Shown piece after piece: positions 1 to 64,000 of a stretch of DNA of 64,000 nucleotides (its first letter is position 1; each line of letters opens with the position of its first letter). The stretch spans positions 2,790,001-2,854,000 of the forward strand of contig NZ_JARUBF010000001.1 of the NCBI RefSeq assembly GCF_029626025.1, written 5' to 3'. Made by a program: the position numbers and the translations under genes. Below the pieces are notes generated by a model. That model did no database searches and was not told the DNA's origin. It saw only the letters and a program-made list of their open reading frames with translations. This DNA comes from Solwaraspora sp. WMMD406 (GTDB lineage Bacteria; Actinomycetota; Actinomycetes; Mycobacteriales; Micromonosporaceae).

Positions 1-524
1 CGAAGTGGACCAGGATCCCCCGGCAGGAACCCGGTTTCCGGATGGCGATGGCGGTCACCGACTCGGCGTCGGCCGCCCGCTACGGATTGCACACCGCGCA
101 GCTGTGCCACTCCTCGGTGACACCGGACGGCGGGCACACCGCCACCGACTGCCGGTCGGCCACCGAGGCGCAGCTGGGGACCGCCCTCGACGCGATGGTT
201 CCCAGCACGGTCGAGGGGGTACGGGCGATCGACCCGGCCGCGGTCTGGGCCCGGCCGCAGGCGTACCCGTTGACGATGGTCAGCTACGCGGTCGCGGACA
301 CGTCGGCGCCGGCCGATGCCCGCCGCGACTACGCCGGCCTGCTGCGGCACGCCGCCGGGCCCGGACAGACCCCGGGCGTCGAGCCGGGCACCCTGCCGGA
401 AGGCTACGTGCCGTTGCCGGCGGCGTGGCGCGAGCAGACCCGGGCCGCCGCGGACCTGCTGGAGCGCTACGTCGCGCCCACCACGCCGGCACCCACACCC
501 GGTCCCACCCCGTTACCTTTTTGA
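1..524 (+). pseudogene. 5' part of a PstS-like surface protein, cut by an IS110 element (left end outside window)
   Basis: The frame is open from the left edge and ends at a TGA (522-524) supplied by the inserted element. The visible residues resemble the C-terminal lobe of PstS-type phosphate-binding proteins, including the YPLTMVSYAV stretch, followed by a Thr/Pro-rich linker (PTTPAPTPGPTPLP). The same frame resumes at 1980 with more Pro/Ala linker and a membrane helix. The intact protein was therefore probably an extracellular solute-binding domain on a C-terminal membrane anchor, rather than the usual lipoprotein. The truncated product would lack the anchor and be released. Family assignment is moderate because the N-terminal domain is not in the window. 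Confidence 0.7.
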
Positions 525-749
525 TCGTCCCCAGCCGGGGACTGCTCGGTCGCCCGGCTCGGTATGACTGAATGCCCCTGTCGTACGCATGATCCGGGGG
601 GTGTTGTCGCCGAGCCGGGTGGCGTCGGCGGACCGCTGATAGGGACCCGGCCACCCCGTCGTGGGGTAGGTCTCTCCGTAACGTGGATGCCGGCAGTCCG
701 ACGCTATGACCAGCGGCCGAGCCAGGCCATCGCCGTGAGGAGGCAAGCT
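519..749 (+). ncRNA. Non-coding left end of the IS110 element; candidate bridge RNA region
   Basis: This 231-nt stretch precedes the transposase. In IS110-type elements the non-coding left end encodes a bridge RNA with target- and donor-binding loops (established for IS621). It contains small hairpins, such as TCCCC-AGCC-GGGGA at 529-542. It also holds short matches to the junctions: ATAGGGAC (639-646) recurs at 1964-1971 near the right end, and ACCCGG plus CCACCCCGT (645-659) recurs in the left flank (497-513) with a 2-nt gap. The RNA itself is not demonstrated. Confidence 0.45.
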
Positions 750-1955
750 GTGCACGACGGGTTCGGCGTCTTCATCGGACTCGACGTCGGCAAGGAAGGA
801 CACCACGCGGTCGCGTTGAACCGCGACGGCAAGCGGCTGCACGACGCGACGCTGCCCAACACCGAAACCGGGCTGCGGAAACTGTTCGACAAACTCGCCC
901 GGCACGGCCAGATCCTGGCCGTGGTCGACCAGCCCGCCTCGATCGGCGCGCTGCCCGTCGCGGTCGCCCGCGCCTGCGGCCACCAGGTCGCCTACCTGCC
1001 CGGTCTGGTCATGCGCCGCCTGGCCGACCTGCACCCCGGCACCGCGAAGACCGACGCCCGCGACGCCTACGTCATCGCCGACGCCGCCCGCACCCTGCCC
1101 CACACCCTGCGCCGGGTCGACACCGGCGACGACGCCCTGGCCGAGCTGGAGGTGATGGTCGGCTACGACGACGACCTCGCCGGCGAGGTCACCCGCGTCG
1201 CCAACCGCATCCGGGGCCTGCTCACCCAGATCCACCCACCCCTGGAACGCGTCCTCGGCCCGAAACTGCAGCACCCCGCCGTCCTGGAAGCCATCTCGCG
1301 GTGCGGCGGACCCACCGGCATCCGCAAGGCAGGCCGGGCGAAACTCACCGAGATCGTCAAGGCCCGCGCGCCACGCATGGGCGCCCGCCTGGTCGACCAG
1401 ATCTTCACCGCGCTCGACGCGCAGACCGTCGTGGTTCCCGGCACCACCGCCGCCGAGACCGTCCTTCCCCGACTCGCCGACAACCTGCGTGACCTGCTGC
1501 GCCAACGCGACAAGGTCGCCGAACAGGTCGAAGGGATGCTTGATGCGCACCCTCTTGCCCCGGTCCTGACCTCGATGCCCGGCATCGGCGTCAGGACCGC
1601 GGCCCGCATCCTGCTCGAAGTCGGCGACGGCACCTCGTTCCCCACCCCCGGCCACCTGGCCGCCTACGCCGGCCTGGCCCCGGTCACCCGCCGCTCCGGC
1701 ACCAGCATCCGTGGCGAACACCCACCCAAGGGCGGCAACAAGCAGCTGAAACGCGCGTTCTTCCTGTCCGCGTTCGCCGCTCTCGCCGACCCGCTCAGCC
1801 GCGCCTACTACGACCGCAAACGCGCTGAGGGCAAGAAACACAACGCCGCCCTCATCTGCCTCGCCCGCCGCCGCGTCGACGTCCTCCACGCCATGCTCCG
1901 CACCCAACGGCCATACCAGCCCAAACCGGCGGACGAACCCCGCCTCGCTGCTTGA
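750..1955 (+). CDS. IS110-family transposase (DEDD RuvC-like plus Tnp20 domains)
   Basis: This is the recombinase of the insertion sequence, 401 residues. The N-terminal RuvC-like domain shows the first Asp in IGLDVGKEGH and the paired Asp in KTDARDAYVIADAART. The usual Glu position appears as VVDQPASIG, a variant I believe is common among actinobacterial members. The C-terminal Tnp20 domain carries MPGIGVRTAARILLEVGD, then AAYAGLAP and RRSGTSIRG, which should contain the serine nucleophile. I chose the GTG at 750 because an AGGAGG-like site lies about 8 bases upstream; an in-frame extension back to 564 would run through the element's non-coding end. It looks intact and potentially active. 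Confidence 0.93.
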   Translation: MHDGFGVFIGLDVGKEGHHAVALNRDGKRLHDATLPNTETGLRKLFDKLARHGQILAVVDQPASIGALPVAVARACGHQVAYLPGLVMRRLADLHPGTAKTDARDAYVIADAARTLPHTLRRVDTGDDALAELEVMVGYDDDLAGEVTRVANRIRGLLTQIHPPLERVLGPKLQHPAVLEAISRCGGPTGIRKAGRAKLTEIVKARAPRMGARLVDQIFTALDAQTVVVPGTTAAETVLPRLADNLRDLLRQRDKVAEQVEGMLDAHPLAPVLTSMPGIGVRTAARILLEVGDGTSFPTPGHLAAYAGLAPVTRRSGTSIRGEHPPKGGNKQLKRAFFLSAFAALADPLSRAYYDRKRAEGKKHNAALICLARRRVDVLHAMLRTQRPYQPKPADEPRLAA

Positions 1956-1979
1956 CAGAACCCATAGGGACACCCCCCT

Positions 1980-2258
1980 GCCGCCGCCCCGCCCACCGAT
2001 CCGGTGCCGCCGCCCACCGCCGCGCCGTCGCTGCCGACCGCGCCGCCGGACCCCGGCGACAACCCGTCGCCGGGACTGGTCGCTAGCCCGCCGCAGCCCG
2101 AGGTGGCACCGGCCGCCCGGGCCACCCCCGCCAGTCCACTGGGCATGGTGCGGTATCTGCTGATCGCTGCCTTGCTGGTCGGGCTGGTCGGCGGCATCGC
2201 CGGACCGATCCTGCGGCGACTCGCCACCAGGCCACCAGCCGGAACGGCCGGTCCGTGA
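1980..2258 (+). pseudogene. 3' part of the IS-split PstS-like surface protein (linker and membrane anchor)
   Basis: This segment continues the frame of the fragment that ends at 524. It encodes a Pro/Ala-rich linker, then one hydrophobic helix (YLLIAALLVGLVGGIAGPIL) and a basic tail (RRLATRPP), the layout of a C-terminal stop-transfer anchor. It has no convincing start of its own; a GTG at 2004 sits inside the linker without a clear Shine-Dalgarno. It is best read as the orphaned 3' end of the interrupted gene. The downstream PstS-like gene begins 151 bp later. Confidence 0.7.
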
Positions 2259-2409
2259 CACCGGGGCACCGCCAGGCCGGTCACCGTTCATCCGGCCTAC
2301 GTGTTGGCGGAACACACCAGCCCGAAACGTTCGCCTGCCGGCGGTATCTCCCCACGCCGGTCACGAAAGACGATACCCACGGCCCATCTGCCAGCAGAAA
2401 GGGAGCAGG

Positions 2410-3546
2410 ATGAAAATCAGATCGATGGGGCGGTTGGTGACCGTCGGCCTCGGCGCCGTCGTCGCCCTGACCGTCGCGGCCACCCCCGCGGTCGCGGATC
2501 CGTCGCCCGTCACCGAATACCGGACGCTCGCCGCCACCGGATCGGACACCACTCAGGACGTCCTCAACGGACTGGGCAACGTGATCACCTCCGGCGGCAA
2601 CCGGGTCATCGCCTCCTGGGACGCCCGGGGCACCGCGACCATCAAGACCAAAGCCAGCGGGTGCACGTTCAACCGGCCCAACGGCTCCGGCAACGGACGT
2701 CGGGCGCTGCGCGCGTCCAACGGCGAGGACCTCGGCGGCACCCACGGCGGCGCCGGCTTCTGGGAAGGCACCAACGTCCAGGGCTGCGTCGACGTCGCCC
2801 GGTCGTCGTCGTACGGCGGCGGCGAGACTCCGTCGACCACCGGCAACTACACCTACATCCCGTTCGGGGTGGACGCGCTGTCGCTGGCGGTCAACCAGAA
2901 CGGCGACCTGCCGTTCAACATGTCGTTCGCGCAGATCCAGCGGGTCTACAAGTGCTTCGACAGCCGCATCGCGGGCAACCCGGTGCAGCCACGGGCCATC
3001 CAGGCCGGCTCCGGCACCTGGGAGTTCTGGATGACCAAGATGCAGATCAACGAAACCGAGATCAGCCTCGGTGACTACCCCTGCCTGACCACCCTTCCCC
3101 GGGTGCAGGAGCACGACGGCACCGCGCTGACCGGCAACCCGACCCACGTCCTGCCGTTCAGCTCCGGGCAGTTCCTGGCGCAGTCCAACACCGCCGCCAT
3201 CCAGAACCTGACCGGTGTGACCGTCGCCGACCGGCGCGGTCCGGCCCGGCCGGTCGGGGTCAGCATGCCCGGCCAGCCGGTCGTGCAGCCGATCGTCGGC
3301 GGCGTCACCAACCCCAACTTCGGTCTGCGCCGGGACGTCTACAACGTCGTCCCGACCGCGAAGCTCACCGACCCGCTGATCGCGTCGACCTTCGTCGGCG
3401 GATCGTCGTCGGTCTGCACCGCGACGGTCGACGACGGCGGCAGCCCGCGCAACGTGGTGCAGCTGTTCGGCTTCGGCCTGCGGACCACCACCGTGGATCC
3501 GCTCAACGCCGCCTGCGGCTACAGCAACCTGCGGTTCAACAGCTGA
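2410..3546 (+). CDS. Secreted PstS-like substrate-binding protein
   Basis: This is a 378-residue exported protein. The signal peptide has a basic start (MKIRSMGR), a hydrophobic core and a likely AVA-D cleavage site near residue 33. There is no lipobox, so it is secreted or held by partners. The mature part begins with TGSDTTQDVLNGLGN and has SGTWEFWMTKM mid-protein, both at positions where PstS-type binding proteins contact the anion. The start has a GGGAGCAGG ribosome site directly upstream. It follows a second, membrane-anchored PstS-like gene and precedes the LPNTG gene. Phosphate binding is plausible but unproven, because no PstC or PstA permease gene lies nearby. Confidence 0.75.
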   Translation: MKIRSMGRLVTVGLGAVVALTVAATPAVADPSPVTEYRTLAATGSDTTQDVLNGLGNVITSGGNRVIASWDARGTATIKTKASGCTFNRPNGSGNGRRALRASNGEDLGGTHGGAGFWEGTNVQGCVDVARSSSYGGGETPSTTGNYTYIPFGVDALSLAVNQNGDLPFNMSFAQIQRVYKCFDSRIAGNPVQPRAIQAGSGTWEFWMTKMQINETEISLGDYPCLTTLPRVQEHDGTALTGNPTHVLPFSSGQFLAQSNTAAIQNLTGVTVADRRGPARPVGVSMPGQPVVQPIVGGVTNPNFGLRRDVYNVVPTAKLTDPLIASTFVGGSSSVCTATVDDGGSPRNVVQLFGFGLRTTTVDPLNAACGYSNLRFNS

Positions 3547-3562
3547 CCTGTCAGCACCGTGC

Positions 3563-3594
3563 GGGTCCGGGCCACCGTCAGGTGACCCGGACCC
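3563..3594 (+). terminator. Hairpin between the PstS-like and LPNTG genes
   Basis: GGGTCCGGG and CCCGGACCC form the outer stem, and an inner CACC/GGTG stem closes a GTCA loop with one mismatch between them. No T-run follows, so it may attenuate rather than stop transcription of the downstream surface genes. Confidence 0.6.
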
Positions 3595-3625
3595 ACCGCA
3601 CGTCGGAGCACCACCGGAGGAGACC

Positions 3626-5266
3626 ATGACCAGGACCGGGCGATACCGGACCCTCGCCGCGTCGACCGTCGCCCTCGTCGGCCTCGGCGCCGTCGTCGTC
3701 GCGACGCTGCTGGCGCTGACCGCGCCGGCGCAGGCGGCGTCGTTGGGCGAGGTGCAGTTGTCGCAGACCAGCGGCGGTGTGTCGGATGAGCCGATGTTCG
3801 TCAGCGCGTCGAGTGCGGCGTGTCCGGCGGGGTTCGGGGAGAACGCTGGTTTGCGGATCGGTCGTCCGGGTGGGCCGTACTCGAATCTGGGTCGTCCGCT
3901 TGGTGGTGGTGGGTTCGATTCGGCGCCGGTGACGATCGAGGCGAACCGGTCGTTCACCACGGCGATCGGTGGGTCGGCTCCGGCGGCGGGTGAGTGGTGG
4001 GTGATCATCGAGTGCTACAGCCTGACCGAGGGGCGGCACCCGGACGAGTTCGTCACCCCGATCACCGTCTGTGACACCCTGTGGCGGGTCGGCAGCGGTT
4101 GCGGCGCCGCCACCACGACCCAGCTGACGCTGGTGACCGAGCCGGCCGGCCAGGTGCCGTCCGGTGCCGAGGTGACGCTGACCGCCACCGTCGAGCCGGC
4201 GACCGCGACCGGCGTCGTCCGCTTCCGCAGCAGCACCGACGACGGCAACGGCGCGCCCGGCGACCTCGGCGAGGCGACCGTCACCGACGGCGTCGCGCGC
4301 CTGGCCACCACCGGCCTCACCGTGGTTTTCGGCACGCAGGTCGCGTACACGATCACGGCCAGTTTCGTCCCGGCCGATACCGACGTATACGCACCGTCGT
4401 CGGCGACCGCCCCACTCCTGGCATACGTCGGGTTGCCGCCCGCCGGGCTGGCTCTGGAGGTCAGCCCGGACAGCCCCGCGCCAGCCGGTGCTCCGGTCGT
4501 GCTGACCGCCCGTACCAGTCCGGGTGACGTCGCCGGCACCGTCAGCTTCAGCCGTAGGCTGGCCGACGCGCCGGTCTTCGAGCCTTTCGCCGAGCAGGCC
4601 GTCACCGCCGGGACGGCGACGGCCACAGTCTCGGGGCTGGCCGCCGGCCGCTACGACTTCCAGGCCCGGTTCGTGCCGGCGGCCGACAGCGGGTACGCCG
4701 AGTCGGAGTTCGTCACCCTGGCCGGCTACCAGATCGGCACCGCCGCCGAGCCGCAGTCGACCAGTACGTCGTTGACCGTGTCGCCGGCCGGGCAGCGGAC
4801 CGTGGACACCGAGCTGACCCTCACCGCGACGGTCACGCCGAACGCGGCCGCCGGCAGCATCCGGTTTCTCGACGGTGACGTCACCCTGGCCACGGTCATC
4901 CTCAGCGGTGGGACGGCCAGCCACCGTACGGCGTCGCTCGCCCTCGGCAGCCATCAGCTCAAGGCCGTCTTCGTGCCGGCGGACGCCGAAGCCTACACCG
5001 CCTCCGAGTCGCCGGTGACCACTGTGGAGATCACCGCCAGCGGTGGTGGCGGTGGTGGTGGAGGAGGCAGCGGTGGTGGTGGAGGCAGTGGTGGTGGGAA
5101 CGACGACAGGCTGCCGAACACCGGTCTGCCGCTGATCACCATCGGGCTTGTCGGTCTGTCGCTGATCGGCGTCGGCTCGGGCACGCTCCTGGCCACCCGC
5201 CGTCAGCCGCAGCGACCGCCGGTGGACTGGCCGGACGCCGACGTGCCGGACGGCCCCCGGCCATGA
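3626..5266 (+). CDS. LPXTG-anchored Ig-repeat surface protein
   Basis: This 546-residue exported protein has a signal peptide ending near AQAASLG. Next comes a domain of about 110 residues with two Cys (AACPAGFG and IIECYSL) that is nearly identical to one in the protein at 7358. Three or four bacterial Ig-like (Big_5-type) repeats follow, recognised by LTATVEPATATGVVRF and LTATVTPNAAAGSIRF. A Gly/Ser-rich linker leads to the sorting signal LPNTG, a hydrophobic helix and a TRR tail. It should be cleaved at LPNT-G by a sortase and linked to peptidoglycan. A GGAGGAG site precedes the ATG. The stop overlaps the sortase-like gene by 4 bases, implying co-translation. Confidence 0.88.
   Translation: MTRTGRYRTLAASTVALVGLGAVVVATLLALTAPAQAASLGEVQLSQTSGGVSDEPMFVSASSAACPAGFGENAGLRIGRPGGPYSNLGRPLGGGGFDSAPVTIEANRSFTTAIGGSAPAAGEWWVIIECYSLTEGRHPDEFVTPITVCDTLWRVGSGCGAATTTQLTLVTEPAGQVPSGAEVTLTATVEPATATGVVRFRSSTDDGNGAPGDLGEATVTDGVARLATTGLTVVFGTQVAYTITASFVPADTDVYAPSSATAPLLAYVGLPPAGLALEVSPDSPAPAGAPVVLTARTSPGDVAGTVSFSRRLADAPVFEPFAEQAVTAGTATATVSGLAAGRYDFQARFVPAADSGYAESEFVTLAGYQIGTAAEPQSTSTSLTVSPAGQRTVDTELTLTATVTPNAAAGSIRFLDGDVTLATVILSGGTASHRTASLALGSHQLKAVFVPADAEAYTASESPVTTVEITASGGGGGGGGGSGGGGGSGGGNDDRLPNTGLPLITIGLVGLSLIGVGSGTLLATRRQPQRPPVDWPDADVPDGPRP
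3720..4070 (+). repeat. 351-bp near-perfect direct repeat, copy A (partner 7437-7787)
   Basis: Aligned by eye with an offset of 3717, the two copies differ at one base (G at 3961 versus T at 7678), giving Ala versus Ser in the protein. The identity starts at the end of the signal peptide and stops abruptly at the end of the Cys-containing domain. Codon choice inside is rich in G/T third positions (GGT, CGT, TTG), unlike the C-rich flanks. Confidence 0.95.
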
Positions 5267-6237
5267 CCACCACGCTGCCACCGGCGGCGCTGTCGACGCC
5301 ACCCGTACCGGACCCGGTCCGGCGACCGGAACCGTCCGACCCGGTCGGGTCGTCGCTGCCGCCGCAGCGGCTCACCTACTACCTGCCCGGCACCGCGCTG
5401 ACCATCCTCGCCGTGGTGCTGCTCGGCTTCGTGGTGCACCTGACGGTCATCTCCCACCTGCAGTACGCCCGCAACCAGCAGACCGCGTTCGCCGACTTCC
5501 GTGCGGACCTGGCCCGGGGCACCGCGCCAGTCGGCCAGACCCAGGTCGAGTACGTCGACGGAGTTGCCGGCCAGGAGCATGTCGTCGACCCGGGTACCCC
5601 GGTCGCGGTGCTGCGGATTCCAGCGATCGACCTGCAGACGGTGGTGGTCTCCGGCACCAGTGGCGAGACGCTGCGGCAGGGGCCGGGCCACCGCCGTGAC
5701 ACGGTGCTGCCCGGTCAGCCCGGCACCAGCGTCCTGCTCGGCCGCAAAGGCGCCTACGGTGCCCCGTTCCGAGACCTGGACCTGCTGCTGCCCGGCGACG
5801 AGATCGTGGTGGTCACCGGACAGGGTGAGCACACCTATCGGGTCCTCGGTGTACGCCGGGCCGGCGACCCGGTTCCGGCGCCGCTGACCGACGGCGACGG
5901 CCGGCTCACCCTGGTCACCGCCGACGGACCGCGCTACCTGCCCCAGGATCTGCTGCGGGTCGACGCCGACCTGGTGTCCGAACCGCAACCCGCGCCACCC
6001 CGACGGTTCGGCGCGGCGGCGCTACCCGCCAGTGAACAGGCACAAGCCGGCGACGACGCCGCGTGGACGCCGCTGATGCTGTGGTGTCAGGCGCTGTTCC
6101 TGGCCGGGTTGGCCGTCGCCTACCTGCGGGCGCGGTGGGGCGGCTGGCAGGCGTGGATATGCGGGCTGCCGGTGTTCGCCGCCCTCGGGTTCGCCGCCAC
6201 CGACCAGATAGCCCGACTGCTGCCGAATCTCCTGTGA
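5263..6237 (+). CDS. Sortase-fold membrane protein lacking the catalytic His and Cys
   Basis: This 324-residue protein has one N-terminal membrane helix, an extracellular sortase-like domain and two C-terminal helices. Class D/E sortase landmarks are visible: VLRIPAIDL, GPGHRRDTVLPGQPG, GAPFRDLDLLLPGDEI and LTLVT. Where sortases carry the catalytic His (GHRTTYG-type) this protein reads GRKGAYG, and where TLVTC would give the nucleophile it reads TLVTA. Both residues are missing, so transpeptidase activity is unlikely. It may act as a scaffold or recognition partner for the LPNTG and LPRTG proteins encoded beside it. Its ATG overlaps the upstream stop (ATGA). A mis-aligned active site is possible but the motifs are clear. 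Confidence 0.85.
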   Translation: MTTTLPPAALSTPPVPDPVRRPEPSDPVGSSLPPQRLTYYLPGTALTILAVVLLGFVVHLTVISHLQYARNQQTAFADFRADLARGTAPVGQTQVEYVDGVAGQEHVVDPGTPVAVLRIPAIDLQTVVVSGTSGETLRQGPGHRRDTVLPGQPGTSVLLGRKGAYGAPFRDLDLLLPGDEIVVVTGQGEHTYRVLGVRRAGDPVPAPLTDGDGRLTLVTADGPRYLPQDLLRVDADLVSEPQPAPPRRFGAAALPASEQAQAGDDAAWTPLMLWCQALFLAGLAVAYLRARWGGWQAWICGLPVFAALGFAATDQIARLLPNLL

Positions 6238-6260
6238 CGTACCTCGACAAGGGAACTGCC

Positions 6261-7208
6261 ATGGCCGCTGCCGCCGAAGCCGACCTGACCCGCACCCGGC
6301 TGGACCTGGCCGCCGTGGGTGACCAGCCGCCCGATCCCGATCGTGACGACGCGCATGGCTCTGCCCCTGGCCGGGCCGGCGACGCCGCTGGCGCGGTCGG
6401 CGACGCCCCGGGACGGGCCGGCGACGCGGCCGCGCTGGGAACCCTCGACGCCCGAGCGGTCTCCGCCTGGTTCGGCGAACGCAAAGTGCTCGACCGGGTG
6501 TCGCTGACCATGCCGGCCGGGCAGGTGACCGCGCTGATCGGCCCGTCCGGATGCGGCAAGTCGACGTTCCTGCGGATCCTCAACCGGATGCACGAGCTGG
6601 TACCCAGCGCTGCCCTCGCCGGAGAGGTCCTGCTCGACGGGCACGACCTCTACTCGCCGCAGCGTCGGCTGACCGACGCCCGCCGACAAGTGGGCATGGT
6701 GTTCCAGAAACCCAACCCGTTCCCCGCGATGTCGATCTACGACAACGTGCTCGCCGGCCTCAAACTCACCGGCACGCGGGCTTCCCGGTCCGTCCGCGAC
6801 GACCTGGTCGAGGAGACACTCAGCAAAGCCGGCCTCTGGAAGGAGGTCCGGGACCGTCTACGTTCCCCCGGCGGGGCGCTTTCCGGCGGGCAACAGCAAC
6901 GGCTCTGTATCGCCAGGTCGCTGGCGATCCGCCCCCGAGTGCTGCTGATGGACGAACCGTGCTCCGCGCTGGACCCGACCTCCACCCGCCGCATCGAGCA
7001 GACCATCGCCGAGCTGGCCAGCGAAGTCACCATCGTGATCGTCACCCACAACATGCAGCAGGCCGCCCGGGTGTCCCATCGATGTGCCTTCTTCCTCGCC
7101 GAACACGGCACACCAGGGGCGATAGTCGAACATGGATCGACCGCTGCGATGTTCGACGCGCCGCGCGACGAGCGGACCGCCGACTACGTGCACGGCCGGT
7201 TCGGATGA
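6261..7208 (+). CDS. PstB-type ABC transporter ATPase with an N-terminal extension
   Basis: This 315-residue cytoplasmic ATPase has Walker A GPSGCGKST, Q-loop FQKPNPFP, signature LSGGQQQR, Walker B VLLMDEP and the switch His in VTHNMQQA. The GMVFQKPNPFPAMSIYDNV block is typical of PstB, the energiser of phosphate import. PstB is usually near 250 residues; here about 60 Ala/Asp/Gly-rich residues precede the nucleotide-binding domain. I chose the ATG at 6261, with AAGGGA about 7 bases upstream, over a GTG at 6234 that overlaps the previous stop. No permease gene is adjacent, so its membrane partner is unknown. Confidence 0.88.
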   Translation: MAAAAEADLTRTRLDLAAVGDQPPDPDRDDAHGSAPGRAGDAAGAVGDAPGRAGDAAALGTLDARAVSAWFGERKVLDRVSLTMPAGQVTALIGPSGCGKSTFLRILNRMHELVPSAALAGEVLLDGHDLYSPQRRLTDARRQVGMVFQKPNPFPAMSIYDNVLAGLKLTGTRASRSVRDDLVEETLSKAGLWKEVRDRLRSPGGALSGGQQQRLCIARSLAIRPRVLLMDEPCSALDPTSTRRIEQTIAELASEVTIVIVTHNMQQAARVSHRCAFFLAEHGTPGAIVEHGSTAAMFDAPRDERTADYVHGRFG

Positions 7209-7357
7209 GCGTCGCTGGGGCCGGCACCGGAAGTTAGCCTCCCGCACGTTCGGCGGAGACGTTGGCCTGCCCACCGGGTCACGACCCGTGTGAAGCCTGA
7301 GTGCCGGCCGGACCAGCAAGGCCCGGCCTAGCGCCACCTCAAGAGAGGAAGTGATTC

Positions 7358-8551
7358 ATGAGCAAGCGTGTGTTCGCTCGTGCGGCCGCGCTGCTGGGCG
7401 CCGCCGCGCTCACCGGCGGCGTGCTGGTGGCCGTCGCCGCGCCGGCGCAGGCGGCGTCGTTGGGCGAGGTGCAGTTGTCGCAGACCAGCGGCGGTGTGTC
7501 GGATGAGCCGATGTTCGTCAGCGCGTCGAGTGCGGCGTGTCCGGCGGGGTTCGGGGAGAACGCTGGTTTGCGGATCGGTCGTCCGGGTGGGCCGTACTCG
7601 AATCTGGGTCGTCCGCTTGGTGGTGGTGGGTTCGATTCGGCGCCGGTGACGATCGAGGCGAACCGGTCGTTCACCACGTCGATCGGTGGGTCGGCTCCGG
7701 CGGCGGGTGAGTGGTGGGTGATCATCGAGTGCTACAGCCTGACCGAGGGGCGGCACCCGGACGAGTTCGTCACCCCGATCACCGTCTCCGGCACCACCTG
7801 GCGGGTGCCGATCGCCGAGGCCACCAGCACCACGCTCGCCGTCGCCCCGGCCAGCCCGGTCGAGCAGGGCGACGAGGTCACCCTGACCGCGACGGTCACC
7901 CCCGGTGCGGCCGAGGGAACCGTACAGTTCCGTCGGGGTGCCTCGGTCATCGGCACCGCGCCGGTCACCGGCGGGACCGCCACCCTGACCACCACCGCGC
8001 TGCCGGTCGGCACCCACTCGCTGACCGCGACCTTCACCCCGGCTGACGCCACCGCCTTCAGCGGCTCGGTGTCGTCCGCAGCGACCTACACGATCACCGC
8101 GAGCAGCGGCTCGATCAACGACCAGCAGGAAATCATCGCCGACGTCGAAGCCGGCGCGTTCACCCTGGACGTCGCGGGCGACACCGCACTGCTCACCGGC
8201 GGATCGGTCGGCGGCTCGGCGACCGGCGAACTGCACAGCGCCACCGTCACCGACCTGCGCGGCAGCAACGCCGGCTGGGACCTGACCGGTCAACTCGCCG
8301 ACTTCGTCGGTCCGACCGCGACGATCTCCAGCGGCAACCTCTCGTGGACCCCGTCGGCCACCCGTACCAGCGGGTCCGGTGTGGTCACCGCCGGTGCCAC
8401 CGCCGACCTGGGGGAAACCCGCACCCTCTGCTCGACCGCCGTCGGTGCCAGCGCCGGCCAGTTCACCTGCGACGCAGACCTGGAGCTTGCCGTCCCGGAC
8501 GACGTCGCGCCCGGCGAGTACAGCGCGACCCTGACGCTGACTCTGGCCTGA
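7358..8551 (+). CDS. Secreted Ig-like/WxL-domain surface protein
   Basis: This 397-residue exported protein starts at an ATG behind an AGAGGAAG site. The signal peptide ends near AQAASLG. The next 110 residues are the duplicated Cys-containing domain shared with the protein at 3626. One Ig-like (Big_5) repeat follows (LTATVTPGAAEGTVQF), then a C-terminal WxL-type domain of about 150 residues. That domain shows AGWDLTGQLADF and ISSGNLSWTP, the two Trp motifs that define WxL, and ends in a beta-rich LTLTLA. WxL domains bind peptidoglycan non-covalently in Firmicutes. The downstream DUF916-type gene fits that pairing. Confidence 0.85.
   Translation: MSKRVFARAAALLGAAALTGGVLVAVAAPAQAASLGEVQLSQTSGGVSDEPMFVSASSAACPAGFGENAGLRIGRPGGPYSNLGRPLGGGGFDSAPVTIEANRSFTTSIGGSAPAAGEWWVIIECYSLTEGRHPDEFVTPITVSGTTWRVPIAEATSTTLAVAPASPVEQGDEVTLTATVTPGAAEGTVQFRRGASVIGTAPVTGGTATLTTTALPVGTHSLTATFTPADATAFSGSVSSAATYTITASSGSINDQQEIIADVEAGAFTLDVAGDTALLTGGSVGGSATGELHSATVTDLRGSNAGWDLTGQLADFVGPTATISSGNLSWTPSATRTSGSGVVTAGATADLGETRTLCSTAVGASAGQFTCDADLELAVPDDVAPGEYSATLTLTLA
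7437..7787 (+). repeat. 351-bp near-perfect direct repeat, copy B (partner 3720-4070)
   Basis: This copy carries T at 7678 where copy A has G, turning TTAIGG into TTSIGG. It encodes the N-terminal domain of the WxL protein. The sharp identity boundaries at both ends of the domain suggest recent gene conversion or domain transfer within the locus. Confidence 0.95.
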
Positions 8552-8604
8552 CCCGTCAGCCGGCGCCGCCGACCCATGTCGCCGGCGCCGGTCCAACCCG
8601 ACCA

Positions 8605-8640
8605 GGGTGGGGACGACGCGACATCGCGTCGTCCCCACCC
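8605..8640. terminator. Strong hairpin after the WxL gene
   Basis: Perfect 16-bp arms, GGGTGGGGACGACGCG and its complement, flank the 4-nt loop ACAT. It sits midway between the WxL gene and the DUF916-type gene. No T-tract follows, as is common in high-GC actinobacteria. Confidence 0.85.
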
Positions 8641-8674
8641 GCCGTAATTCGACGTCACCCGTGGAGCCGCCGAG

Positions 8675-9769
8675 ATGAGCACGAACCCACGCAGCACCCG
8701 CGTCCTCGCCCCGGCCACCCCGGTACGGGTGGGCCGAGCGGTGGCCCTGCTGCTCGCCCCGCTGCTCGCCCTGACGCCGGCGCCGGTCGCCGCCGCCCCT
8801 GGGCCACTCAGTGCGCAGGCATCTACCGTCCCCGCCGACGAGTTCCGGTGGAGTGTGCAACCGTCCAGCCCGAGCGGCCCCAACGGCCGCAGCGAGTTCG
8901 AATACGAGCTCGCCCCCGGCGAGCGGATCAGCGACTGGCTGGCGATCAGCAACCTGACCGACGGTCCGCTCACCGTCGACGTCTACGCCACCGACGCCTT
9001 CACCGCGCCGGACGGCGGCTTCGCGTTGCTCCCGGCCGCCGACGCACCGACCGGCGCGGGAGCCTGGCTGACCGTGCCGAAATCGGCGTACACCCTGCCG
9101 GCCGGTAAACGCGCGGACATCCCGTTCCAGCTGACCGTGCCGGAAAACGCCACTCCCGGAGACCACATCGGTGGTCTGATCGCGTCGGTGACCACCGACG
9201 AGACGCAACCCGGCGGGCAGACCATCGCGGTCGAGCGGCGGATCGCCGCCCGGGTCTACCTGCGGGTGGCCGGACCAGCCGACCCGCGGGCGCTGATCAC
9301 CGCGGTCGACGTGGACTACGCCGCGCCGCCGCTTGCGGTGCCGGGCGAGGACCTGACCGTAACGTACCGGATCGCCAACGACGGCAACGTCCGCTTCTCC
9401 GGCACCGCCCGGGTCGTGGTCACCGGCCCGCTCGGGATACGCCTGGGCACCAGCGACACGATCGAGATCCCGGAGCTGCTCCCCGACTCGGAACTACGAC
9501 TCACCGAGACCCTTCCCAGCGTGCTCCCCGCCGGCTGGATCAGCGCCACACTGACCGTGAATCCGCAGGCTGGCGAGGACCCGCTGCCGCAACTGACCGG
9601 ATCCGCGTCGATGTGGGCGGTGCCGTGGCTGCTGATCGTGATCGTCGGGGCCGGTGGACTGATCGCGGCAGGGCTGTGGTGGCGTCGCCGCCGTGATCGG
9701 GCCCTGGCCGCCGCTCCCGGTTTCGACGACGATGTGGTCGCCACGACCCATCCGGCGCCGGCGTCATGA
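8675..9769 (+). CDS. WxL-interacting (DUF916-type) membrane protein
   Basis: This 364-residue protein has a signal sequence to about residue 40 (PVAAAPG). Two beta-sandwich regions follow: residues about 50-165 match the DUF916 / WxL-protein peptidoglycan-binding type (FEYELAPGERISDWLAISN, PFQLTVPENATPGDHIGG), and about 165-300 resembles its partner domain. It ends with one membrane helix (WAVPWLLIVIVGAGGLIAAG) and a WWRRRRDR cytoplasmic tail. In Firmicutes such proteins bridge WxL proteins and the membrane. A GGAG site precedes the ATG. Its stop overlaps the next ATG (ATGA), so it is coupled to the LPRTG gene. Confidence 0.85.
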   Translation: MSTNPRSTRVLAPATPVRVGRAVALLLAPLLALTPAPVAAAPGPLSAQASTVPADEFRWSVQPSSPSGPNGRSEFEYELAPGERISDWLAISNLTDGPLTVDVYATDAFTAPDGGFALLPAADAPTGAGAWLTVPKSAYTLPAGKRADIPFQLTVPENATPGDHIGGLIASVTTDETQPGGQTIAVERRIAARVYLRVAGPADPRALITAVDVDYAAPPLAVPGEDLTVTYRIANDGNVRFSGTARVVVTGPLGIRLGTSDTIEIPELLPDSELRLTETLPSVLPAGWISATLTVNPQAGEDPLPQLTGSASMWAVPWLLIVIVGAGGLIAAGLWWRRRRDRALAAAPGFDDDVVATTHPAPAS

Positions 9770-10194
9770 GCCGTCTGGTGCCGCGCCTGCTCGCCGTCGC
9801 CGGAGCCGCCCTGGTTCTCGGCTTGCCGGCGGCCGGAGCGGCCGGGGCGGCCGGCGAATCGGACACCGACGACGGCGTACGGATCGTCGTATCCATCGCA
9901 CCGGCGCCGGGTACGACACCGACCGGCTCGCCCACCCCGAGCGCCTCCCCGACTCCGACGGGCACACCGCCTCCGTCCGTCACGCCGACACCCAGTGGTA
10001 CGGCTCCGCCGTCGACCCTCGCGCCAACCGGGTCTCCGACCACCGCACCACCCGGTGGTGGTCCACTACCTCGCACCGGTGTGGCACTGGGCGGGCTGCT
10101 CGCCACGGGAACCCTGCTCGTCGCCGCCGGTGCCGGCATCCGCCGGCTGGCCCGCCGCCCTGACCCACCCGGAACGCCCGGAGCCGCCCGGTAG
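9766..10194 (+). CDS. Small LPXTG-type surface protein
   Basis: This 142-residue protein starts with a hydrophobic signal sequence (LLAVAGAALVLGLPAAGAAG). A short acidic stretch and a Pro/Thr/Ser-rich stalk (PTPSASPTPTGTPPPSVTPT) follow. It ends in LPRTG, a hydrophobic helix (VALGGLLATGTLLVAAGAGI) and an Arg-rich tail, a complete sortase sorting signal. It contains no folded domain of its own, so it may be a spacer or wall-linked stalk. It is the last gene of the surface locus and overlaps the DUF916-type gene by 4 bases. Confidence 0.8.
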   Translation: MSRLVPRLLAVAGAALVLGLPAAGAAGAAGESDTDDGVRIVVSIAPAPGTTPTGSPTPSASPTPTGTPPPSVTPTPSGTAPPSTLAPTGSPTTAPPGGGPLPRTGVALGGLLATGTLLVAAGAGIRRLARRPDPPGTPGAAR

Positions 10195-10262
10195 GCTCGC
10201 CCTGACCACGCTGCGCGGGCGACGGCGGTCGAGCGCGTAACGGCAGTCGAACCGGCACCGGG

Positions 10263-10307
10263 CGGGTCGGGTCGGTCGGGTCGGTCGGGTCGGGTCGGTC
10301 GGGTCGG
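10263..10307 (+). repeat. Short tandem GGGTCGGTC/GGGTCG repeats
   Basis: About 45 bases of interleaved GGGTC and GGTC units lie upstream of the alditol oxidase gene. The array is G-rich on this strand and prone to slippage. No regulatory function can be read from it. Confidence 0.8.
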
Positions 10308-10348
10308 CAGAACAGTCGGGTGGAACAGCGGCGGAGAGGGGTGTGGCG

Positions 10349-11620
10349 ATGACCGAAGCGGCTAGGGAACGGTCGGTCACGAACTGGGCCGGCAACGTCG
10401 TCTTCGACGCGCGTCAGGTGCACCGCCCGACCAGCATCGACGAGCTACGTCGGATCGTGCGGGTCGCGACCCGGATCCGTGCGCTCGGCACCGGACACTC
10501 GTTCAACCGACTGGCCGACACCGACGGCGATCTCGTGTCGGTCGCCGGGCTGCCCGCCACGGTGACCATCGACCGGGAGCGCTCCACGGTCACCGTGGGC
10601 GCCGGCGTCCGCTATGGCGAACTCGCCGCTCACCTGCACCAGCACGGATACGGCCTGCACAACCTGGCGTCCCTGCCGCACATCTCGATCGCCGGCGCGT
10701 GCGCGACCGCCACCCACGGATCCGGCTGGCGCAACGGCAACCTGGCCACCGCCGTACGGGCGATCGACCTGGTCGCCGCCGATGGTGAGCTGGTCACCCT
10801 GGACGAATCCGACGCCGACTTCGCGGCGGCCGTCGTCGGCCTCGGCGCTCTGGGCATCGTCACCGCGTTGACCCTGGCGATCGAGCCGAGCTTCGACGTC
10901 GCGCAGTACGTCTACGAGGGTTTGTCCCGGGACGCGCTGGGGCGGCACTGGACGCCGATCATCCGCAGCGGCTACAGCGTCAGCCTGTTCACCGACTGGA
11001 CCGGTACGGACATCAATCAGGTGTGGGTGAAGCGTCGCACCGATCGGGACCATCCGCCGATCGACGCCGACGCCTGGGCGATGACGCCGGCCGACGGTCC
11101 ACGCCACCCGGTGCCCGGCATGCCGGCGGACAACTGCACCGGTCAGCTCGGCGTGGCTGGGCCCTGGCACACCCGGCTGCCGCACTTCCGGTTGGACTTC
11201 ACTCCGAGCAGCGGTGCGGAACTGCAGTCGGAGTACCTGCTCTCCGCCAACGACGCGATCGGTGCGCTCGACGCGGTCGGCCGAATCCGTGACCAAGTGG
11301 CGCCGGTGCTGCAGATCAGTGAGATCCGTACGGTGGCGGCCGACGAGTTGTGGCTGAGCCCGAACTACCGGCGGGACAGCGTCGCCATCCATTTCACCTG
11401 GATCGCCGACACCTCGGCGGTAACTCCGGTGATCGCGGCGGTGGAGCGGGCGCTGGCGCCGTTCGCCCCGCGACCGCACTGGGGCAAGCTGTCCGACGTC
11501 GGTCCTAACGAGTTGCGCACCCGCTATCCGCGCTGGTCCGACTTCGCCGATCTGCTCGTCCGCTACGACCCGACGGGTACGTTCCACAACGCCTTCCTCG
11601 ACCGCTACTTCCCTCGCTGA
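10349..11620 (+). CDS. FAD-dependent alditol oxidase / D-arabinono-1,4-lactone oxidase family
   Basis: This 423-residue cytoplasmic flavoenzyme is of the AldO/xylitol oxidase type, oxidising sugar alcohols with O2 to give H2O2. The FAD-binding PP-loop carries ALGTGHSFNRLAD, whose His is the expected covalent flavin attachment residue. It is followed by SIAGACATATHGSG and the N-rich substrate domain. The C-terminal half has SEIRTVAADELWLSPNY and the HWGK motif near the end (RPHWGKLSDV), typical of the ALO domain. The ATG at 10349 has GGAGAGGG about 8 bases upstream; a GTG at 10343 is too close to that site. Length fits AldO (about 420 residues). Confidence 0.88.
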   Translation: MTEAARERSVTNWAGNVVFDARQVHRPTSIDELRRIVRVATRIRALGTGHSFNRLADTDGDLVSVAGLPATVTIDRERSTVTVGAGVRYGELAAHLHQHGYGLHNLASLPHISIAGACATATHGSGWRNGNLATAVRAIDLVAADGELVTLDESDADFAAAVVGLGALGIVTALTLAIEPSFDVAQYVYEGLSRDALGRHWTPIIRSGYSVSLFTDWTGTDINQVWVKRRTDRDHPPIDADAWAMTPADGPRHPVPGMPADNCTGQLGVAGPWHTRLPHFRLDFTPSSGAELQSEYLLSANDAIGALDAVGRIRDQVAPVLQISEIRTVAADELWLSPNYRRDSVAIHFTWIADTSAVTPVIAAVERALAPFAPRPHWGKLSDVGPNELRTRYPRWSDFADLLVRYDPTGTFHNAFLDRYFPR

Positions 11621-11707
11621 CCGGTCACCCCGGCCGGACGCGACCGTGACCTTCGGCGTGCTGACAGCGACGGGACACCGCTGATCCGGGCCCGGGTCCG
11701 ACTGTCG

Positions 11708-12643
11708 TCAACCACCGGCCCGGACCGGATTCCAGCCAGACCCGGCCGGTGCGGCGATCGGCAGGGTGACGACCGCCATCGTCGCGTCGCCGCCGACCGC
11801 AGCGGCGTCCCTGGTCGCTTTCGCCGCCGCCCGGGGCAGCCAGCGGCGCATCCGGTGGGCCTCGGCCGTGGCGGCGGCGGCTTCGGTCCGCAGGCTCCAC
11901 GCGGCGGCACGAGCGACCTCCGCCGCCTGCCAGGCGTCGCGTTCCCAGGCGCTGGCGGCACGATACTCGGCGTACCGCCGGTCGCGGATCACCGCACGCA
12001 ACACGAGTTCCTGCTCGACGGGATGCCTCCGTGGGTCCCACCCGTTGCGGCTGGCCAACGCGTCGGTGAGCTGCCCCACGGACAACTCCCGCCGCCAGTA
12101 GGCCGCCATCGCCGCCCGGTGCAGGTACCGCTCGCGGTCGGCGTACTCGATGGGGGTGCGGGCGGTGGTGGGGACGGGCAGCGCGGCGGCCGCGGCGATC
12201 CGGCGGACGGCCAGATCAGCCGCGTCGAAGGTCCGCCAGGCGGCATCGACCTGGTTCTGGACGGCCAGCCAGTCGTCGTGCCGGCGGCGGGCCGTGCGGG
12301 CCGCCCGGTCGGCGGCGACGGCGACCTCGTCGGCGTAGCGGACGGCGTCGCGGGCCCACTCGGCGCGGTGGGACCGGCGCAGCAGCCGTTGTCGTACGCG
12401 TCCGACAGTCTCCGTCAGCCAGCGGCTGGTCGTGCCGGCCAGCCAGCGTCCGGCCGTGGCGGCCAGTCGGTCGGCGGCGGCGCGGTCGGCTCCGGCGCGG
12501 TCGGCGGGTTCGGACCGCCGGGTACGGGCGATCAGCACGGCCATGGCCACTGTGGCGAGCAGCAGCAGCCCGGTCCAGATCGCCACGGCGCGGGAGATGT
12601 CGAGCAGGAACTGGGAGAGGACCATCTCGGTCAACGGGGGCAC
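11708..12643 (-). CDS. Membrane-anchored Arg/Ala-rich protein of unknown function
   Basis: I do not recognise a family. The 311-residue product has one N-terminal helix (IWTGLLLLATVAMAVLIA) followed by a long, charged, Ala/Arg-rich, mostly helical cytoplasmic region. Repeated short helices such as EWARDAVRYADEVAVAADRA suggest coiled-coil content. The C-terminus is less charged (TMAVVTLPIAAPAGSG). The start is uncertain: GTG 12643, TTG 12634 and ATG 12625 are all possible and none has a strong ribosome site. The gene is followed head-on by the alditol oxidase gene with 87 bp between stops. Confidence 0.6.
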   Translation of the reverse strand: MPPLTEMVLSQFLLDISRAVAIWTGLLLLATVAMAVLIARTRRSEPADRAGADRAAADRLAATAGRWLAGTTSRWLTETVGRVRQRLLRRSHRAEWARDAVRYADEVAVAADRAARTARRRHDDWLAVQNQVDAAWRTFDAADLAVRRIAAAAALPVPTTARTPIEYADRERYLHRAAMAAYWRRELSVGQLTDALASRNGWDPRRHPVEQELVLRAVIRDRRYAEYRAASAWERDAWQAAEVARAAAWSLRTEAAAATAEAHRMRRWLPRAAAKATRDAAAVGGDATMAVVTLPIAAPAGSGWNPVRAGG

Positions 12644-12901
12644 CTCGTCGGGTCAGTGGGTGGGTTCGGGCCGCACCGGAGTGGGCCACCGGAGTGGGTG
12701 ATCGGGGTGGTCGGGGTGACCGGTAGCCGCGACCGCAGGCCTGGTCGGGCGGCACGAATCGGCTTCGAACGTCGCGGTCGTGGCGCGGGGCGACGGCTGG
12801 CTGGTCGATCGGCTGGCTGGTCGATCGGCTCAAGCCGGAGACCAGAGCGCCGGTCGCTGGGCCAGGTAGGCCGTCGGTCCAACCGGGCAGACCCGGTCTG
12901 G
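12644..12901. other. Spacer between two - strand genes with a 16-bp tandem duplication
   Basis: This stretch is dominated by GT-rich low-complexity sequence, including two perfect adjacent copies of a 16-bp unit (GGCTGGCTGGTCGATC) at 12795-12826. No ORF with a credible start and no clear promoter was seen. Confidence 0.5.
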
Positions 12902-13297
12902 TCAGGCCGCCGGTGGCGCGCGCGGTCCGGCCGGGGTCGAGCCAACGCGTCGAGGGCCGGAACCGGCCGACTCGCGCGGGCGGCCGACATCACCAACGGC
13001 CGGGCGTACGATCGTCGTCGCGACTTCGGCGCCGTCGGCTTCGGACGCGATGTCGGTTTCGACCTGGACCTGGAACTTGATCTGGGTTGACGGCGCGTAC
13101 CCGGCGGCCGGATCGGCCGCGTCGGCCAGTCCTGGCGCGGTGGTCGACGGCGTCGTCGGGTCTGCTCCGGGCGCCGGTACGGACCCGGTGCCGAGGCCGA
13201 CGGAGAGTGCGACGACCGTGATCGCGAAGCAGGTCAGCAGCCGGATCGAGCGCCGCGCCTCCCACCACAGTGGTGAGTGGAGCGCCGTCAACCGCAC
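12902..13297 (-). CDS. Small exported or membrane-anchored protein of unknown function
   Basis: The 131-residue product starts with a positively charged segment and one helix (LLTCFAITVVALSVGLGTG), then a Thr/Pro/Ala-rich, disordered-looking region and a basic end. I chose the GTG at 13297 because longer versions would run into the divergent SDR gene. A TACATT box about 8 bases before that GTG looks like a -10 element, so the mRNA may be leaderless. No family was recognised. Confidence 0.5.
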   Translation of the reverse strand: MRLTALHSPLWWEARRSIRLLTCFAITVVALSVGLGTGSVPAPGADPTTPSTTAPGLADAADPAAGYAPSTQIKFQVQVETDIASEADGAEVATTIVRPAVGDVGRPRESAGSGPRRVGSTPAGPRAPPAA

Positions 13298-13348
13298 GCC
13301 GACAAATGTAGCGTGTGCCGAGCGGCGCACCGAAAGGACATGGCAGGC

Positions 13349-14104
13349 ATGAACGAGATTCACGACTCGACCGGGGTGGCCCTGGTCACCGGTGCGTCAC
13401 GCGGGCTCGGCGCGGTGATCGCCCGCGCACTCGCCGCAGCCGGCTGGCCGGTCGCGGTCAACTATCGGTCCGACGCGCACGGGGCTGACGAAGTCGTCCG
13501 GGCGATCGGATCGGCCGGCGGCACGGCGGCCGCGTTCGGTGCCGACGTCACCGACGAAGCGGCGGTGGCGGCGCTGGTCGACGAGGTGGCCCGGCGACTC
13601 GGCCCGGTACGGGTCGTGGTCGCCAACGCCACCGGACCCCAACCGGAGGTGCCGGTCGAGCAGCTCACCTGGCAAGACCACCTCGACCAGCTGGCCTTCT
13701 TCGTCAAGAGTCCGACCCTGCTGGTACGGGCCACGCTGCCCGGCATGCGGGCCGCCGGCGGTGGTCGGGTGATCCAGATCGGCTCGGACATGGTCGAGCG
13801 CGCCACCCCGGGCTGGTCGGCGTACGTCGCGGCGAAGGGCGCGCAGCTCGGACTGACCCGTACCTGGGCCCGGGAGCTGGGGCCGTCGAACGTGACGGTC
13901 AACCTGGTCGCGCCGGGATGGATACCGGTGGAGCGGCACGCCGACACGACCGAGGAGGCATTGCGCGGGTACGCGGCCCAGGTCCCGTTGGGCCGGGTCG
14001 GCCGACCGGAGGACGTGGCCGCCGCCGTCTGCTATCTGGCGTCACCGGCGGCCGCGTTCGTCACCGGGCAGCGGATCACCGTCAACGGCGGCCACACCAT
14101 CTGA
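13349..14104 (+). CDS. Short-chain dehydrogenase/reductase (3-oxoacyl-ACP reductase-like)
   Basis: This 251-residue classical SDR carries the cofactor loop TGASRGLG, an NAG-type motif reading NATG, and the catalytic Ser-Tyr-Lys set in IGSDMVERATPGWSAYVAAKG. The ending, YLASPAAAFVTGQRITVNGGH, is typical of FabG-like enzymes. The basic residue after the first strand (NYRSDAHGAD) favours NADP(H). The substrate cannot be deduced and no pathway genes adjoin. The ATG at 13349 has AAAGGA about 10 bases upstream; an ATG at 13340 is too close to that site. Confidence 0.88.
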   Translation: MNEIHDSTGVALVTGASRGLGAVIARALAAAGWPVAVNYRSDAHGADEVVRAIGSAGGTAAAFGADVTDEAAVAALVDEVARRLGPVRVVVANATGPQPEVPVEQLTWQDHLDQLAFFVKSPTLLVRATLPGMRAAGGGRVIQIGSDMVERATPGWSAYVAAKGAQLGLTRTWARELGPSNVTVNLVAPGWIPVERHADTTEEALRGYAAQVPLGRVGRPEDVAAAVCYLASPAAAFVTGQRITVNGGHTI

Positions 14105-14206
14105 GCCGATGCCGGGACGCCAGACGGGCCGACGGCCGAGGCCGACTCGGCACGCCAGGTGGGCGGACGGCGGGACGCCAGCCGACTGGCCGTACCGCCG
14201 ATGGGC

Positions 14207-15799
14207 TCAACCCTGGGCGTGGATGCGGGCCTTGACCCCGGTGTTCTCGGCCAGCATGTGCAGCAGTCCGGACCCGTCGATCAGCTCCAGCGGCTTGCCG
14301 GAGGCGAACTCGAACGCCGCCGGCAGATAGCCGGCGGTGGTCACCAGGATGCCGTTCGAGGCGCTTTCCGCCTGGACCGTGCCGAACAGGTCCCGGACAG
14401 CGGACGCGTCGACCGTGCCGCCGCCCCGACGCGCCAGGACGATCACCTTGCCGCCGAACAGCGGACGTGGATCGTGCGCCACGCATTCGACCGTGCCGTC
14501 CGGTCCGGTCCGTACCTGCCGCATCTCCAGACCCAGCTTGGTGAACAGGTCGGCGATCAACTGCTGGAACTGATCGGCCGGCAGGGTCAGCAGGTTGGGC
14601 CGCTGGTCGAGGTCGGCGAGGACGTCGATCTCGTCGGCGAACCGCTTGTCCACCTGGTCGAATTCGACGATGGCCGGGATCGGGTCCAGATCGACCGGGT
14701 GCGGCGAGATCCGGCCGCCCAGCCGACGTAGGCAGGCGGCCGGGTCGACGTTGGCGAGATTGATCGACACGAACTGTTCGCGTCCGGTCCGCAGGCTGAC
14801 CAGACACGGTCGGGCCCGGCGGCCGACGCCCGGGTCCACCGTGTCGACGATGCCGTTGAGCACCACCGTCTCCAGCAGGCGGGTGCGGTCGGCCTCGTAG
14901 AGCTCGTGCACGGTCCGCAAGGTGATCTGGGTGATCATGTCGGCGTACCGGTCGGTGATTTCCGCCTCCGGGCGGGCGACGGCCACCACCTCGTCGTCGT
15001 CCGCCACGTACCGGTATTCGCGGACGCGCGGGATCACGTCGGCCGTGGGTAGTTGGTATTCGACCACCAGTTGGCGGGACTCCGGCAGATAGGCCAGCCG
15101 GTAGCGCTGGGGAAAATCATCCGGATAGATTGAGTTGCCGAGCACCAGCCCGAAGTACTCGACGACCGCCTTCGGATCGGCGGCGGCGAAAACCGCGGCG
15201 AACCGGTCGATGGCCGCGTTGTGCGCGGCGACCTTGGCCGCCAACTTCTCGCAGGCCTGGCGGTATTTCTCCGTGGCGGCGGCCAGCCGGCGCTGGCGTT
15301 CCGCCTCCGCCGCCTCGTGTTTCGCCGTGGCCTGTTCGAACGCCTGCTGCGCCTCGGCGACCTGCTGCTGGTGGCGGACCTCGCCACCGAACATCTTGCC
15401 CAGCCCCGCCGGAGCCGGCGGCTCGAAGTCACGCCAGCGCGGCGGGTTCAACGGTACGGCGAGGTTGCCCGGCTCGAACGGGGGTGGGGTCGTGCTGCGC
15501 TTGAGACGATCGAGGTCGATGTGGTCGTCGACGGCGAGCGTATCGGCGAGCAGCTGCTCCAGATCGGCCAGCCGGGACCGCAGATTGGCGTTGGCGGCGG
15601 CCACCTTCGCCGTTCGCGCCTTGGCGTACAGCCGTTTGCGGTTGCGTTCGTCCTCGGCGGCGGCCTGCTCCGCGGCCCGGCGGGCGTTCTCCGCTTCCCA
15701 CACCATCTGCTGGTGTTGCCGGAACGTGGCAGCCTGGGCGCGTTGCTGGGCGTGCAGCTGCTGCGCGTGCGCCCGCTGCATCTCCTGCATGCTGCTCAT
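14207..15799 (-). CDS. Coiled-coil protein with a C-terminal Mrr-like nuclease domain, probably degenerate
   Basis: This 530-residue protein begins with Gln/Ala/Glu-rich coiled coils (about residues 1-190), then a conserved central region and a C-terminal Mrr-type PD-(D/E)XK domain. The latter shows FQQLIADLFTKLGL, GPDGTVE, SAVRDLFGTVQAE, GILVTTAGY and LELIDGSGLL. In active Mrr domains the core strand reads QxK (IVQCKR-like); here it reads VIVLARR, so both Gln and Lys are replaced. Family members are annotated as restriction system proteins, but cleavage by this copy is doubtful. The ATG at 15799 has GGGGAC upstream. No methylase gene is adjacent. Confidence 0.75.
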   Translation of the reverse strand: MSSMQEMQRAHAQQLHAQQRAQAATFRQHQQMVWEAENARRAAEQAAAEDERNRKRLYAKARTAKVAAANANLRSRLADLEQLLADTLAVDDHIDLDRLKRSTTPPPFEPGNLAVPLNPPRWRDFEPPAPAGLGKMFGGEVRHQQQVAEAQQAFEQATAKHEAAEAERQRRLAAATEKYRQACEKLAAKVAAHNAAIDRFAAVFAAADPKAVVEYFGLVLGNSIYPDDFPQRYRLAYLPESRQLVVEYQLPTADVIPRVREYRYVADDDEVVAVARPEAEITDRYADMITQITLRTVHELYEADRTRLLETVVLNGIVDTVDPGVGRRARPCLVSLRTGREQFVSINLANVDPAACLRRLGGRISPHPVDLDPIPAIVEFDQVDKRFADEIDVLADLDQRPNLLTLPADQFQQLIADLFTKLGLEMRQVRTGPDGTVECVAHDPRPLFGGKVIVLARRGGGTVDASAVRDLFGTVQAESASNGILVTTAGYLPAAFEFASGKPLELIDGSGLLHMLAENTGVKARIHAQG

Positions 15800-16064
15800 C
15801 TGTCGTCCCCGATCGTCGTGCCGGTCAGCTCCTACCCAGCTGGCCTGTGCCACCGTGCTGGCCTGTGCCACCGTGCCGAATACCCACTCTGCCGATCCGG
15901 TCACCGTCACCAGACGTACGCCAATCTTGTCTGGCCGTCACAGTAGCGTCCAGTGTCCACCGACGCGTCGTCGGCCGCCGCTGCCTATCCTGGTCCCTAC
16001 CCGCCACGGGAGCGGGCGGCGCGCGCGTGTTCGGCGTCGGCGCAGGTACGGAAGGGACTCGCAG

Positions 16065-18221
16065 GTGGCGGTCGAAGGCGTGACGGCGGTCGGTGACGAC
16101 GAGCATCTCTGGTTGGAGGAGGTGGCGGCTGAGCGGGCACTGGACTGGGTCGGGCGGCACAACACCGAGACCGTCGAGGCGTTCGCCGCCGACCCCCGGT
16201 TCACCCGGCTGCGTCAGAGCCTGCGCGAGGTGCTGGACTCCGCCGACCGGATTCCCCAGCCGGCCTGGCGCGGGACGTACCTGTACAACCTGTGGCAGGA
16301 CAAGCAGCACCCGCGCGGTCTGTGGCGACGCGCCAGCGTCGACTCCTACCGGCAGGCGTCGCCGCTCTGGGAGGTGCTCCTCGACATCGACGAACTGGCC
16401 CGGGCCGAGGGCGTCAGCTGGGTATGGCAGGCACCGCACCTGCTGCGTCCCAGCTACGACCGCTGCCTGGTCCGGCTCTCCCGAGGTGGATCCGACGCCG
16501 CGGTGGTGCGCGAGTTCGACCTGACCACCCGGGAGTTCGTCGACGACGGGTTCGTCCTGCCCGAGGCCAAGAGCACCGTCGGCTGGATCGACGTCGATCA
16601 CATCTATGTCGGCACCGACTTCGGCCCCGGCTCGCTGACCACGTCCGGCTATCCACGGACGATCCGCAGCTGGCGGCGTGGCACCGCACTGGCCGACGCC
16701 CCGGTGGTGTTCAGCGGCGACGTCGACGACGTGCTGGTGTCGGCGGCCCACGATCCCACCCCCGGCTACACCCGCGACGTCGTCACCCGGCGTACCGAGT
16801 TCTTCCGCAGCGAGACCTACCTGCTGCGGCCCGACGGCGCGGCGCGGCGGATCGAAGTCCCCACCGACGCCGAGATCGACCTGCACCGGCAGTGGCTGGT
16901 GATCCGGTTGCGTAGCGCGTGGCGGGTCGGAGCGGCCGAGTATCCGGCCGGGGCGGTGCTGGTCACCGCGCTGGACCCGTTCCTGGCTGGCGAACGGGAC
17001 CTCGCCGTGGTGTTCGAACCCACCGAACGGACCTCGTTCAGCTACCACGTGTGGACCCGCGACCATCTGCTGCTGGCCACACTCACCGACGTCCGCAGCG
17101 AGATCACCGTGCTGACCCCACGGACCGACGGCTGGGAGCGGCGGATCCTGGGCGACGCCGGGGGATTCGACCACACGGAGGTCGTCGACACCGAACCCGA
17201 CCAGGGCGACGGGTTCCTCCTCGACACCAGCGGGTTCACCCGTCCGCCGACCCTGCTACTGGGGAGCGTCGACGGTCCGGTGGAAACCCTGAAACGTGGA
17301 CCGGCGTTTTTCGACGCCGACCAGATCAGTGTGCGGCAGTTCTTCGCCGTCTCCGCGGACGGCACCGAGGTGCCGTACTTCCTGGTGGCTCCGGACGCCG
17401 TCGCGACCGCCGCCCCGCCTGCCGCAGCAGCGACCGCCGCCCCGCCTGCCGCAGCAGCGGCCGGGGCCGCGAACGGTGCCGACGCCGACGGTACCGACGC
17501 CGACGCCGGCTCGGCCGCCGGACTCACCCTGATGACCGGGTACGGCGGGTTCGAGGTCGCCTGGACCCCGGCCTACAGCGGGATCATCGGCCGGGGCTGG
17601 CTCGCGCGGGGCGGCAGCTACGTGGTGGCCAACATCCGGGGCGGCGGCGAGTACGGTCCCCGCTGGCACGACGCCGCCCTACGGGAGAACCGGCCCCGGG
17701 CGTACGAGGACTTCGCCGCCGTGGCGACCGACCTGGTCGCCCGGGGCCTGACCACCCCGGATCGCCTCGGCATCTTCGGTGGCAGCAACGGCGGCCTGCT
17801 GATGGGCGTCATGCTGACCCGCTATCCGGAACTGTTCGGCGCGATCGTCGGGCAGGTCCCGCTGCTGGACATGCGTCGCTACCACAAGCTGCTCGCCGGG
17901 GCGTCCTGGATGGCCGAGTACGGCGACCCGGACGATCCGGCCGACTGGGCGTTCCTGCGCGGATACTCGCCCTACCACAACATCGCGCCGGGCCGGCCGT
18001 ACCCGCCGACGTTGTTCGTCACCTCGACCCGCGACGACCGGGTGCATCCCGGTCACGCTCGCAAGATGGTCGCCCGGCTGCGCGAGCACGGCTACGACGT
18101 GAGCTACTACGAGAATGTCGAAGGTGGACACGGCGCGGCGGCCGACAACGCACAGCAGGCGTTCAAGTGGGCGCTGCTGCTGGAGTTCGTCCGTCGGGCG
18201 CTGACCGCCGATCGACGCTGA
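16065..18221 (+). CDS. Prolyl oligopeptidase-family serine peptidase (S9A)
   Basis: This 718-residue cytoplasmic peptidase should cleave short peptides after proline or a related residue. The N-terminal beta-propeller begins with DEHLWLEEV and KQHPRGLWRR. The C-terminal alpha/beta hydrolase domain has GYGGFEV, the nucleophile elbow GGSNGG (Ser near 573), Asp in TSTRDDRVHPGH and His in VEGGHGAAAD. Between the domains (about 17400-17520) an Ala/Pro-rich insert with duplicated PPAAAATA units separates the hinge strands, which is unusual in this family. The GTG at 16065 follows GAAGGG by 8 bases. No signal peptide is present. Confidence 0.9.
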   Translation: MAVEGVTAVGDDEHLWLEEVAAERALDWVGRHNTETVEAFAADPRFTRLRQSLREVLDSADRIPQPAWRGTYLYNLWQDKQHPRGLWRRASVDSYRQASPLWEVLLDIDELARAEGVSWVWQAPHLLRPSYDRCLVRLSRGGSDAAVVREFDLTTREFVDDGFVLPEAKSTVGWIDVDHIYVGTDFGPGSLTTSGYPRTIRSWRRGTALADAPVVFSGDVDDVLVSAAHDPTPGYTRDVVTRRTEFFRSETYLLRPDGAARRIEVPTDAEIDLHRQWLVIRLRSAWRVGAAEYPAGAVLVTALDPFLAGERDLAVVFEPTERTSFSYHVWTRDHLLLATLTDVRSEITVLTPRTDGWERRILGDAGGFDHTEVVDTEPDQGDGFLLDTSGFTRPPTLLLGSVDGPVETLKRGPAFFDADQISVRQFFAVSADGTEVPYFLVAPDAVATAAPPAAAATAAPPAAAAAGAANGADADGTDADAGSAAGLTLMTGYGGFEVAWTPAYSGIIGRGWLARGGSYVVANIRGGGEYGPRWHDAALRENRPRAYEDFAAVATDLVARGLTTPDRLGIFGGSNGGLLMGVMLTRYPELFGAIVGQVPLLDMRRYHKLLAGASWMAEYGDPDDPADWAFLRGYSPYHNIAPGRPYPPTLFVTSTRDDRVHPGHARKMVARLREHGYDVSYYENVEGGHGAAADNAQQAFKWALLLEFVRRALTADRR

Positions 18222-18388
18222 CCGGCTGCGGCCTGTTCGGTGGTGGGTTGAACGCCTGGGTCCGGGCACTGCTCGACGAGGTGCCAGCGGGGTGATCCGG
18301 ACGGCGCGGTGACGGCCGGTGCGCGGGGATCCGGTGCCTCGGCCGGCTGGCGAACGCTCAATCTGAGCGGTTGATCCTGGTAGATGTG

Positions 18389-18439
18389 TTGACAGGCGAT
18401 CATCTATTAGTGAACTCTCTTTACAGAGAGCGCTCTCTG
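18389..18439 (+). promoter_or_regulatory. TTGACA box and LacI-type palindrome before the secreted protease
   Basis: TTGACA (18389-18394) is followed by a 16-bp perfect palindrome, CAGAGAGCGCTCTCTG (18424-18439), 38 bases before the ATG. Its core is a GAGAGCGCTCTC-type sequence resembling CebR-class LacI operators (TGGGAGCGCTCCCA). The same core occurs near the GH81 gene at 39829. The -10 element is not obvious. Confidence 0.6.
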
Positions 18440-18476
18440 GACCTGTCACCCCCTCCCACCTTCCGGAGGTTCACCC

Positions 18477-20069
18477 ATGAGACACACCTGGGGAGCGCTG
18501 CTGGGCCTGGCCCTTGCCGCGAGCCTGATCGCCGTACCGCCGACCGCCGCCAGTGCCGCGCCGCACACCACCTCGGTCGGTGCCGGCGTAGCCGACAGCC
18601 CCGTAGCCGACAGCCCCGTAGCCGACAGCCCCGCAGCCGACAGCCCCGCAGCCGGCGCCTTGCCAGCCGAACAGCTCGCCGCTCTGCGCCGGGACCTCGA
18701 CCTGACCACCGAGGAGCTGACCACCCGGTTGGCCGTCGAGCGACTCGCCCCGTCGATCGAGCGACGGTTGCGAGCCGAGCTGGCCGACACGTACGCCGGG
18801 ACCTGGGTCGCCGCCGACGGCCGTACCGTCGTCGTCGGGGTGACCGACCCGGCGCGGGCCGACCGGGTCCGCGCGGCCGGTGCCCAGCCCCGGATCGTCG
18901 CCCGGAAGCTGGCCGAGCTGGACCGGCTCGCCGCCGGACTCGACCGGCGGGCCGCGACCGCCAGCCCGGCCGTGCACGCCTGGTACGTCGACCCGGTCAG
19001 CAACACGGTGGCGATCCAGGCGGCGAACGCCACGGCGGCCACCACCTTCGCCCGAGCCGCCGGGCTGCCCGTCGACGCCGTCTCCGCCGTCGTCAGCGCC
19101 GACGCCTACCGGCCGGTGTACGACATCCGGGGCGGTGACCAGTACGTCATCAACAACTCCGTGCTCTGCTCGGTCGGCTTCGCCGTCGCCGGCGGCTTCG
19201 TCACCGCCGGCCACTGCGGCGGCGTCGGCGCGTCCACCGCCGGCAGCGGGGTCGCCCAAGGTACGTTCCGGGGCTCGTCATTCCCCGGCGACGACTACGC
19301 CTGGGTGCAGACCAACGCCAACTGGGTGCCCCGGCCCTGGGTCAACAACTACGGCGGCGGCACCGTCACCGTCACCGGATCCCAGGAAGCGGCGGTCGGT
19401 GCCGCCGTCTGCCGCTCCGGCCGGACCACCGGGTGGCGGTGCGGCACCATCACCGCCAAGAATGTCACCGTCAACTACTCCGGGCAGCTCGTCTACGGAC
19501 TGGTGTCCAGCACCGCGTGTGCCCAGCCCGGTGACTCCGGCGGCTCGTTCCTCGCCGGCACCCAGGCCCAGGGCGTCACCTCCGGAGCCGGCGGCACCTG
19601 CGGTTCCGGTGGCACCACCGTCTACCAGCCGGTCAACGAGATCCTGTCCCGTTACGGGCTGACGCTGACCACCACCGGTAGCGGCGGCGCGACGAGCCGG
19701 CTCATCGGGCTGGCCGACAAGTGCATCGACGTACCGAATTCCAACGGCGTCGACGGCCAGCACCTGCAGTTGTACCGCTGCAACGGCACCAACGCCCAGA
19801 ACTGGACGTTCCCCGGTGACGGCACCATCCGGGCGCTGGGGCTCTGCATGGACGTCGCCTGGGGCTCCACCGCCAACGGCGCGGTCGTCCAGCTGGCGAA
19901 CTGCAGCGGCAACCCGGCCCAGCAGTGGGTGCTCTCCGGTGCCGGTGACCTGGTCAACCCGCAGGCGAACAAGTGCGTCGACGTGGTCGACTGGAACACC
20001 GCCGACGGCGCCCGACTGATCATCTACGAGTGCCACGGCGGTGCCAACCAGAAGTGGCGTCGCGGCTGA
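18477..20069 (+). CDS. Secreted alpha-lytic-type serine protease (S1) with ricin B lectin domain
   Basis: This 530-residue exported zymogen has a signal peptide to about residue 29. A short VADSP repeat encoded by 15-bp tandem units follows, then a streptogrisin-type pro-region (to about 210) and the protease domain. Catalytic residues are His in TAGHCGG, Asp in GDDYAWV and Ser in GDSGGSF; CSVGF and TAGHC hold the first disulfide. The last 130 residues are a beta-trefoil with three QxW repeats (QNW, QQW, QKW), expected to bind polysaccharide. A GGAGG site precedes the ATG. The upstream palindrome suggests carbohydrate-responsive control. Confidence 0.92.
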   Translation: MRHTWGALLGLALAASLIAVPPTAASAAPHTTSVGAGVADSPVADSPVADSPAADSPAAGALPAEQLAALRRDLDLTTEELTTRLAVERLAPSIERRLRAELADTYAGTWVAADGRTVVVGVTDPARADRVRAAGAQPRIVARKLAELDRLAAGLDRRAATASPAVHAWYVDPVSNTVAIQAANATAATTFARAAGLPVDAVSAVVSADAYRPVYDIRGGDQYVINNSVLCSVGFAVAGGFVTAGHCGGVGASTAGSGVAQGTFRGSSFPGDDYAWVQTNANWVPRPWVNNYGGGTVTVTGSQEAAVGAAVCRSGRTTGWRCGTITAKNVTVNYSGQLVYGLVSSTACAQPGDSGGSFLAGTQAQGVTSGAGGTCGSGGTTVYQPVNEILSRYGLTLTTTGSGGATSRLIGLADKCIDVPNSNGVDGQHLQLYRCNGTNAQNWTFPGDGTIRALGLCMDVAWGSTANGAVVQLANCSGNPAQQWVLSGAGDLVNPQANKCVDVVDWNTADGARLIIYECHGGANQKWRRG

Positions 20070-20268
20070 CCGGTTTCCGTGAGCGGCATGCCCTGCTCAG
20101 CTTCCGTGACCGGTGTCATCCGCCCCCGACGAGCCCGGTCGGCTGCTGCGGCCCTATGTTGAGATCCGGGTGCGGGACGCGCTCGCGGTGACCGGCGACG
20201 GATCGGTCGCCTTACCTGCACGACGGCCGGCCGGTGGGACCGCACCGGACGGGAGAGAGGACCGAGAC

Positions 20269-20757
20269 GTGGGCATCTACGACATTCCGCTGACCACTCT
20301 GGCTGGTGCGCCAGCGTCGCTGGGGGACTTCGCCGGCAAGGCCATGCTCGTGGTCAACGTGGCGTCCAGATGCGGGCTCACTCCGCAGTACGCCGACCTC
20401 GAACAGCTGCACGAGCAGTACGCCGAGCGGGGCTTCACTGTCGTCGGCTTCCCCTGCAACCAGTTCGGTGGCCAGGAGCCGGGCAGCGCCGAGGAGATCC
20501 AGGAGTTCTGCTCGGCGACGTACGGCGTGACGTTTCCGATGTTCGACAAGGTCGAAGTCAACGGCCCCGGCCGGCACCCGGTCTACACGGAGCTGGTGAC
20601 CGCGACCGACACGGACGGCAATGCCGGCGACGTGCAGTGGAACTTCGAGAAGTTCCTGGTGGCACCGGACGGCGCGGTGGTCGGCCGGTTCCGGCCGCGG
20701 GTCGTGCCGACCGACGCCACGCTGGTCGCCGCGATCGAAAAGCAGCTGCCCCGGTAG
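20269..20757 (+). CDS. Glutathione peroxidase-family thiol peroxidase
   Basis: This 162-residue cytoplasmic enzyme reduces peroxides; bacterial members usually take electrons from thioredoxin (actinomycetes use mycothiol, not glutathione). The catalytic tetrad is visible: Cys in NVASRCGLT, Gln in FPCNQFGGQEP, Trp and Asn in VQWNFEKF. A further Cys in EEIQEFCSATYG may be the resolving one. The GTG at 20269 has GGGAGAGAGG about 8 bases upstream. A strong hairpin (20822-20851) ends the transcript. Confidence 0.9.
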   Translation: MGIYDIPLTTLAGAPASLGDFAGKAMLVVNVASRCGLTPQYADLEQLHEQYAERGFTVVGFPCNQFGGQEPGSAEEIQEFCSATYGVTFPMFDKVEVNGPGRHPVYTELVTATDTDGNAGDVQWNFEKFLVAPDGAVVGRFRPRVVPTDATLVAAIEKQLPR

Positions 20758-20821
20758 GAGCACCGGCGGGACGGCGGTCTTCTCCTGGTCGATGGTCCGA
20801 TGCGATCGAGGGGCGGTTCTC

Positions 20822-20851
20822 GTGGGCGGCTGGCCTCGGCCAGCCGCCCAC
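20822..20851. terminator. Hairpin after the glutathione peroxidase gene
   Basis: Perfect 13-bp arms (GTGGGCGGCTGGC and its complement) surround a CTCG loop. It lies between the peroxidase stop and the remnants of the patatin-like gene on the other strand. Confidence 0.85.
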
Positions 20852-20855
20852 TCAC

Positions 20856-21705
20856 GAATCGACCATGTCGTCGCGGACCGGTAGGAACACCGTGGCGACG
20901 GCCATCGCCGAGGCCGGTCGGTCAGCGGCCGTACCGCGCCGAAGGCCGCCTCGCGTAGGCCCGCCACGATGGTCAGCGGTGCCAGCACCAGCAGGACCAG
21001 CGCGATGAACAGCCCGGTCGCCGGCGTCCTTCCAGCGGGGACCCCAGCAGGCGGCCTCACATCGGAGCCGGTTCCAGGACCGCCAGGTGTGGCCGAGAGT
21101 GCCCAGCACGACGAGGGTTGCGGCCAGCGCGACGCCAGCCGTGGTGTTCGACGCCCAGTCAGAGCCGCCCCCCGCCGGGTGCCGCCACGTCGACGGTCAG
21201 CAGCACGAGCAGGACGACCGCCGCCGCCCGGGCCGGGCCGGCGACCAGTGGCAGCAGAGTGAGGACCGGACGCAGGATCAGCAGTAGGACTCGGACCAGG
21301 TAGGCGGGCCAGGCGCGACTTACCGGCCAGGTGGCGCGGTACATGAGATGGACAAGTCGGTTGGCCAGCCCGTACCGGTAACTGACCGGCAGATCGCGTA
21401 CGGTCTCGCTGCCCAGCGACACTCGACGGGTCAGTTGACCCCAGAGGCTGACAGCCAGTCTCGGCGCGTTGATTCTGCGCCGGCCGCACAGGTGATTTAC
21501 CTCGGCGTAGCTCGGTCGTGCCGTCCGGGCGCGGGCGGGTACGGCGCAGCACGTCGATCTCGGCGACCGCGCCGCCGATCCAGGTCGCCAGGCTGACCCC
21601 GCCGCGAAGTGCCAACGCGATCCGCAGCTCGCGGCAACTCGTCTGATCGGCGTCGGGTTTCCCGTCGCGCTCCTTGCCAGACGTTTCGGCTTGGCGTTGG
21701 GACAT
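20856..21705 (-). pseudogene. Decayed patatin-like protein gene
   Basis: Reading leftwards from an ATG at 21705, the product starts like actinobacterial patatin-like (DUF3376) proteins: RELRIALALRGGVSLATWIGGAVAEID holds the oxyanion Gly block. The frame then turns nonsensical. A second frame at 21159-21422 gives the C-terminal portion (VRDLPVSYRYGLANRLVHLMY plus membrane helices). A third carries GLFIALVLLVLAPLTIVAGL. The catalytic GxSxG and Asp regions are absent, so a large internal deletion and at least two frameshifts are needed. Full-length relatives are roughly 1000 residues (from memory). I regard it as non-functional. Confidence 0.6.
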
Positions 21706-21874
21706 GATCGATCACCACCAGCTCAACGGCCCGCCTTCGGCGACGTTCCCTGCCGTGATGGTGACACAACGTGAACAAGACTCGGGATAGTTTACCCGTA
21801 CCGGCGGGATGAACGATCGACCGCCAGTCGAACCATCACCCCGTGATAGGGCGGGACCGGTATCCCCAAAAACA

Positions 21875-21902
21875 TTGAAGAACGTACGTTTATCGATAGT
21901 GT
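21875..21902 (+). promoter_or_regulatory. Possible promoter of the trypsin-like protease gene
   Basis: TTGAAG (21875-21880), a 16-base spacer and TAGTGT (21897-21902) lie in an unusually AT-rich patch about 107 bases before the ATG. The rest of the 303-base gap 21706-22008 shows nothing clear. Confidence 0.35.
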
Positions 21903-22008
21903 TCGCACCGGGTACCCGCCGCGCCTGTCGCTCAGGCCATCCCACATCTGGTCCACGCATCGCCCACAAGGCCGTGCGGAACCCCCCGAAGATGAGGACA
22001 CCGCGACG

Positions 22009-22764
22009 ATGAAGCTGTTTCCCCTCCTGTCCCGAGCGCTGCTGGTCACCGGGTTCGTGATCGCCGGCCTGGCCGTGCCGGCCGCCGCCAGCGCCGCGCC
22101 CCCGTCGAGCACCGCGGACGAGGTCGGCACCCTGGTGGTCAACGGCCGGCCGGCCACCGAGAACTACTCGTTCATGGTCTACACGTCCGGCTGCACCGGC
22201 TCGTTGATCAAAGCCAACTGGGTGGTCACCGCCAAGCACTGCCCGACCCCCAGCTCGGTCCGCGTCGGCAGCGTCAACCGCACCAGCGGCGGCGTCGTCG
22301 TCCGGGTGACCCGGGCGGTCAACCACCCGACGATCGATGTCAAGCTGATGCAGCTGGCCAGCTCGGTCAGCTACGCCCCGGCGCCGATCCCCACCACCTC
22401 CGGCGCGGTCGGCACCGCCACCCGGATCATCGGCTGGGGGCAGACCTGCGCACCCCGGGGCTGCGGCTCCGCGCCGACCATCGCCCACGAGTTGGATACC
22501 TCGATCGTCGCGGACAGCCGCTGCCTGGGGATCAACGGGCGGTACGAAATCTGCACGAACAACACGAACGGCAACGCCGGTGCCTGCTACGGCGACTCCG
22601 GCGGCCCGCAGGTACGGCTGGCCTCCGGCCGCTGGTACCTGATCGGTGCCACCAGCCGCGCCGGGAACAACAACTCCACCTGCGCCACCGGCCCGTCGAT
22701 CTACGGTGACCTGACGTCGATCCGCAGCTGGATCAACACCCAGGTCGGCGGTCTCCCCGCCTGA
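22009..22764 (+). CDS. Secreted trypsin-like serine protease (S1A)
   Basis: This 251-residue exported protease has a signal peptide ending near AASAAPP and a short propeptide. The mature protein begins near VVNGRPATENY. Catalytic residues are His in VTAKHCP, Asp in HPTIDVKLMQL and Ser in CYGDSGGPQV. Cys pairs fit the trypsin fold (SGCTGS with KHC, and ACYGD with STCAT). A GAGGA site lies 9 bases before the ATG. It is monocistronic, ended by an 18-bp hairpin (22813-22854). Confidence 0.9.
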   Translation: MKLFPLLSRALLVTGFVIAGLAVPAAASAAPPSSTADEVGTLVVNGRPATENYSFMVYTSGCTGSLIKANWVVTAKHCPTPSSVRVGSVNRTSGGVVVRVTRAVNHPTIDVKLMQLASSVSYAPAPIPTTSGAVGTATRIIGWGQTCAPRGCGSAPTIAHELDTSIVADSRCLGINGRYEICTNNTNGNAGACYGDSGGPQVRLASGRWYLIGATSRAGNNNSTCATGPSIYGDLTSIRSWINTQVGGLPA

Positions 22765-22812
22765 TCCACCCGCTCGGTCCGCCCCCGAGCCATGGGGCAG
22801 CCGTTCGACACC

Positions 22813-22854
22813 GCTCCGGTTCGCCGCGCGAATCACCGCGCGGCGAACCGGAGC
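22813..22854. terminator. Hairpin after the trypsin-like protease gene
   Basis: Perfect 18-bp arms (GCTCCGGTTCGCCGCGCG and its complement) flank the loop AATCAC. It also lies just 5' of the next membrane-protein gene. Confidence 0.88.
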
Positions 22855-22867
22855 CGCCACTGCCGGT

Positions 22868-23920
22868 ATGGTGCCTGCTGTGCAGCCCCCGACCCGCCCG
22901 CGCCCGCCCCTGTTGCGGCGGGCGCTCCAGGTCGTCGTCGTCGGAGTCTTCGTCGGCTTCATCGTCTGGGCCGTCGCCGGCCAGTGGTCCCAGGTACGGG
23001 CCACCGCCGCCGACCTCTCACCGGCCGGCCTGCTGCTCGCCACCGCTGCCGCGCTCGCCGCGTTGTGGTGCACCTTCCTGAGCTGGCGGGCGATCCTCAG
23101 CGACTTCGGCAGCACCATCCCGGTCGCCGCCAGCGCGCGGATCTTCTTTCTCGGCCAGCTCGGCAAGTACCTGCCGGGCAAGCTCTGGCCGATCCTCACC
23201 CAGGCCCGGCTCGGTCGCGCCTATCAGGTTCCCGGCCGGGCCTCCGCCGCCGCCGCGCTGTTGGTGATGGCCGTCTCGCTCGGCACCGGCCTGCTGCTGA
23301 CCGCTGCCCTGCTGCCACTGGTCAGCCCGGCGGCGTTCGACGACTACTGGTGGACGTTGCTGGCGTTGCCGCTCGCCGCGATCGCGCTGTGGCCGCCCGT
23401 ACTCAACTGGGGTCTGGCGCGAGCCATGCGGCTGGCCCGCCGCGAACCGATGCCCCGGCCGCTGACGCCGCGCGGCATCAGCCAATCCGTCGGCTGGTCG
23501 GTCCTGGCTTGGCTCGGCTACGGCGGGCACCTCTGGGCGTTGTTGTGGGGGCTCGACGCCGAGGCCGCACACCTGGTCGTTCTCTCCGTCGCCGCGTTCG
23601 CCGGTTCGTGGGCGATCGGCTTTCTGCTGCTGGTGGCTCCGGCCGGCGCGGGGCCCCGGGAGGCCGCCCTGGTGGTCATTCTCGGTGCCAGCGTGGGTCA
23701 GCCGGTCGCGCTGGTCGCCGCCGTGCTGTCCCGCCTGCTGATCACCCTCCTCGACGTCGCCGCCGCCGTGTTCGTCATCGCCGTTCACCGGCGTCGTACG
23801 GCAGCGGCCGGCGATCCCGCGCCGACTGGCCCGACACCGGTCGGCGATGCCGCACCCGTCGGCGATCGGGCACCCACCGGTGCCGGGCACCAGGACGCCG
23901 TGACACCGACGGGACCGTAG
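22868..23920 (+). CDS. Integral membrane protein, lysylphosphatidylglycerol synthase TM-region family
   Basis: This is a polytopic protein of 350 residues with about eight helices, starting with VVVVGVFVGFIVWAVAG. It has the family block IFFLGQLGKYLPGKLWPI and the conserved segment LLLVAPAGAGPREAALV. Such proteins (UPF0104/AglD-like) lack the aminoacyltransferase domain of MprF and are often found with glycosyltransferases, where lipid or glycolipid translocation has been proposed. The tail is a hydrophilic TGPTPVGDAAPVGDRAPTG repeat. A GTG at 22880 is an alternative start. The downstream GT4 gene, 42 bp away on the same strand, is probably co-transcribed. Confidence 0.85.
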   Translation: MVPAVQPPTRPRPPLLRRALQVVVVGVFVGFIVWAVAGQWSQVRATAADLSPAGLLLATAAALAALWCTFLSWRAILSDFGSTIPVAASARIFFLGQLGKYLPGKLWPILTQARLGRAYQVPGRASAAAALLVMAVSLGTGLLLTAALLPLVSPAAFDDYWWTLLALPLAAIALWPPVLNWGLARAMRLARREPMPRPLTPRGISQSVGWSVLAWLGYGGHLWALLWGLDAEAAHLVVLSVAAFAGSWAIGFLLLVAPAGAGPREAALVVILGASVGQPVALVAAVLSRLLITLLDVAAAVFVIAVHRRRTAAAGDPAPTGPTPVGDAAPVGDRAPTGAGHQDAVTPTGP

Positions 23921-23962
23921 CCAGGATCGGGCGGATCGCGGACGCGGCGCTACACTGCCTCC

Positions 23963-25213
23963 GTGCGTTGGCTGGTGTTCGGAACATACGAAGCGCAGCG
24001 GCACCCCCGGATCGCGGTCCTCATCGAGGGACTTCGCAGCGCTGGCGACGACGTCGTCGAGATCAACGCACCACTCGGCCTGGACACCGCCGCCCGGGTC
24101 GCGATGCTGCGTCAACCGTGGCGACTGCCGCTGCTCGCGGCGAAGCTGGTGCGCTGCTGGACCTCCCTCGCCCGGCGGGCACGCCGACACCGCAAACCCG
24201 GCGCGGTCGACGCCGTCCTGGTCGGATACCTCGGCCACTTCGACGTCCGGCTCGCCCGGCTGCTGTTCCGGCGTACCCCGATCGTGCTGGACCATCTGGT
24301 CTCCGCCGCCGGCACTGCCCGAGACCGGGGTCTGACCAGCGGTGGTCCCGCCGGTAGCGGTGGGTTGAAGGCCCGGCTGATGCGGACGATCGACTCCGGT
24401 GCGCTCCGTAGTGCCGACCTCGTCGTCGTCGACACGGCCGAACACGCGTCCGCGCTGCCGCCCGGGGCCGCCGATCGAGGAGTGGTCGCGCTCGTCGGGG
24501 CCGGCCGTGACTGGTTCGCCGCCCGCCCGACCGCGCCGGCCTTCCCCGAGGCGGACCCTGCCATGGCCGGGCAGAGCACCCCGACCGCCCCGCCCGGTCG
24601 CCGCCTGCGCGCCATCTTCGTCGGTCTCTACACCCCGCTGCACGGCACCATCACCCTCGGTGCGGCGCTCGCCCAACTCGCCGACGACGACCGGATCGAG
24701 ATCACCATGGTCGGCACCGGCCAGGAGTACGCCGAGTGCCGGGCCGCCGCCGCCAGCAATCCCCGGATCACCTGGATCGACTGGGCGACGTCAGCCGAGT
24801 TGCCGGATCTGGTCGCCGGCCACGACGTCGCACTGGGCATCTTCGGCACCACCGACAAAGCGCTCGATGTCGTACCGACCAAGGTCTTTCAAGGCGCGGC
24901 GGCCGGCTGCGCCGTGCTGACCTCGGACACCCCGCCGCAGCGGCGGGTCCTCGGCGACGCGGCGATCCTCGTACCGCCGGGCGACCCGGCCGCGATCGCC
25001 GCCGCGTTGCGTCGGCTCGCCGACGATCCGGACCTGCTGCGGCTGCGGAGGGCGGCAGCAGGTCGCCGGGCCGACGAGTGTTTCCAGGCCGTGGCCGTCG
25101 TCGAGCCGGTACGGCGCCGGGCGGCCGACATGGCCGCCCCGGCGCACCGGTCCCGGCCCGGTCAGTCGGCGGGAAGCGCGGCTCGGATGTCGCCGACCCG
25201 GGTCAGCCCGTAG
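23963..25213 (+). CDS. Glycosyltransferase family 4-like protein
   Basis: This 416-residue cytoplasmic GT-B enzyme starts at a GTG with MRWLVFGTYEAQRHPRIAVL, a typical N-terminal Rossmann domain. The C-terminal domain carries the GT4 signature region LGIFGTTDKALDVVPTKVFQ and GCAVLTSDTPPQRRVLGDAAI, followed by the nucleotide-sugar helix VPPGDPAAIAAALRRL. The donor and acceptor are not predictable. The last 20 residues are low-complexity, and the 3' end overlaps the convergent membrane-GT gene by 52 bases. Confidence 0.85.
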   Translation: MRWLVFGTYEAQRHPRIAVLIEGLRSAGDDVVEINAPLGLDTAARVAMLRQPWRLPLLAAKLVRCWTSLARRARRHRKPGAVDAVLVGYLGHFDVRLARLLFRRTPIVLDHLVSAAGTARDRGLTSGGPAGSGGLKARLMRTIDSGALRSADLVVVDTAEHASALPPGAADRGVVALVGAGRDWFAARPTAPAFPEADPAMAGQSTPTAPPGRRLRAIFVGLYTPLHGTITLGAALAQLADDDRIEITMVGTGQEYAECRAAAASNPRITWIDWATSAELPDLVAGHDVALGIFGTTDKALDVVPTKVFQGAAAGCAVLTSDTPPQRRVLGDAAILVPPGDPAAIAAALRRLADDPDLLRLRRAAAGRRADECFQAVAVVEPVRRRAADMAAPAHRSRPGQSAGSAARMSPTRVSP

Positions 25214-26628
25214 CCACCTTCGGTGTCGATGGTCGGCACCGAAGGCGCGATCCAGTCCGGACGGCGATCAGGGCGGAACAGGACGAGGTCGTCGGATCCG
25301 GCCTCGTCCAGCAGGTCCGGATGCAGCGCCTGCGGCGGCAGCCCCCAGTAGTACGACACCCAGCGTGGCGTGGTGATGCCCACCACCCAGCCGCGTCGCT
25401 GATCCGGTCCCGGCTGATGGGCGGCGACCAACCGGCCGGCGTCCGCCGGCCGGTAGACGTAGTCGCGGGCCATCGGACCGAAGACGATCGCGCCGAAGGC
25501 GACCGCCAGGCCGGTCCCGGCGGCCACCGTGCCCGTCCCGACCGCCAGTCGGGGAAGCCGGCCGGCCAGTACGTCGAACAACGCCCCCATCGCGACGACA
25601 CCGGGGATCAGCACCGGATAGGCCCAGTAGTCGTGAATGAACGAGCCGTTGTTGAGCCCGATCACCCAGGCACCGACGAACGTCAGGGTGACCAGCAGGT
25701 AGAACCGGGTCCGGCGGACGATCAGTCCCGCCAGCGCGGCGAACGGGAACAGCACCAGATACCAGGTCGGCAACATTTCGGTGGCGTAGTCGCGCTGGCG
25801 GACCAGGAACTGCCGGGCGGTGAATCCGCCGCCGGCGGTGCGGAACTCGGTCTGGCTGGTCAGGTCGGCCATCCCGCTGACGCCGACGATGAACGCCAGA
25901 CTCACCACCACACCGACGACCATGCTGGCCCCGACGGCGACGGTCACCCGGTCGACGCGGCGGGCGGCCAGCAACCACAGCCCGAGCACCGCAGCCAGGG
26001 CGATGCCCGGCCAGGACGCCAGAGTGGTGAGCAGGGCGGCGACGCAGCCCCCCACCACCAGCCAGCGGGGCGGTTCGGGTCGGGACCGCAGCGCGACGAC
26101 GGCCGCCGACAACGCCAGGATCAGTCCCATGTCGAACATCAACGGGCTGTAGAGCCAGAAGAAACCGGTGGCGGCCATCGTCGCGACCGCCAACAGGGTC
26201 GGCAGCCATCCGATGGCGAACGCCCGCAGCAGTGCGGCCGCCGCCGGAACGACCAGCAGGCCGAGCAGGAACGGTCCGATCAGGATCTCGTACGCCCCGC
26301 TGCCGGGTAGGGCACCGAAGCTCGCGTCGAGCAGGTTGAGCAAGGGCGGGTGGTGGGCGTACGGCTGATCGCTGTAGGGCGACCAGTCGGCGCTGAACGA
26401 CGAGCCGACGATCCCTTTTTCCTGCAGGTTCTGCAGGTGCAGGCCGTGCCGGGCGAAGATCCGGCCGACGTGGTTGTCGCCGAACGGCAGTGCCAGTTGC
26501 GGTGCCCAACTCGCGGCGACGGCCGCGGTGATGGCCGCGACCGCTGTCCATCCCCATCGGTCGGCGGTCGGTCGGGCCGGCTGTGCGGTGACGGTCACCT
26601 CCGCTGGGGTGAGGGTCGTCGTGGCCAT
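25162..26628 (-). CDS. Polytopic glycosyltransferase, ArnT/PMT-like (GT39/GT83 type)
   Basis: This 488-residue protein has roughly eleven helices. The first extracellular loop reads LALPFGDNHVGRIF, with the Asp where GT-C enzymes bind the polyprenyl-phosphate sugar. YSDQPYAHHPPLLNLL follows, matching the conserved P-rich loop of ArnT/PMT proteins. A C-terminal soluble domain ends at ALPAD. Its ATG overlaps the stop of the upstream GT2 gene by one base (TGATG), so the two are translationally coupled. The GT2 would make a polyprenyl-phosphate sugar and this protein would transfer it outside the membrane. That pairing is inference from gene order. Confidence 0.85.
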   Translation of the reverse strand: MATTTLTPAEVTVTAQPARPTADRWGWTAVAAITAAVAASWAPQLALPFGDNHVGRIFARHGLHLQNLQEKGIVGSSFSADWSPYSDQPYAHHPPLLNLLDASFGALPGSGAYEILIGPFLLGLLVVPAAAALLRAFAIGWLPTLLAVATMAATGFFWLYSPLMFDMGLILALSAAVVALRSRPEPPRWLVVGGCVAALLTTLASWPGIALAAVLGLWLLAARRVDRVTVAVGASMVVGVVVSLAFIVGVSGMADLTSQTEFRTAGGGFTARQFLVRQRDYATEMLPTWYLVLFPFAALAGLIVRRTRFYLLVTLTFVGAWVIGLNNGSFIHDYWAYPVLIPGVVAMGALFDVLAGRLPRLAVGTGTVAAGTGLAVAFGAIVFGPMARDYVYRPADAGRLVAAHQPGPDQRRGWVVGITTPRWVSYYWGLPPQALHPDLLDEAGSDDLVLFRPDRRPDWIAPSVPTIDTEGGYGLTRVGDIRAALPAD

Positions 26629-27605
26629 CAGTCGGACCGGGACCGGACGATGAGGTCGGCGAGGAGCGCGACCGCGGCGATGATCAGACCGGTCAACATG
26701 ATCATGATGGTGTTGGTGGCGACCCGTACCGGGTTGGCGACCACGTCGTAGATCAGCTTGCCGGAGCCGAGCGCCAGCAGCCACAGGGCCGGTGGCATCA
26801 GCACCTTGAGCGGGTTGAAGTACATGACCATCCGCAGCACCTGCAGGATGTAGCGGTAGGCGTCCTTGACGAAGTGGAACTTCGACGATCCGGAGCGCTT
26901 GGCGTAGTCGATTGGCAGGTACCGCACCTCGTGCTGGTTGTGCAGGAACGCCATGGTGATCGTCGTGACGCAGGAGAAGCCGGGGGGCAGCAGCCGCAGG
27001 TACGGCAGGGCCACCTCCCGCCGGAACGCGCGTAGCCCGGAGTTGAGGTCCGGGATCGTGGTGCCGCTGAGTCGTTCGGCGACCTTGCGGATCAGCCACT
27101 TCGCCGGCACCCGCAACACCTTGTGGGTGCCCTGTTCGCTGGTCCTGGCCCCGACGACCTGGTCGATGACCGGTTCCTTCTCCAACAACTGGACGAGCTC
27201 GGGGATCCGCTCGTTGGGATAGGTCATGTCGGCGTCGGTCCAGACCACGATCTCGCCCCGGGCCTGCTGGGTGCCGATCCGGCGGGCGGTACCGGAACCG
27301 CCGTTGCGGTGGAACGGCATCAGACGCAGGTGCGGGAAGCGGGGTTGCGCCTCCTGCAGCACCTGCAACGTCCGGTCGGTCGAGGCGTCGTCGATCGCCA
27401 GTAGTTCATAGGTGTAGCCGCTGGTGTCCATCGCGGCGGTGATCCGTTCGATCTCCCGCAGCACGTGGTCCTGCTCGTTGTAGCAGGGGAGCACGATGGT
27501 CACGTCGAGTGGTTGGCCGATGTTGCCGCGGCGTACTTCGCCGGTCGGTTCGGTCACTGGCCAGACGCCGGTGCCGAGCCGGTCGAACCGGCTTGTCGTC
27601 GTCAT
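26628..27605 (-). CDS. GT2 polyprenyl-phosphate glycosyltransferase (DPM1/ArnC-like)
   Basis: This 325-residue protein has a GT-A domain and two C-terminal membrane helices. Motifs are TIVLPCYNEQDHVLREI (nucleotide binding), IDDASTDRT, WTDADMTYP (the DxD-type metal site) and IPDLNSGLRAFRR. It should transfer a sugar from a nucleotide donor to undecaprenyl or decaprenyl phosphate. The helices WLLALGSGKLIYDVV and IMIMLTGLIIAAVALLADLI fit ArnC-type proteins. GGGAG lies 6 bases before the ATG. It is first in a two-gene operon with the polytopic transferase. Confidence 0.9.
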   Translation of the reverse strand: MTTTSRFDRLGTGVWPVTEPTGEVRRGNIGQPLDVTIVLPCYNEQDHVLREIERITAAMDTSGYTYELLAIDDASTDRTLQVLQEAQPRFPHLRLMPFHRNGGSGTARRIGTQQARGEIVVWTDADMTYPNERIPELVQLLEKEPVIDQVVGARTSEQGTHKVLRVPAKWLIRKVAERLSGTTIPDLNSGLRAFRREVALPYLRLLPPGFSCVTTITMAFLHNQHEVRYLPIDYAKRSGSSKFHFVKDAYRYILQVLRMVMYFNPLKVLMPPALWLLALGSGKLIYDVVANPVRVATNTIMIMLTGLIIAAVALLADLIVRSRSD

Positions 27606-28388
27606 GCGGATCTCCCGGGGGCGTCAGGCGACGACCGAGCACCGCAGTGGCTCCCGCGCCGCAGTGCGTCATGGTACACGTCCGTCCCGCCGGGGCCAGC
27701 CGCCCGACCGTCCGTCCTGCGTGGTTCGCTCGACGGGTCGGGCGTGGTCCGCTCGACCCGTCGGGACGGTAGCGCAGGAGCGGAGCGCCGGACGGGAACG
27801 CCGGACGAATTCCGAGTGGGCTGAAGATCGGCGACCCCTGCGGTACGACCGCTCGGCGCGACGGAGTGCGACGCCGATGTCGGTCGACGGTGACCGGCCG
27901 CCGAATCCGTGCTCCTCGCCGGTACATGGTCGCCGTCGGGTGGATTTTGTCACCCCGAGGCACCGATGGCTGGTGCCGATTTCTCTGCGTCTCCGACTTG
28001 TTGCATCGGGTGGATGACTCGCGCGATCTGGTCGAGGCGGGTGAATGTGCCCGTCTGTGCCAGTGGGGATCTGAGCTGGGACAACAGGTTTTTTTGATCG
28101 AGGTTGAACCCCCGCCATTGGCCGAAAGTATGATGTCGGCGGGTTGAGGGGGTTCCGTCAATTTTCCGCTCACAGTAAGTCTGACTAGATTGCGGTTTCG
28201 GCAGCTTGACAGCGATGGAAAGCCGCTTTTAGCGTGTCTTCGCGTAAACGTGGTGCGATCTCGTTCCGGCAATGGAAGTGGGCGTATGAAGGCACCCGTT
28301 TGAGTAGGTCATCCAGAACCACGTCTGCCTCCACCGGACGACGCCGGTCAACCGCGCCGCCCTCGACGAGAAGGAGTAGGTAAACCCC
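27606..28388. other. Long divergent intergenic region
   Basis: Nearly 780 bases separate the GT2 gene and the exported-protein gene. The part from about 27900 to 28270 is less GC-rich than its surroundings and has a T6 run near 28090. Translated frames are compositionally arginine-rich shadows without credible starts. No riboswitch, tRNA or repeat was recognised; it presumably holds the two divergent promoters. Confidence 0.4.
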
Positions 28389-29621
28389 ATGTACAGGTCG
28401 GCACGACGGCGCAGTTCGACCACGCGTGGCCGAAACCAGCGCGGCATCAGTGGTCGCAACAAGCGGATCATCGCGGTCCTCGGCACGGTCACGGTGTTCG
28501 CCGGGATCGTCGCGGTCACCCAGGTCTCTTCGGCCAACGATCAACTCAGGACCTCGTCCGAGTGTGTGGCGCCGAGTCCCGGCGCCGCCGCCGAAGGCGG
28601 TGTCACCACCACGGTGACGAGGGAGAACGGTCGGGACGTACGCCATCACTGGGGCGACGGTCAGACCACACTGGAGGAGTGTGAGGGCGACTCGACGGTC
28701 GTCGCCGCTCCAACGATCGTCTGCCCCTCGGTCGAGGACCGGTTGCCGGAGATCCCGGCTGCCGCCCGTACCGAGGTGACCCGCAACCTCGAACTGCTGC
28801 AGACCCAGATCGACGAAGCCAACGCCCGACTGGCCAACAGCGTCGGCCAGGGTGGCCCGAACTTCATCAACAACGCCATCCTCGGCCCGCTGGCCAGCAA
28901 GCGGGTCGCCACGCTCGACCGGATCGCGATCGCGATCGGCCGGGTCGCCCCCCGTCCCCGGGGCCTCGACGAGCTGGCCACCTGTGAGCTGGTCAACCAG
29001 CCCAGCCAGGACAACGGCAACGACGGTGGCAACGGCAACGACGGTGGCAACGGCAACAACGACGGCGGCGGCAACGGTCTGGAGATCCTGGCCGACAGCT
29101 GTGAGAACAGCAATCTCGACGACCACGACGGTTTCCAGATCGGCAACCGTTGTGTCGACACCGAGATGGGTGAGGTGGGCTCCGCCGCGAACAACCCGTC
29201 GCTGCTGATCACCGAGTTCCCCGAGGAGGTCAACGCCAACGAGCCGTTCACCATTCGGGTGAGCACCCGCAACCTGGTTCGGGATCGTTTCCTGCCGGCT
29301 GGCCAGGGTGGCTACTACATCGAGAGCTCGCTGCTCAACGAGCAGGGCCTCACCCGCGGCCACTTCCACACCGCATGCCGCATCCTCGAATCCACCGAGT
29401 TCGCTCCGGACCCGGCTCCGGTCCCGGCCTTCTTCGTTGCCACCGAGGACGGTGGCGGTGGGGCACAGCCGGACCAGGTGACGATCCAGGTTTCCGGTCT
29501 GCCGCAGTCGGGCATCGCGCAGTGCTCGGTCTGGGCCGGCGACGGGTCGCACCGGGTGCCGATGTCGGAGCGGGCCAACCAGACGCCGGCCTTCGACGCG
29601 GTCCGGATCCGGGTGAACTGA
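28389..29621 (+). CDS. Exported protein of unknown function with an Asn/Gly-rich linker
   Basis: This 410-residue protein starts with an Arg-rich segment and one hydrophobic helix (IIAVLGTVTVFAGIVAV), so it is secreted or N-terminally anchored. Residues about 90-190 form a helical region (TRNLELLQTQIDEANARLAN). A linker of NGNDGG repeats follows, then a beta-rich C-terminal domain with five or six Cys (CENSNLDDHDG, RCVDTEMG, CRILEST, CSVWAGD) that probably forms disulfides. I do not recognise the family with confidence. GAAGGAG lies about 13 bases upstream of the ATG, a long spacing. A perfect hairpin follows the gene. Confidence 0.7.
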   Translation: MYRSARRRSSTTRGRNQRGISGRNKRIIAVLGTVTVFAGIVAVTQVSSANDQLRTSSECVAPSPGAAAEGGVTTTVTRENGRDVRHHWGDGQTTLEECEGDSTVVAAPTIVCPSVEDRLPEIPAAARTEVTRNLELLQTQIDEANARLANSVGQGGPNFINNAILGPLASKRVATLDRIAIAIGRVAPRPRGLDELATCELVNQPSQDNGNDGGNGNDGGNGNNDGGGNGLEILADSCENSNLDDHDGFQIGNRCVDTEMGEVGSAANNPSLLITEFPEEVNANEPFTIRVSTRNLVRDRFLPAGQGGYYIESSLLNEQGLTRGHFHTACRILESTEFAPDPAPVPAFFVATEDGGGGAQPDQVTIQVSGLPQSGIAQCSVWAGDGSHRVPMSERANQTPAFDAVRIRVN

Positions 29622-29649
29622 CCTCGACCACACCTTCGATTCCCCGCCT

Positions 29650-29685
29650 GTGCAGGGCACGGACCATGTGGTCCGTGCCCTGCAC
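29650..29685. terminator. Bidirectional hairpin between convergent genes
   Basis: Perfect 17-bp arms (GTGCAGGGCACGGACCA and its complement) surround two bases. The exported-protein gene ends upstream and the convergent small gene ends at 29757. Confidence 0.88.
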
Positions 29686-29756
29686 GGCGTGGGGGACAGG
29701 CCGAAGACCGCCGGCCTGCGTCGGGGCTGGAACCGCGACGGGGCGGGGTCGGGACC

Positions 29757-30164
29757 TCAGGACAGGATCGCCAGGTGGAAGTTGCGGTCGGCCAGGGCGC
29801 CCGCGCTGGTGAAGGTCTGGATGAACACGCCGTTGGCGATCCCGGCCCGCCCGACCACGGTGATCTCACCGGGGGCGGAGGCGCCGGAGCTGCCGGGCAG
29901 GCCGATGCTGCCGACGTACGCCGAGCCGGTCAGGTCGTGGGTGGACACCACCTGGTAGGTCCCGGTGCTGAGCCGGGTCGCGGAGACCACACCGAACCCA
30001 CGGACCAGGCCGCCGGCCGAGTTGACCACCGCGAAGAACGTCTGGGCGGTCGGTGGCATCCCGGCCCCCGTGGCCGGGACGAGAGCGATGCCGGCCCGTT
30101 CGCGGTCGGTCTTGGTGGCGGGCGGTTGCTCGGAGACGGCTGCGGTGGCTGTTTCGTCAGACAT
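29757..30164 (-). CDS. Small protein of unknown function
   Basis: This 135-residue product is beta-rich and without a signal peptide or membrane helix. The first 30 residues are polar and disordered-looking (MSDETATAAVSEQPPATKTD). The remainder has repeated Gly-rich strands (FFAVVNSAGGLVRGFGVVSA, VGSIGLPGSSGASAPGEITV). GAGGAG lies 5 bases before the ATG, a strong ribosome site, which supports it being real. No family was recognised. It stands alone between convergent and co-directional hypothetical genes. Confidence 0.65.
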   Translation of the reverse strand: MSDETATAAVSEQPPATKTDRERAGIALVPATGAGMPPTAQTFFAVVNSAGGLVRGFGVVSATRLSTGTYQVVSTHDLTGSAYVGSIGLPGSSGASAPGEITVVGRAGIANGVFIQTFTSAGALADRNFHLAILS

Positions 30165-30341
30165 GGTGACTCCTCAGGGTATGGGTGCACGGCGTGGACG
30201 ACTGGCCGTGCGAAGGGGATGAGGGTGACTTCGACCCGGGGGCCCTACCGGAATCGAATCTGACTCCGAGCCTACGTTTGATTGCTCAGAGTAGCTATCT
30301 CGAGCGTTGTCCAATCAGAGACAGCCGGCTGAGGCTCTCCC

Positions 30342-30851
30342 TCAAGGTCGGTCGTCGGCGCTGCCCAGCAGGCGTTTCAGGAGGTCCGCGAGGGGGATCG
30401 ACTCGCCGTCTCGGCCGCCGGCGCCAATCACCATCCGTGGTTCGGTCGCGGCGATGCGAGCGCCGAAGAGCCATGCGCGCAGACTCGGCGGCACCGACAA
30501 CAGGTAGAGCTGACCGTCTGTGCCGACGGCGAGTGAGCGGTCCGCCTTGAGGTACCAGCCGTGCAGACCAGTGCGGTACCGAGGCCATCCACGGTATGGG
30601 CGGGCCACCAGCGGTACGGGCGCGATGTCGTGCAGCGCGGCTGCCCGAACGAAGTCGGTCAGCAGTCGGGCGGCGTCGCGCGCTTCGACCGCCCGCCGCT
30701 GTCGCTGCGCGGCGTCGTGTGCGGCGATCGCCCGTTGACGTCGGTCGGCCCAGTCGTCGGCTTGGCTGGTCTTGTCGATCGGGTCAGCGTGGCCCGCTTG
30801 GTCGGCGTGACCCGGGGACGAGTCGTCGACGGACCGGCCTGCCTCACCCAT
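30342..30851 (-). CDS. Conserved hypothetical cytoplasmic protein
   Basis: This 169-residue protein has a polar N-terminus (about 30 residues), a charged helix with DDWADRRQRAIAAHDAAQRQRR, and a C-terminal domain with VARPYRGWPRYRTGLHGWYLKADRSLAVGTDGQLYLL and WLFGARIAAT. The aromatic, basic middle segment suggests a compact folded domain. I do not recognise a named family. It has no close operon partner. Confidence 0.65.
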   Translation of the reverse strand: MGEAGRSVDDSSPGHADQAGHADPIDKTSQADDWADRRQRAIAAHDAAQRQRRAVEARDAARLLTDFVRAAALHDIAPVPLVARPYRGWPRYRTGLHGWYLKADRSLAVGTDGQLYLLSVPPSLRAWLFGARIAATEPRMVIGAGGRDGESIPLADLLKRLLGSADDRP

Positions 30852-31206
30852 CAGCCCACTGTACGTACACCTCTGACAGCTCCGTCGATGACCCGGTCAT
30901 CGTACCTGTTTGTTTAGCTTGCAAACTATTGACAGGGGTCGAGCCGCTGTGTGACTGTCTGCTTCTGGCCGGTGGTGGGAGCCGTCACCCGGTCGCGGGA
31001 CTTTGGGCGACCCGCGCAGACCTCGTCGTGTCCGCATCTTCGCCTGCCGACATCCCGTCGCCGGCTCGACCCGATCTGACCGTGGTCGGCCGATGACAGT
31101 GCCCACCAGCCGATCCCGGTCGACCGCTGGTGCGCGTGCCGGCAAGGCGCTTCGTCCGTACCTCGTCAATCCCTTCACCGGATCGTGCAGGAAGGAAGCC
31201 GAACAC
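30852..31206. other. Upstream region of the xyloglucanase gene
   Basis: This 355-base gap holds a near-palindrome at 30908-30926 with GTTTG and CAAAC arms, directly followed by TTGACA at 30929-30934. Together they look like an operator next to a -35 box, but a -10 box is not clear. The GAGAGCGCTCTC motif seen near the other hydrolases is absent here. Confidence 0.35.
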
Positions 31207-33984
31207 ATGCGAAGAACCCTTGCCGGTGCGCTCGCCGCCGCTGTCGTCGTCGGTGCCGCTGCCGTCGCGACCCAGGTGGTCGTCAGCGGTGCCACGTCCC
31301 CGGCCCAGGCCGCCGCCGCCGACCCCTACTCGTGGCGCAACGTTCGCGTCGACGGCGGCGGCTTCGTGCCGGGCATCGTCTTCAACGAGACCGAACCCGA
31401 TCTGATCTACGCGCGGACCGACATCGGCGGTGCCTACCGGTGGGATCCGGCCGACCAGTCGTGGACTCCGTTGCTGGACTGGGTGGGCTGGGACAACTGG
31501 GGCTGGAACGGTGTCGCCAGCCTGGCCACCGACCCGGTGGAGACCAACCGGGTGTACGCGGCGGTCGGCATGTACACCAACTCCTGGGACCCCAACAACG
31601 GTGCGATCCTGCGCTCGAGCGACCGGGGCGAGACCTGGCAGGCGTACGAGTTGCCGTTCAAGGTCGGTGGGAACATGCCTGGTCGGGGGATGGGCGAACG
31701 GCTCGCCGTCGACCCCAACGACAACAGCGTGCTCTACTTCGGCGCGGAGAACGGCAACGGTCTCTGGCGCAGCACCGACCACGGGCAAACCTGGGCCGAG
31801 GTGACCAGCTTCCCCAATCCGGGCAACTGGTCCGAGGATCCGGACGATCCCAACGGTTACCTCGATCATCAGCCCGGTGTGGTCTGGGTGACCTTCGACA
31901 AGACCACCGGCGGCCCGGGCACCGTCAGCCAGCACATCTACGTCGGTGTCGCCGACTTGGACAACACCGTCTACCGCAGCACCGACGGCGGCGTCACCTG
32001 GCAGCGGCTGGCCGGGCAGCCGACCGGCTTCATGGCCCACCAGGGCAAGATCGACTACGCCACCGGGACGCTCTACATCGCGACCAGTGACAACGGCGGC
32101 CCGTACGCCGGCGATCACGGTGACGTCTGGAGGTACGCGACCGCGACCGGCGAGTGGACCCGGATCAGCCCGACGCCGTCGGACGACACCGCCAACAACT
32201 GGTACGGCTACTCCGGGCTCAGCGTCGACCGGCAGAACCCCGGCACGGTGATGGTCACCGGCTACAGCTCGTGGTGGCCGGACACCTTCATCTACCGCAG
32301 CACCGACGGCGGCGACACCTGGACGTCGTTCTACGACATGGCATACCCGAACCGGACCAATCGCTACACGATGGACATCAGCGATTCGCCGTGGCTGTCG
32401 TGGGGCGCCAACCCGCAGCCACCGGAAGTCACCCCCAAGCTGGGTTGGATGACCGAGGCCTTGGCGATCGACCCGCACGATTCGGACCGGTTCATGTACG
32501 GCACCGGAGCCACCATCTACGGCTCGACCAACCTGACCGCGCTCGACAGTGGCGGCACGGTCGCCATCCGTACCATGGTCAAGGGCCTGGAGGAGACCGC
32601 GATCCTCGACCTGGTCAGCCCACCGGTCGGCGATGCCTTCCTCATCTCGGGCATGGGTGACATCGGCGGGTTCCGGCACACCAGTGTGGACACCGCTCCC
32701 GAGCTGATGCACCAGCAGCCCAACCTCGGGGCGAACACCAGCATCGACTACGCCGAGCTGAACCCGATGCAGATGGTACGTGTCGGCAACGGCGAGGGCG
32801 TCAGCCACATCGCCTACTCGTACAGCACCGGGGAGAACTGGTATGCCGGCGGCGAGCCGGGTGGGGTGACCTCCGGTGGCACCGTGGCGGTGGCCGCCGA
32901 CGGCAGCCGGGTGGTGTGGAGTCCGGGCGGCGCGGCGGTGCACCACTCGACCAGCTTCGGCGGCTCGTTCAGCCCGTCGACCGGGGTACCGGCGGGCGCG
33001 CAGGTCCGGTCGGACCGGGTGAACGGCAGCACGTTCTACGCCTACTCCGGCGGCCAGTTCTTCGTCAGCACCAACGGCGGGCAAAGCTTCACCGCCTCGC
33101 CCGCCACCAACCTGCCGACGGAACAGGTCAACTTCAAGGCGGTAGCCGGCCACGAGGGTCACATCTGGCTGGCGGGGGAGACCGGGCTGTTCCGCTCCAC
33201 CGACTCCGGGGCGAGCTTCACCCCCGTGGCGGGGATCAGCGCGGCCCGTAACGTCGGATTCGGCAAGGCCGCTCCGGGCGCGGCCTACCACTCGATCTAT
33301 CTGGTCGGCACGATCGACGGGGTGACCGGGGTGTACCGGTCGGACGACACCGGCGCGACCTGGGTCCGGATCAACGACGATCAACATCAGTACGGCAACA
33401 TGGGTGACGCCCTGACCGGCGACCCCCGGGTGTACGGACGGGTCTACCTCGGTACCAACGGTCGGGGCATCCTGGTCGCCGACCGGCTCGGCGCCCCGCC
33501 GTCGCCCACGGCGAGTCCGAGCGTGAGTCCGAGCGTGAGTCCGAGTCCGAGCGTGAGTCCGAGCGTGAGCCCGAGCGTGAGTCCGAGCGTGAGCGTGAGC
33601 CCGAGCGTGAGTCCGAGCGTGAGTCCGAGCGTGAGTCCGAGCGTGAGTCCGTCGGTCGGGCCGACTACGCCGGCGCCCGGCGGGTGCTCGGCGACGTACC
33701 AGGTGACCGGAACCTGGCCGGGTGGTTTCCAGGGTGAGGTACGGGTGACCAACACCGGCAGCTCCGCCTCGACGGGGTGGACGGTGACGTGGAGCTTCCC
33801 GGACGGGCAGACGATCAGCCAGCTCTGGGGCGGTACGCACACTCAGACCGGTGCCACGGTCACGGTCGGCAACGCCGCGTGGAACGGGAGCCTGGCACCG
33901 AACGGATCCACCTCGTTCGGATTCCTCGGCAATGTCACCGGCGGCAACGGCGTACCCGCGAACGTGCGCTGCGTCCGGAGCTGA
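31207..33984 (+). CDS. Secreted GH74 xyloglucanase with CBM2
   Basis: This 925-residue exported enzyme should hydrolyse xyloglucan. The signal peptide ends near AQAAAADPY. The twin seven-bladed propellers span about residues 40-760, with recurrent SSDRGETW and STDGGVTW turns. The two catalytic Asp of GH74 are expected in YARTDIGGAYRW and SGMGDIGGFRH, both present. A Pro/Ser/Val linker (PSVSPSVSPS repeats) leads to a C-terminal CBM2 cellulose-binding module with the paired Cys (GCSATY, VRCVRS) and surface Trp (TGWTVTWSF, AAWNGSL). AGGAAG lies about 9 bases before the ATG. Two hairpins follow the stop. Confidence 0.93.
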   Translation: MRRTLAGALAAAVVVGAAAVATQVVVSGATSPAQAAAADPYSWRNVRVDGGGFVPGIVFNETEPDLIYARTDIGGAYRWDPADQSWTPLLDWVGWDNWGWNGVASLATDPVETNRVYAAVGMYTNSWDPNNGAILRSSDRGETWQAYELPFKVGGNMPGRGMGERLAVDPNDNSVLYFGAENGNGLWRSTDHGQTWAEVTSFPNPGNWSEDPDDPNGYLDHQPGVVWVTFDKTTGGPGTVSQHIYVGVADLDNTVYRSTDGGVTWQRLAGQPTGFMAHQGKIDYATGTLYIATSDNGGPYAGDHGDVWRYATATGEWTRISPTPSDDTANNWYGYSGLSVDRQNPGTVMVTGYSSWWPDTFIYRSTDGGDTWTSFYDMAYPNRTNRYTMDISDSPWLSWGANPQPPEVTPKLGWMTEALAIDPHDSDRFMYGTGATIYGSTNLTALDSGGTVAIRTMVKGLEETAILDLVSPPVGDAFLISGMGDIGGFRHTSVDTAPELMHQQPNLGANTSIDYAELNPMQMVRVGNGEGVSHIAYSYSTGENWYAGGEPGGVTSGGTVAVAADGSRVVWSPGGAAVHHSTSFGGSFSPSTGVPAGAQVRSDRVNGSTFYAYSGGQFFVSTNGGQSFTASPATNLPTEQVNFKAVAGHEGHIWLAGETGLFRSTDSGASFTPVAGISAARNVGFGKAAPGAAYHSIYLVGTIDGVTGVYRSDDTGATWVRINDDQHQYGNMGDALTGDPRVYGRVYLGTNGRGILVADRLGAPPSPTASPSVSPSVSPSPSVSPSVSPSVSPSVSVSPSVSPSVSPSVSPSVSPSVGPTTPAPGGCSATYQVTGTWPGGFQGEVRVTNTGSSASTGWTVTWSFPDGQTISQLWGGTHTQTGATVTVGNAAWNGSLAPNGSTSFGFLGNVTGGNGVPANVRCVRS
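33511..33650 (+). repeat. Imperfect 12-bp tandem repeats encoding the GH74 linker
   Basis: Units of CCGAGCGTGAGT and variants repeat about eleven times and encode Pro-Ser-Val-Ser. Such arrays change length by slippage, which would alter only the spacing between catalytic and cellulose-binding domains. Confidence 0.85.
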
Positions 33985-33985
33985 C

Positions 33986-34029
33986 CGCGTTGGGCCCGGT
34001 CGCCGTACCGCGCGGCCGGGCCCAACGCG
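33986..34029. terminator. Hairpin right after the xyloglucanase stop
   Basis: Perfect 14-bp arms (CGCGTTGGGCCCGG and its complement) enclose a 16-nt loop, starting two bases after the TGA. Confidence 0.85.
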
Positions 34030-34031
34030 GA

Positions 34032-34065
34032 AGCCCCGCCCGGCGGGTCATCGCCGGGCGGGGCT
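34032..34065. terminator. Second hairpin, overlapping the end of the convergent small gene
   Basis: Perfect 14-bp arms (AGCCCCGCCCGGCG and its complement) enclose GGTCAT. The loop contains the stop codon of the - strand gene that ends at 34048. Confidence 0.8.
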
Positions 34066-34449
34066 ACCAGCGGCCTCGTCGACGTCGACGAACTCGATCC
34101 GGCTGTCGACGCCGCGCGCGTCGTCTCGGGCGCTGATGGCGGAGCGGGCCATCGCACCGGCCAGCCAGCCCAGCGCGACGCCGGCCGCGCCGGCACCGAC
34201 GATCCACGCCCACGGCAGGCCGGGACGGCGTCCGGCGAGCGCGTCGAACGCCGCCATCGCGCGGTGTCGGGCCTCTGTGCTGATGGGTCCGACCCGGTGG
34301 CCGGCCTCGGCGGCCAACTGAGAGGTCTGCCGGCGGGCCGAACGCGCCGAGTCGCCGGCGGAGCCCACCGCCGAGACGAGATGTTCCCAGGCCTGGTCGG
34401 TGATCCGCTGCGGCTTGCGGCGGCGTTCCAACAGGTTGGTCGCGAACAT
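34048..34449 (-). CDS. Small single-helix membrane protein
   Basis: This 133-residue protein has an amphipathic, basic N-terminal half (RRRKPQRITDQAWEHLVSAV) and one hydrophobic segment (LPWAWIVGAGAAGVALGWLAG). The acidic tail reads RIEFVDVDEA. The layout resembles small envelope-associated YtxH/DUF3618-like proteins, but sequence support is weak. A GGAGG site lies 7 bases before the ATG. Confidence 0.7.
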   Translation of the reverse strand: MFATNLLERRRKPQRITDQAWEHLVSAVGSAGDSARSARRQTSQLAAEAGHRVGPISTEARHRAMAAFDALAGRRPGLPWAWIVGAGAAGVALGWLAGAMARSAISARDDARGVDSRIEFVDVDEAAGSPARR

Positions 34450-35008
34450 GCTGCTACCTCCTCGTGCGCCACGGGCGTTCGTGGCAGGGTGCCGACGACC
34501 GCAGCGCGGCTGCGATCGTTCTCACGTGCCCGGTGGGGGTGTGTGGCAAACGTGCAGCTGGTACCGGTCCTGGTGTTCGCGTCCGCGTCGATCCGGCACG
34601 GCGCGGTGCGTTAGCTCACGTATGGGCGATCCGCGTCGTACCGACGGGTCAGTTAGGGTCATTACCTGTCGCCTGTCGGGCGTTCGTCGACCACCCGTGG
34701 GCGAGCGGTTCGCCAGTGACGCGGCGCCTCCGACCGGCCCGACCGGCCGCAGGAGGCGCCGCACCGTCTCTCGCCCGCACCACCATCTTGTCGTACCGAT
34801 CCGCTACGGTAGGAGTGACGGTCAGTCATGGCGTGTACCGCCGATCCTTGGGGGTTATGCTCCAGGATGTCTGATTGTGAGGCACTGTTGTCCGCGTAGG
34901 GCCGGAATCCGACCAGGCAGAGGCTGGCGGTGGCGCGTGCGAAGGAATACTCTCGGTCGCGGCCCGCGTACTGACGAGGCGCCCGCAGGGGCGAGTGGAG
35001 GTGCTTGC
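34450..35008. other. Intergenic region before the STAS-domain gene, with one hairpin
   Basis: This 559-base stretch has no convincing gene; open frames here are Arg/Pro-rich and lack ribosome sites. A hairpin with 11-bp arms (GCGGCGCCTCC and its complement) spans 34721-34762. Promoters for the flanking divergent genes probably lie here but no clear boxes were identified. Confidence 0.4.
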
Positions 35009-35374
35009 GTGAGCCTGTCGATTGGCACATCGATGCTGCCCGGTGGGGTCGTGGAGATTTCACCGCGTGGCGAAATAGACGTCGACACCGCGCACGAGGT
35101 CCGTGAGGCCGTGCAGGCGGTGTTGACCAAGGGCCGTCCGGCCCGGATCCAGCTCAACATGCGGCTGGTGACGTTCATCGACTCGGTCGGCATCAGCGCC
35201 ATGGTCGCCGGGTTCCAGGCCGCTGAGGTCAGCGGGATCAAACTCGTCGTCACCGAACCCAGTCGATTCGTTCACCGTCAGCTCTGGGTCACCGGGTTGC
35301 TGGGTCTGTTCGGTGCGCCGGAGCCCTACGTCGGCGATTCGGCGGACCGCGAGGTCCCGCTACCCGGTGCCTGA
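35009..35374 (+). CDS. STAS-domain anti-anti-sigma factor-like protein
   Basis: This 121-residue single-domain protein reads VEISPRGEIDVDTAHEVREA, then FIDSVGISAMVAGFQAA, the SpoIIAA-type phosphorylation loop with a conserved Ser after Asp. Such proteins bind anti-sigma kinases and release sigma factors when dephosphorylated. The GTG start has TGGAGG 7 bases upstream; a longer frame extends back to 34400 but lacks coding character. No anti-sigma kinase or sigma gene adjoins. A Ser/Thr kinase-like gene follows 155 bp downstream, an unproven link. Confidence 0.85.
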   Translation: MSLSIGTSMLPGGVVEISPRGEIDVDTAHEVREAVQAVLTKGRPARIQLNMRLVTFIDSVGISAMVAGFQAAEVSGIKLVVTEPSRFVHRQLWVTGLLGLFGAPEPYVGDSADREVPLPGA

Positions 35375-35529
35375 CGGCCGCCGCTGCCTGCGGAAGCGGT
35401 GCGGTCGCCTCGTCTTCGGATTAGCTCCGACGAACGGAGCGGTCCTCCGATGCCGAGCGTATTAGCAGCTCGTTAATCCTCGGTTGTTGACCTTGTCGGG
35501 CATGAGATCGTGCCGGAGGATGGTCGCTT

Positions 35530-36459
35530 GTGACATGGTTACGGGCGGGTACCACCATTCTCCGGCGCTATGTCGTTCTTTGTCCGATCGGCCAGGGCGG
35601 CGTGTCCGTGGTCTACCGGGCGGTCGACGTCCAGTCGGCGCGCCCGTTGGCGGTCAAGCTGTTGGCCCCGGCGGCGGCCGGCGATCCCCGGCCACGTGAC
35701 GACGTCCGTCATGAGGCGATGATTGCCGAGCGGTTGCGGCATCCGAGTGTTCCTCGCGTCTACGACGTCGGCGAACTTCCGCTCGGTGCCGGGGCCAGTT
35801 CCTCATACATTGTCATGGAACTCTTCGCCGGCCGGCAGCTGGCGCATCGGTTGGCCGACGGCGCAATAGCCTGGCGGGACGCGGTACGGGTCGCGGCCAC
35901 CGCCGCAGACCTGCTGGCCGTGGCGCACCGGCGGGGAGTCGTACATCGTGATCTGACGCCACACAACGTGATACTGGCCGCGACCGGGGCCAAGATCGTC
36001 GACTTCGGTCTGGCCGCCCTCGTCGACGGATCGAACCCGGCCGGGCCGCCCAGGCCCAGCGATGACGTCTACGCCCTCGGCGTGCTGCTCTACCATATGT
36101 TGACCGGCCGCTCGCCTTATCCGGGGCAGTCCGGATCGCCGGTGGGCGGTGCCCGGCACAGCGCCTTGGCGCCGACCCCGGTGCTGGCCGTCGCCGGCCT
36201 GCCCCGAGCCGTGGCCGACCTCTGCCGTCGCTGTATGAGCAAACAGCCCGAGGCCCGGCCGACCAGCAGCCAGGCGGCCTTGGCGCTGTGGGGGCTGCTG
36301 GACCAGCCGGCTCCGCTCGGCCATCCTGGATTGCTGGACCAGCCAGCTCCGCTCGGCCGGTCGGGTCCGTTGCGGATGCCGACCGCTGGCCCGCCGGTCG
36401 CGGCGGCATTGACGCCCGCTGGCCCGCCGGTCGCGGCGGCATTGACGCCTGCTGGATAA
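35530..36459 (+). CDS. Ser/Thr protein kinase-like protein with shortened activation loop
   Basis: This 309-residue soluble protein of the Hanks type shows the Gly loop GQGGVSVVYRA, Lys in LAVKLL, HRDLTPHNV and DFGLAAL. After DFG only about 14 residues precede SDDVYALGVLLYHMLTG, so the usual T-loop and APE motif are missing. Most bacterial kinases have about 30 residues there, with the activating Thr. Activity is therefore uncertain. The C-terminus ends in duplicated LLDQPAPLG and AGPPVAAALTP units instead of a membrane helix. The GTG start has GGAGG about 10 bases upstream. Confidence 0.8.
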   Translation: MTWLRAGTTILRRYVVLCPIGQGGVSVVYRAVDVQSARPLAVKLLAPAAAGDPRPRDDVRHEAMIAERLRHPSVPRVYDVGELPLGAGASSSYIVMELFAGRQLAHRLADGAIAWRDAVRVAATAADLLAVAHRRGVVHRDLTPHNVILAATGAKIVDFGLAALVDGSNPAGPPRPSDDVYALGVLLYHMLTGRSPYPGQSGSPVGGARHSALAPTPVLAVAGLPRAVADLCRRCMSKQPEARPTSSQAALALWGLLDQPAPLGHPGLLDQPAPLGRSGPLRMPTAGPPVAAALTPAGPPVAAALTPAG

Positions 36460-36593
36460 CAGCGGTCCCGCCCCCACCGCGCTGGTTGTCAGGTGTCCTG
36501 GGAGCTTTGGGTTCTATATCCCGATTATCAGCATCTGATCTTGTTTCCGATCATGCCGTGCCGACCCCGGCCGGTACGGCATCGTCGACGACG

Positions 36594-36633
36594 AGGACCC
36601 TTTCCCGGCGCTGTGCGTCGGGAAAGGGTTCCT
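36594..36633. terminator. Hairpin between convergent kinase-like and GH81 genes
   Basis: AGGACCCTTTCCCG pairs with CGGGAAAGGG-T-TCCT across an 11-nt loop with a single bulged T. Confidence 0.8.
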
Positions 36634-36659
36634 CCTTCATCGGGTGCCTACGACGCCCG

Positions 36660-39641
36660 TCAACCCAGCTGGAACGGCACCCGGATCGTCGACGGGGCGG
36701 CCGTGGCGGGAGCGTTCACCCGTACCGTCGTCGGCGCATTGCCGATGGCGTTCCAGAGCTCGAGCCGGACACATCCATTGCTCATCGGGGCGAAGCCGCC
36801 GCTGGCGGAGAGCAGGCCGGCGCTCTCCCGGTAGGTTTCGGTCCCCGGCACCGGGTCGGTGGCGAAGTAGCGGTAGGTCTCCACCCGCCGGTACGTCCCG
36901 GAGCCGGTGAAGTCGTAGGAGATCCGGGCCTGCACGCCCGCGCCGACCGCCGTACCCGCGTCGACCTGCAAGCTGAACGCGGTGGCCGCCGAGCGGTACG
37001 GTCCGGTCAGACCGCAGGCCCGCAAGGTGACCGGATCGCGGGGCGTGCCGTCGTGGTTCGCGCCCCCAGCCGACGGGATCGTCACCGTGGTGGCGGCCGT
37101 CCCGGCGGTGGAACTCAACACCCCGCCCGAGCGCAGATGGAACAGGTCCGAGGTGACGGGCGGACCGGTCGGCGACGGGCTCGGTGTCGGTGACACCGGC
37201 GGGGAGGCACTTGGCGAGGTGCTGGGGCTCGGCGACACCGTGGGGGGTGGGGTGGTGCCCGGGCCGCCGGTGGCGTTGCCGCCGCTCCAGGTGAAGGCGC
37301 CGGTGGTCGCCGTACGGCCGGCCGGCACGACGAGCCTGGTGCCATCGGAGAAGGTCACCGTCAATGGTGTGGCGGTGATGTTGGACGCCACGTACGTCCG
37401 GGCCCCGCCTCGGTTGAACACCGCGTACAGCGGGGTGTTCGCGGTGATGCCGGTGTCCACCCGACCCAGTGCGGCCAGGTTACGGATCCAGTGGAAGGTG
37501 TGTGCCCGACTTTCTCCCTCCTCGACCGGATAGTTAGGGTTCGCCCGCAGGTTGGTCAGGGCGGCGTCGCCGGCGCCGAGTGCCTGGAACGACCAGAGGA
37601 TGTCCTGCCAGACGGTTGGCGGACCACCGTTGTTGGTGACCAGGGCGTTCCAGTTGGTCGTGACGTAGTCCGGCCGGTAACCGAGGTAGAGCGACCCGCC
37701 GGTGATCGGGAGCATGTTGATCCCCTGGATCATCTCCGGCTCAGCGCTGAACCAGGTCGCGTACGCGCCGCCGTCGCCCCAGACCATGCCGACCGACCGG
37801 TGACCGAACGCGGTGGGGAAGTTGGTGTCCGACGAGTCGAACCAGTATTCCTGGATGGCCGCCGACTGGGTGGTGTAGATGTACAGTCCCGCGTCGCGGA
37901 TCGCGGTGTTGCCGGTGGCCAGGCCCCACTGGATCAGCGCGTTGGCGAAGTTCATCCCTTCCGACGACGACTCCTGGTTGTTGCCGGCGAAGAACGCGCC
38001 GTGCCCGGAGGCCCAGTCGTGGCCGGCGTAGATGTCGAAGTCGCGCAGGAACGGGAACATCGGGTCGGCCCGGTCCCAGCTGTTGGCGTCGCGGATCAAC
38101 AGGTTGACCATGCCGCCGTACTGGTTGGTCGACGCCCAGGTCGGGTCGAACTTGGCCAGTGTCGCGGCGGCGGCGATGTAGTAGCCGTAGTGGAAGTGGT
38201 GGTCGTTGAGATCGGTGTCGGAGCCGTACGAGGCGGGGTAGCCGACCAGCGTGCCCCAGGCTTGGTCGTAGAAGAAGACCCGCTGGCTCTTGCCCGGGCT
38301 GGCGGTGAACCAGTCGGTCAGTCGGGTCCGGATCGCGGCCAGCAGATGATCGCGTTGCGCGGTCCGGCCGAGCTGGTCGGCGATCTCGGCCAGCCGGGCG
38401 GCCCGGCCGAGCGCCTTGCCGGTCCAGTAGGTGTCGTTGTTGAACCCGGCGAACGGATCGCCGGACGCGGCCTGGTCCAGGTGGGCGGTCAGCGTCGCGA
38501 GATCGGCGCCGGCGCTGGTCGCCACCGCTGGCACCTCAGGCAGTACGCCGTGGAACCGCATCGCGGTGCCGAACGAGCTCGCGCCGACCAGGTTGCGCAT
38601 CGGGCCTCGGGCCGAGACGTAGGTCTCCGGGATCGGGCTGCCGGCGGCGAGGTGCTTCCACTGGTGGGGGTAGAGCGAGATCACGGTCCCGTTCGTTGAT
38701 CCTTCGCGGGCCACGGTGGTGACGCTGTAGGTGGCCTGCACGGTGCTGGTCGCCTGCTGGTAGTTCCAGCTCACCCGGGTCCCGGTGACGTGCGCGTGCG
38801 CGTACTGGCCGTAGCTGTCCATCAGCGCGACGCGTCGGGCGGTGGTGGTGCCGGGGGTGGTCGGCAGCAGTGCGACGGAGAGGTAGCCCCGGCCGGAGAG
38901 CGTCGAGGTGATGGTGGTCCCGGAGACCGTCCAGCTCGCGCCGCTCGGTGCGTAGGCCACGTAGTCGTGGCCGCGCATGGAGAAGCCCACCCGGCTGCCG
39001 CTGTGGTGCCAGACCGTCGGGGTGCCGGGAAAGCTCAGTTGCGCGTTGCCGCCGGTGACTTGGGCGTACACGAACGGCAGACCGTGGCCGACGGTGGCCC
39101 GCAGGGTGCGGGCGCCGTCCGACCAGTAGGGGCTGACCGTCCAGTCGCTCCAGCCATCGACCTTGACGTCGGGTGCGGCGAGTCCGGCCACGCCGAGGGT
39201 GAACTCCCGGGTGTACGGGTAGTGGTATTCGCCGACGCCGGTCGAGGTGCCGGAGATGGCGGCTTCGGTGGTGTACGAGATCCCGAGGCCGCCCGAGGTC
39301 GGCTGGAAGGACATCGGGTGGGCGTGCAACGGTTCGGAGTAGGCGCAGTTGTAGCGCTTGAACAGTAGCGACGACCACCAGTCATTGGTGGGTACCGCGC
39401 CGGCGGGGGCGTTGGCGGTGACGTACTGCCGGGGGTTGGTGGCGATGGTGCCGCAGGCGGTGGGGGCTGCCGCGCCGGCGGGCCGGGTCGTGGTGTAGCT
39501 GCCGGCACCGACGGTGGCGGCATCGGCGGTACGCAGTACGCCGAAGATCAGCCCGCTGGCCACCAACGCCGTGGCGGCGGTGGCGGCCAGGAGCCGGCGT
39601 GGGACGCGGCCGGATCCCACTCCACGGATCGACAGGTTCAT
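36660..39641 (-). CDS. Secreted GH81 endo-beta-1,3-glucanase with C-terminal glucan-binding module
   Basis: This 993-residue exported enzyme should cleave beta-1,3-glucans such as fungal cell walls or callose. The start MNLSIRG follows a GGAGG site by 6 bases; the upstream in-frame ATG at 39695 has none. A signal peptide ends near TADAAT. GH81 landmarks are PTNDWWSSLLFKRYN, LHAHPMSFQP, DHHFHYGYYIAAAA and AGNNQESSSEGMNF, which holds the expected catalytic Glu. After a Pro/Ser linker (TVSPSPSTSPSASPP), the last 150 residues (FHLRSGGVLSS to VPFQLG) resemble a CBM56-type beta-1,3-glucan-binding domain. LacI-type palindromes lie upstream. Confidence 0.92.
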   Translation of the reverse strand: MNLSIRGVGSGRVPRRLLAATAATALVASGLIFGVLRTADAATVGAGSYTTTRPAGAAAPTACGTIATNPRQYVTANAPAGAVPTNDWWSSLLFKRYNCAYSEPLHAHPMSFQPTSGGLGISYTTEAAISGTSTGVGEYHYPYTREFTLGVAGLAAPDVKVDGWSDWTVSPYWSDGARTLRATVGHGLPFVYAQVTGGNAQLSFPGTPTVWHHSGSRVGFSMRGHDYVAYAPSGASWTVSGTTITSTLSGRGYLSVALLPTTPGTTTARRVALMDSYGQYAHAHVTGTRVSWNYQQATSTVQATYSVTTVAREGSTNGTVISLYPHQWKHLAAGSPIPETYVSARGPMRNLVGASSFGTAMRFHGVLPEVPAVATSAGADLATLTAHLDQAASGDPFAGFNNDTYWTGKALGRAARLAEIADQLGRTAQRDHLLAAIRTRLTDWFTASPGKSQRVFFYDQAWGTLVGYPASYGSDTDLNDHHFHYGYYIAAAATLAKFDPTWASTNQYGGMVNLLIRDANSWDRADPMFPFLRDFDIYAGHDWASGHGAFFAGNNQESSSEGMNFANALIQWGLATGNTAIRDAGLYIYTTQSAAIQEYWFDSSDTNFPTAFGHRSVGMVWGDGGAYATWFSAEPEMIQGINMLPITGGSLYLGYRPDYVTTNWNALVTNNGGPPTVWQDILWSFQALGAGDAALTNLRANPNYPVEEGESRAHTFHWIRNLAALGRVDTGITANTPLYAVFNRGGARTYVASNITATPLTVTFSDGTRLVVPAGRTATTGAFTWSGGNATGGPGTTPPPTVSPSPSTSPSASPPVSPTPSPSPTGPPVTSDLFHLRSGGVLSSTAGTAATTVTIPSAGGANHDGTPRDPVTLRACGLTGPYRSAATAFSLQVDAGTAVGAGVQARISYDFTGSGTYRRVETYRYFATDPVPGTETYRESAGLLSASGGFAPMSNGCVRLELWNAIGNAPTTVRVNAPATAAPSTIRVPFQLG

Positions 39642-39791
39642 GGTGCCTCCGGTTTGATCGGGCGCGTCGATGTCGGTAAGAAATTTCACGCCCATTAATG
39701 AGTTATTGCCAGGAGGTCACCAGAGCGGCAGACCTCTGTCAATGTCCGGGCACCGGTTTTTTCGAAGTTCCGGACCGGTGGGTCGTCTCTG

Positions 39792-39840
39792 TTGACAGTG
39801 CGGCCGGTGGTGCTATATAAACGCCTGAGAGAGCGCTCTC
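39792..39840 (+). promoter_or_regulatory. Rightward TTGACA/TATATA promoter with adjacent LacI-type operator
   Basis: TTGACA (39792-39797) is followed after 16 bases by TATATA (39814-39819), or after 18 by TATAAA. The 12-bp palindrome GAGAGCGCTCTC (39829-39840) sits at the expected start point. TATATA also reads leftwards, so a GH81 promoter with this operator inside its spacer is possible. Confidence 0.55.
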
Positions 39841-39896
39841 ACGGGCTGTTGGGTCGATGATTACGCTGGTGAGCGGCCATGCTCTCTCATGTCGAA

Positions 39897-39906
39897 AGAG
39901 CGCTCT
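39897..39906. promoter_or_regulatory. Second LacI-type palindrome near GH81
   Basis: AGAGCGCTCT lies 57 bases from the end of the first palindrome and 12 bases inside a leftward TTGACA box (39923-39918). Paired sites at this spacing are typical for LacI-family repressors that loop DNA. Confidence 0.5.
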
Positions 39907-39988
39907 CAGCGACAGATTGTCAACTGTGGACGGTCGGCGACAGGGTCTTGCCCTCCGCGACGGGGTGCTATTGATTTCGGACGTGGAC

Positions 39989-40038
39989 GCGGCACGAAGG
40001 CGGGCTCACCGGTACCGGTGAGCCCGCCTTCGTGCCGC
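39989..40038. terminator. 50-bp perfect palindrome, terminator of the M15-like gene
   Basis: Two perfect 25-bp arms meet without a loop; the left arm starts GCGGCACGAAGGCGGG and the centre is ACCGGTACCGGT. It starts 21 bases beyond the stop of the leftward gene that ends at 40060. Confidence 0.9.
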
Positions 40039-40059
40039 GTCTCGTGCCGCGCTGCCCGA

Positions 40060-41217
40060 TCAGTAGACGGAGAGGTGAACGTGGTTTGTGTGGTCGCTGG
40101 ACGGGTCGCCGCCCGCGCCGCTGTACGCCTTCCAGCCGCTGCTCGGCAGCCAGATGCGCTTGTACCAGATCACGTAGAGCACGCCGAGTCGGTCGGCGTT
40201 GTTGATGTAGTAGTTGGCCAGGTTGTCGCCGTAGGTCTTGTCCCCACCGCTGGCGGCCCCACCGAAGCCGTTCGGCTGGGCTGCGAAGTCGCAGGCGCGT
40301 CCCTTCGGGTGCTCACCCGAGCCGCCGTTACGGAAGCAGGAGACGTATCGGGTGAAACCCGCCGCCTTCGCCTGGTTGAGCGCATGCAGGGTCCGTGGCG
40401 TGATGCAGCCCGAGGTGGTCGGGTCGTTGATGCTGCACGATTCCGAGGGCCATGAGCCGTTCGCGTTGCGTGGTGCCGGCGTGGCGGACGCGCTGCTCGA
40501 GCCCGACGACGACCCGGACGACGACGACCCGGACGACGACGACCCGGACGACGACGACCCGGACGACGACGACCCGGACGAGCTGCTGGCGGCTCGCTCG
40601 GCTGCGGCGGCCCGTTCGGCCTCGGCACGTTCCTCGGCGGCGATGGCGACGGCGAGCGCCCGCTCGGCCTGGTTCTTGCGCTGATCCATGATGGTGAGCT
40701 GCTTTCGCTGCTCGCGGATCTCGTGGTCGATGGCAGCCTTCGACCGGGTGACCTGGTCGCGGGTGCGGTACAGCTCACGCAGCTGCTTTTCCTCGTTGGC
40801 GGTCACGGCGCTCAGCGCGGCCGCCCGGTCCAGGAAGCCTTCCGGCGAGGTGCTGTTGAGCAACGCGGAGACCGGTCCCAGCCGGCCGTTACGGTACGCG
40901 CGGTCGACGAGTTGCCCGACGTTGTCGTTGCGCACCCTCAGGTCGGCCTCGATCCCGGTCAACTGTTCGGTCAGTTGCCGTTCGCGTTTGGTCGAGTGGT
41001 CGAGCGCTGCCTTCGCGTCGATCCAGCCTTTGGACGCCGCGTCGAGTTCCTTGCGCAGGCTGGGCGTGCCGCCCTCGTCGTCGGCGTCGGCGGGGGCGCG
41101 GGTCGGCGGTGCCGCTTCGGCGGACGGGCCCGGCGGGGCCCCGGTGATCGCGATCAGGACCACGGTCAGCGCCGCGAGTAACCCGAACCGGGCTCTCCTG
41201 TCAATTGTGGATGTCAC
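40060..41217 (-). CDS. Secreted coiled-coil protein with M15-type (VldE/ARB-07466-like) peptidase domain
   Basis: This 385-residue exported protein has a signal peptide ending near AEAAPP. A long coiled coil follows (LRKELDAASKGWIDAKAALDHS through about residue 215), then a linker of SSSSG repeats and a C-terminal domain. The domain carries the M15 zinc-site pattern GEHPKGRACDF and DHTNHVHLSV (His, Asp, His), plus YVSCFRN. Peptidoglycan is the likely substrate. The N-terminal coiled coil resembles those of actinobacterial wall hydrolases that are autoinhibited or FtsEX-linked. A c-di-AMP riboswitch in the leader supports a cell-wall role. Confidence 0.88.
   Translation of the reverse strand: MTSTIDRRARFGLLAALTVVLIAITGAPPGPSAEAAPPTRAPADADDEGGTPSLRKELDAASKGWIDAKAALDHSTKRERQLTEQLTGIEADLRVRNDNVGQLVDRAYRNGRLGPVSALLNSTSPEGFLDRAAALSAVTANEEKQLRELYRTRDQVTRSKAAIDHEIREQRKQLTIMDQRKNQAERALAVAIAAEERAEAERAAAAERAASSSSGSSSSGSSSSGSSSSGSSSSGSSSGSSSASATPAPRNANGSWPSESCSINDPTTSGCITPRTLHALNQAKAAGFTRYVSCFRNGGSGEHPKGRACDFAAQPNGFGGAASGGDKTYGDNLANYYINNADRLGVLYVIWYKRIWLPSSGWKAYSGAGGDPSSDHTNHVHLSVY
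40504..40580 (-). repeat. 15-bp tandem repeats encoding the SSSSG linker
   Basis: About five units built of GAC/GACGACCCG triplets on the + strand encode Ser4-Gly on the coding strand. Length can vary by slippage. Confidence 0.85.
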
Positions 41218-41224
41218 GTGCGGA

Positions 41225-41340
41225 GTTCCTTCCGTCAGCCGCCGACCGGGTTAGCTGACGGGTTCGGGACGGAAGATCCCTACCGCTGGCGCGGATGCAC
41301 CCCAGGAACGTGGTTCCCCGGCTCGCCGTGAGGCGATTAG
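41225..41340 (-). promoter_or_regulatory. Cyclic di-AMP riboswitch (ydaO/yuaA type)
   Basis: Read leftwards, the leader contains GGCGAGCCGGGGAACC, then CCTGGGGTGCATC, then AGGGATCTTCCGTCCCGAACCCGTCAGCTAACCCGG in consecutive blocks. These are the conserved core strings of actinobacterial ydaO-type aptamers. It ends a few bases before the ribosome-binding region (GGAAGGA) of the M15-like gene. In actinobacteria this class controls secreted wall hydrolases, generally switching them off when c-di-AMP is high. Confidence 0.92.
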
Positions 41341-41521
41341 GCGACGGCCCCCGCGAGCGCCGGAGGGGCGCCGCCCTGACGGTGGCCGGAGCCGAGACTA
41401 CCGGCTGTGGAGGCTCCTGTCTCGACATTGACCAACATGTTTTGTCCAGATTAATAGGAAATATCAGATCAGCGAGGTGGCTAGTGTCGCGGGAAGGTCA
41501 CGAGATTTAAGCATCCACTAA

Positions 41522-42430
41522 TCACCAGTGGGTCGGTCCGCAGGCGTCGGTCGGTGTCGGAGGTTCGACTTGTAGCGTAGCGTGATCGATCCCGAACTCG
41601 CGGTGCAAAGCTGTTCTGGCGTCGCGTAGCACCCCGCCGATCTCGGCCGCCGGTTCCACGGTCAGGTGCGCCGAGGCCACCTCCATCCCCGAGGTGAGCG
41701 TCCAGACGTGCAGGTCGTGCACGTCCCGCACCCCGGGTACGGCCGCCAGACAGTCCCGCACCCGCGGCACGTCCAGGTGCTTCGGGGCGGCCTGCACCAG
41801 GATCCGGATCGCGGCGGTGGCCAGTCGCCAGGTGCGCGGCAGGATGAACAGACCCACACCGACGGCGACCGCCGGATCGGCGTACCACCAGCCGGTGGTG
41901 GCGATCACGAGCGCGGCGGCGATCACGCCGACCGACCCGATCAGGTCACCGAAGACTTCGAGGTGGGCGCCGCGTACGTTGATGTTGTCCCGCGCGCCGG
42001 CCCGCAGCAGGGCGAAGGCGACCACGTTGGCCACCAGTCCGGCCAAGGCCACCACCAGCATCGGTCCGGCCGGCACCGGCTCCGGTGCCGCGAACCGGCG
42101 GACCGCCTCGACCAGTACGTAGACCGCGACCCCGCCGAGCAGGATCGCGTTGGTCAGGGCGGCCAGCACTTCCAACCGGTAGAGGCCGAAGGTGCGCTGC
42201 GGATCGTCAGTGGGTCGGCGGGTCGCGGTGATCGCGGCCAGGGCCATTCCGATGCCCAGGACGTCGGTGAACATGTGACCGGCGTCGGAGAGCAGCGCGA
42301 GGGAGCCGGTCAGCAGCGCGGCCACCGCTTCGACGACCATGAAGACCGCCAACAGGACGAACGCTGCCCAGAGTCGCCCCCGGTGCCGCAGGCCGGCGGC
42401 GCTCGCGCCGTGATCGTGTCCCGCGCCCAC
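41522..42430 (-). CDS. Cation diffusion facilitator (zinc/cobalt/cadmium exporter, CzcD-like)
   Basis: This 302-residue membrane protein has six helices and a cytoplasmic domain, expelling divalent metals by proton exchange. The metal site is seen in LLSDAGHMFTD (helix 2) and HLEVFGDLIGS (helix 5). The N-terminus is His-rich (GAGHDHGAS). The C-terminal domain has LAAVPGVRDVHDLHVWTLTSG, typical of ZnT/CzcD proteins. The GTG at 42430 has GGAAGG about 8 bases upstream; GTG 42439 is too close to that site. An inverted repeat upstream resembles ArsR/SmtB operators. Confidence 0.92.
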   Translation of the reverse strand: MGAGHDHGASAAGLRHRGRLWAAFVLLAVFMVVEAVAALLTGSLALLSDAGHMFTDVLGIGMALAAITATRRPTDDPQRTFGLYRLEVLAALTNAILLGGVAVYVLVEAVRRFAAPEPVPAGPMLVVALAGLVANVVAFALLRAGARDNINVRGAHLEVFGDLIGSVGVIAAALVIATTGWWYADPAVAVGVGLFILPRTWRLATAAIRILVQAAPKHLDVPRVRDCLAAVPGVRDVHDLHVWTLTSGMEVASAHLTVEPAAEIGGVLRDARTALHREFGIDHATLQVEPPTPTDACGPTHW

Positions 42431-42472
42431 GCTCGCCACCTTCCGTCGTCCGGCCCACCAACAGCAGATTAA

Positions 42473-42495
42473 TGCGCACATCGCTATATGTGCAA
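42473..42495. promoter_or_regulatory. Inverted repeat upstream of the CDF exporter, possible metal-sensor operator
   Basis: GCACAT and ATGTGC arms (42476-42481, 42488-42493) are separated by six bases in an AT-rich patch. The shape fits ArsR/SmtB-family sites such as those controlling CzrA/NmtR targets. No regulator gene is adjacent. Confidence 0.4.
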
Positions 42496-42559
42496 TAAAG
42501 AGCGGTGGTGAAGTCGGCCGAGTCGTCTCGCCAAGTCGTCCCGCCGAGTCGAAACCCGC

Positions 42560-44716
42560 CTACCGGCCGGGGACCTCGCCGAGTCCGACCGAGTCGTCCC
42601 GTGCCTCGTCGATGGTGATCAGCCGCTGAGTCGCGCGGGACAGTGCGACATAGAGCGTGCGCACACCTGCCTCCGACTCCGTACGGATCTCGGCGCCGCC
42701 GACCAGCACCACCCCGTCGTACTCCATGCCCTTGGCCTGCAAGCTCGACACCACCCGCAGCCGGGGGTCGGCGAAGCCCTCGAGCCAGCCGGCCACCTCC
42801 TCGTGCCGGGCCAACGGCGCGATCACCCCCACCGTCCCCTCCACCGCGGTGAGCAGTGCGGTCGCCGCGTCGCGTACCGCCGCAGGCAGCGCCGCCGCCG
42901 CGACCCGGTCCTGCCGTGGCACCACGCCGGTGGACCGTACCGCCGCCGGCAGTACGGCGTCGGGCGCGATCTCCCGGATCACCCCGGCCGCCAACTCGAA
43001 AATCTCCGCCGGATTGCGGTAGTTGGTGGTCAGCACGAACTCCCGTCGCGGCCGCCGCCCCAACGCCCGGTCCCGGGCCTGGGCCAGCTCGACCGGATCC
43101 CCGGTCCACGACGTCTGCGCCGGATCCCCGACCACCGTCCAGGAAGCGAGCCGCCCCCGACGCCCGATCATCCGCCACTGCATCGGCGAGACGTCCTGCG
43201 ACTCGTCGACCACGACGTGGGCGTACTCCCGGTAGTCGGCGGGCCGCTCGGCGGCCATCGCCCGCGCGGCCCGCTCCCGGTCCGCGAACGTCGTCACCTC
43301 CCGGACCCCGGCGGCGACCTGGAACGGATCCCGCCGCTGGCGGCGCGGTTGCGGCGGCCGACCCAGCATCTCGTCCAACTCGTCCAGCAACGCCACGTCG
43401 GCGATGGTCGGACCCCGCTGCGGCACGTCCTGCCAGGAAGCCCCGAGCAGTGCGACCTCCGCCGGGTCCAGCACGCCGCGCGCGTACCGGCGCAGCCGTT
43501 CCGGCCGGGCCAGCCAGGCCAACACGTGCCGGGGGAGCAGCCGTGGCCACCAGGCCCGCAGGAAGTCCCGGAAGTCGGCCCGCTCGGACAGATCGTCCTC
43601 GAACTCGGCCTGTGTCGGCAGCCGGTCCGCCGATACCAGCCGCTGGGCCTGCGCCCACAGCGCGTCGAACAGCCCGTCGATCCCGGCCCGACGTACCTCG
43701 TTGCGCCGGGCCCCCCGAGGCAACGCGCGAGCCCGGATGCCGTCCAGCTCCGCCGTCCGCAGCCGCAGCAGCTGACCCCGGTAGAGTAGCCGAAGCTCGG
43801 TGGGACCATCGGGTACCGCGTCGCGGACCGCTCGCTCCAGCACCCGCCGCATCCGCAGCGAACCCTTGACCACGGCCACCGCCGCCGGGTCGGTACGGAC
43901 CGCCGACGTCCCGGGCACCAGTGAGCCCAACGACCGCAAGGTCGCGGTCTCCTCGCCCAGCGCGGGCAGCACCGCGGCGATGTACTCGACGAATACCCCG
44001 GTCGGACCGACCACCAGGATCCCGCCGCCAGCGAACCGGCTGCGGTCCGAGTAGAGCAGATACGCCGCCCGGTGCAGCGCCACCGCGGTCTTGCCCGTGC
44101 CCGGACCACCCGAGACCACCGTCACCCCGGAGCCCGGCGACCGGATGGCCAGATCCTGCTCTTGCTGGATCGTGGCGACGATGTCGCGCATGCCCCGGCC
44201 CTTGGCCCGCGCCAGGGTCGCCAGCAGCGCGCCGTCGCCCACCACCCGCATTCCCGCCGGAGCCGACCCCGGATCGAGCAGGTCGTCGGAGACCCCGGTG
44301 ACCTGCTCACCTCGGGACTGGATGGTGCGTCGCCGGACCACGCCGCGCGGCTGCGCCGGAGTCGCCTGGTAGAAGGCGGCCGCCGCCGGCGCCCGCCAGT
44401 CGATCAACAACGGCTCGGCCTGTTCGCCACGTACCCCGAGGCGCCCGACGTACAGCACCCCGCCCTCGCGGAGATCCAGCCGGCCGAACACCAGTCCCTC
44501 ATGTTCGGCGTCCAGCAGATGCCGCCGTCGGGCGGCGTGGAAGACCATCGCGTCCCGTTCGACGAGCGCGCCCACGTTGCCCACCCGGGCGAGGCGATAG
44601 CCGTCGCGCTCCGCCCGGACCGCGTCGCGTCGCAGTTGCGCCAGCCGGGCGTACACCCGGTCGACGTGCCGCTGCTCGACGGCGATCTCCAGTTCCAGCG
44701 TGGTGGCGTCGGTCAA
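42560..44716 (-). CDS. helR: HelR-type RNA polymerase recycling ATPase (HelD-like SF1)
   Basis: This 718-residue soluble SF1 ATPase displaces stalled or rifamycin-bound RNA polymerase from DNA. The N-terminal coiled coil (LELEIAVEQRHVDRVYARL) and LLIDWRAPAAAAFYQATP are typical of HelD/HelR. Walker A is GGPGTGKT (about 203-210), motif II VVVDESQDVSPMQW, then GDPAQTSW, TTNYRNPAEIF, QAKGMEYDGVVL and YVALSRATQRL. The start is taken as TTG 44716, with GGAG 6 bases upstream; longer frames lack coding character. Rifamycin-associated elements often precede helR, but I did not find a clear one here. Confidence 0.87.
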   Translation of the reverse strand: MTDATTLELEIAVEQRHVDRVYARLAQLRRDAVRAERDGYRLARVGNVGALVERDAMVFHAARRRHLLDAEHEGLVFGRLDLREGGVLYVGRLGVRGEQAEPLLIDWRAPAAAAFYQATPAQPRGVVRRRTIQSRGEQVTGVSDDLLDPGSAPAGMRVVGDGALLATLARAKGRGMRDIVATIQQEQDLAIRSPGSGVTVVSGGPGTGKTAVALHRAAYLLYSDRSRFAGGGILVVGPTGVFVEYIAAVLPALGEETATLRSLGSLVPGTSAVRTDPAAVAVVKGSLRMRRVLERAVRDAVPDGPTELRLLYRGQLLRLRTAELDGIRARALPRGARRNEVRRAGIDGLFDALWAQAQRLVSADRLPTQAEFEDDLSERADFRDFLRAWWPRLLPRHVLAWLARPERLRRYARGVLDPAEVALLGASWQDVPQRGPTIADVALLDELDEMLGRPPQPRRQRRDPFQVAAGVREVTTFADRERAARAMAAERPADYREYAHVVVDESQDVSPMQWRMIGRRGRLASWTVVGDPAQTSWTGDPVELAQARDRALGRRPRREFVLTTNYRNPAEIFELAAGVIREIAPDAVLPAAVRSTGVVPRQDRVAAAALPAAVRDAATALLTAVEGTVGVIAPLARHEEVAGWLEGFADPRLRVVSSLQAKGMEYDGVVLVGGAEIRTESEAGVRTLYVALSRATQRLITIDEARDDSVGLGEVPGR

Positions 44717-45015
44717 CGCAGTAGCTCCTGAACAGTGGGCGAGCCGGCCACGGCGGCACCGGCCGCCAACGGGCGGGTCACGCTCCGGGGACGGGTCCGG
44801 CGCAGACGCGGGTACGTACTGACGCCCGGTCGGGCCCGGCAGCCTTAAGACGTTACCGTCCGGCCGCCACCGGACTGCCGTCCGCCGTCGTCGCTGCGCG
44901 GCGTTCATACCCGGATGATCAGTCGCCGACAAGTCATGTCCCACCAGATGATCGTGATGGTGAGAAGACTCGCAACATCCTTCCCGACCGGTGGGTAGCA
45001 CGCCACGCTGCAACC

Positions 45016-45675
45016 ATGTCGTCACCCACCAATCCGTCGCCGGACCCGCGAGCACCGCGGCCGTCCGGGCCGCCGCCACCCGACCACCCCGGGCCGGCAG
45101 AGGCACTCGCCGAGCTGCTCGCCGGCAACCATCGGTTCGTGACCGGGCAGCCACGGCACGGCCACGACATCTCGGCGGCCGCCGCGAGCGCGGCCCTCGG
45201 TGAGCAGCATCCCATCGCCTTCGTCCTCGGCTGCATCGATTCCCGGGTGCCGCTGGAGGCGATCTTCGATCAGAACTTCGGCTCCATCTGCGTCGGGCGC
45301 TCCGGCGCGCAGGTGCTGGACCAGGCGATCGTCGGGTCGATCGAGTTCGCTGTCGAGGTACTGCGCGTACCTCTGGTGGTCGTCCTCGGCCACGAACGCT
45401 GCGGTGCCGTCGCCTCCACCATCACCGCGCACCGGGCCGGAACCCGGCCGGACGGCAACGTCGGCTACCTGGTGGACCAGATCGTCCCGGCGGTGACCGA
45501 CGTCGGCGTCGACCATCCCGAGGTGCAGCCGTTGGCGGTCCGCGCACATGTCCGCCGTACGGTGCGGCGACTGCGGCAGATCGACGCGCTCACCGCCGCG
45601 CTGGACGCCGGCCGGATCGACGTCACCGGCGGGGTGTACGACCTCGGCAACGGCCAGGTCGAGATCCTCGACTGA
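45016..45675 (+). CDS. Beta-class carbonic anhydrase
   Basis: This 219-residue enzyme interconverts CO2 and bicarbonate. Zinc ligands are Cys in LGCIDSRVP, and His and Cys in VLGHERCGAV; the Asp-Arg dyad is in IDSR. The first 30 residues are Pro-rich and probably disordered. The NVGYLVDQIVPAV region and the C-terminal GGVYDLGNGQVEIL fit family members. The ATG lacks a strong ribosome site. A 16-bp hairpin (45792-45833) ends it. Confidence 0.93.
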   Translation: MSSPTNPSPDPRAPRPSGPPPPDHPGPAEALAELLAGNHRFVTGQPRHGHDISAAAASAALGEQHPIAFVLGCIDSRVPLEAIFDQNFGSICVGRSGAQVLDQAIVGSIEFAVEVLRVPLVVVLGHERCGAVASTITAHRAGTRPDGNVGYLVDQIVPAVTDVGVDHPEVQPLAVRAHVRRTVRRLRQIDALTAALDAGRIDVTGGVYDLGNGQVEILD

Positions 45676-45791
45676 CGCGGGAGAACCAGAGCCGACTGAC
45701 GTGGGGATAACCAGAGCGGTCGATCCCGTCGACGCGGTCGATGGCGCGCTGACGCCTCGCGTACCCCTGACCGGGCACCCGCTCGGACGAA

Positions 45792-45833
45792 CGCGGAGCC
45801 CCACCGGCACAGCCGGGCCGGTGGGGCTCCGCG
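45792..45833. terminator. Bidirectional hairpin after carbonic anhydrase
   Basis: Perfect 16-bp arms (CGCGGAGCCCCACCGG and its complement) enclose a 10-nt loop between convergent genes. Confidence 0.88.
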
Positions 45834-45883
45834 TGATCAGTCGATCGGCCCCGCGGGTCGACGACCACCGTCGGGTCGGGCGA

Positions 45884-46213
45884 TCAGGCCTCGAAGACGC
45901 CGGCCTCGACCAGCCGCTTCTCGGCCAGCTCCCAGCCGTGACCAGGGTGCGCGGCGGCGAGGGCGTTGATCTCCGCCCGGATCTTGGCCGCGTGACCCGC
46001 ACCCGCCAGAACGCGGATCTCCTCGACGAAGGCGTCCGAGTCGGTACGCAGGTGCGAGGTCTTCCCGTTCGTCAGGTTCCGCACGTACGCGTGCTTGCCA
46101 CCGTTGAGCGGGATCAGGTACTTGAACTCGCCGAGGACGCTCAGGGCACCACCCTGACCGGCCTGGCCGGCGCGGACTGACGCGCGCGCGGTCTTGGAGG
46201 TGTTGCTCGCCAC
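45884..46213 (-). CDS. Small conserved actinobacterial protein of unknown function
   Basis: This 109-residue cytoplasmic protein begins with a basic tail (ASNTSKTARASVRAGQAG) followed by a compact domain (EFKYLIPLNGGKHAYVRNLT, SDAFVEEIRVLAGAGHAAKI). The GTG start at 46213 has AAGGGAG about 7 bases upstream; the longer frame to 46354 has no ribosome site. The basic tail suggests nucleic-acid contact, but no family is recognised. Confidence 0.7.
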   Translation of the reverse strand: MASNTSKTARASVRAGQAGQGGALSVLGEFKYLIPLNGGKHAYVRNLTNGKTSHLRTDSDAFVEEIRVLAGAGHAAKIRAEINALAAAHPGHGWELAEKRLVEAGVFEA

Positions 46214-46600
46214 GGGGGGACTCCCTTGCAGGACTGACGGGATGAACGGACTGGGTCGTGCTCCGCTCACGAGCTGTGCCGCTCGCTGACCGGGTGTAGC
46301 TGGGTGACCGGACACGGCCGGCTGTTTCTCAGTCAGCCGTGTCGCGGTCGGCACACGCCGGCCTCATCCTACCTGATCGGGTGACCAGGCCAGGAGCACC
46401 GCTCCGGCGTCAGCAGGCACAACGGCCAGCCCGCGACGGACATTCCGTCGCCGGGCCTGCGGCCGGTACCCGATTTCCCGCCACCAGTTTTCCGATTCTC
46501 TGGCGCACCACCCGTCACAGCAGTCATCATTGGTCACACGCGCACCACTCGGTGGTCGAGGTCGTAGGGGAAGACGTACCTCGCTCTCCGGGAGGTCACC
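46214..46600. other. Divergent intergenic region with one hairpin
   Basis: This 387-base gap separates the small conserved gene and the DUF3145 gene. A bulged hairpin at 46429-46456 pairs GCGACGGA with TCCGTCGC around CAT. Being between divergent genes it is not an obvious terminator. No promoter boxes stand out. Confidence 0.4.
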
Positions 46601-47092
46601 GTGCCAACGCGTGGCGTCGTATACGTCCACTCGACCCCGCTCGCCGTGTGCCCTCACGTCGAATGGGCCATATCGCGCGTCCTCGTGGCGCCGGTCAACC
46701 TGCACTGGACGGCGCAGCCTCTCGACCCGAGCGGCCGCCGAGCCGAATGCGGCTGGACCGGTCGACCGGGGACCGGGGCCGAACTGGCCGCTGCCCTCCG
46801 GCAGTGGCCGATGATCCGTTTCGAGGTCACCGAGGAACCGAGCCCAGGGGCCGACGGCGAGCGCTACATGCACGTACCCGGTCGCGGGCTGTTCCGGGCG
46901 ACCATCGGCGCGGCCGGTGACATCCAGCTCGGCGAAGACCGGATCCGAGCCATCCTCGCCGCCTCCCCGGCACCCGAAGCCATCGCGCACGCCCTCGACA
47001 AAGCCATGGGTACGGCCTGGGACACCGAACTGGAGCCGTACCGGCACGCCGGCGAAGGCGCCCCGGTGACCCTGCTCACCCGGGTCGGCTGA
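46601..47092 (+). CDS. DUF3145-family protein
   Basis: This 163-residue actinobacterium-specific protein shows the family's features: TRGVVYVHSTPLAVCPHVEWA at the start, VNLHWTAQPLDP, RFEVTEEPSPGADGERYMHVPGRGLF and AHALDKAMGTAWDTELEPYRHAGEG. Function is unknown. In other actinobacteria the gene often sits by the fab operon, as here, though a NagZ-type gene lies between. The GTG at 46601 has GGGAGG upstream. Confidence 0.9.
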   Translation: MPTRGVVYVHSTPLAVCPHVEWAISRVLVAPVNLHWTAQPLDPSGRRAECGWTGRPGTGAELAAALRQWPMIRFEVTEEPSPGADGERYMHVPGRGLFRATIGAAGDIQLGEDRIRAILAASPAPEAIAHALDKAMGTAWDTELEPYRHAGEGAPVTLLTRVG

Positions 47093-47182
47093 CCAGCGGT
47101 CGGGCGGTCACCCACGCGGATGACCCGGCTCGGCCCGGCGGACCGGCGTGGTGTCAGGTTGCCGCCGCCCCCGTAGCCTGAT

Positions 47183-48934
47183 GTGATGGCCGGCGTGTTC
47201 TCATCACCCCGAGTAACTGTTGCCCTCGCCATGTTCGCCGTACTCGGCGTCACGAGCGGCTGCGCCGGCACTGGTACCGCCGTGCCGAACCCGAGCCCGA
47301 ACAGCCCGGACAGCCCGGACGGGCCACCAGCCAGCACAGCGGCCACCAGCTCGAGCCAGTCTCCGGCGGCTCGACTCGCCTCGACCCTCAGTGACGAAGA
47401 CCTGGTCGGGCAGGTGCTCATGCCGTACGCCTACGGCGCGTCGGCGACCGAGGTCTCGGCCGGCTCGGCGGCGGGGAACCAGCGGCTCGCGGGGGTGGAC
47501 ACCCCGGCCCAGATGATCGAGCGGTACCGCCTCGGTGGCCTGATCCTGGTCGGGTTCTCCGCCGACGACCCGACCGGGAGCAATCAGCCCACCACCAACG
47601 TCGACAGCACCACCCAGGTCCGTGCCCTCACCACCGGCCTGCAGGAAGCCGCCGCAGGCCTGCCCGCCGCCACGCTGCCCGCCGCCGGCGACCTGCCGTT
47701 GCTGATCGGGACAGACCAGGAGTACGGCATCGTCACCCGGATCACCCAAGGGGTGACCATCCTGCCCAGCGCGATGGCCGCCGGCGCTGCCGGCGAGCCG
47801 GCGCTGACCGAAGCCGCCTGGCGGGCCGCCGGCACCGAACTCGCCGCGCTCGGTGTCAACGTCGACTTCGCCCCGGTCGCCGACGTCCTGGGCGTCAACA
47901 GCACGGTGATCGGGTCGCGATCCTACGGCGCCGATCCGCGCACCACGTCGGAGCAGGTAGCCGCCGCTGTACGGGGGCTGCGGGCGGCCGGCGTGGCGGC
48001 CACCCTCAAACACTTCCCCGGACACGGACACACGGCCGTCGACTCACACGGTGACCTGCCGGTCCTCGCGCAGGACCGGGATGCTCTGGCCGGTGCCGAC
48101 CTGCCCCCGTTCACGGCGGGCATCGACGCCGGTGCCGGGCTGGTCATGTCCGGGCACCTCGACGTCACCGCCGTCGACCCCGGGGTGGCGGCCACCTTCT
48201 CCCGCAAGGTGCTCACCGATTTGCTGCGCGGGGAACTCGGCTTCGACGGGGTGGTGGTCACCGACGGCATGAACATGGCGCCGGCGATGGCCCTGCCGCC
48301 GGGCGCGGCGGCGGTAGCCGCGATCAACGCCGGCAACGATCTCATCCTGATGCCGCCGGACCTGGCCGCCGCCCACCGGGGCCTGCTCGACGCGGTCCGG
48401 GACGGATCGCTGTCCCGGGCCCGGCTGATCGAGGCGGCCACCCGGGTGCTGACTCTCAAACAGCGGCTGGCGGGGTCTGCGCCGCCGCCCATGTCGGTGC
48501 TGGGCGCGGCCGGGCACTACGCGGCTGCGCAGCGTCTCGCCGCGGCCGCCGTCACCCAGGTACGCGGGTCCTGCGGCGGCGTCGCCGAACCGGTGACGGT
48601 CAGCGCCTCCGGCGGCCGGGACCGAACCCGGGCGTTGCTGATCGAGGCGCTGCGTGAGCGCGGGGTGGAGGTGGTCGCCTCCGGTGGCACCGTGGTCCAC
48701 CTGGTGGGGTACGGCGACACCGCTGGCGATCTGCGATCCGATGCCCAGGTGATGGTGGCGATGGACACCCCGTACCTGTTGGCGAAGGCGCGGTCCCCGG
48801 TGCTGCTGGCGACGTACTCGTCGAGCGCGGCGTCGATGTCCGCGCTCGCGGCGGTACTCGGCGGCACGGCACCGGCACCCGGCCGGCTGCCGGTGCCGGT
48901 GGACGGACTACCGGCCACCGTCTGCGCGGGCTGA
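47183..48934 (+). CDS. GH3 beta-N-acetylhexosaminidase (NagZ-type) lipoprotein
   Basis: This 583-residue exported lipoprotein has a signal sequence and lipobox ending VTSGC (Cys near 27), then a Ser/Pro/Thr-rich spacer. The GH3 barrel contains LIGTDQEYG, KHFPGHGHTAVDSHGDLP (with the NagZ His loop) and VVTDGMNM, where Asp is the nucleophile. It should release N-acetylglucosamine from peptidoglycan fragments outside the cell. A C-terminal Ala/Val-rich domain of about 130 residues follows, longer than minimal NagZ. An ATG three bases after the GTG is an equally possible start. Confidence 0.9.
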   Translation: MMAGVFSSPRVTVALAMFAVLGVTSGCAGTGTAVPNPSPNSPDSPDGPPASTAATSSSQSPAARLASTLSDEDLVGQVLMPYAYGASATEVSAGSAAGNQRLAGVDTPAQMIERYRLGGLILVGFSADDPTGSNQPTTNVDSTTQVRALTTGLQEAAAGLPAATLPAAGDLPLLIGTDQEYGIVTRITQGVTILPSAMAAGAAGEPALTEAAWRAAGTELAALGVNVDFAPVADVLGVNSTVIGSRSYGADPRTTSEQVAAAVRGLRAAGVAATLKHFPGHGHTAVDSHGDLPVLAQDRDALAGADLPPFTAGIDAGAGLVMSGHLDVTAVDPGVAATFSRKVLTDLLRGELGFDGVVVTDGMNMAPAMALPPGAAAVAAINAGNDLILMPPDLAAAHRGLLDAVRDGSLSRARLIEAATRVLTLKQRLAGSAPPPMSVLGAAGHYAAAQRLAAAAVTQVRGSCGGVAEPVTVSASGGRDRTRALLIEALRERGVEVVASGGTVVHLVGYGDTAGDLRSDAQVMVAMDTPYLLAKARSPVLLATYSSSAASMSALAAVLGGTAPAPGRLPVPVDGLPATVCAG

Positions 48935-48937
48935 CCG

Positions 48938-48981
48938 GCGTCGCACCCGCGTCGCACCCGCGTCGCACCCGCGTCGCACCC
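48938..48981 (+). repeat. Four tandem 11-bp units after the NagZ-type gene
   Basis: GCGTCGCACCC is repeated four times without a mismatch just past the stop codon, before the terminator hairpin. Confidence 0.9.
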
Positions 48982-48996
48982 CAGCGGCGGCGACCC

Positions 48997-49026
48997 GACC
49001 TGCTCCGGCCGTTGCCGGAGCAGGTC
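48997..49026. terminator. Hairpin between convergent NagZ-type and fabF genes
   Basis: Perfect 13-bp arms (GACCTGCTCCGGC and its complement) enclose CGTT. Confidence 0.87.
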
Positions 49027-49084
49027 GGCGGGAACGGCGTCGAGAGCGGAACCGGCAGATCTGACTCAGTGGTCATACCTGCGG

Positions 49085-50311
49085 TCAGACCCGGGTGAAG
49101 ACCAACGCCACGTTGTGACCGCCGAACCCGAACGAGTTGTTGAGGGCGGCGGGGATGTCCAACGGGCGGGCCTTGTGCGCGGCGACATCGAGATCGAGCT
49201 GGTCGTCGGGGTCGTCGAGGTTGATCGTCGGCGGCACCATGCTGTCCCGGATCGCCAGTACCGTCGCGATCGACTCCAGCGCACCGGCCGCGCCCAACAG
49301 GTGACCGGACATCGACTTGGTGGCGGTCAGGACCGGGTGGTCGCCGATGGCCTCGCGCAGCGCGGTCAACTCGGCGAGGTCGCCCGCCGGAGTGGACGTG
49401 GCGTGCGCGTTGACGTGCACGATGTCGGCGCCGGTCACACCGGCGTCGGCCAGCGCCTTGCGGATCGCCCGAGCCGCCCCGATCCCTTCGGGATGCGGCT
49501 GCACCATGTCGTACCCGTCGGAGGTGAGCCCGGACCCGGCGAGCCGCGCGTAGACCCGCGCCCCGCGCGCGGCCGCGTGGTCGGCGCGCTCCAGCACCAC
49601 GATCCCGGCGCCTTCGCCGAGGACGAATCCGTCCCGGCCCTTGTCCCACGGCCGCGACGCCCGTTCCGGGTCGTCGTTACGGGTGGACATCGCCCGCATC
49701 GCGGCGAAGCCGGCGATCGGTAGCCCGTGCACGACCGCTTCGGTCCCGCCGGCCACGACCACGTCGGCGCGACCCGCCCGGATCATGTCCAGGCCGAGCG
49801 CGATCGCTTCGGCTCCGGTCGCGCAGGCGCTGGCCACCGAGTGCACGCCGGCCTGCGCGCGCAGTTCCAACCCCACCCAGGCGGCCGGACCGTTCGGCAT
49901 CAGCATCGGTACGGTGTGCGGCGACACCCGCCGAGCCCCTGAGGCCTCAAGGATGTCGTCCTGGGCCAGCAGGGTGAGCGCGCCGCCGATACCGGAGCCC
50001 ACGCTCACCCCGAGCCGTTCCCGGTCGACGTCGACGTCCGCCAGCCCGGCGTCCGCCCATGCCTCGCCGGCGGCGATCAACGCGATCGCCTCGGACCGGT
50101 CCAACCGGCGCAGCTTGACCCGGTCCAACCGTTCGCTGGGTTCGACCGCGAGCTCGGCGGCGATCCGGACCGGCAGCGACGCGGCCCACTCGTGGGTGAG
50201 CGGGCCGATTCCGGATTTCCCGGCGAGCATGGCCTCCCAGGTCGACGCGACGTCCCCGCCGAGCGGGGTGGTCGCGCCGAGCCCGGTGACGACGACGTCG
50301 ACCATCGTCAC
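49085..50311 (-). CDS. fabF: 3-oxoacyl-ACP synthase II
   Basis: This 408-residue condensing enzyme elongates acyl-ACP with malonyl-ACP. The thiolase-fold triad is Cys in SVASACATGAEA, His in VNAHATSTPAGD and His in SMSGHLLGAAGALE. Length is standard. The GTG at 50311 overlaps the acpP stop; an ATG at 50305 is the alternative. It is the last gene of the FasR-fabD-fabH-acpP-fabF cluster. Confidence 0.96.
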   Translation of the reverse strand: MTMVDVVVTGLGATTPLGGDVASTWEAMLAGKSGIGPLTHEWAASLPVRIAAELAVEPSERLDRVKLRRLDRSEAIALIAAGEAWADAGLADVDVDRERLGVSVGSGIGGALTLLAQDDILEASGARRVSPHTVPMLMPNGPAAWVGLELRAQAGVHSVASACATGAEAIALGLDMIRAGRADVVVAGGTEAVVHGLPIAGFAAMRAMSTRNDDPERASRPWDKGRDGFVLGEGAGIVVLERADHAAARGARVYARLAGSGLTSDGYDMVQPHPEGIGAARAIRKALADAGVTGADIVHVNAHATSTPAGDLAELTALREAIGDHPVLTATKSMSGHLLGAAGALESIATVLAIRDSMVPPTINLDDPDDQLDLDVAAHKARPLDIPAALNNSFGFGGHNVALVFTRV

Positions 50312-50547
50312 GCCTGCGCTTCGATGTAGGCGACGGCGTCGCCCACGGTCTTCAGGTTCTGCACCTCGTTGTCCGGGATCTTCACGCCGAACTTCTCCTC
50401 GGCGGCCACCACGACCTCGACCATGGAGAGCGAATCGACGTCCAGGTCGTCGGTGAACGACTTGTCCCCGGCGACGTCGTCCGGGTTGACTCCGGCGACC
50501 TCTTCGAGGATCTCGGCGAGGCCAGCGGTGATCTCGTCCTTGGTCAT
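50308..50547 (-). CDS. acpP: Acyl carrier protein
   Basis: This 79-residue acidic helical protein carries fatty acyl chains. The phosphopantetheine Ser is in LDVDSLSMVEVV, and EEKFGVKIPDNE and TVGDAVAYIEA complete the four-helix fold. GAGGAAA precedes the ATG. It sits between fabH and fabF and overlaps fabF by 4 bases. Confidence 0.96.
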   Translation of the reverse strand: MTKDEITAGLAEILEEVAGVNPDDVAGDKSFTDDLDVDSLSMVEVVVAAEEKFGVKIPDNEVQNLKTVGDAVAYIEAQA

Positions 50548-50603
50548 GGGTTCTGTTTCCTCTCGTGGATGGAACTGTGGCGCGAGCTCCGTGTCGGTGG
50601 AGC

Positions 50604-51548
50604 TTACGGGCAGCGAACTACCTGCCCGGCGTAGGTGAGGCCGCCGCCGAAACCGAACAGCAGCACGGGGGCGCCCGACGGGATCTCCCGCCGTTCGACC
50701 AGTTTCGACAAGGCCAGCGGCACACTGGCCGCGGACGTGTTGCCGGATTCGACGATGTCCTTGGCGACGATCGCGTTCGGCATGCCGAGCCGCTTGGCGA
50801 TGCCGTCGATGATCCGGGCGTTCGCCTGGTGCGGCACGAAAGCGGCGATGTCGGCCGGGTCGACCCCGGCGCGTTCGCACGCCTGCAGAGCCAGGGGTGC
50901 CAGTGCGGTGGTCGCCCACCGGAACACCGACTGTCCTTCCTGCTCGACGTACGGCCGCCAACCCTCGATCCGGACGGCGTCGCTCTTGTCCGGGGCCGAG
51001 CCCCAGACCACCGGGCCGATCCCGCTCGGTTCGTCGCCGCTGGTGGCGGTGACCACCGCCGCGCCGGCACCGTCGCCGAATATGATGCAGGTGGAGCGGT
51101 CGGTCCAGTTGGTGAAGTCGGACAGCTTCTCCGCGCCGATGACGATGGCGTTGCGGGCGGCGCCGGCCCGTACGGCGTGGTCGACCGTGCCGAGCGCGTA
51201 GCTGAAGCCGGAACAGGCGGTGTTGATGTCGTAGGCACCTGGGGCGTGGATGCCGAGCCGCGCGGCGACCCGGCAGGCCACGTTGGGACTGCGGTCGATC
51301 GCGGTGCAGGTGGCGACCACGACGAGGTCGATGTCGGCGGGTGTCAGGCCGGCGTTGGCCAGTGCCTTGTCGGCTGCGGCGGCGGCCATGTCGGAGACGG
51401 TCTCCGAGTCGGCGATACGTCGGGTGACGATGCCGACCCGGTCGCGGATCCAGGCGTCGTTGGTTTCCACGAGTTGCGCGAGTTCGTCGTTGGTCACTAC
51501 CCGCGACGGCTGGTAGTGACCGAGTGCCAGGATCCGTGATCCGGTCAT
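50604..51548 (-). CDS. fabH: 3-oxoacyl-ACP synthase III
   Basis: This 314-residue enzyme starts fatty-acid synthesis by condensing an acyl-CoA with malonyl-ACP. Catalytic Cys is in DINTACSGFSYAL, His in AFVPHQANARI and Asn in ESGNTSAASVP. The C-terminal GFGGGLTYAG forms the oxyanion site. In actinomycetes it usually prefers branched starters, which the sequence alone does not prove here. The gap to fabD is 37 bp. Confidence 0.96.
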   Translation of the reverse strand: MTGSRILALGHYQPSRVVTNDELAQLVETNDAWIRDRVGIVTRRIADSETVSDMAAAAADKALANAGLTPADIDLVVVATCTAIDRSPNVACRVAARLGIHAPGAYDINTACSGFSYALGTVDHAVRAGAARNAIVIGAEKLSDFTNWTDRSTCIIFGDGAGAAVVTATSGDEPSGIGPVVWGSAPDKSDAVRIEGWRPYVEQEGQSVFRWATTALAPLALQACERAGVDPADIAAFVPHQANARIIDGIAKRLGMPNAIVAKDIVESGNTSAASVPLALSKLVERREIPSGAPVLLFGFGGGLTYAGQVVRCP

Positions 51549-51585
51549 CGTTGCTGCCTTCCCGGCGCGCCGCTGCGGTGCGCCC

Positions 51586-52797
51586 TCACAGTGGGGATCC
51601 GCTGATCCGGGCCAAGGGCTGGCCGGGCGCGACCGGGTCGTCGTGGTGGGCGAGCCATTCGGTGAGTACGCCGTCGTCGTGCGCGCCCACCTCGACCGGT
51701 CCTTGCCGGGTGGCGACGTGGCCGATCACCTGACCGGCGGAGAGCGGGTCGCCTTCGGCGAGGCCGGCGGCCGGTTCGAAGATGCCGGCGCTGGCCGAGA
51801 CGACCACGCGGAACTGCATGGTGGGTTCGTGGCGGGGCACCCGTCCGTGTCGCGCGATCAGGTCGCGCGCCGCAGGCAGGTCGTCCGGTGTCTTCAGGGT
51901 CACGATCTCCGGTACGCCCCGGTTCTTGAGTTCCCGCTTGACCAGTCCGGCCAGGGTGCCGGCGGGCGGCAGTTCCAGCACGCCGGTGACGCCGAGATCG
52001 GCCAGCCGGTGCATGCACAGGTCCCAGCGCACCGGCGCGGTGACCTGGCGGACGAGGCGTTGGAGCAGCTCACGGCCATGGTCGACGGGTGCGCCGTCGA
52101 GGTTGGAGAGCAGGATCTTGCTGGGATCCGCCGGGATGACGCCAGCGGCGACCGTCGCCAGCGCCTGCTCGGCGGGAGCCATGTACGGGGTGTGGAAGGC
52201 GCCCGCGACCTGCAGGATCGCCACCCGCGCGCCAGCCGGTGGCTGCCCGGCGAACTTCTCCAGCCGGGCGCTGGCCCCGGCGACCACGATCTGACCGGCA
52301 CCGTTGTGATTGGCGGCGTGCAGTCCGTGGTCGTCGACGGCGCTCAGGACGTCGGACCGGTCGCCGCCGAGTACGGCGGCCATGCCGGTCGGTTCCACCG
52401 CGCACGCGGCGGCCATCTCCCGGCCCCGTACCGCGGCGAGGGTGATCGCCGATTCGGCCGGCAGTGCCCCGGCCAACGCGGCGGCGGCGAGTTCGCCGAC
52501 GCTGTGGCCGGCGACCACCGCGACGTCGTACAGTCCGCTGCCGCGGTGTCCGGACGGGATGGCACCGGGCAGGTGTTCGGCGGCGAGCAGCGCGGCCGCG
52601 ACCAGCAGCGGCTGGGTCCGGGCGGTGTCCTTGATCTCGTCCGCGTCGGCGGTGGTGCCCAGCCGTACCAGGTCGACCCCGGCGAGCGCGGACCACCAGC
52701 GCAGGCGGGCCTCGGCGCCGGGCAGGTCGAGCCAGGGCAGCAGGAATCCAGGTTTCTGGGAACCCTGACCGGGGGAGAGTACGGCGAGCACGGTCAT
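51586..52797 (-). CDS. fabD: ACP S-malonyltransferase with a biotinyl/lipoyl-like C-terminal domain
   Basis: This 403-residue protein loads malonate from CoA onto ACP. The transferase part (to about 310) has LSPGQGSQKPGF, the nucleophile AGHSVGELAAA and His in AFHTPYMAP. Typical FabD ends near 310-320 residues. Here about 78 more (FRVVVSASAGIFEPAAGLAE to the end) form a barrel-sandwich pattern: GDPLSAGQVIGHV, then GVLTEWLAHHDDPVAPGQPLARI. That is the signature of biotinyl/lipoyl domains, but without the AMKM or DKA lysine. The extension may be structural or protein-binding. The ATG at 52797 follows GAAGAG. Confidence 0.93.
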   Translation of the reverse strand: MTVLAVLSPGQGSQKPGFLLPWLDLPGAEARLRWWSALAGVDLVRLGTTADADEIKDTARTQPLLVAAALLAAEHLPGAIPSGHRGSGLYDVAVVAGHSVGELAAAALAGALPAESAITLAAVRGREMAAACAVEPTGMAAVLGGDRSDVLSAVDDHGLHAANHNGAGQIVVAGASARLEKFAGQPPAGARVAILQVAGAFHTPYMAPAEQALATVAAGVIPADPSKILLSNLDGAPVDHGRELLQRLVRQVTAPVRWDLCMHRLADLGVTGVLELPPAGTLAGLVKRELKNRGVPEIVTLKTPDDLPAARDLIARHGRVPRHEPTMQFRVVVSASAGIFEPAAGLAEGDPLSAGQVIGHVATRQGPVEVGAHDDGVLTEWLAHHDDPVAPGQPLARISGSPL

Positions 52798-52927
52798 GAC
52801 TCTTCCCGATACCGATGGGTCACTTGGGTGTGCTGAGGTACCAATCCGCACTAGCGTCGTTGGAGATATCCTACAAACATCGGCGGACGTGTCTATGATT
52901 TGCCGGGATTGCCAGCTAGTGGGGCAT
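52798..52927 (-). promoter_or_regulatory. fabD upstream region, likely FasR target
   Basis: This 130-base gap between fasR and fabD is AT-rich. Reading leftwards, TAGGAT lies within TTTGTAGGATATCTCC near 52870 and resembles an actinobacterial -10 box. A GATATC palindromic core overlaps it. In Streptomyces FasR binds upstream of fabD to activate the operon; which bases it contacts here is unknown. Confidence 0.45.
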
Positions 52928-54166
52928 TCAATTGGTCGGCCGGCGCAGCGGCGGTGGCGGGTCCAGACGCCCGATCGCCAGCGCCATCTGCAACGCGTAC
53001 GCGTCCCGGGCCACGAACGGGGACAGGCCGGTCACCTCACCGACCCGGCGCAACCGGTAACGTACCGTGTTGGGATGCACGAACAGGGCACGGGCGGTCG
53101 CCTCCAACACGCCACCGGTAGCGAGGAAACCGTCCAACGTCTCCAACAATTCGCCCCCGGCCCTGGCCAGGGCGGCGTACACGTCCCGGCGTAGCCGGCG
53201 CCGGGCGTCCGGATCACCGGCGAGCGCCCGTTCCGGCAACAGGTCGCCGGCGGCGACCGGGCGGGGTGCCGCCGGCCAGGCGGACGCCGCCCGGAAACCG
53301 GCCAACGCCGCCCGAGCCGACTCGGTCGCCTCGTCGAGACTCGCCACCACCGGCCCGACCACCACCGGGCCGGCACCGAAGGCGTCCAACAACGTGCCGG
53401 CCGCCGCGAGGGGATCCGGCGCACCGCCGAGCACCACGACCAGGCGGTCGTTGTGCACCCCACCGATGGTCTCCACCCCGACCCGCCGGGCGGCCCGGTA
53501 GACGATGTGCAGGACTGCGGTGACCTCACCGCCGGGCGAGCGGCCGACCACCACCGTCACCGGGGAGGCGTCCGCCCAGCCGAGGGCGGCTGCCCGGCTG
53601 GCCAGTACGTCGGAGGAGTCGCCGCGCAGCAGGGCGTCCACCAGCAAGGCCTGCAGCCGGGCGTCCCAGGCCCCCCGCGACTCGGCGGCCCGTGCGTAGA
53701 CCCGGGCGGCGGCGAAAGCGATCTCCCGGGAGAACCGCAGCACCGCTTCGCGCAGCAGTAGTTCCTCACCCGGGGCGGCCAGGTGCGGCACCTCGGCCTC
53801 GACCACGTCGATGGTGACCTTGATCAGCGCCACCGTGTGTTGCAGGCTGATCGACCGGGCCAGCGCCCGGGGTGCCGCGGCGAACACCTCGTCGGAGACG
53901 GCCTGCGGGCTGCCGGCGGCCCCGCCGCCTTCCTGCAACCACTCCACCAGCGACCGGACTCCGGCCTGGGCCACCATCATCACCCAGGCGCGCTGGTCGG
54001 CCGGGAGTTCCCGAAACCATGGCAGGGTCTCGTCCATCCGCGCCATGCTGGCCGACGCCAGCGCACCGGCCGACCGTTCGATCTGCCGCAGCGTGGCGGC
54101 CAGGTCCTGCCCTTCCGGTTTGTCGGGACCGCTTGGGGCGTCCGGCCCGTTCCGCGTGATCGGCAC
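52928..54166 (-). CDS. fasR: FasR-type PucR/CdaR-family transcriptional activator of the fab operon
   Basis: This 412-residue regulator has an N-terminal helical domain (LRQIERSAGALASASMARMD), a central GGDEF-like remnant region, and a C-terminal PucR helix-turn-helix. That last part reads LFVHPNTVRYRLRRVGEVTGLSPF, the recognition segment of CdaR/PucR proteins. Position directly upstream of fabD in the same direction matches fasR in Streptomyces, which activates fatty-acid synthesis genes. The GTG at 54166 is used; frames extending further are not coding-like. It has a weak ribosome site and faces the PAP2 gene divergently. Confidence 0.9.
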   Translation of the reverse strand: MPITRNGPDAPSGPDKPEGQDLAATLRQIERSAGALASASMARMDETLPWFRELPADQRAWVMMVAQAGVRSLVEWLQEGGGAAGSPQAVSDEVFAAAPRALARSISLQHTVALIKVTIDVVEAEVPHLAAPGEELLLREAVLRFSREIAFAAARVYARAAESRGAWDARLQALLVDALLRGDSSDVLASRAAALGWADASPVTVVVGRSPGGEVTAVLHIVYRAARRVGVETIGGVHNDRLVVVLGGAPDPLAAAGTLLDAFGAGPVVVGPVVASLDEATESARAALAGFRAASAWPAAPRPVAAGDLLPERALAGDPDARRRLRRDVYAALARAGGELLETLDGFLATGGVLEATARALFVHPNTVRYRLRRVGEVTGLSPFVARDAYALQMALAIGRLDPPPPLRRPTN

Positions 54167-54224
54167 GCTGTCAGCCTGCCACGGCCGGCGGGCGCGCCGA
54201 CACCGGCCGTGCCACCATGGGCGG

Positions 54225-54899
54225 GTGATAGCGCGTCCACCGCTGGCCGTGCCGCTGCTGGCGCTGCTCGCACTCGCCCTGTTGACCACGGCGTTGATCG
54301 TCGATCCGGTCGCGGTGGCGCGGGTGGACGCCCCGGTCAGCGAGTGGCTGCGGGTCCACGTCGAGCGGCTTCCGGTGCTGGTGGCGATCTTGCGGGTGGT
54401 GACCGACCTGGCCGCCACCGTGCCGTTTCTCGCCGCCGGTGCCGGCGCGGCCGTGCTCTTCGCGGCCCGCGCCGACCGGGTACGGGCGGCCTTCTGCGCG
54501 CTGGTCACCGTGCTGACGCCCGTTGGCTGGGCACTCGGCCAGTGGCTGCTGCACCGGCCCCGCCCGGTCGACGGGTTCATCACGGTCACCGCGAACGGCT
54601 TCCCCAGCGGTCACACCTCGAACGCGGCGGCGGCCGCCCTCGCCGTCGTTCTGCTGACCTGGTCCGGCCTCCGGCCGGCCGGCCGGACCTGGCTGGTCGT
54701 GACGGCGGCCGTCACGGTCATCGGCATTGCCGGAACGCGGCTCGTGCTGTTGGCCCATTGGCCGGTTGATGTGGTCGGCGGCGTCCTGTTCGCGACGGTC
54801 GTCGTATCGGCGGTTGCCCGGTCGCTTCCGAGGAAAGTACCGGGGGGCCAGGCCACGCCCGATTCCCCGCCTGGCAAGGTGTCGTCTCGGGACGGCTAG
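54225..54899 (+). CDS. PAP2-family membrane phosphatase
   Basis: This 224-residue protein has about six helices. The three phosphatase motifs are LLHRPRPVDG, FPSGHTSNAA and RLVLLAHWPVDVVGG, with both catalytic His present. It may dephosphorylate undecaprenyl pyrophosphate or phosphatidic acid. A basic tail ends it (RSLPRKVPGG). The GTG at 54225 is chosen, 58 bp from the divergent fasR start. Confidence 0.9.
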   Translation: MIARPPLAVPLLALLALALLTTALIVDPVAVARVDAPVSEWLRVHVERLPVLVAILRVVTDLAATVPFLAAGAGAAVLFAARADRVRAAFCALVTVLTPVGWALGQWLLHRPRPVDGFITVTANGFPSGHTSNAAAAALAVVLLTWSGLRPAGRTWLVVTAAVTVIGIAGTRLVLLAHWPVDVVGGVLFATVVVSAVARSLPRKVPGGQATPDSPPGKVSSRDG

Positions 54900-54916
54900 T
54901 GCGAGGTGAGGAGACC

Positions 54917-55165
54917 ATGATGACGTACGGGGGCGCGGGTCCCAGCGGTAGCGCTGGGACCGATCATCCGGGTGAGTGGGGTCAACCGTCCCCGGGCCGG
55001 CCTGCCTCGCCGTACGGCGAGGATCGGATCGAGACGTCCAGCCACCGTTCGGCGTCGACCTGCCGGGCGGACCAGCATGGCTGGGCCGGCGCGCACCGGC
55101 ACGGCGGGGTACGCCCCCGACGCCGGGCGCTCCGGCGGGAGCGTCCGTCACAGCGGTGGTGTTGA
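54917..55165 (+). CDS. Possible small ORF, doubtful
   Basis: An ATG at 54917 directly follows a strong AGGAGACC site, giving 82 residues of Gly/Pro/Arg/His-rich sequence (MMTYGGAGPSGSAGTDHPGE). Composition is not clearly protein-like past residue 45, and a 10-bp hairpin (GGTCCCAGCG arms, 54939-54962) lies inside. It could be the remnant of a larger gene whose 3' part is lost. Confidence 0.25.
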   Translation: MMTYGGAGPSGSAGTDHPGEWGQPSPGRPASPYGEDRIETSSHRSASTCRADQHGWAGAHRHGGVRPRRRALRRERPSQRWC

Positions 55166-55182
55166 TCAAACGGTGGTGTCGA

Positions 55183-55851
55183 TCAGCGGGTACGCCGCCG
55201 GACCAGCAGAGCGATCCCGGCCAGGCCGAGGGTGATGCCGACCGCCACCGCGCCGTTGAGCAGCAGTGCCTGACGTAGCTCGCCGAGTGCCCGGCCGAGG
55301 TCCTCGCCCGGGGTGAGCGCGTCTTCCGGGATCACTCGTTCACCGCCGCCGATCCCGCCACTGATGCTGTCCGGGCGTTCGGGCAGAGGGGCACCGGCGG
55401 CCCGCAACGTCTCGGACATGGTCAACCGGCCGTAGAACCAGGCTGCCGTGGACTTGCTGCCGTCGGGTTGCTCCGCCGGGCGGAACGCCTTGGGTCCGCC
55501 CTTCGCCAGTGGATACAGCTCGTATGCCCGGGTCGGCTCGTCGTCGATCAGCACCACCAGGAGATATTTGGGGCCGAGGTCGGCCGGTTCCGGCGAGCTG
55601 GTCTGACCTGAGCCGGCCAACCAGTCGACCTGTCCGAGGAGGGCGGCGAACAGCTCCGTGTTGCCGTCGGCGTGCACCGCGAGCGGTTCGGCCAGGTCGT
55701 CACCTTCGATGGTGACGGTCGTTGGTGCTGGTGGTGCCGCCTGGGCCGGCGTCCCCGCCAGTGTCGTGACGCCGAGCGCCAGTGTCGTGACGCCGAGCGC
55801 CAGAAGCAGCGCACCGGCCGCGACGAAACGGCGGCCTGTCCGCTGTCCCAT
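55183..55851 (-). CDS. Secreted, C-terminally anchored protein of unknown function
   Basis: This 222-residue protein has a signal sequence with a duplicated GVTTLA unit (21-bp DNA repeat), cleaved near AQAAPP. The extracellular domain (about residues 35-185) contains LLVVLIDDEPTRAYELYPLAKGGPKAFRPAEQPDG and AAWFYGRLTMSETLRAAGA. It ends in one helix (LNGAVAVGITLGLAGIALLV) and RRRTR. It lies head-to-head with a CopC-domain gene about 260 bp away, so a shared copper or envelope role is possible but unproven. GGGAG lies 6 bases before the ATG. Confidence 0.7.
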   Translation of the reverse strand: MGQRTGRRFVAAGALLLALGVTTLALGVTTLAGTPAQAAPPAPTTVTIEGDDLAEPLAVHADGNTELFAALLGQVDWLAGSGQTSSPEPADLGPKYLLVVLIDDEPTRAYELYPLAKGGPKAFRPAEQPDGSKSTAAWFYGRLTMSETLRAAGAPLPERPDSISGGIGGGERVIPEDALTPGEDLGRALGELRQALLLNGAVAVGITLGLAGIALLVRRRTR

Positions 55852-56109
55852 GGTTGTCTCCCTCGCCCCGCGGCGGTTCGATCTCGTTGACGTGCGCACT
55901 ACCCCGTCGTGTCCCGGCGTAATCCGTGGTGGTCGGATCCGGCCCTCATTGTGAAAGACTCCGCAGGACGCTGGACGGTTGCATCCAGCGGGCGGATTTT
56001 CCGGGAACCATCGGAGACCGTTGGCCGACCAACTAGGAGTCGGCCGTTGGTGGTCCGGGCGCATCTGGCGACAGATGGTATCCGGCGAGCGCGATAGGTG
56101 GGGTACAGG

Positions 56110-56742
56110 GTGGTACGCGTTCGGGCGATGTTGCTCGCGGTGTTGATCGGGATGCTTTCCGTGCTATTCGGAGCGTCGCCGGCACAGGCGCACAACGTCC
56201 TCACGGGTAGTGACCCGGCCGACGGTGCCGAACTCGCCGAGGCACCACAATCGGTCCGGCTGACCTTCCTGGCCAAGCTCAACCCGGAGCAGACAACGTT
56301 GACCGTGACCGGTCCGGACGGCTCGCCAGCGTCGGTCGGCGAACCGCAGATCGACGGCTCGGCCGTCAGCGTCGCGTTCCGGCCCGGCCCGGCCGGGGTG
56401 TACATGGTGGACTACGACGTGCTCTCCGCCGACGGTCATTGGGTGCGAGGCGACCTCGAATTCACCGTGACCGTCGGTGCGCAGCCGAGTCCCGAGCCGA
56501 GCCCGAGCCCCGCGCCGAGCCCGAGCCCCGCGCCGAGCCCGAGCGTTGAGCCGACGCCCGGTGCCGACGCTTCGGGTCAGGCGTCGGCCGAGGCTCCGGC
56601 CACCAGTTCGTCGCCGCCCGATCCCAACGCCACCAGCTCCGAGCAGACCACCACCTGGTGGCCGTGGTTGCTGCTGGTGGTCGTCGTCGTGGCCGTGGCG
56701 GGGTTGGCCGGAGCCTTCCTGGTCCGGCGTCGGCGCTCCTGA
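56110..56742 (+). CDS. CopC-domain copper-resistance-like protein
   Basis: This protein of about 210 residues has a signal peptide cleaved before the mature N-terminal His (AQA-HNVLTGSDPADGAEL), which is the Cu(II) ligand in CopC. The beta-sandwich continues with VRLTFLAKLNPEQTTLTV and VDYDVLSADGHWVRGDLEFTV, where DGHxVxG is the family motif. A SPSPAP repeat stalk and a final helix (WWPWLLLVVVVVAVAGLAG) anchor it outside. No CopD domain is fused. The start is uncertain among GTG 56098, GTG 56110 (AGGTGGGG upstream) and ATG 56128. Confidence 0.85.
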   Translation: MVRVRAMLLAVLIGMLSVLFGASPAQAHNVLTGSDPADGAELAEAPQSVRLTFLAKLNPEQTTLTVTGPDGSPASVGEPQIDGSAVSVAFRPGPAGVYMVDYDVLSADGHWVRGDLEFTVTVGAQPSPEPSPSPAPSPSPAPSPSVEPTPGADASGQASAEAPATSSSPPDPNATSSEQTTTWWPWLLLVVVVVAVAGLAGAFLVRRRRS

Positions 56743-56803
56743 GCGAGGCCGGCCGGGTCGGCCACAGCGTGGTCGAGCCCCGCCTGACGCGGCCCGTACG
56801 GGC

Positions 56804-58264
56804 TCAGCCCAGCCGGGCGCGGGCCGCCCGCAACCGCCGCAGCGTACGGTCGCCACCGAGCACCTCGAGCGACTCGAACAGTGGCAGGCCGACGGAGCGT
56901 CCGGTGATCGCTACCCGGACCGGTGCCTGCGCCTTGCCCAGCTTGAGACCGCGTTCGGCACCGACCTGCTCCAACGCCGCCTTGAGTGGCTCCGCCGACC
57001 ACTGCGGCAGCGCGGCGAAGGCGGTGATCGTGGCGTCGAGCAGCTCGGCCGATCCCTCCTTCATCGCCTTGGCCCAGGCGGCCTCGTCGACGACCGGCGT
57101 GTCCAGGAAGAGGAAGTCCACGTTGGCGACGATCTCGCTGAGGACGGCGATCCGGGTCTGGGCCAGCGGCGCGACCGCCGCGAACGTCGTGGGGTCGTAG
57201 TCGACCGGTCCCCACGGCGGCGCGGCGATCGCCGTACCGGTGGGTGCCCCGGCCTCGCCCACGGGCGCGGCGGATGGCTCTGGCCCGGTGGCGGTCAGCC
57301 AGGGCTGGCAGGCGGCGATGAAATCCTCGACCGACAGCGCCCGGATGTATTCGCCGTTGAACGCCCGCAGCTTCTTCTCGTCGAAGAACGCCGGGGACGG
57401 GTTGACCGCGTCGAGCCGGAACTCCTCCTCGATCACCGACCAGGGGACGATCTCCCGGTCGTCGCTCGGAGCCCAGCCGAGCAGCATCAGGTAGTTACGC
57501 ATCGCGTCGGCGAGGTATCCCTCGTCGCGGTAGGCCTCCAGGGCGACCTTGTCCCGGCGCTTGGACAGCTTCTGGCGTTTCTCGTTGACCACCACCGGCA
57601 CGTGGGCCCACACCGGCGGCTTGACCCCGAGCGCCTCCCACAGCAGTTGCTGCTTGGGCGTGTTGGGCAGGTGTTCCTCGGCGCGGATCACGTGGGTGAT
57701 CCCCTGGGAGATGTCGTCGACCACGTTGGCGAGCAGGAACACCGGCGAGCCGTCGCCACGGGCGATGACGAAGTCCTCGATCAACTTGTTGTCGAACGCC
57801 GGTTCGCCGCGGATGAGGTCCAATACCACCGTGGTGCCGGTGTCGGGGGTACGGAATCGCAGCGCGCGCCCCGGGCCGGCCTCGAGGCCTCGGTCACGGC
57901 AGAAACCGTCGTACCCCCGGTATTCGCTGCCGGTGCGGGCCTGCACGTCGGCGCGGGCGCAGTCGCAGTAGTAGGCGCGGTCGGCCTGGCGTAGCCGCTC
58001 GGTGGCGGCTCGGTGCTCGCCGGCGTTGGTGGACTGGAAGTGCGGGCCTTCGTAGCTGCCGCGGCGGATGCCGATCCAGTCGAGCGCGGTGAGGATGCCC
58101 TCGATCCATTCGGGGCGGTTGCGGGCCGCGTCGGTGTCCTCGATCCGCAGCACGAACACGCCGCCGTGCTGCTTGGCGTAGATCCAGTTCTGCAGGGCGG
58201 ACCGTGCCCCACCGACGTGGAACATCCCGGTGGGCGAGGGGGCGAAGCGTACGCGTACCGTCAC
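56804..58264 (-). CDS. gltX: Glutamyl-tRNA synthetase
   Basis: This 486-residue class I synthetase charges tRNA-Glu. The HIGH-type motif reads [17 protein letters not shown] and the KMSKS-type loop [19 protein letters not shown] and [15 protein letters not shown] are family blocks. [18 protein letters not shown] may form part of the zinc-like region. A Pro/Ala-rich insert ([17 protein letters not shown]) sits in the anticodon-binding half. The GTG at 58264 follows GGAG by 5 bases. Confidence 0.96.
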
Positions 58265-58441
58265 GTGCTCCAGCCTACGGCCCGCCGGTCGCCGGTCGCC
58301 GGTCGGTCCGGGAGGCGGCCCGGCCTCCGGCCGCTCCTCGGGCACTGCTGACATTGACCGATTCACGAAGGCTGCACCTTTTGAGGTTATTGTGCTTTAC
58401 GCTGCGGCTGTCATGACCGAGTAGGCGGAGGCGGCAGGCGG

Positions 58442-58900
58442 ATGATCCTCATCGAACGCAGCGGACGGGTCGAGGCACCGATCGACACCGTCTGGGCGGT
58501 GATCCGGCAAGCTGAGCTGCTCCCCGAATGGCTCGCCGGGGTGCGGCAGGCCGAGGTGGTGCCCGGCGACGGCCCCGGTAGGCGGATGCGCGTGCACACC
58601 GTCGACGGCGCCGCCGCCGACGCCGAGGTCATCGAATTCCAGCCGCCCAAACTGATCGCCTGGCGGGAACGGGCCGCCGGACCCGGCCTGTGGGCCGAGA
58701 GCCGCACCGAGGTCCAGGTCGAGCTGACCCCGGAAGGGGACGGCACCGCCGTCCGGTTGACCGTCGTACGGTGGCCCGCCGGCCAGGTCAGCGCCGCGTT
58801 GCTGCGACTCGGCAAGCACCGGGTCGGCGCCGACCTGGAGTCGTCGCTCGGCCGCCTCGGCGAACTCGCCGCCTCCCGACACGTCGCCGACCTCTGCTGA
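58442..58900 (+). CDS. SRPBCC-superfamily (polyketide cyclase/START-like) protein
   Basis: This 152-residue single-domain protein starts IERSGRVEAPIDTVWAVI, the usual first strand and helix of SRPBCC folds, and continues PKLIAWRERAAGPGLWAES and VQVELTPEGDGTAVRLTVV. The cavity could bind a lipid or small hydrophobic ligand; none can be named. GGAGG-type sequence precedes the ATG. A hairpin separates it from the convergent aceE gene. Confidence 0.87.
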   Translation: MILIERSGRVEAPIDTVWAVIRQAELLPEWLAGVRQAEVVPGDGPGRRMRVHTVDGAAADAEVIEFQPPKLIAWRERAAGPGLWAESRTEVQVELTPEGDGTAVRLTVVRWPAGQVSAALLRLGKHRVGADLESSLGRLGELAASRHVADLC

Positions 58901-58930
58901 CCGGCGTTGGGTCACCCCGACCAGATGCCC

Positions 58931-58964
58931 GACGGGCCCGGCCGAACCTTCGACCGGGCCCGTC
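58931..58964. terminator. Hairpin between SRPBCC and aceE genes
   Basis: Perfect 11-bp arms (GACGGGCCCGG and its complement) enclose 12 nt. Confidence 0.82.
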
Positions 58965-59024
58965 ACCTCTCGTCATCCGCGCTTCGTCGTCCGCACAGTT
59001 TCGTCCGCGAAGTGTCGTCCGCGA

Positions 59025-61787
<2,763 letters not shown>

Positions 61788-61977
61788 AGGCGTTCCCTCA
61801 GTTGTGTGTGGGATAGGTCTCTACCGACCCATCCTGCCCCCTGAAGGCCGGTTGCGTCACGCGTGGCCGCCATAGAGGCGATCTGAGACACAGATACTTG
61901 TCGGTAACCGAGGGGTCCGGCCAGCGGTGACGGCCGACTGCACGGTGCGACGGCGGCCCGAGACGTCAGCCGGAAGA

Positions 61978-62382
61978 CTAGCCGGCGAGGAACGAGAAGC
62001 GGACCTTGCGGTCGGCGTTGTCGCCGTTCGGGTCGACCAGGCAGATCGACTGCCAGGTGCCCAGGGCGAGCCGTCCACCCAGCACCGGCAGGGTGGCGTA
62101 CGGGGCGACGAACGCCGGCAACACGTGGTCGCGGCCGTGCCCGGGGGAGCCGTGCCGGTGCCGCCACCGGTCGTCGGTCGGCAGTACGTCGTCCAGTGCG
62201 GTGAGCAGGTCGTCGTCGGAACCGGCACCGGTTTCGATGATCGCGATCCCGGCGGTGGCGTGCGGCACGAACACGTGCAGCAGCCCGTCGCCACGCCCGG
62301 CGACGAAGCGTCCCGCCTCGGCGGTGATGTCCCGTACCGCCGGGCGGGTACCGGTCCGGATCGCGATCACCTCGGAGTCCAT
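61978..62382 (-). CDS. YjbQ-family (UPF0047) protein
   Basis: This 134-residue protein has the family's conserved blocks: VFVPHATAGIAIIE, DDDLLTALDDVLP, and RHRHGSPGHGRDHVLPAF, with His and Glu that bind a metal. E. coli YjbQ has weak thiamine phosphate synthase activity, but the true role is not settled. LALGTWQSICLVDPNG ends the fold. It stands in the same direction as aceE, 190 bp upstream of its start. Confidence 0.92.
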   Translation of the reverse strand: MDSEVIAIRTGTRPAVRDITAEAGRFVAGRGDGLLHVFVPHATAGIAIIETGAGSDDDLLTALDDVLPTDDRWRHRHGSPGHGRDHVLPAFVAPYATLPVLGGRLALGTWQSICLVDPNGDNADRKVRFSFLAG

Positions 62383-62410
62383 GCCGCCAGTCTGCCATCC
62401 GAGCCTTCGC

Positions 62411-62444
62411 CGGGTGGCGCGCGGCGAACGCCGCGCGCCACCCG
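62411..62444. terminator. Hairpin after the ABC-2 permease gene
   Basis: Perfect 16-bp arms (CGGGTGGCGCGCGGCG and its complement) enclose AA. Confidence 0.87.
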
Positions 62445-62460
62445 CGGCAGCGGTGCGTGC

Positions 62461-63258
62461 TCAGACCGCGATGTCGCGCCGGGTGAAGCGCCAGGTGCCG
62501 GCCGCGACCAGCGCGGCCGCGACACCGAGGAGCAGCAGTACGCCGCCCGCCTGCACCCCGTTGACCAGCGGGTCCCCGGCCAGGTACCAGCGGAACGGGG
62601 AGAGACTCCGGGTCCATTCCAGCGCCTCGACCTGGGGCAGGACGGCGTTGGCCAGGTAGCCGAGCACGGCGACCACGGCGCCGACGCCGAGCGCCGTGGC
62701 GCGGCTGCCGGTGGCGGCACCCACCCCGTACGCCAAGGCGGCGAACGCGATGCCGAACAGCACCAGGTGCAGACTCATCGCGGCCAGTTCGCCGACTCCG
62801 ACGGCGGTGAACTCGGCCGGCCCACGGATCGCGATCAGGGCCAGCCAGAGCAGCGCGCCGGTCAGCGCCAGCCAGACCGCCACGGCGGCGAACCGCTGCA
62901 GCGCGGCCTTCGCCCGGCCGACCGGGTGGGCCAGCAGCAGATCCAGCGAGCCGGCCTCCTCGTCGCCGGCGATCACCCGCGCTCCGGCGGTGATCCCGAA
63001 GACCGCCACCAGCAGTGGGATCAGCAGGCCGAAGACGGCGCTACCGAGGTAGCCGGCGGGGCTGGTGACGTCGTTGAAGTTGAACGCCTCCAGCATCCCC
63101 TCCGGGTAGGCCGCCATCGCCTCGGCCATCTCCGGCGTCTGCATCGTCGGCCAGAACGAGGCGTACATGGCGCCGACAGCGGTGATCGCCACGGCCCAGG
63201 TCAGCATCGACCGGCTGGTGTCGCGCAGGGCCTTGGTGAACGGGTCAGACAGCAACAT
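62461..63258 (-). CDS. ABC-2-type export permease
   Basis: This 265-residue membrane protein has six helices. VIAGDEEAGSLDLLLAHPVGRAKAAL is the coupling segment typical of ABC-2 (DrrB/ABC2_membrane) permeases. A short N-terminal cytoplasmic part (LLSDPFTKALRDTSRSML) precedes helix 1. The ATG overlaps the end of the upstream ATPase gene by 14 bases, so the two form an exporter operon. The cargo is unknown; drug or lipid export is common for this type. Confidence 0.9.
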   Translation of the reverse strand: MLLSDPFTKALRDTSRSMLTWAVAITAVGAMYASFWPTMQTPEMAEAMAAYPEGMLEAFNFNDVTSPAGYLGSAVFGLLIPLLVAVFGITAGARVIAGDEEAGSLDLLLAHPVGRAKAALQRFAAVAVWLALTGALLWLALIAIRGPAEFTAVGVGELAAMSLHLVLFGIAFAALAYGVGAATGSRATALGVGAVVAVLGYLANAVLPQVEALEWTRSLSPFRWYLAGDPLVNGVQAGGVLLLLGVAAALVAAGTWRFTRRDIAV

Positions 63259-64000
63259 CGTCGGCCCCCTCACGGCGGTAGAAGGTGAAGAAAAGCTCTT
63301 CCAGGTCGGGCTCCTCCGACAGCATGCTGATCACCGTGTGCCGGCTCGCCGCCTTGATCAGCGCGTCCGCCCGGCCGTCGAGCCGGCAGCGCAGCCGCTC
63401 ACCGATGGCCACCACGTCGCTGATCCCGGGCACCGCCGCGAACTCGCTGGCGTCGACCGGGGCGTCGAAGACGATCTCGATCTGGCGTACGGCGCGTTCC
63501 CGCAGGTCCTCGACCCGCTCGACGGTGACCAGCCGGCCGTCGCGGATGATCCCGACCCGGTCGGCGGTCTGCTGCACCTCGCTCATCACGTGTGAGGACA
63601 TGAAGACGGTCTGCCCGGCGGCCTTCGCCGCACGGACCATCGCGACGAACTCCTGCTGCAGGAACGGGTCCAGGCCGCTGGTCGGCTCGTCGAGGATGAG
63701 CAGCTCGGGGGAGTGCATGAACGCCTGCACGACGCCGACCTTCTGCCGGTTGCCCTTGGACAGTCCTTTGATCCGCCGGCCGAGATCGAGGTCGAGGCGT
63801 TCGGCCAGTTCGGTGATCCGGGCCTTGGGCACCCCGCCACGGAGGTTGCCCAGGTAGGTGAGAAGTTCCCGGCCGGTCTGCCGCCCGTCGACGATGAAGT
63901 CGCCGGCCAGGTAGCCGATCCGGCGGCGCAACGCCACGCCGTCGGCGCGCGGGTCGAGCCCCAGGACGCGGGCGGTGCCGCTGGTGGGGCGGATCAGGTC
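63245..64000 (-). CDS. ABC transporter ATPase, partner of the ABC-2 permease (5' end outside window)
   Basis: At least 251 residues are visible, open to the right edge. The signature reads LSKGNRQKVGVVQA, Walker B LLILDEPTSGLDP, and the switch His MSSHVMSE. The Walker A region lies beyond the window. The visible start DLIRPTSGTARVLGLD fits the region after Walker A. The C-terminal extension with VRQIEIVFDAPVDASEF and DLEELFFTFYRRE is typical of DrrA/CcmA-type drug-export ATPases. Confidence 0.92.
   Translation of the reverse strand, partial: DLIRPTSGTARVLGLDPRADGVALRRRIGYLAGDFIVDGRQTGRELLTYLGNLRGGVPKARITELAERLDLDLGRRIKGLSKGNRQKVGVVQAFMHSPELLILDEPTSGLDPFLQQEFVAMVRAAKAAGQTVFMSSHVMSEVQQTADRVGIIRDGRLVTVERVEDLRERAVRQIEIVFDAPVDASEFAAVPGISDVVAIGERLRCRLDGRADALIKAASRHTVISMLSEEPDLEELFFTFYRREGADDVAV

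What the first reader, a model, noticed from the sequence alone, without database searches (positions are those of the whole stretch)
1..10194. A phosphate-binding-like, WxL and LPXTG surface-display locus
Eight adjacent genes on one strand combine parts not usually found together: two PstS-like binding proteins (one on a C-terminal membrane anchor), a PstB-type ATPase without permeases, a sortase-fold protein, LPNTG and LPRTG wall-anchored proteins, a WxL-domain protein and its DUF916-type partner. WxL/DUF916 pairs are known from Firmicutes; the coupling to PstS/PstB-like parts in an actinomycete is what looks undescribed. The PstS-like proteins may be surface ligand binders rather than importers.
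Basis: partly seen in the sequence, partly recalled or inferred. Interest (0 to 1): 0.85.

Follow-up and report, generated by a model that had tools for sequence, protein, structure and literature searches.

The report
Actinobacterial pst operon with dead sortase
Some soil and freshwater actinobacteria carry, beside their ordinary phosphate importer, a second one whose binding protein is tied to the membrane and which comes with a sortase-like protein that has lost its active site; what it takes up is not yet known.

Summary
The window starts inside a larger operon. Yet the neighbourhood is conserved. In 40 loci around matches from a class-wide sample, pstC, pstA and pstS are present in 37 of 37 loci with enough upstream sequence, the sortase-like gene in 26 of 26 with enough downstream, pstB in 24 of 26, the second PstS-like gene in 23 of 26, nine of these weak. 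Gene order is identical in 12 of these 26 and in 49 of 55 selected, closer loci. All 36 genomes have another PstC elsewhere; locus PstCs lie on one side of a 97/96 branch. Locus PstS proteins end in a predicted membrane helix (113 of 113; ordinary PstS 0 of 27). Two further proteins are PstS-fold by prediction. The "sortase" lacks catalytic His, Cys and Arg in 97 of 97. WxL/DUF916 is accessory (13 of 108 DUF916 matches lie near). In this strain IS110 cuts the 805-aa receptor gene from its anchor. Best reading: a second, tethered Pst importer with a pseudosortase subunit; ligand unproven.

The parts
1..524 (+). 3' part of an 805-aa PstS-fold protein gene (SBP805; the ORF begins about 1.9 kb left of the window, L009 14107-16524); truncated here by IS110 before its linker and membrane helix
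   Evidence: model of an intact homologue matches PstS, Foldseek E 2.1e-10
517..1978 (+). IS110-family element, transposase ORF 564-1955 (PF01548, PF02371); an insertion, not part of the operon
   Evidence: (seven copies in the genome)
1979..2258 (+). Remnant of SBP805's Pro-rich linker and C-terminal membrane helix, left behind the IS element
   Evidence: (translated as it stands), compared by eye with C-termini of homologues
2410..3546 (+). PstS-fold protein with signal-peptide-like start, 378 aa (SBP378)
   Evidence: (profile to solved phosphate-binding proteins, best E 5e-7), model pLDDT 90, Foldseek E 1.5e-9
3626..5266 (+). Wall-anchored protein: N-terminal domain, three Big_3_5 Ig-like repeats, LPNTG sorting signal
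5263..6237 (+). Pseudosortase: sortase-fold domain without catalytic His, Cys and Arg, with hydrophobic segments before and after it
6234..7208 (+). PstB-type ATPase with Walker A, Q-loop, signature and Walker B motifs
7358..8551 (+). N-terminal domain as in 3626-5266, one Ig repeat, weak WxL-like C-terminal domain
8675..9769 (+). DUF916 (WxLIP PGBD) protein with hydrophobic C-terminal segment
   Evidence: PF06030 39.4 bits; segment seen in the translation
9766..10194 (+). Small protein with Pro/Thr-rich stretch and LPRTG sorting signal

Best explanation
A dedicated second Pst-type ABC importer whose capture proteins are held at the cell surface. Shown by sequence or prediction: a complete PstC-PstA-PstB transporter; a PstS with a C-terminal membrane helix instead of a lipid anchor and a nearly complete phosphate pocket; two more PstS-fold proteins, one with a C-terminal helix and a large extra N-terminal domain, one secreted; and a pseudosortase with membrane helices on both sides in most members. 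Inferred: the tied PstS feeds the permease; the other two PstS-fold proteins capture or present a phosphate-bearing ligand further out, or scaffold the receptor; the pseudosortase no longer joins proteins to the wall but serves as a membrane subunit that holds extracellular partners at the transporter. In this lineage Ig/LPXTG and WxL-DUF916 proteins add contact with the wall. In this strain the IS110 insertion should release the 805-aa receptor from the membrane.
For: Genes kept together across families; locus PstCs on one side of a 97/96 branch; a PstC outside the locus in 36 of 36 genomes, so an extra system. PstB motifs intact in 92 of 92 rows. Locus PstS: C-terminal helix 113 of 113 against 0 of 27, lipobox-like 3 of 113 against 18 of 27; E. 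coli S38, R135, S139, G140 equivalents kept in 109, 103, 110 and 113 of 113; D56 equivalent E in 85, D in 26, S in 2 (numbering by the alignments and recalled residue numbers). PstS folds of SBP378 and SBP805. Pseudosortase: His, Cys, Arg absent in 97 of 97; a hydrophobic segment after the domain in 97 of 97 and before it in 90.
Against: No binding or transport data. PHO boxes (score 12.9 or more) stand before the ordinary pstS in 14 of 19 stretches (own 13.1) but before the locus in 0 of 55 loci with the extra first gene and 8 of 56 without it (controls 5 of 1114); this operon has none, so phosphate control is not general. SBP805 and SBP378 seem to lack D56 and R135 equivalents. The wider loci vary: order identical in only 12 of 26, two without pstB, three without SBP378, one with SBP805 before pstC. 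No contact between the pseudosortase and any partner was tested. PstB and PstS score just under the NCBIfam cut-offs.
Confidence: 0.5

Rival explanations
1. The complex is mainly a sensor or surface-attachment assembly: Pst parts were recruited for ligand sensing or wall contact, and transport is secondary or lost.
For: Two of three PstS-fold proteins seem to have lost key pocket residues; Ig, LPXTG and DUF916 parts in part of the loci; no PHO box in most loci.
Against: ATPase motifs intact in 92 of 92 rows, PstC and PstA over cut-off, PstS pocket mostly kept.
Confidence: 0.25
2. The importer takes something other than free phosphate (a phosphorylated or phosphonate compound, or another oxyanion), which explains the D56 to E change, the extra receptors and the rare PHO boxes.
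For: D56 equivalent is E in 85 of 113 and the F11 equivalent is W in 112 of 113 (numbering); PHO boxes rare; another PstC is present in 36 of 36 genomes.
Against: S38, R135, S139 and G140 equivalents mostly kept; D is still there in 26 of 113, among them Streptomyces and Acidimicrobiia loci.
Confidence: 0.2
3. A wall-crossing relay like the S. aureus Isd haem system (recalled), with the operon's own sortase anchoring wall receptors.
For: Sortase-like gene inside an ABC importer operon; LPXTG proteins in this operon.
Against: No catalytic His, Cys or Arg in 97 of 97; clear sorting signals only in part of the loci. A relay using the housekeeping sortase (L165, residues intact) stays possible here.
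Confidence: 0.03
4. Chance neighbourhood of an ordinary pst operon and unrelated surface genes.
Against: Core genes together in 24 of 26 class-sample loci with both flanks; own PstC branch; ordinary pst elsewhere.
Confidence: 0.02

Closest known systems
PstSCAB phosphate importer (canonical, as at C1:6635337 in the same genome)
   Same: PstC, PstA, PstB and PstS homologues; PstS pocket mostly kept
   Different: C-terminal membrane helix instead of lipobox, two extra PstS-fold proteins, pseudosortase, no PHO box here
Dual Pst systems: Pst1/Pst2 of Streptococcus pneumoniae (PMC4913102) and Synechocystis (PMC3199254); listing and start of abstract seen, not read further
   Same: A second, separate Pst importer in one cell
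   Different: The parts of the abstracts seen mention no sortase, membrane-tied PstS or extra PstS-fold proteins
Class E sortase (SrtE1 of Streptomyces coelicolor, PMC5148588; passages seen)
   Same: Sortase domain by sequence profile
   Different: Catalytic His, Cys and Arg (His251, Cys320, Arg329 in SrtE1) replaced in 97 of 97, judged against this genome's own class E sortase; hydrophobic segments after the domain
WxL/WxLIP (DUF916-DUF3324) cluster (PMC10599100; abstract and section 2.2 read)
   Same: DUF916 protein next to a WxL-like protein
   Different: No DUF3324 match in Pfam, one weak WxL-like protein in the window part rather than two, beside a pst operon; accessory
Isd haem uptake operon of Staphylococcus aureus (recalled, no call)
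   Same: ABC importer genes next to a sortase-fold gene and wall proteins
   Different: Sortase without catalytic residues here; receptors are PstS-fold

Membership tests
PstSCAB phosphate importer | PstC and PstA over NCBIfam cut-offs | tested here: met
   237.4 against 196.45; 206.3 against 193.45
PstSCAB phosphate importer | PstB and PstS over NCBIfam cut-offs | tested here: inconclusive
   335.5 against 343.2; 203 against 205 (both just under, best family in each case)
PstSCAB phosphate importer | Phosphate-coordinating residues in PstS | tested here: met
   S38, R135, S139, G140 equivalents kept in 103 to 113 of 113; but D56 is E in 85, D in 26, S in 2, so met with one common change
PstSCAB phosphate importer | Lipid-anchored PstS as in Gram-positive bacteria | tested here: not met
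   lipobox-like 3 of 113 (ordinary 18 of 27), C-terminal helix 113 of 113
PstSCAB phosphate importer | PHO-box control | tested here: not met
   own locus best 11.4; 0 of 55 and 8 of 56 loci at 12.9 or more; ordinary pstS 14 of 19; motif recalled
PstSCAB phosphate importer | ATP-dependent phosphate uptake | not testable with these tools
   needs a transport assay
Class E sortase | Catalytic His, Cys, Arg | tested here: not met
   0 of 97 for each, against the genome's intact class E sortase (L165)
Class E sortase | NCBIfam NF033747 cut-off | tested here: not met
   82.6 against 160 (window protein only)
WxL/WxLIP cluster | DUF916 (PF06030) | tested here: met
   39.4 against 27.3
WxL/WxLIP cluster | DUF3324 second domain | tested here: not met
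   no such match listed at E up to 1
WxL/WxLIP cluster | WxL domain with dual W-x-L motif | tested here: inconclusive
   18.7 against cut-off 25; one motif
WxL/WxLIP cluster | At least two WxL proteins per WxLIP (cluster definition of PMC10599100) | tested here: not met
   one WxL-like protein among the window genes scanned
Isd-like relay | Active dedicated sortase | tested here: not met

The most novel reading that the evidence does not exclude
An envelope complex of a new sort: an ABC importer with three PstS-fold receptors, two of them membrane-tied, in which a sortase fold, stripped of catalysis, has become a permanent membrane subunit that binds partner tails or wall peptide, so that the transporter is fixed under the wall and fed by surface-held receptors.
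Probability: 0.35. Interest if true: 0.85.

Novelty: new variant of a known kind. Interest (0 to 1): 0.7.

Why it matters
A seven-gene core recurs in Micromonospora, Actinoplanes, Streptomyces, Jiangella, Cellulomonas, Curtobacterium, small-genome actinobacteria and Acidimicrobiia MAGs, beside another PstC, and carries a sortase-like protein without catalytic residues. If the reading holds, it gives a role for a pseudosortase and a way for thick-walled bacteria to hold importer receptors at the surface. It can be tested in harmless laboratory strains.

Tried and rejected
Chance neighbourhood: rejected for the core. Isd-like relay by the operon's own sortase: rejected by the missing residues. 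WxL/DUF916 as the core: rejected (13 of 108). PHO control: only a minority of loci; searches scanned upstream of pstC, upstream of the extra first gene where present. The 8.0 threshold printed was useless. In some searches the Jiangella loci L023 and L125 are one locus counted twice. The 19 ordinary pstS stretches are those of the 27 found that had over 150 bases to scan. The label "WxL" comes from a query or profile that contains Ig repeats and marks Ig-only proteins, so no WxL count was taken from it. The order count leaves out 25 of 80 named loci for short flanks; these 80 are the best 80 of 429 stretches, a selection towards this genome's protein. The wider first set is less uniform: order identical in 12 of 26 with both flanks, pstB before pstC in 6, SBP378 after the sortase-like gene in 9, none in 3. 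Of the 54 match rows, 40 places were fetched; the rest are this genome's own, second pieces of fetched places, and G004:C141, not fetched. Alignment A1 leaves out L021 (runs of N), L037 (cut by the contig end) and L052 (short). A2 holds 49 of 76 rows, A3 this protein and 40 of 72. In one search a GH[RNK]-like string was found in 4 of 97 sortase rows, none at the aligned catalytic place. One search stopped on a script error and was repeated; one search failed on a file name and was repeated. Promoter, terminator and tRNA scans gave nothing.
Full report
The observation. The element occurs seven times in the genome, this copy included, and sits inside the first gene. One search fetched the DNA left of the window and one search lists its reading frames: a surface protein with an N-terminal domain like that of two window proteins, then pstC, pstA, a pstS with a C-terminal hydrophobic segment, and the start of the 805-aa gene (SBP805). 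NCBIfam gives PstC 237.4 bits (cut-off 196.45), PstA 206.3 (193.45), PstS 203 (205), PstB 335.5 (343.2). A small gene with weak DUF1508 likeness (at most 20.1 bits, cut-off 22, in five members tried) ends just before the pstC start.

Is it a chance neighbourhood? No, for the core. SBP805 is found in 36 of 296 genomes of the class, this one included, and 22 of 115 genera; in a phylum sample it is in 4 of 198, of which two lie outside the class. Around 40 of those matches, with enough sequence on the side concerned, pstC, pstA and pstS are present in 37 of 37, the sortase-like gene in 26 of 26, pstB in 24 of 26 and SBP378 in 23 of 26. Nine of the 23 SBP378 matches are weak (E 1e-61 to 4e-10), and the order is not fixed: identical to the core order in 12 of 26; pstB before pstC in 6; SBP378 after the sortase-like gene in 9; SBP805 before pstC in 1. 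Among 80 named loci, the best 80 of 429, 55 have full flanks; all 55 show PstC, PstS, SBP805, SBP378 and the sortase-like gene, 54 PstB and 53 PstA, and 49 have exactly pstC-pstA-pstS-SBP805-SBP378-sortase-pstB.

It is an extra system. All 36 genomes have a PstC match outside the locus (35 have two or more matches, and G140, 86% complete, has one, on another contig than its locus). This genome's ordinary operon (PstB at C1:6635337) has a lipobox-bearing PstS. A midpoint-rooted tree of 80 PstC proteins (this genome's, 37 first-set and 11 named locus rows; 31 ordinary rows) puts the 49 locus rows on one side of a branch with 97/96 support; three ordinary rows (L157-L159) and one locus row (L046) sit on long branches.

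The receptors. All 113 locus PstS rows (110 distinct) end in a hydrophobic helix by hydropathy, against 0 of 27 ordinary ones; lipobox-like sites 3 of 113 against 18 of 27. By alignment to solved PstS, S38, R135, S139 and G140 equivalents are kept in 109, 103, 110 and 113 of 113; D56 is E in 85, D in 26, S in 2; F11 is W in 112. SBP378 matches solved phosphate-binding proteins by profile (best E 5e-7); its model has mean pLDDT 90, and Foldseek's best matches are phosphate-binding proteins (E 1.5e-9; TM 0.46 to 0.70 by target among the first six). SBP805, modelled on the intact Micromonospora protein of L055 (pLDDT 83.4, pTM 0.82), matches PstS (E 2.1e-10, TM 0.71 by target), with the PstS part at about 338-769, an N-terminal extra domain, a linker and a C-terminal helix. 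Profile alignment suggests that both have lost the D56 and R135 equivalents, while SBP378 keeps GSGT and a serine at S38. In 28 named rows SBP378 is over 550 aa with no C-terminal membrane helix in any of the 28; the added parts look Ig-like by eye, not tested.

The sortase. In all 97 rows (95 distinct) the positions of the catalytic His, Cys and Arg of the genome's own class E sortase (L165) hold other residues: R 93 and K 4; A 76, S 9, G 8, T 3, V 1; V, I, L, A, T, E, S or F. A TLxTC-like string occurs in 0 of 97; a GH[RNK]-like string in 4, not at the aligned place. Alignments to three solved sortases show the same His replacement. A hydrophobic segment follows the domain in 97 of 97 and precedes it in 90. 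The LPNTG and LPRTG proteins are therefore probably anchored by the housekeeping sortase (inference). Clear LPXTG or LAXTG signals were found only in part of the 121 loci scanned.

WxL and DUF916. PF06030 matches in 62 of 296 class genomes; of 108 listed matches 13 lie within 20 kb of SBP805. This genome has three further DUF916 matches, with WxL-like C-termini beside them by eye. So the pair is a widespread module that some of these operons carry. DNA at 3706-4192 and 7423-7897 is 90% identical: a recent exchange or duplication of the N-terminal domain.

Regulation. PHO-box-like repeats (recalled consensus) score 12.9 or more before 14 of 19 ordinary pstS genes, own 13.1. Upstream of the locus they do so in 0 of 55 loci with the extra first gene and 8 of 56 without it, against 5 of 1114 control stretches. 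Five of the eight rows are of the genus of G041 (Jiangella, from the matching contig), two of them one locus. Phosphate control of the locus is therefore not general.

In this strain. SBP805 ends at base 524 of the window at the IS110 junction; its linker and membrane helix follow the element at about 1979-2258. The receptor should still be exported but not held to the membrane (inference).

Literature. Searches listed no paper whose title or abstract start describes a pst operon with a sortase-like gene or an inactive sortase family in actinobacteria; the library holds only open-licence papers and most listed papers were not opened. PMC10599100 was read in abstract and section 2.2 and searched for six terms (none found); PMC5148588 in passages.

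Verdict. A conserved second Pst-type system with tethered receptors and a pseudosortase. The operon and its parts are shown; the transport role, ligand and pseudosortase function are inferred.

Noticed in passing
window 517-1978: IS110 element inserted in the 805-aa receptor gene; seven copies in the genome, this one included.
   Followed up: yes
L009 9540-10190 (left of window): Small conserved gene found in 55 of 121 loci, within 300 bases of pstC in 47; weak DUF1508 likeness, below cut-off.
   Followed up: partly
window 3706-4192 and 7423-7897: N-terminal domains of the LPNTG and WxL-like genes are 90% identical in DNA; a third, diverged copy (68%) lies left of the window.
   Followed up: no
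L165 1051-2154: The genome's class E sortase with His, Cys and Arg in place; the only other match to NF033747 at E 0.001.
   Followed up: yes
L167, L168, L169: Three more DUF916 matches in this genome, with WxL-like C-termini nearby by eye.
   Followed up: partly
   Followed up: no
L015, L016: A version of the locus without pstB within the stretch fetched, in genomes that also hold a second version with pstB (L026, L030).
   Followed up: no
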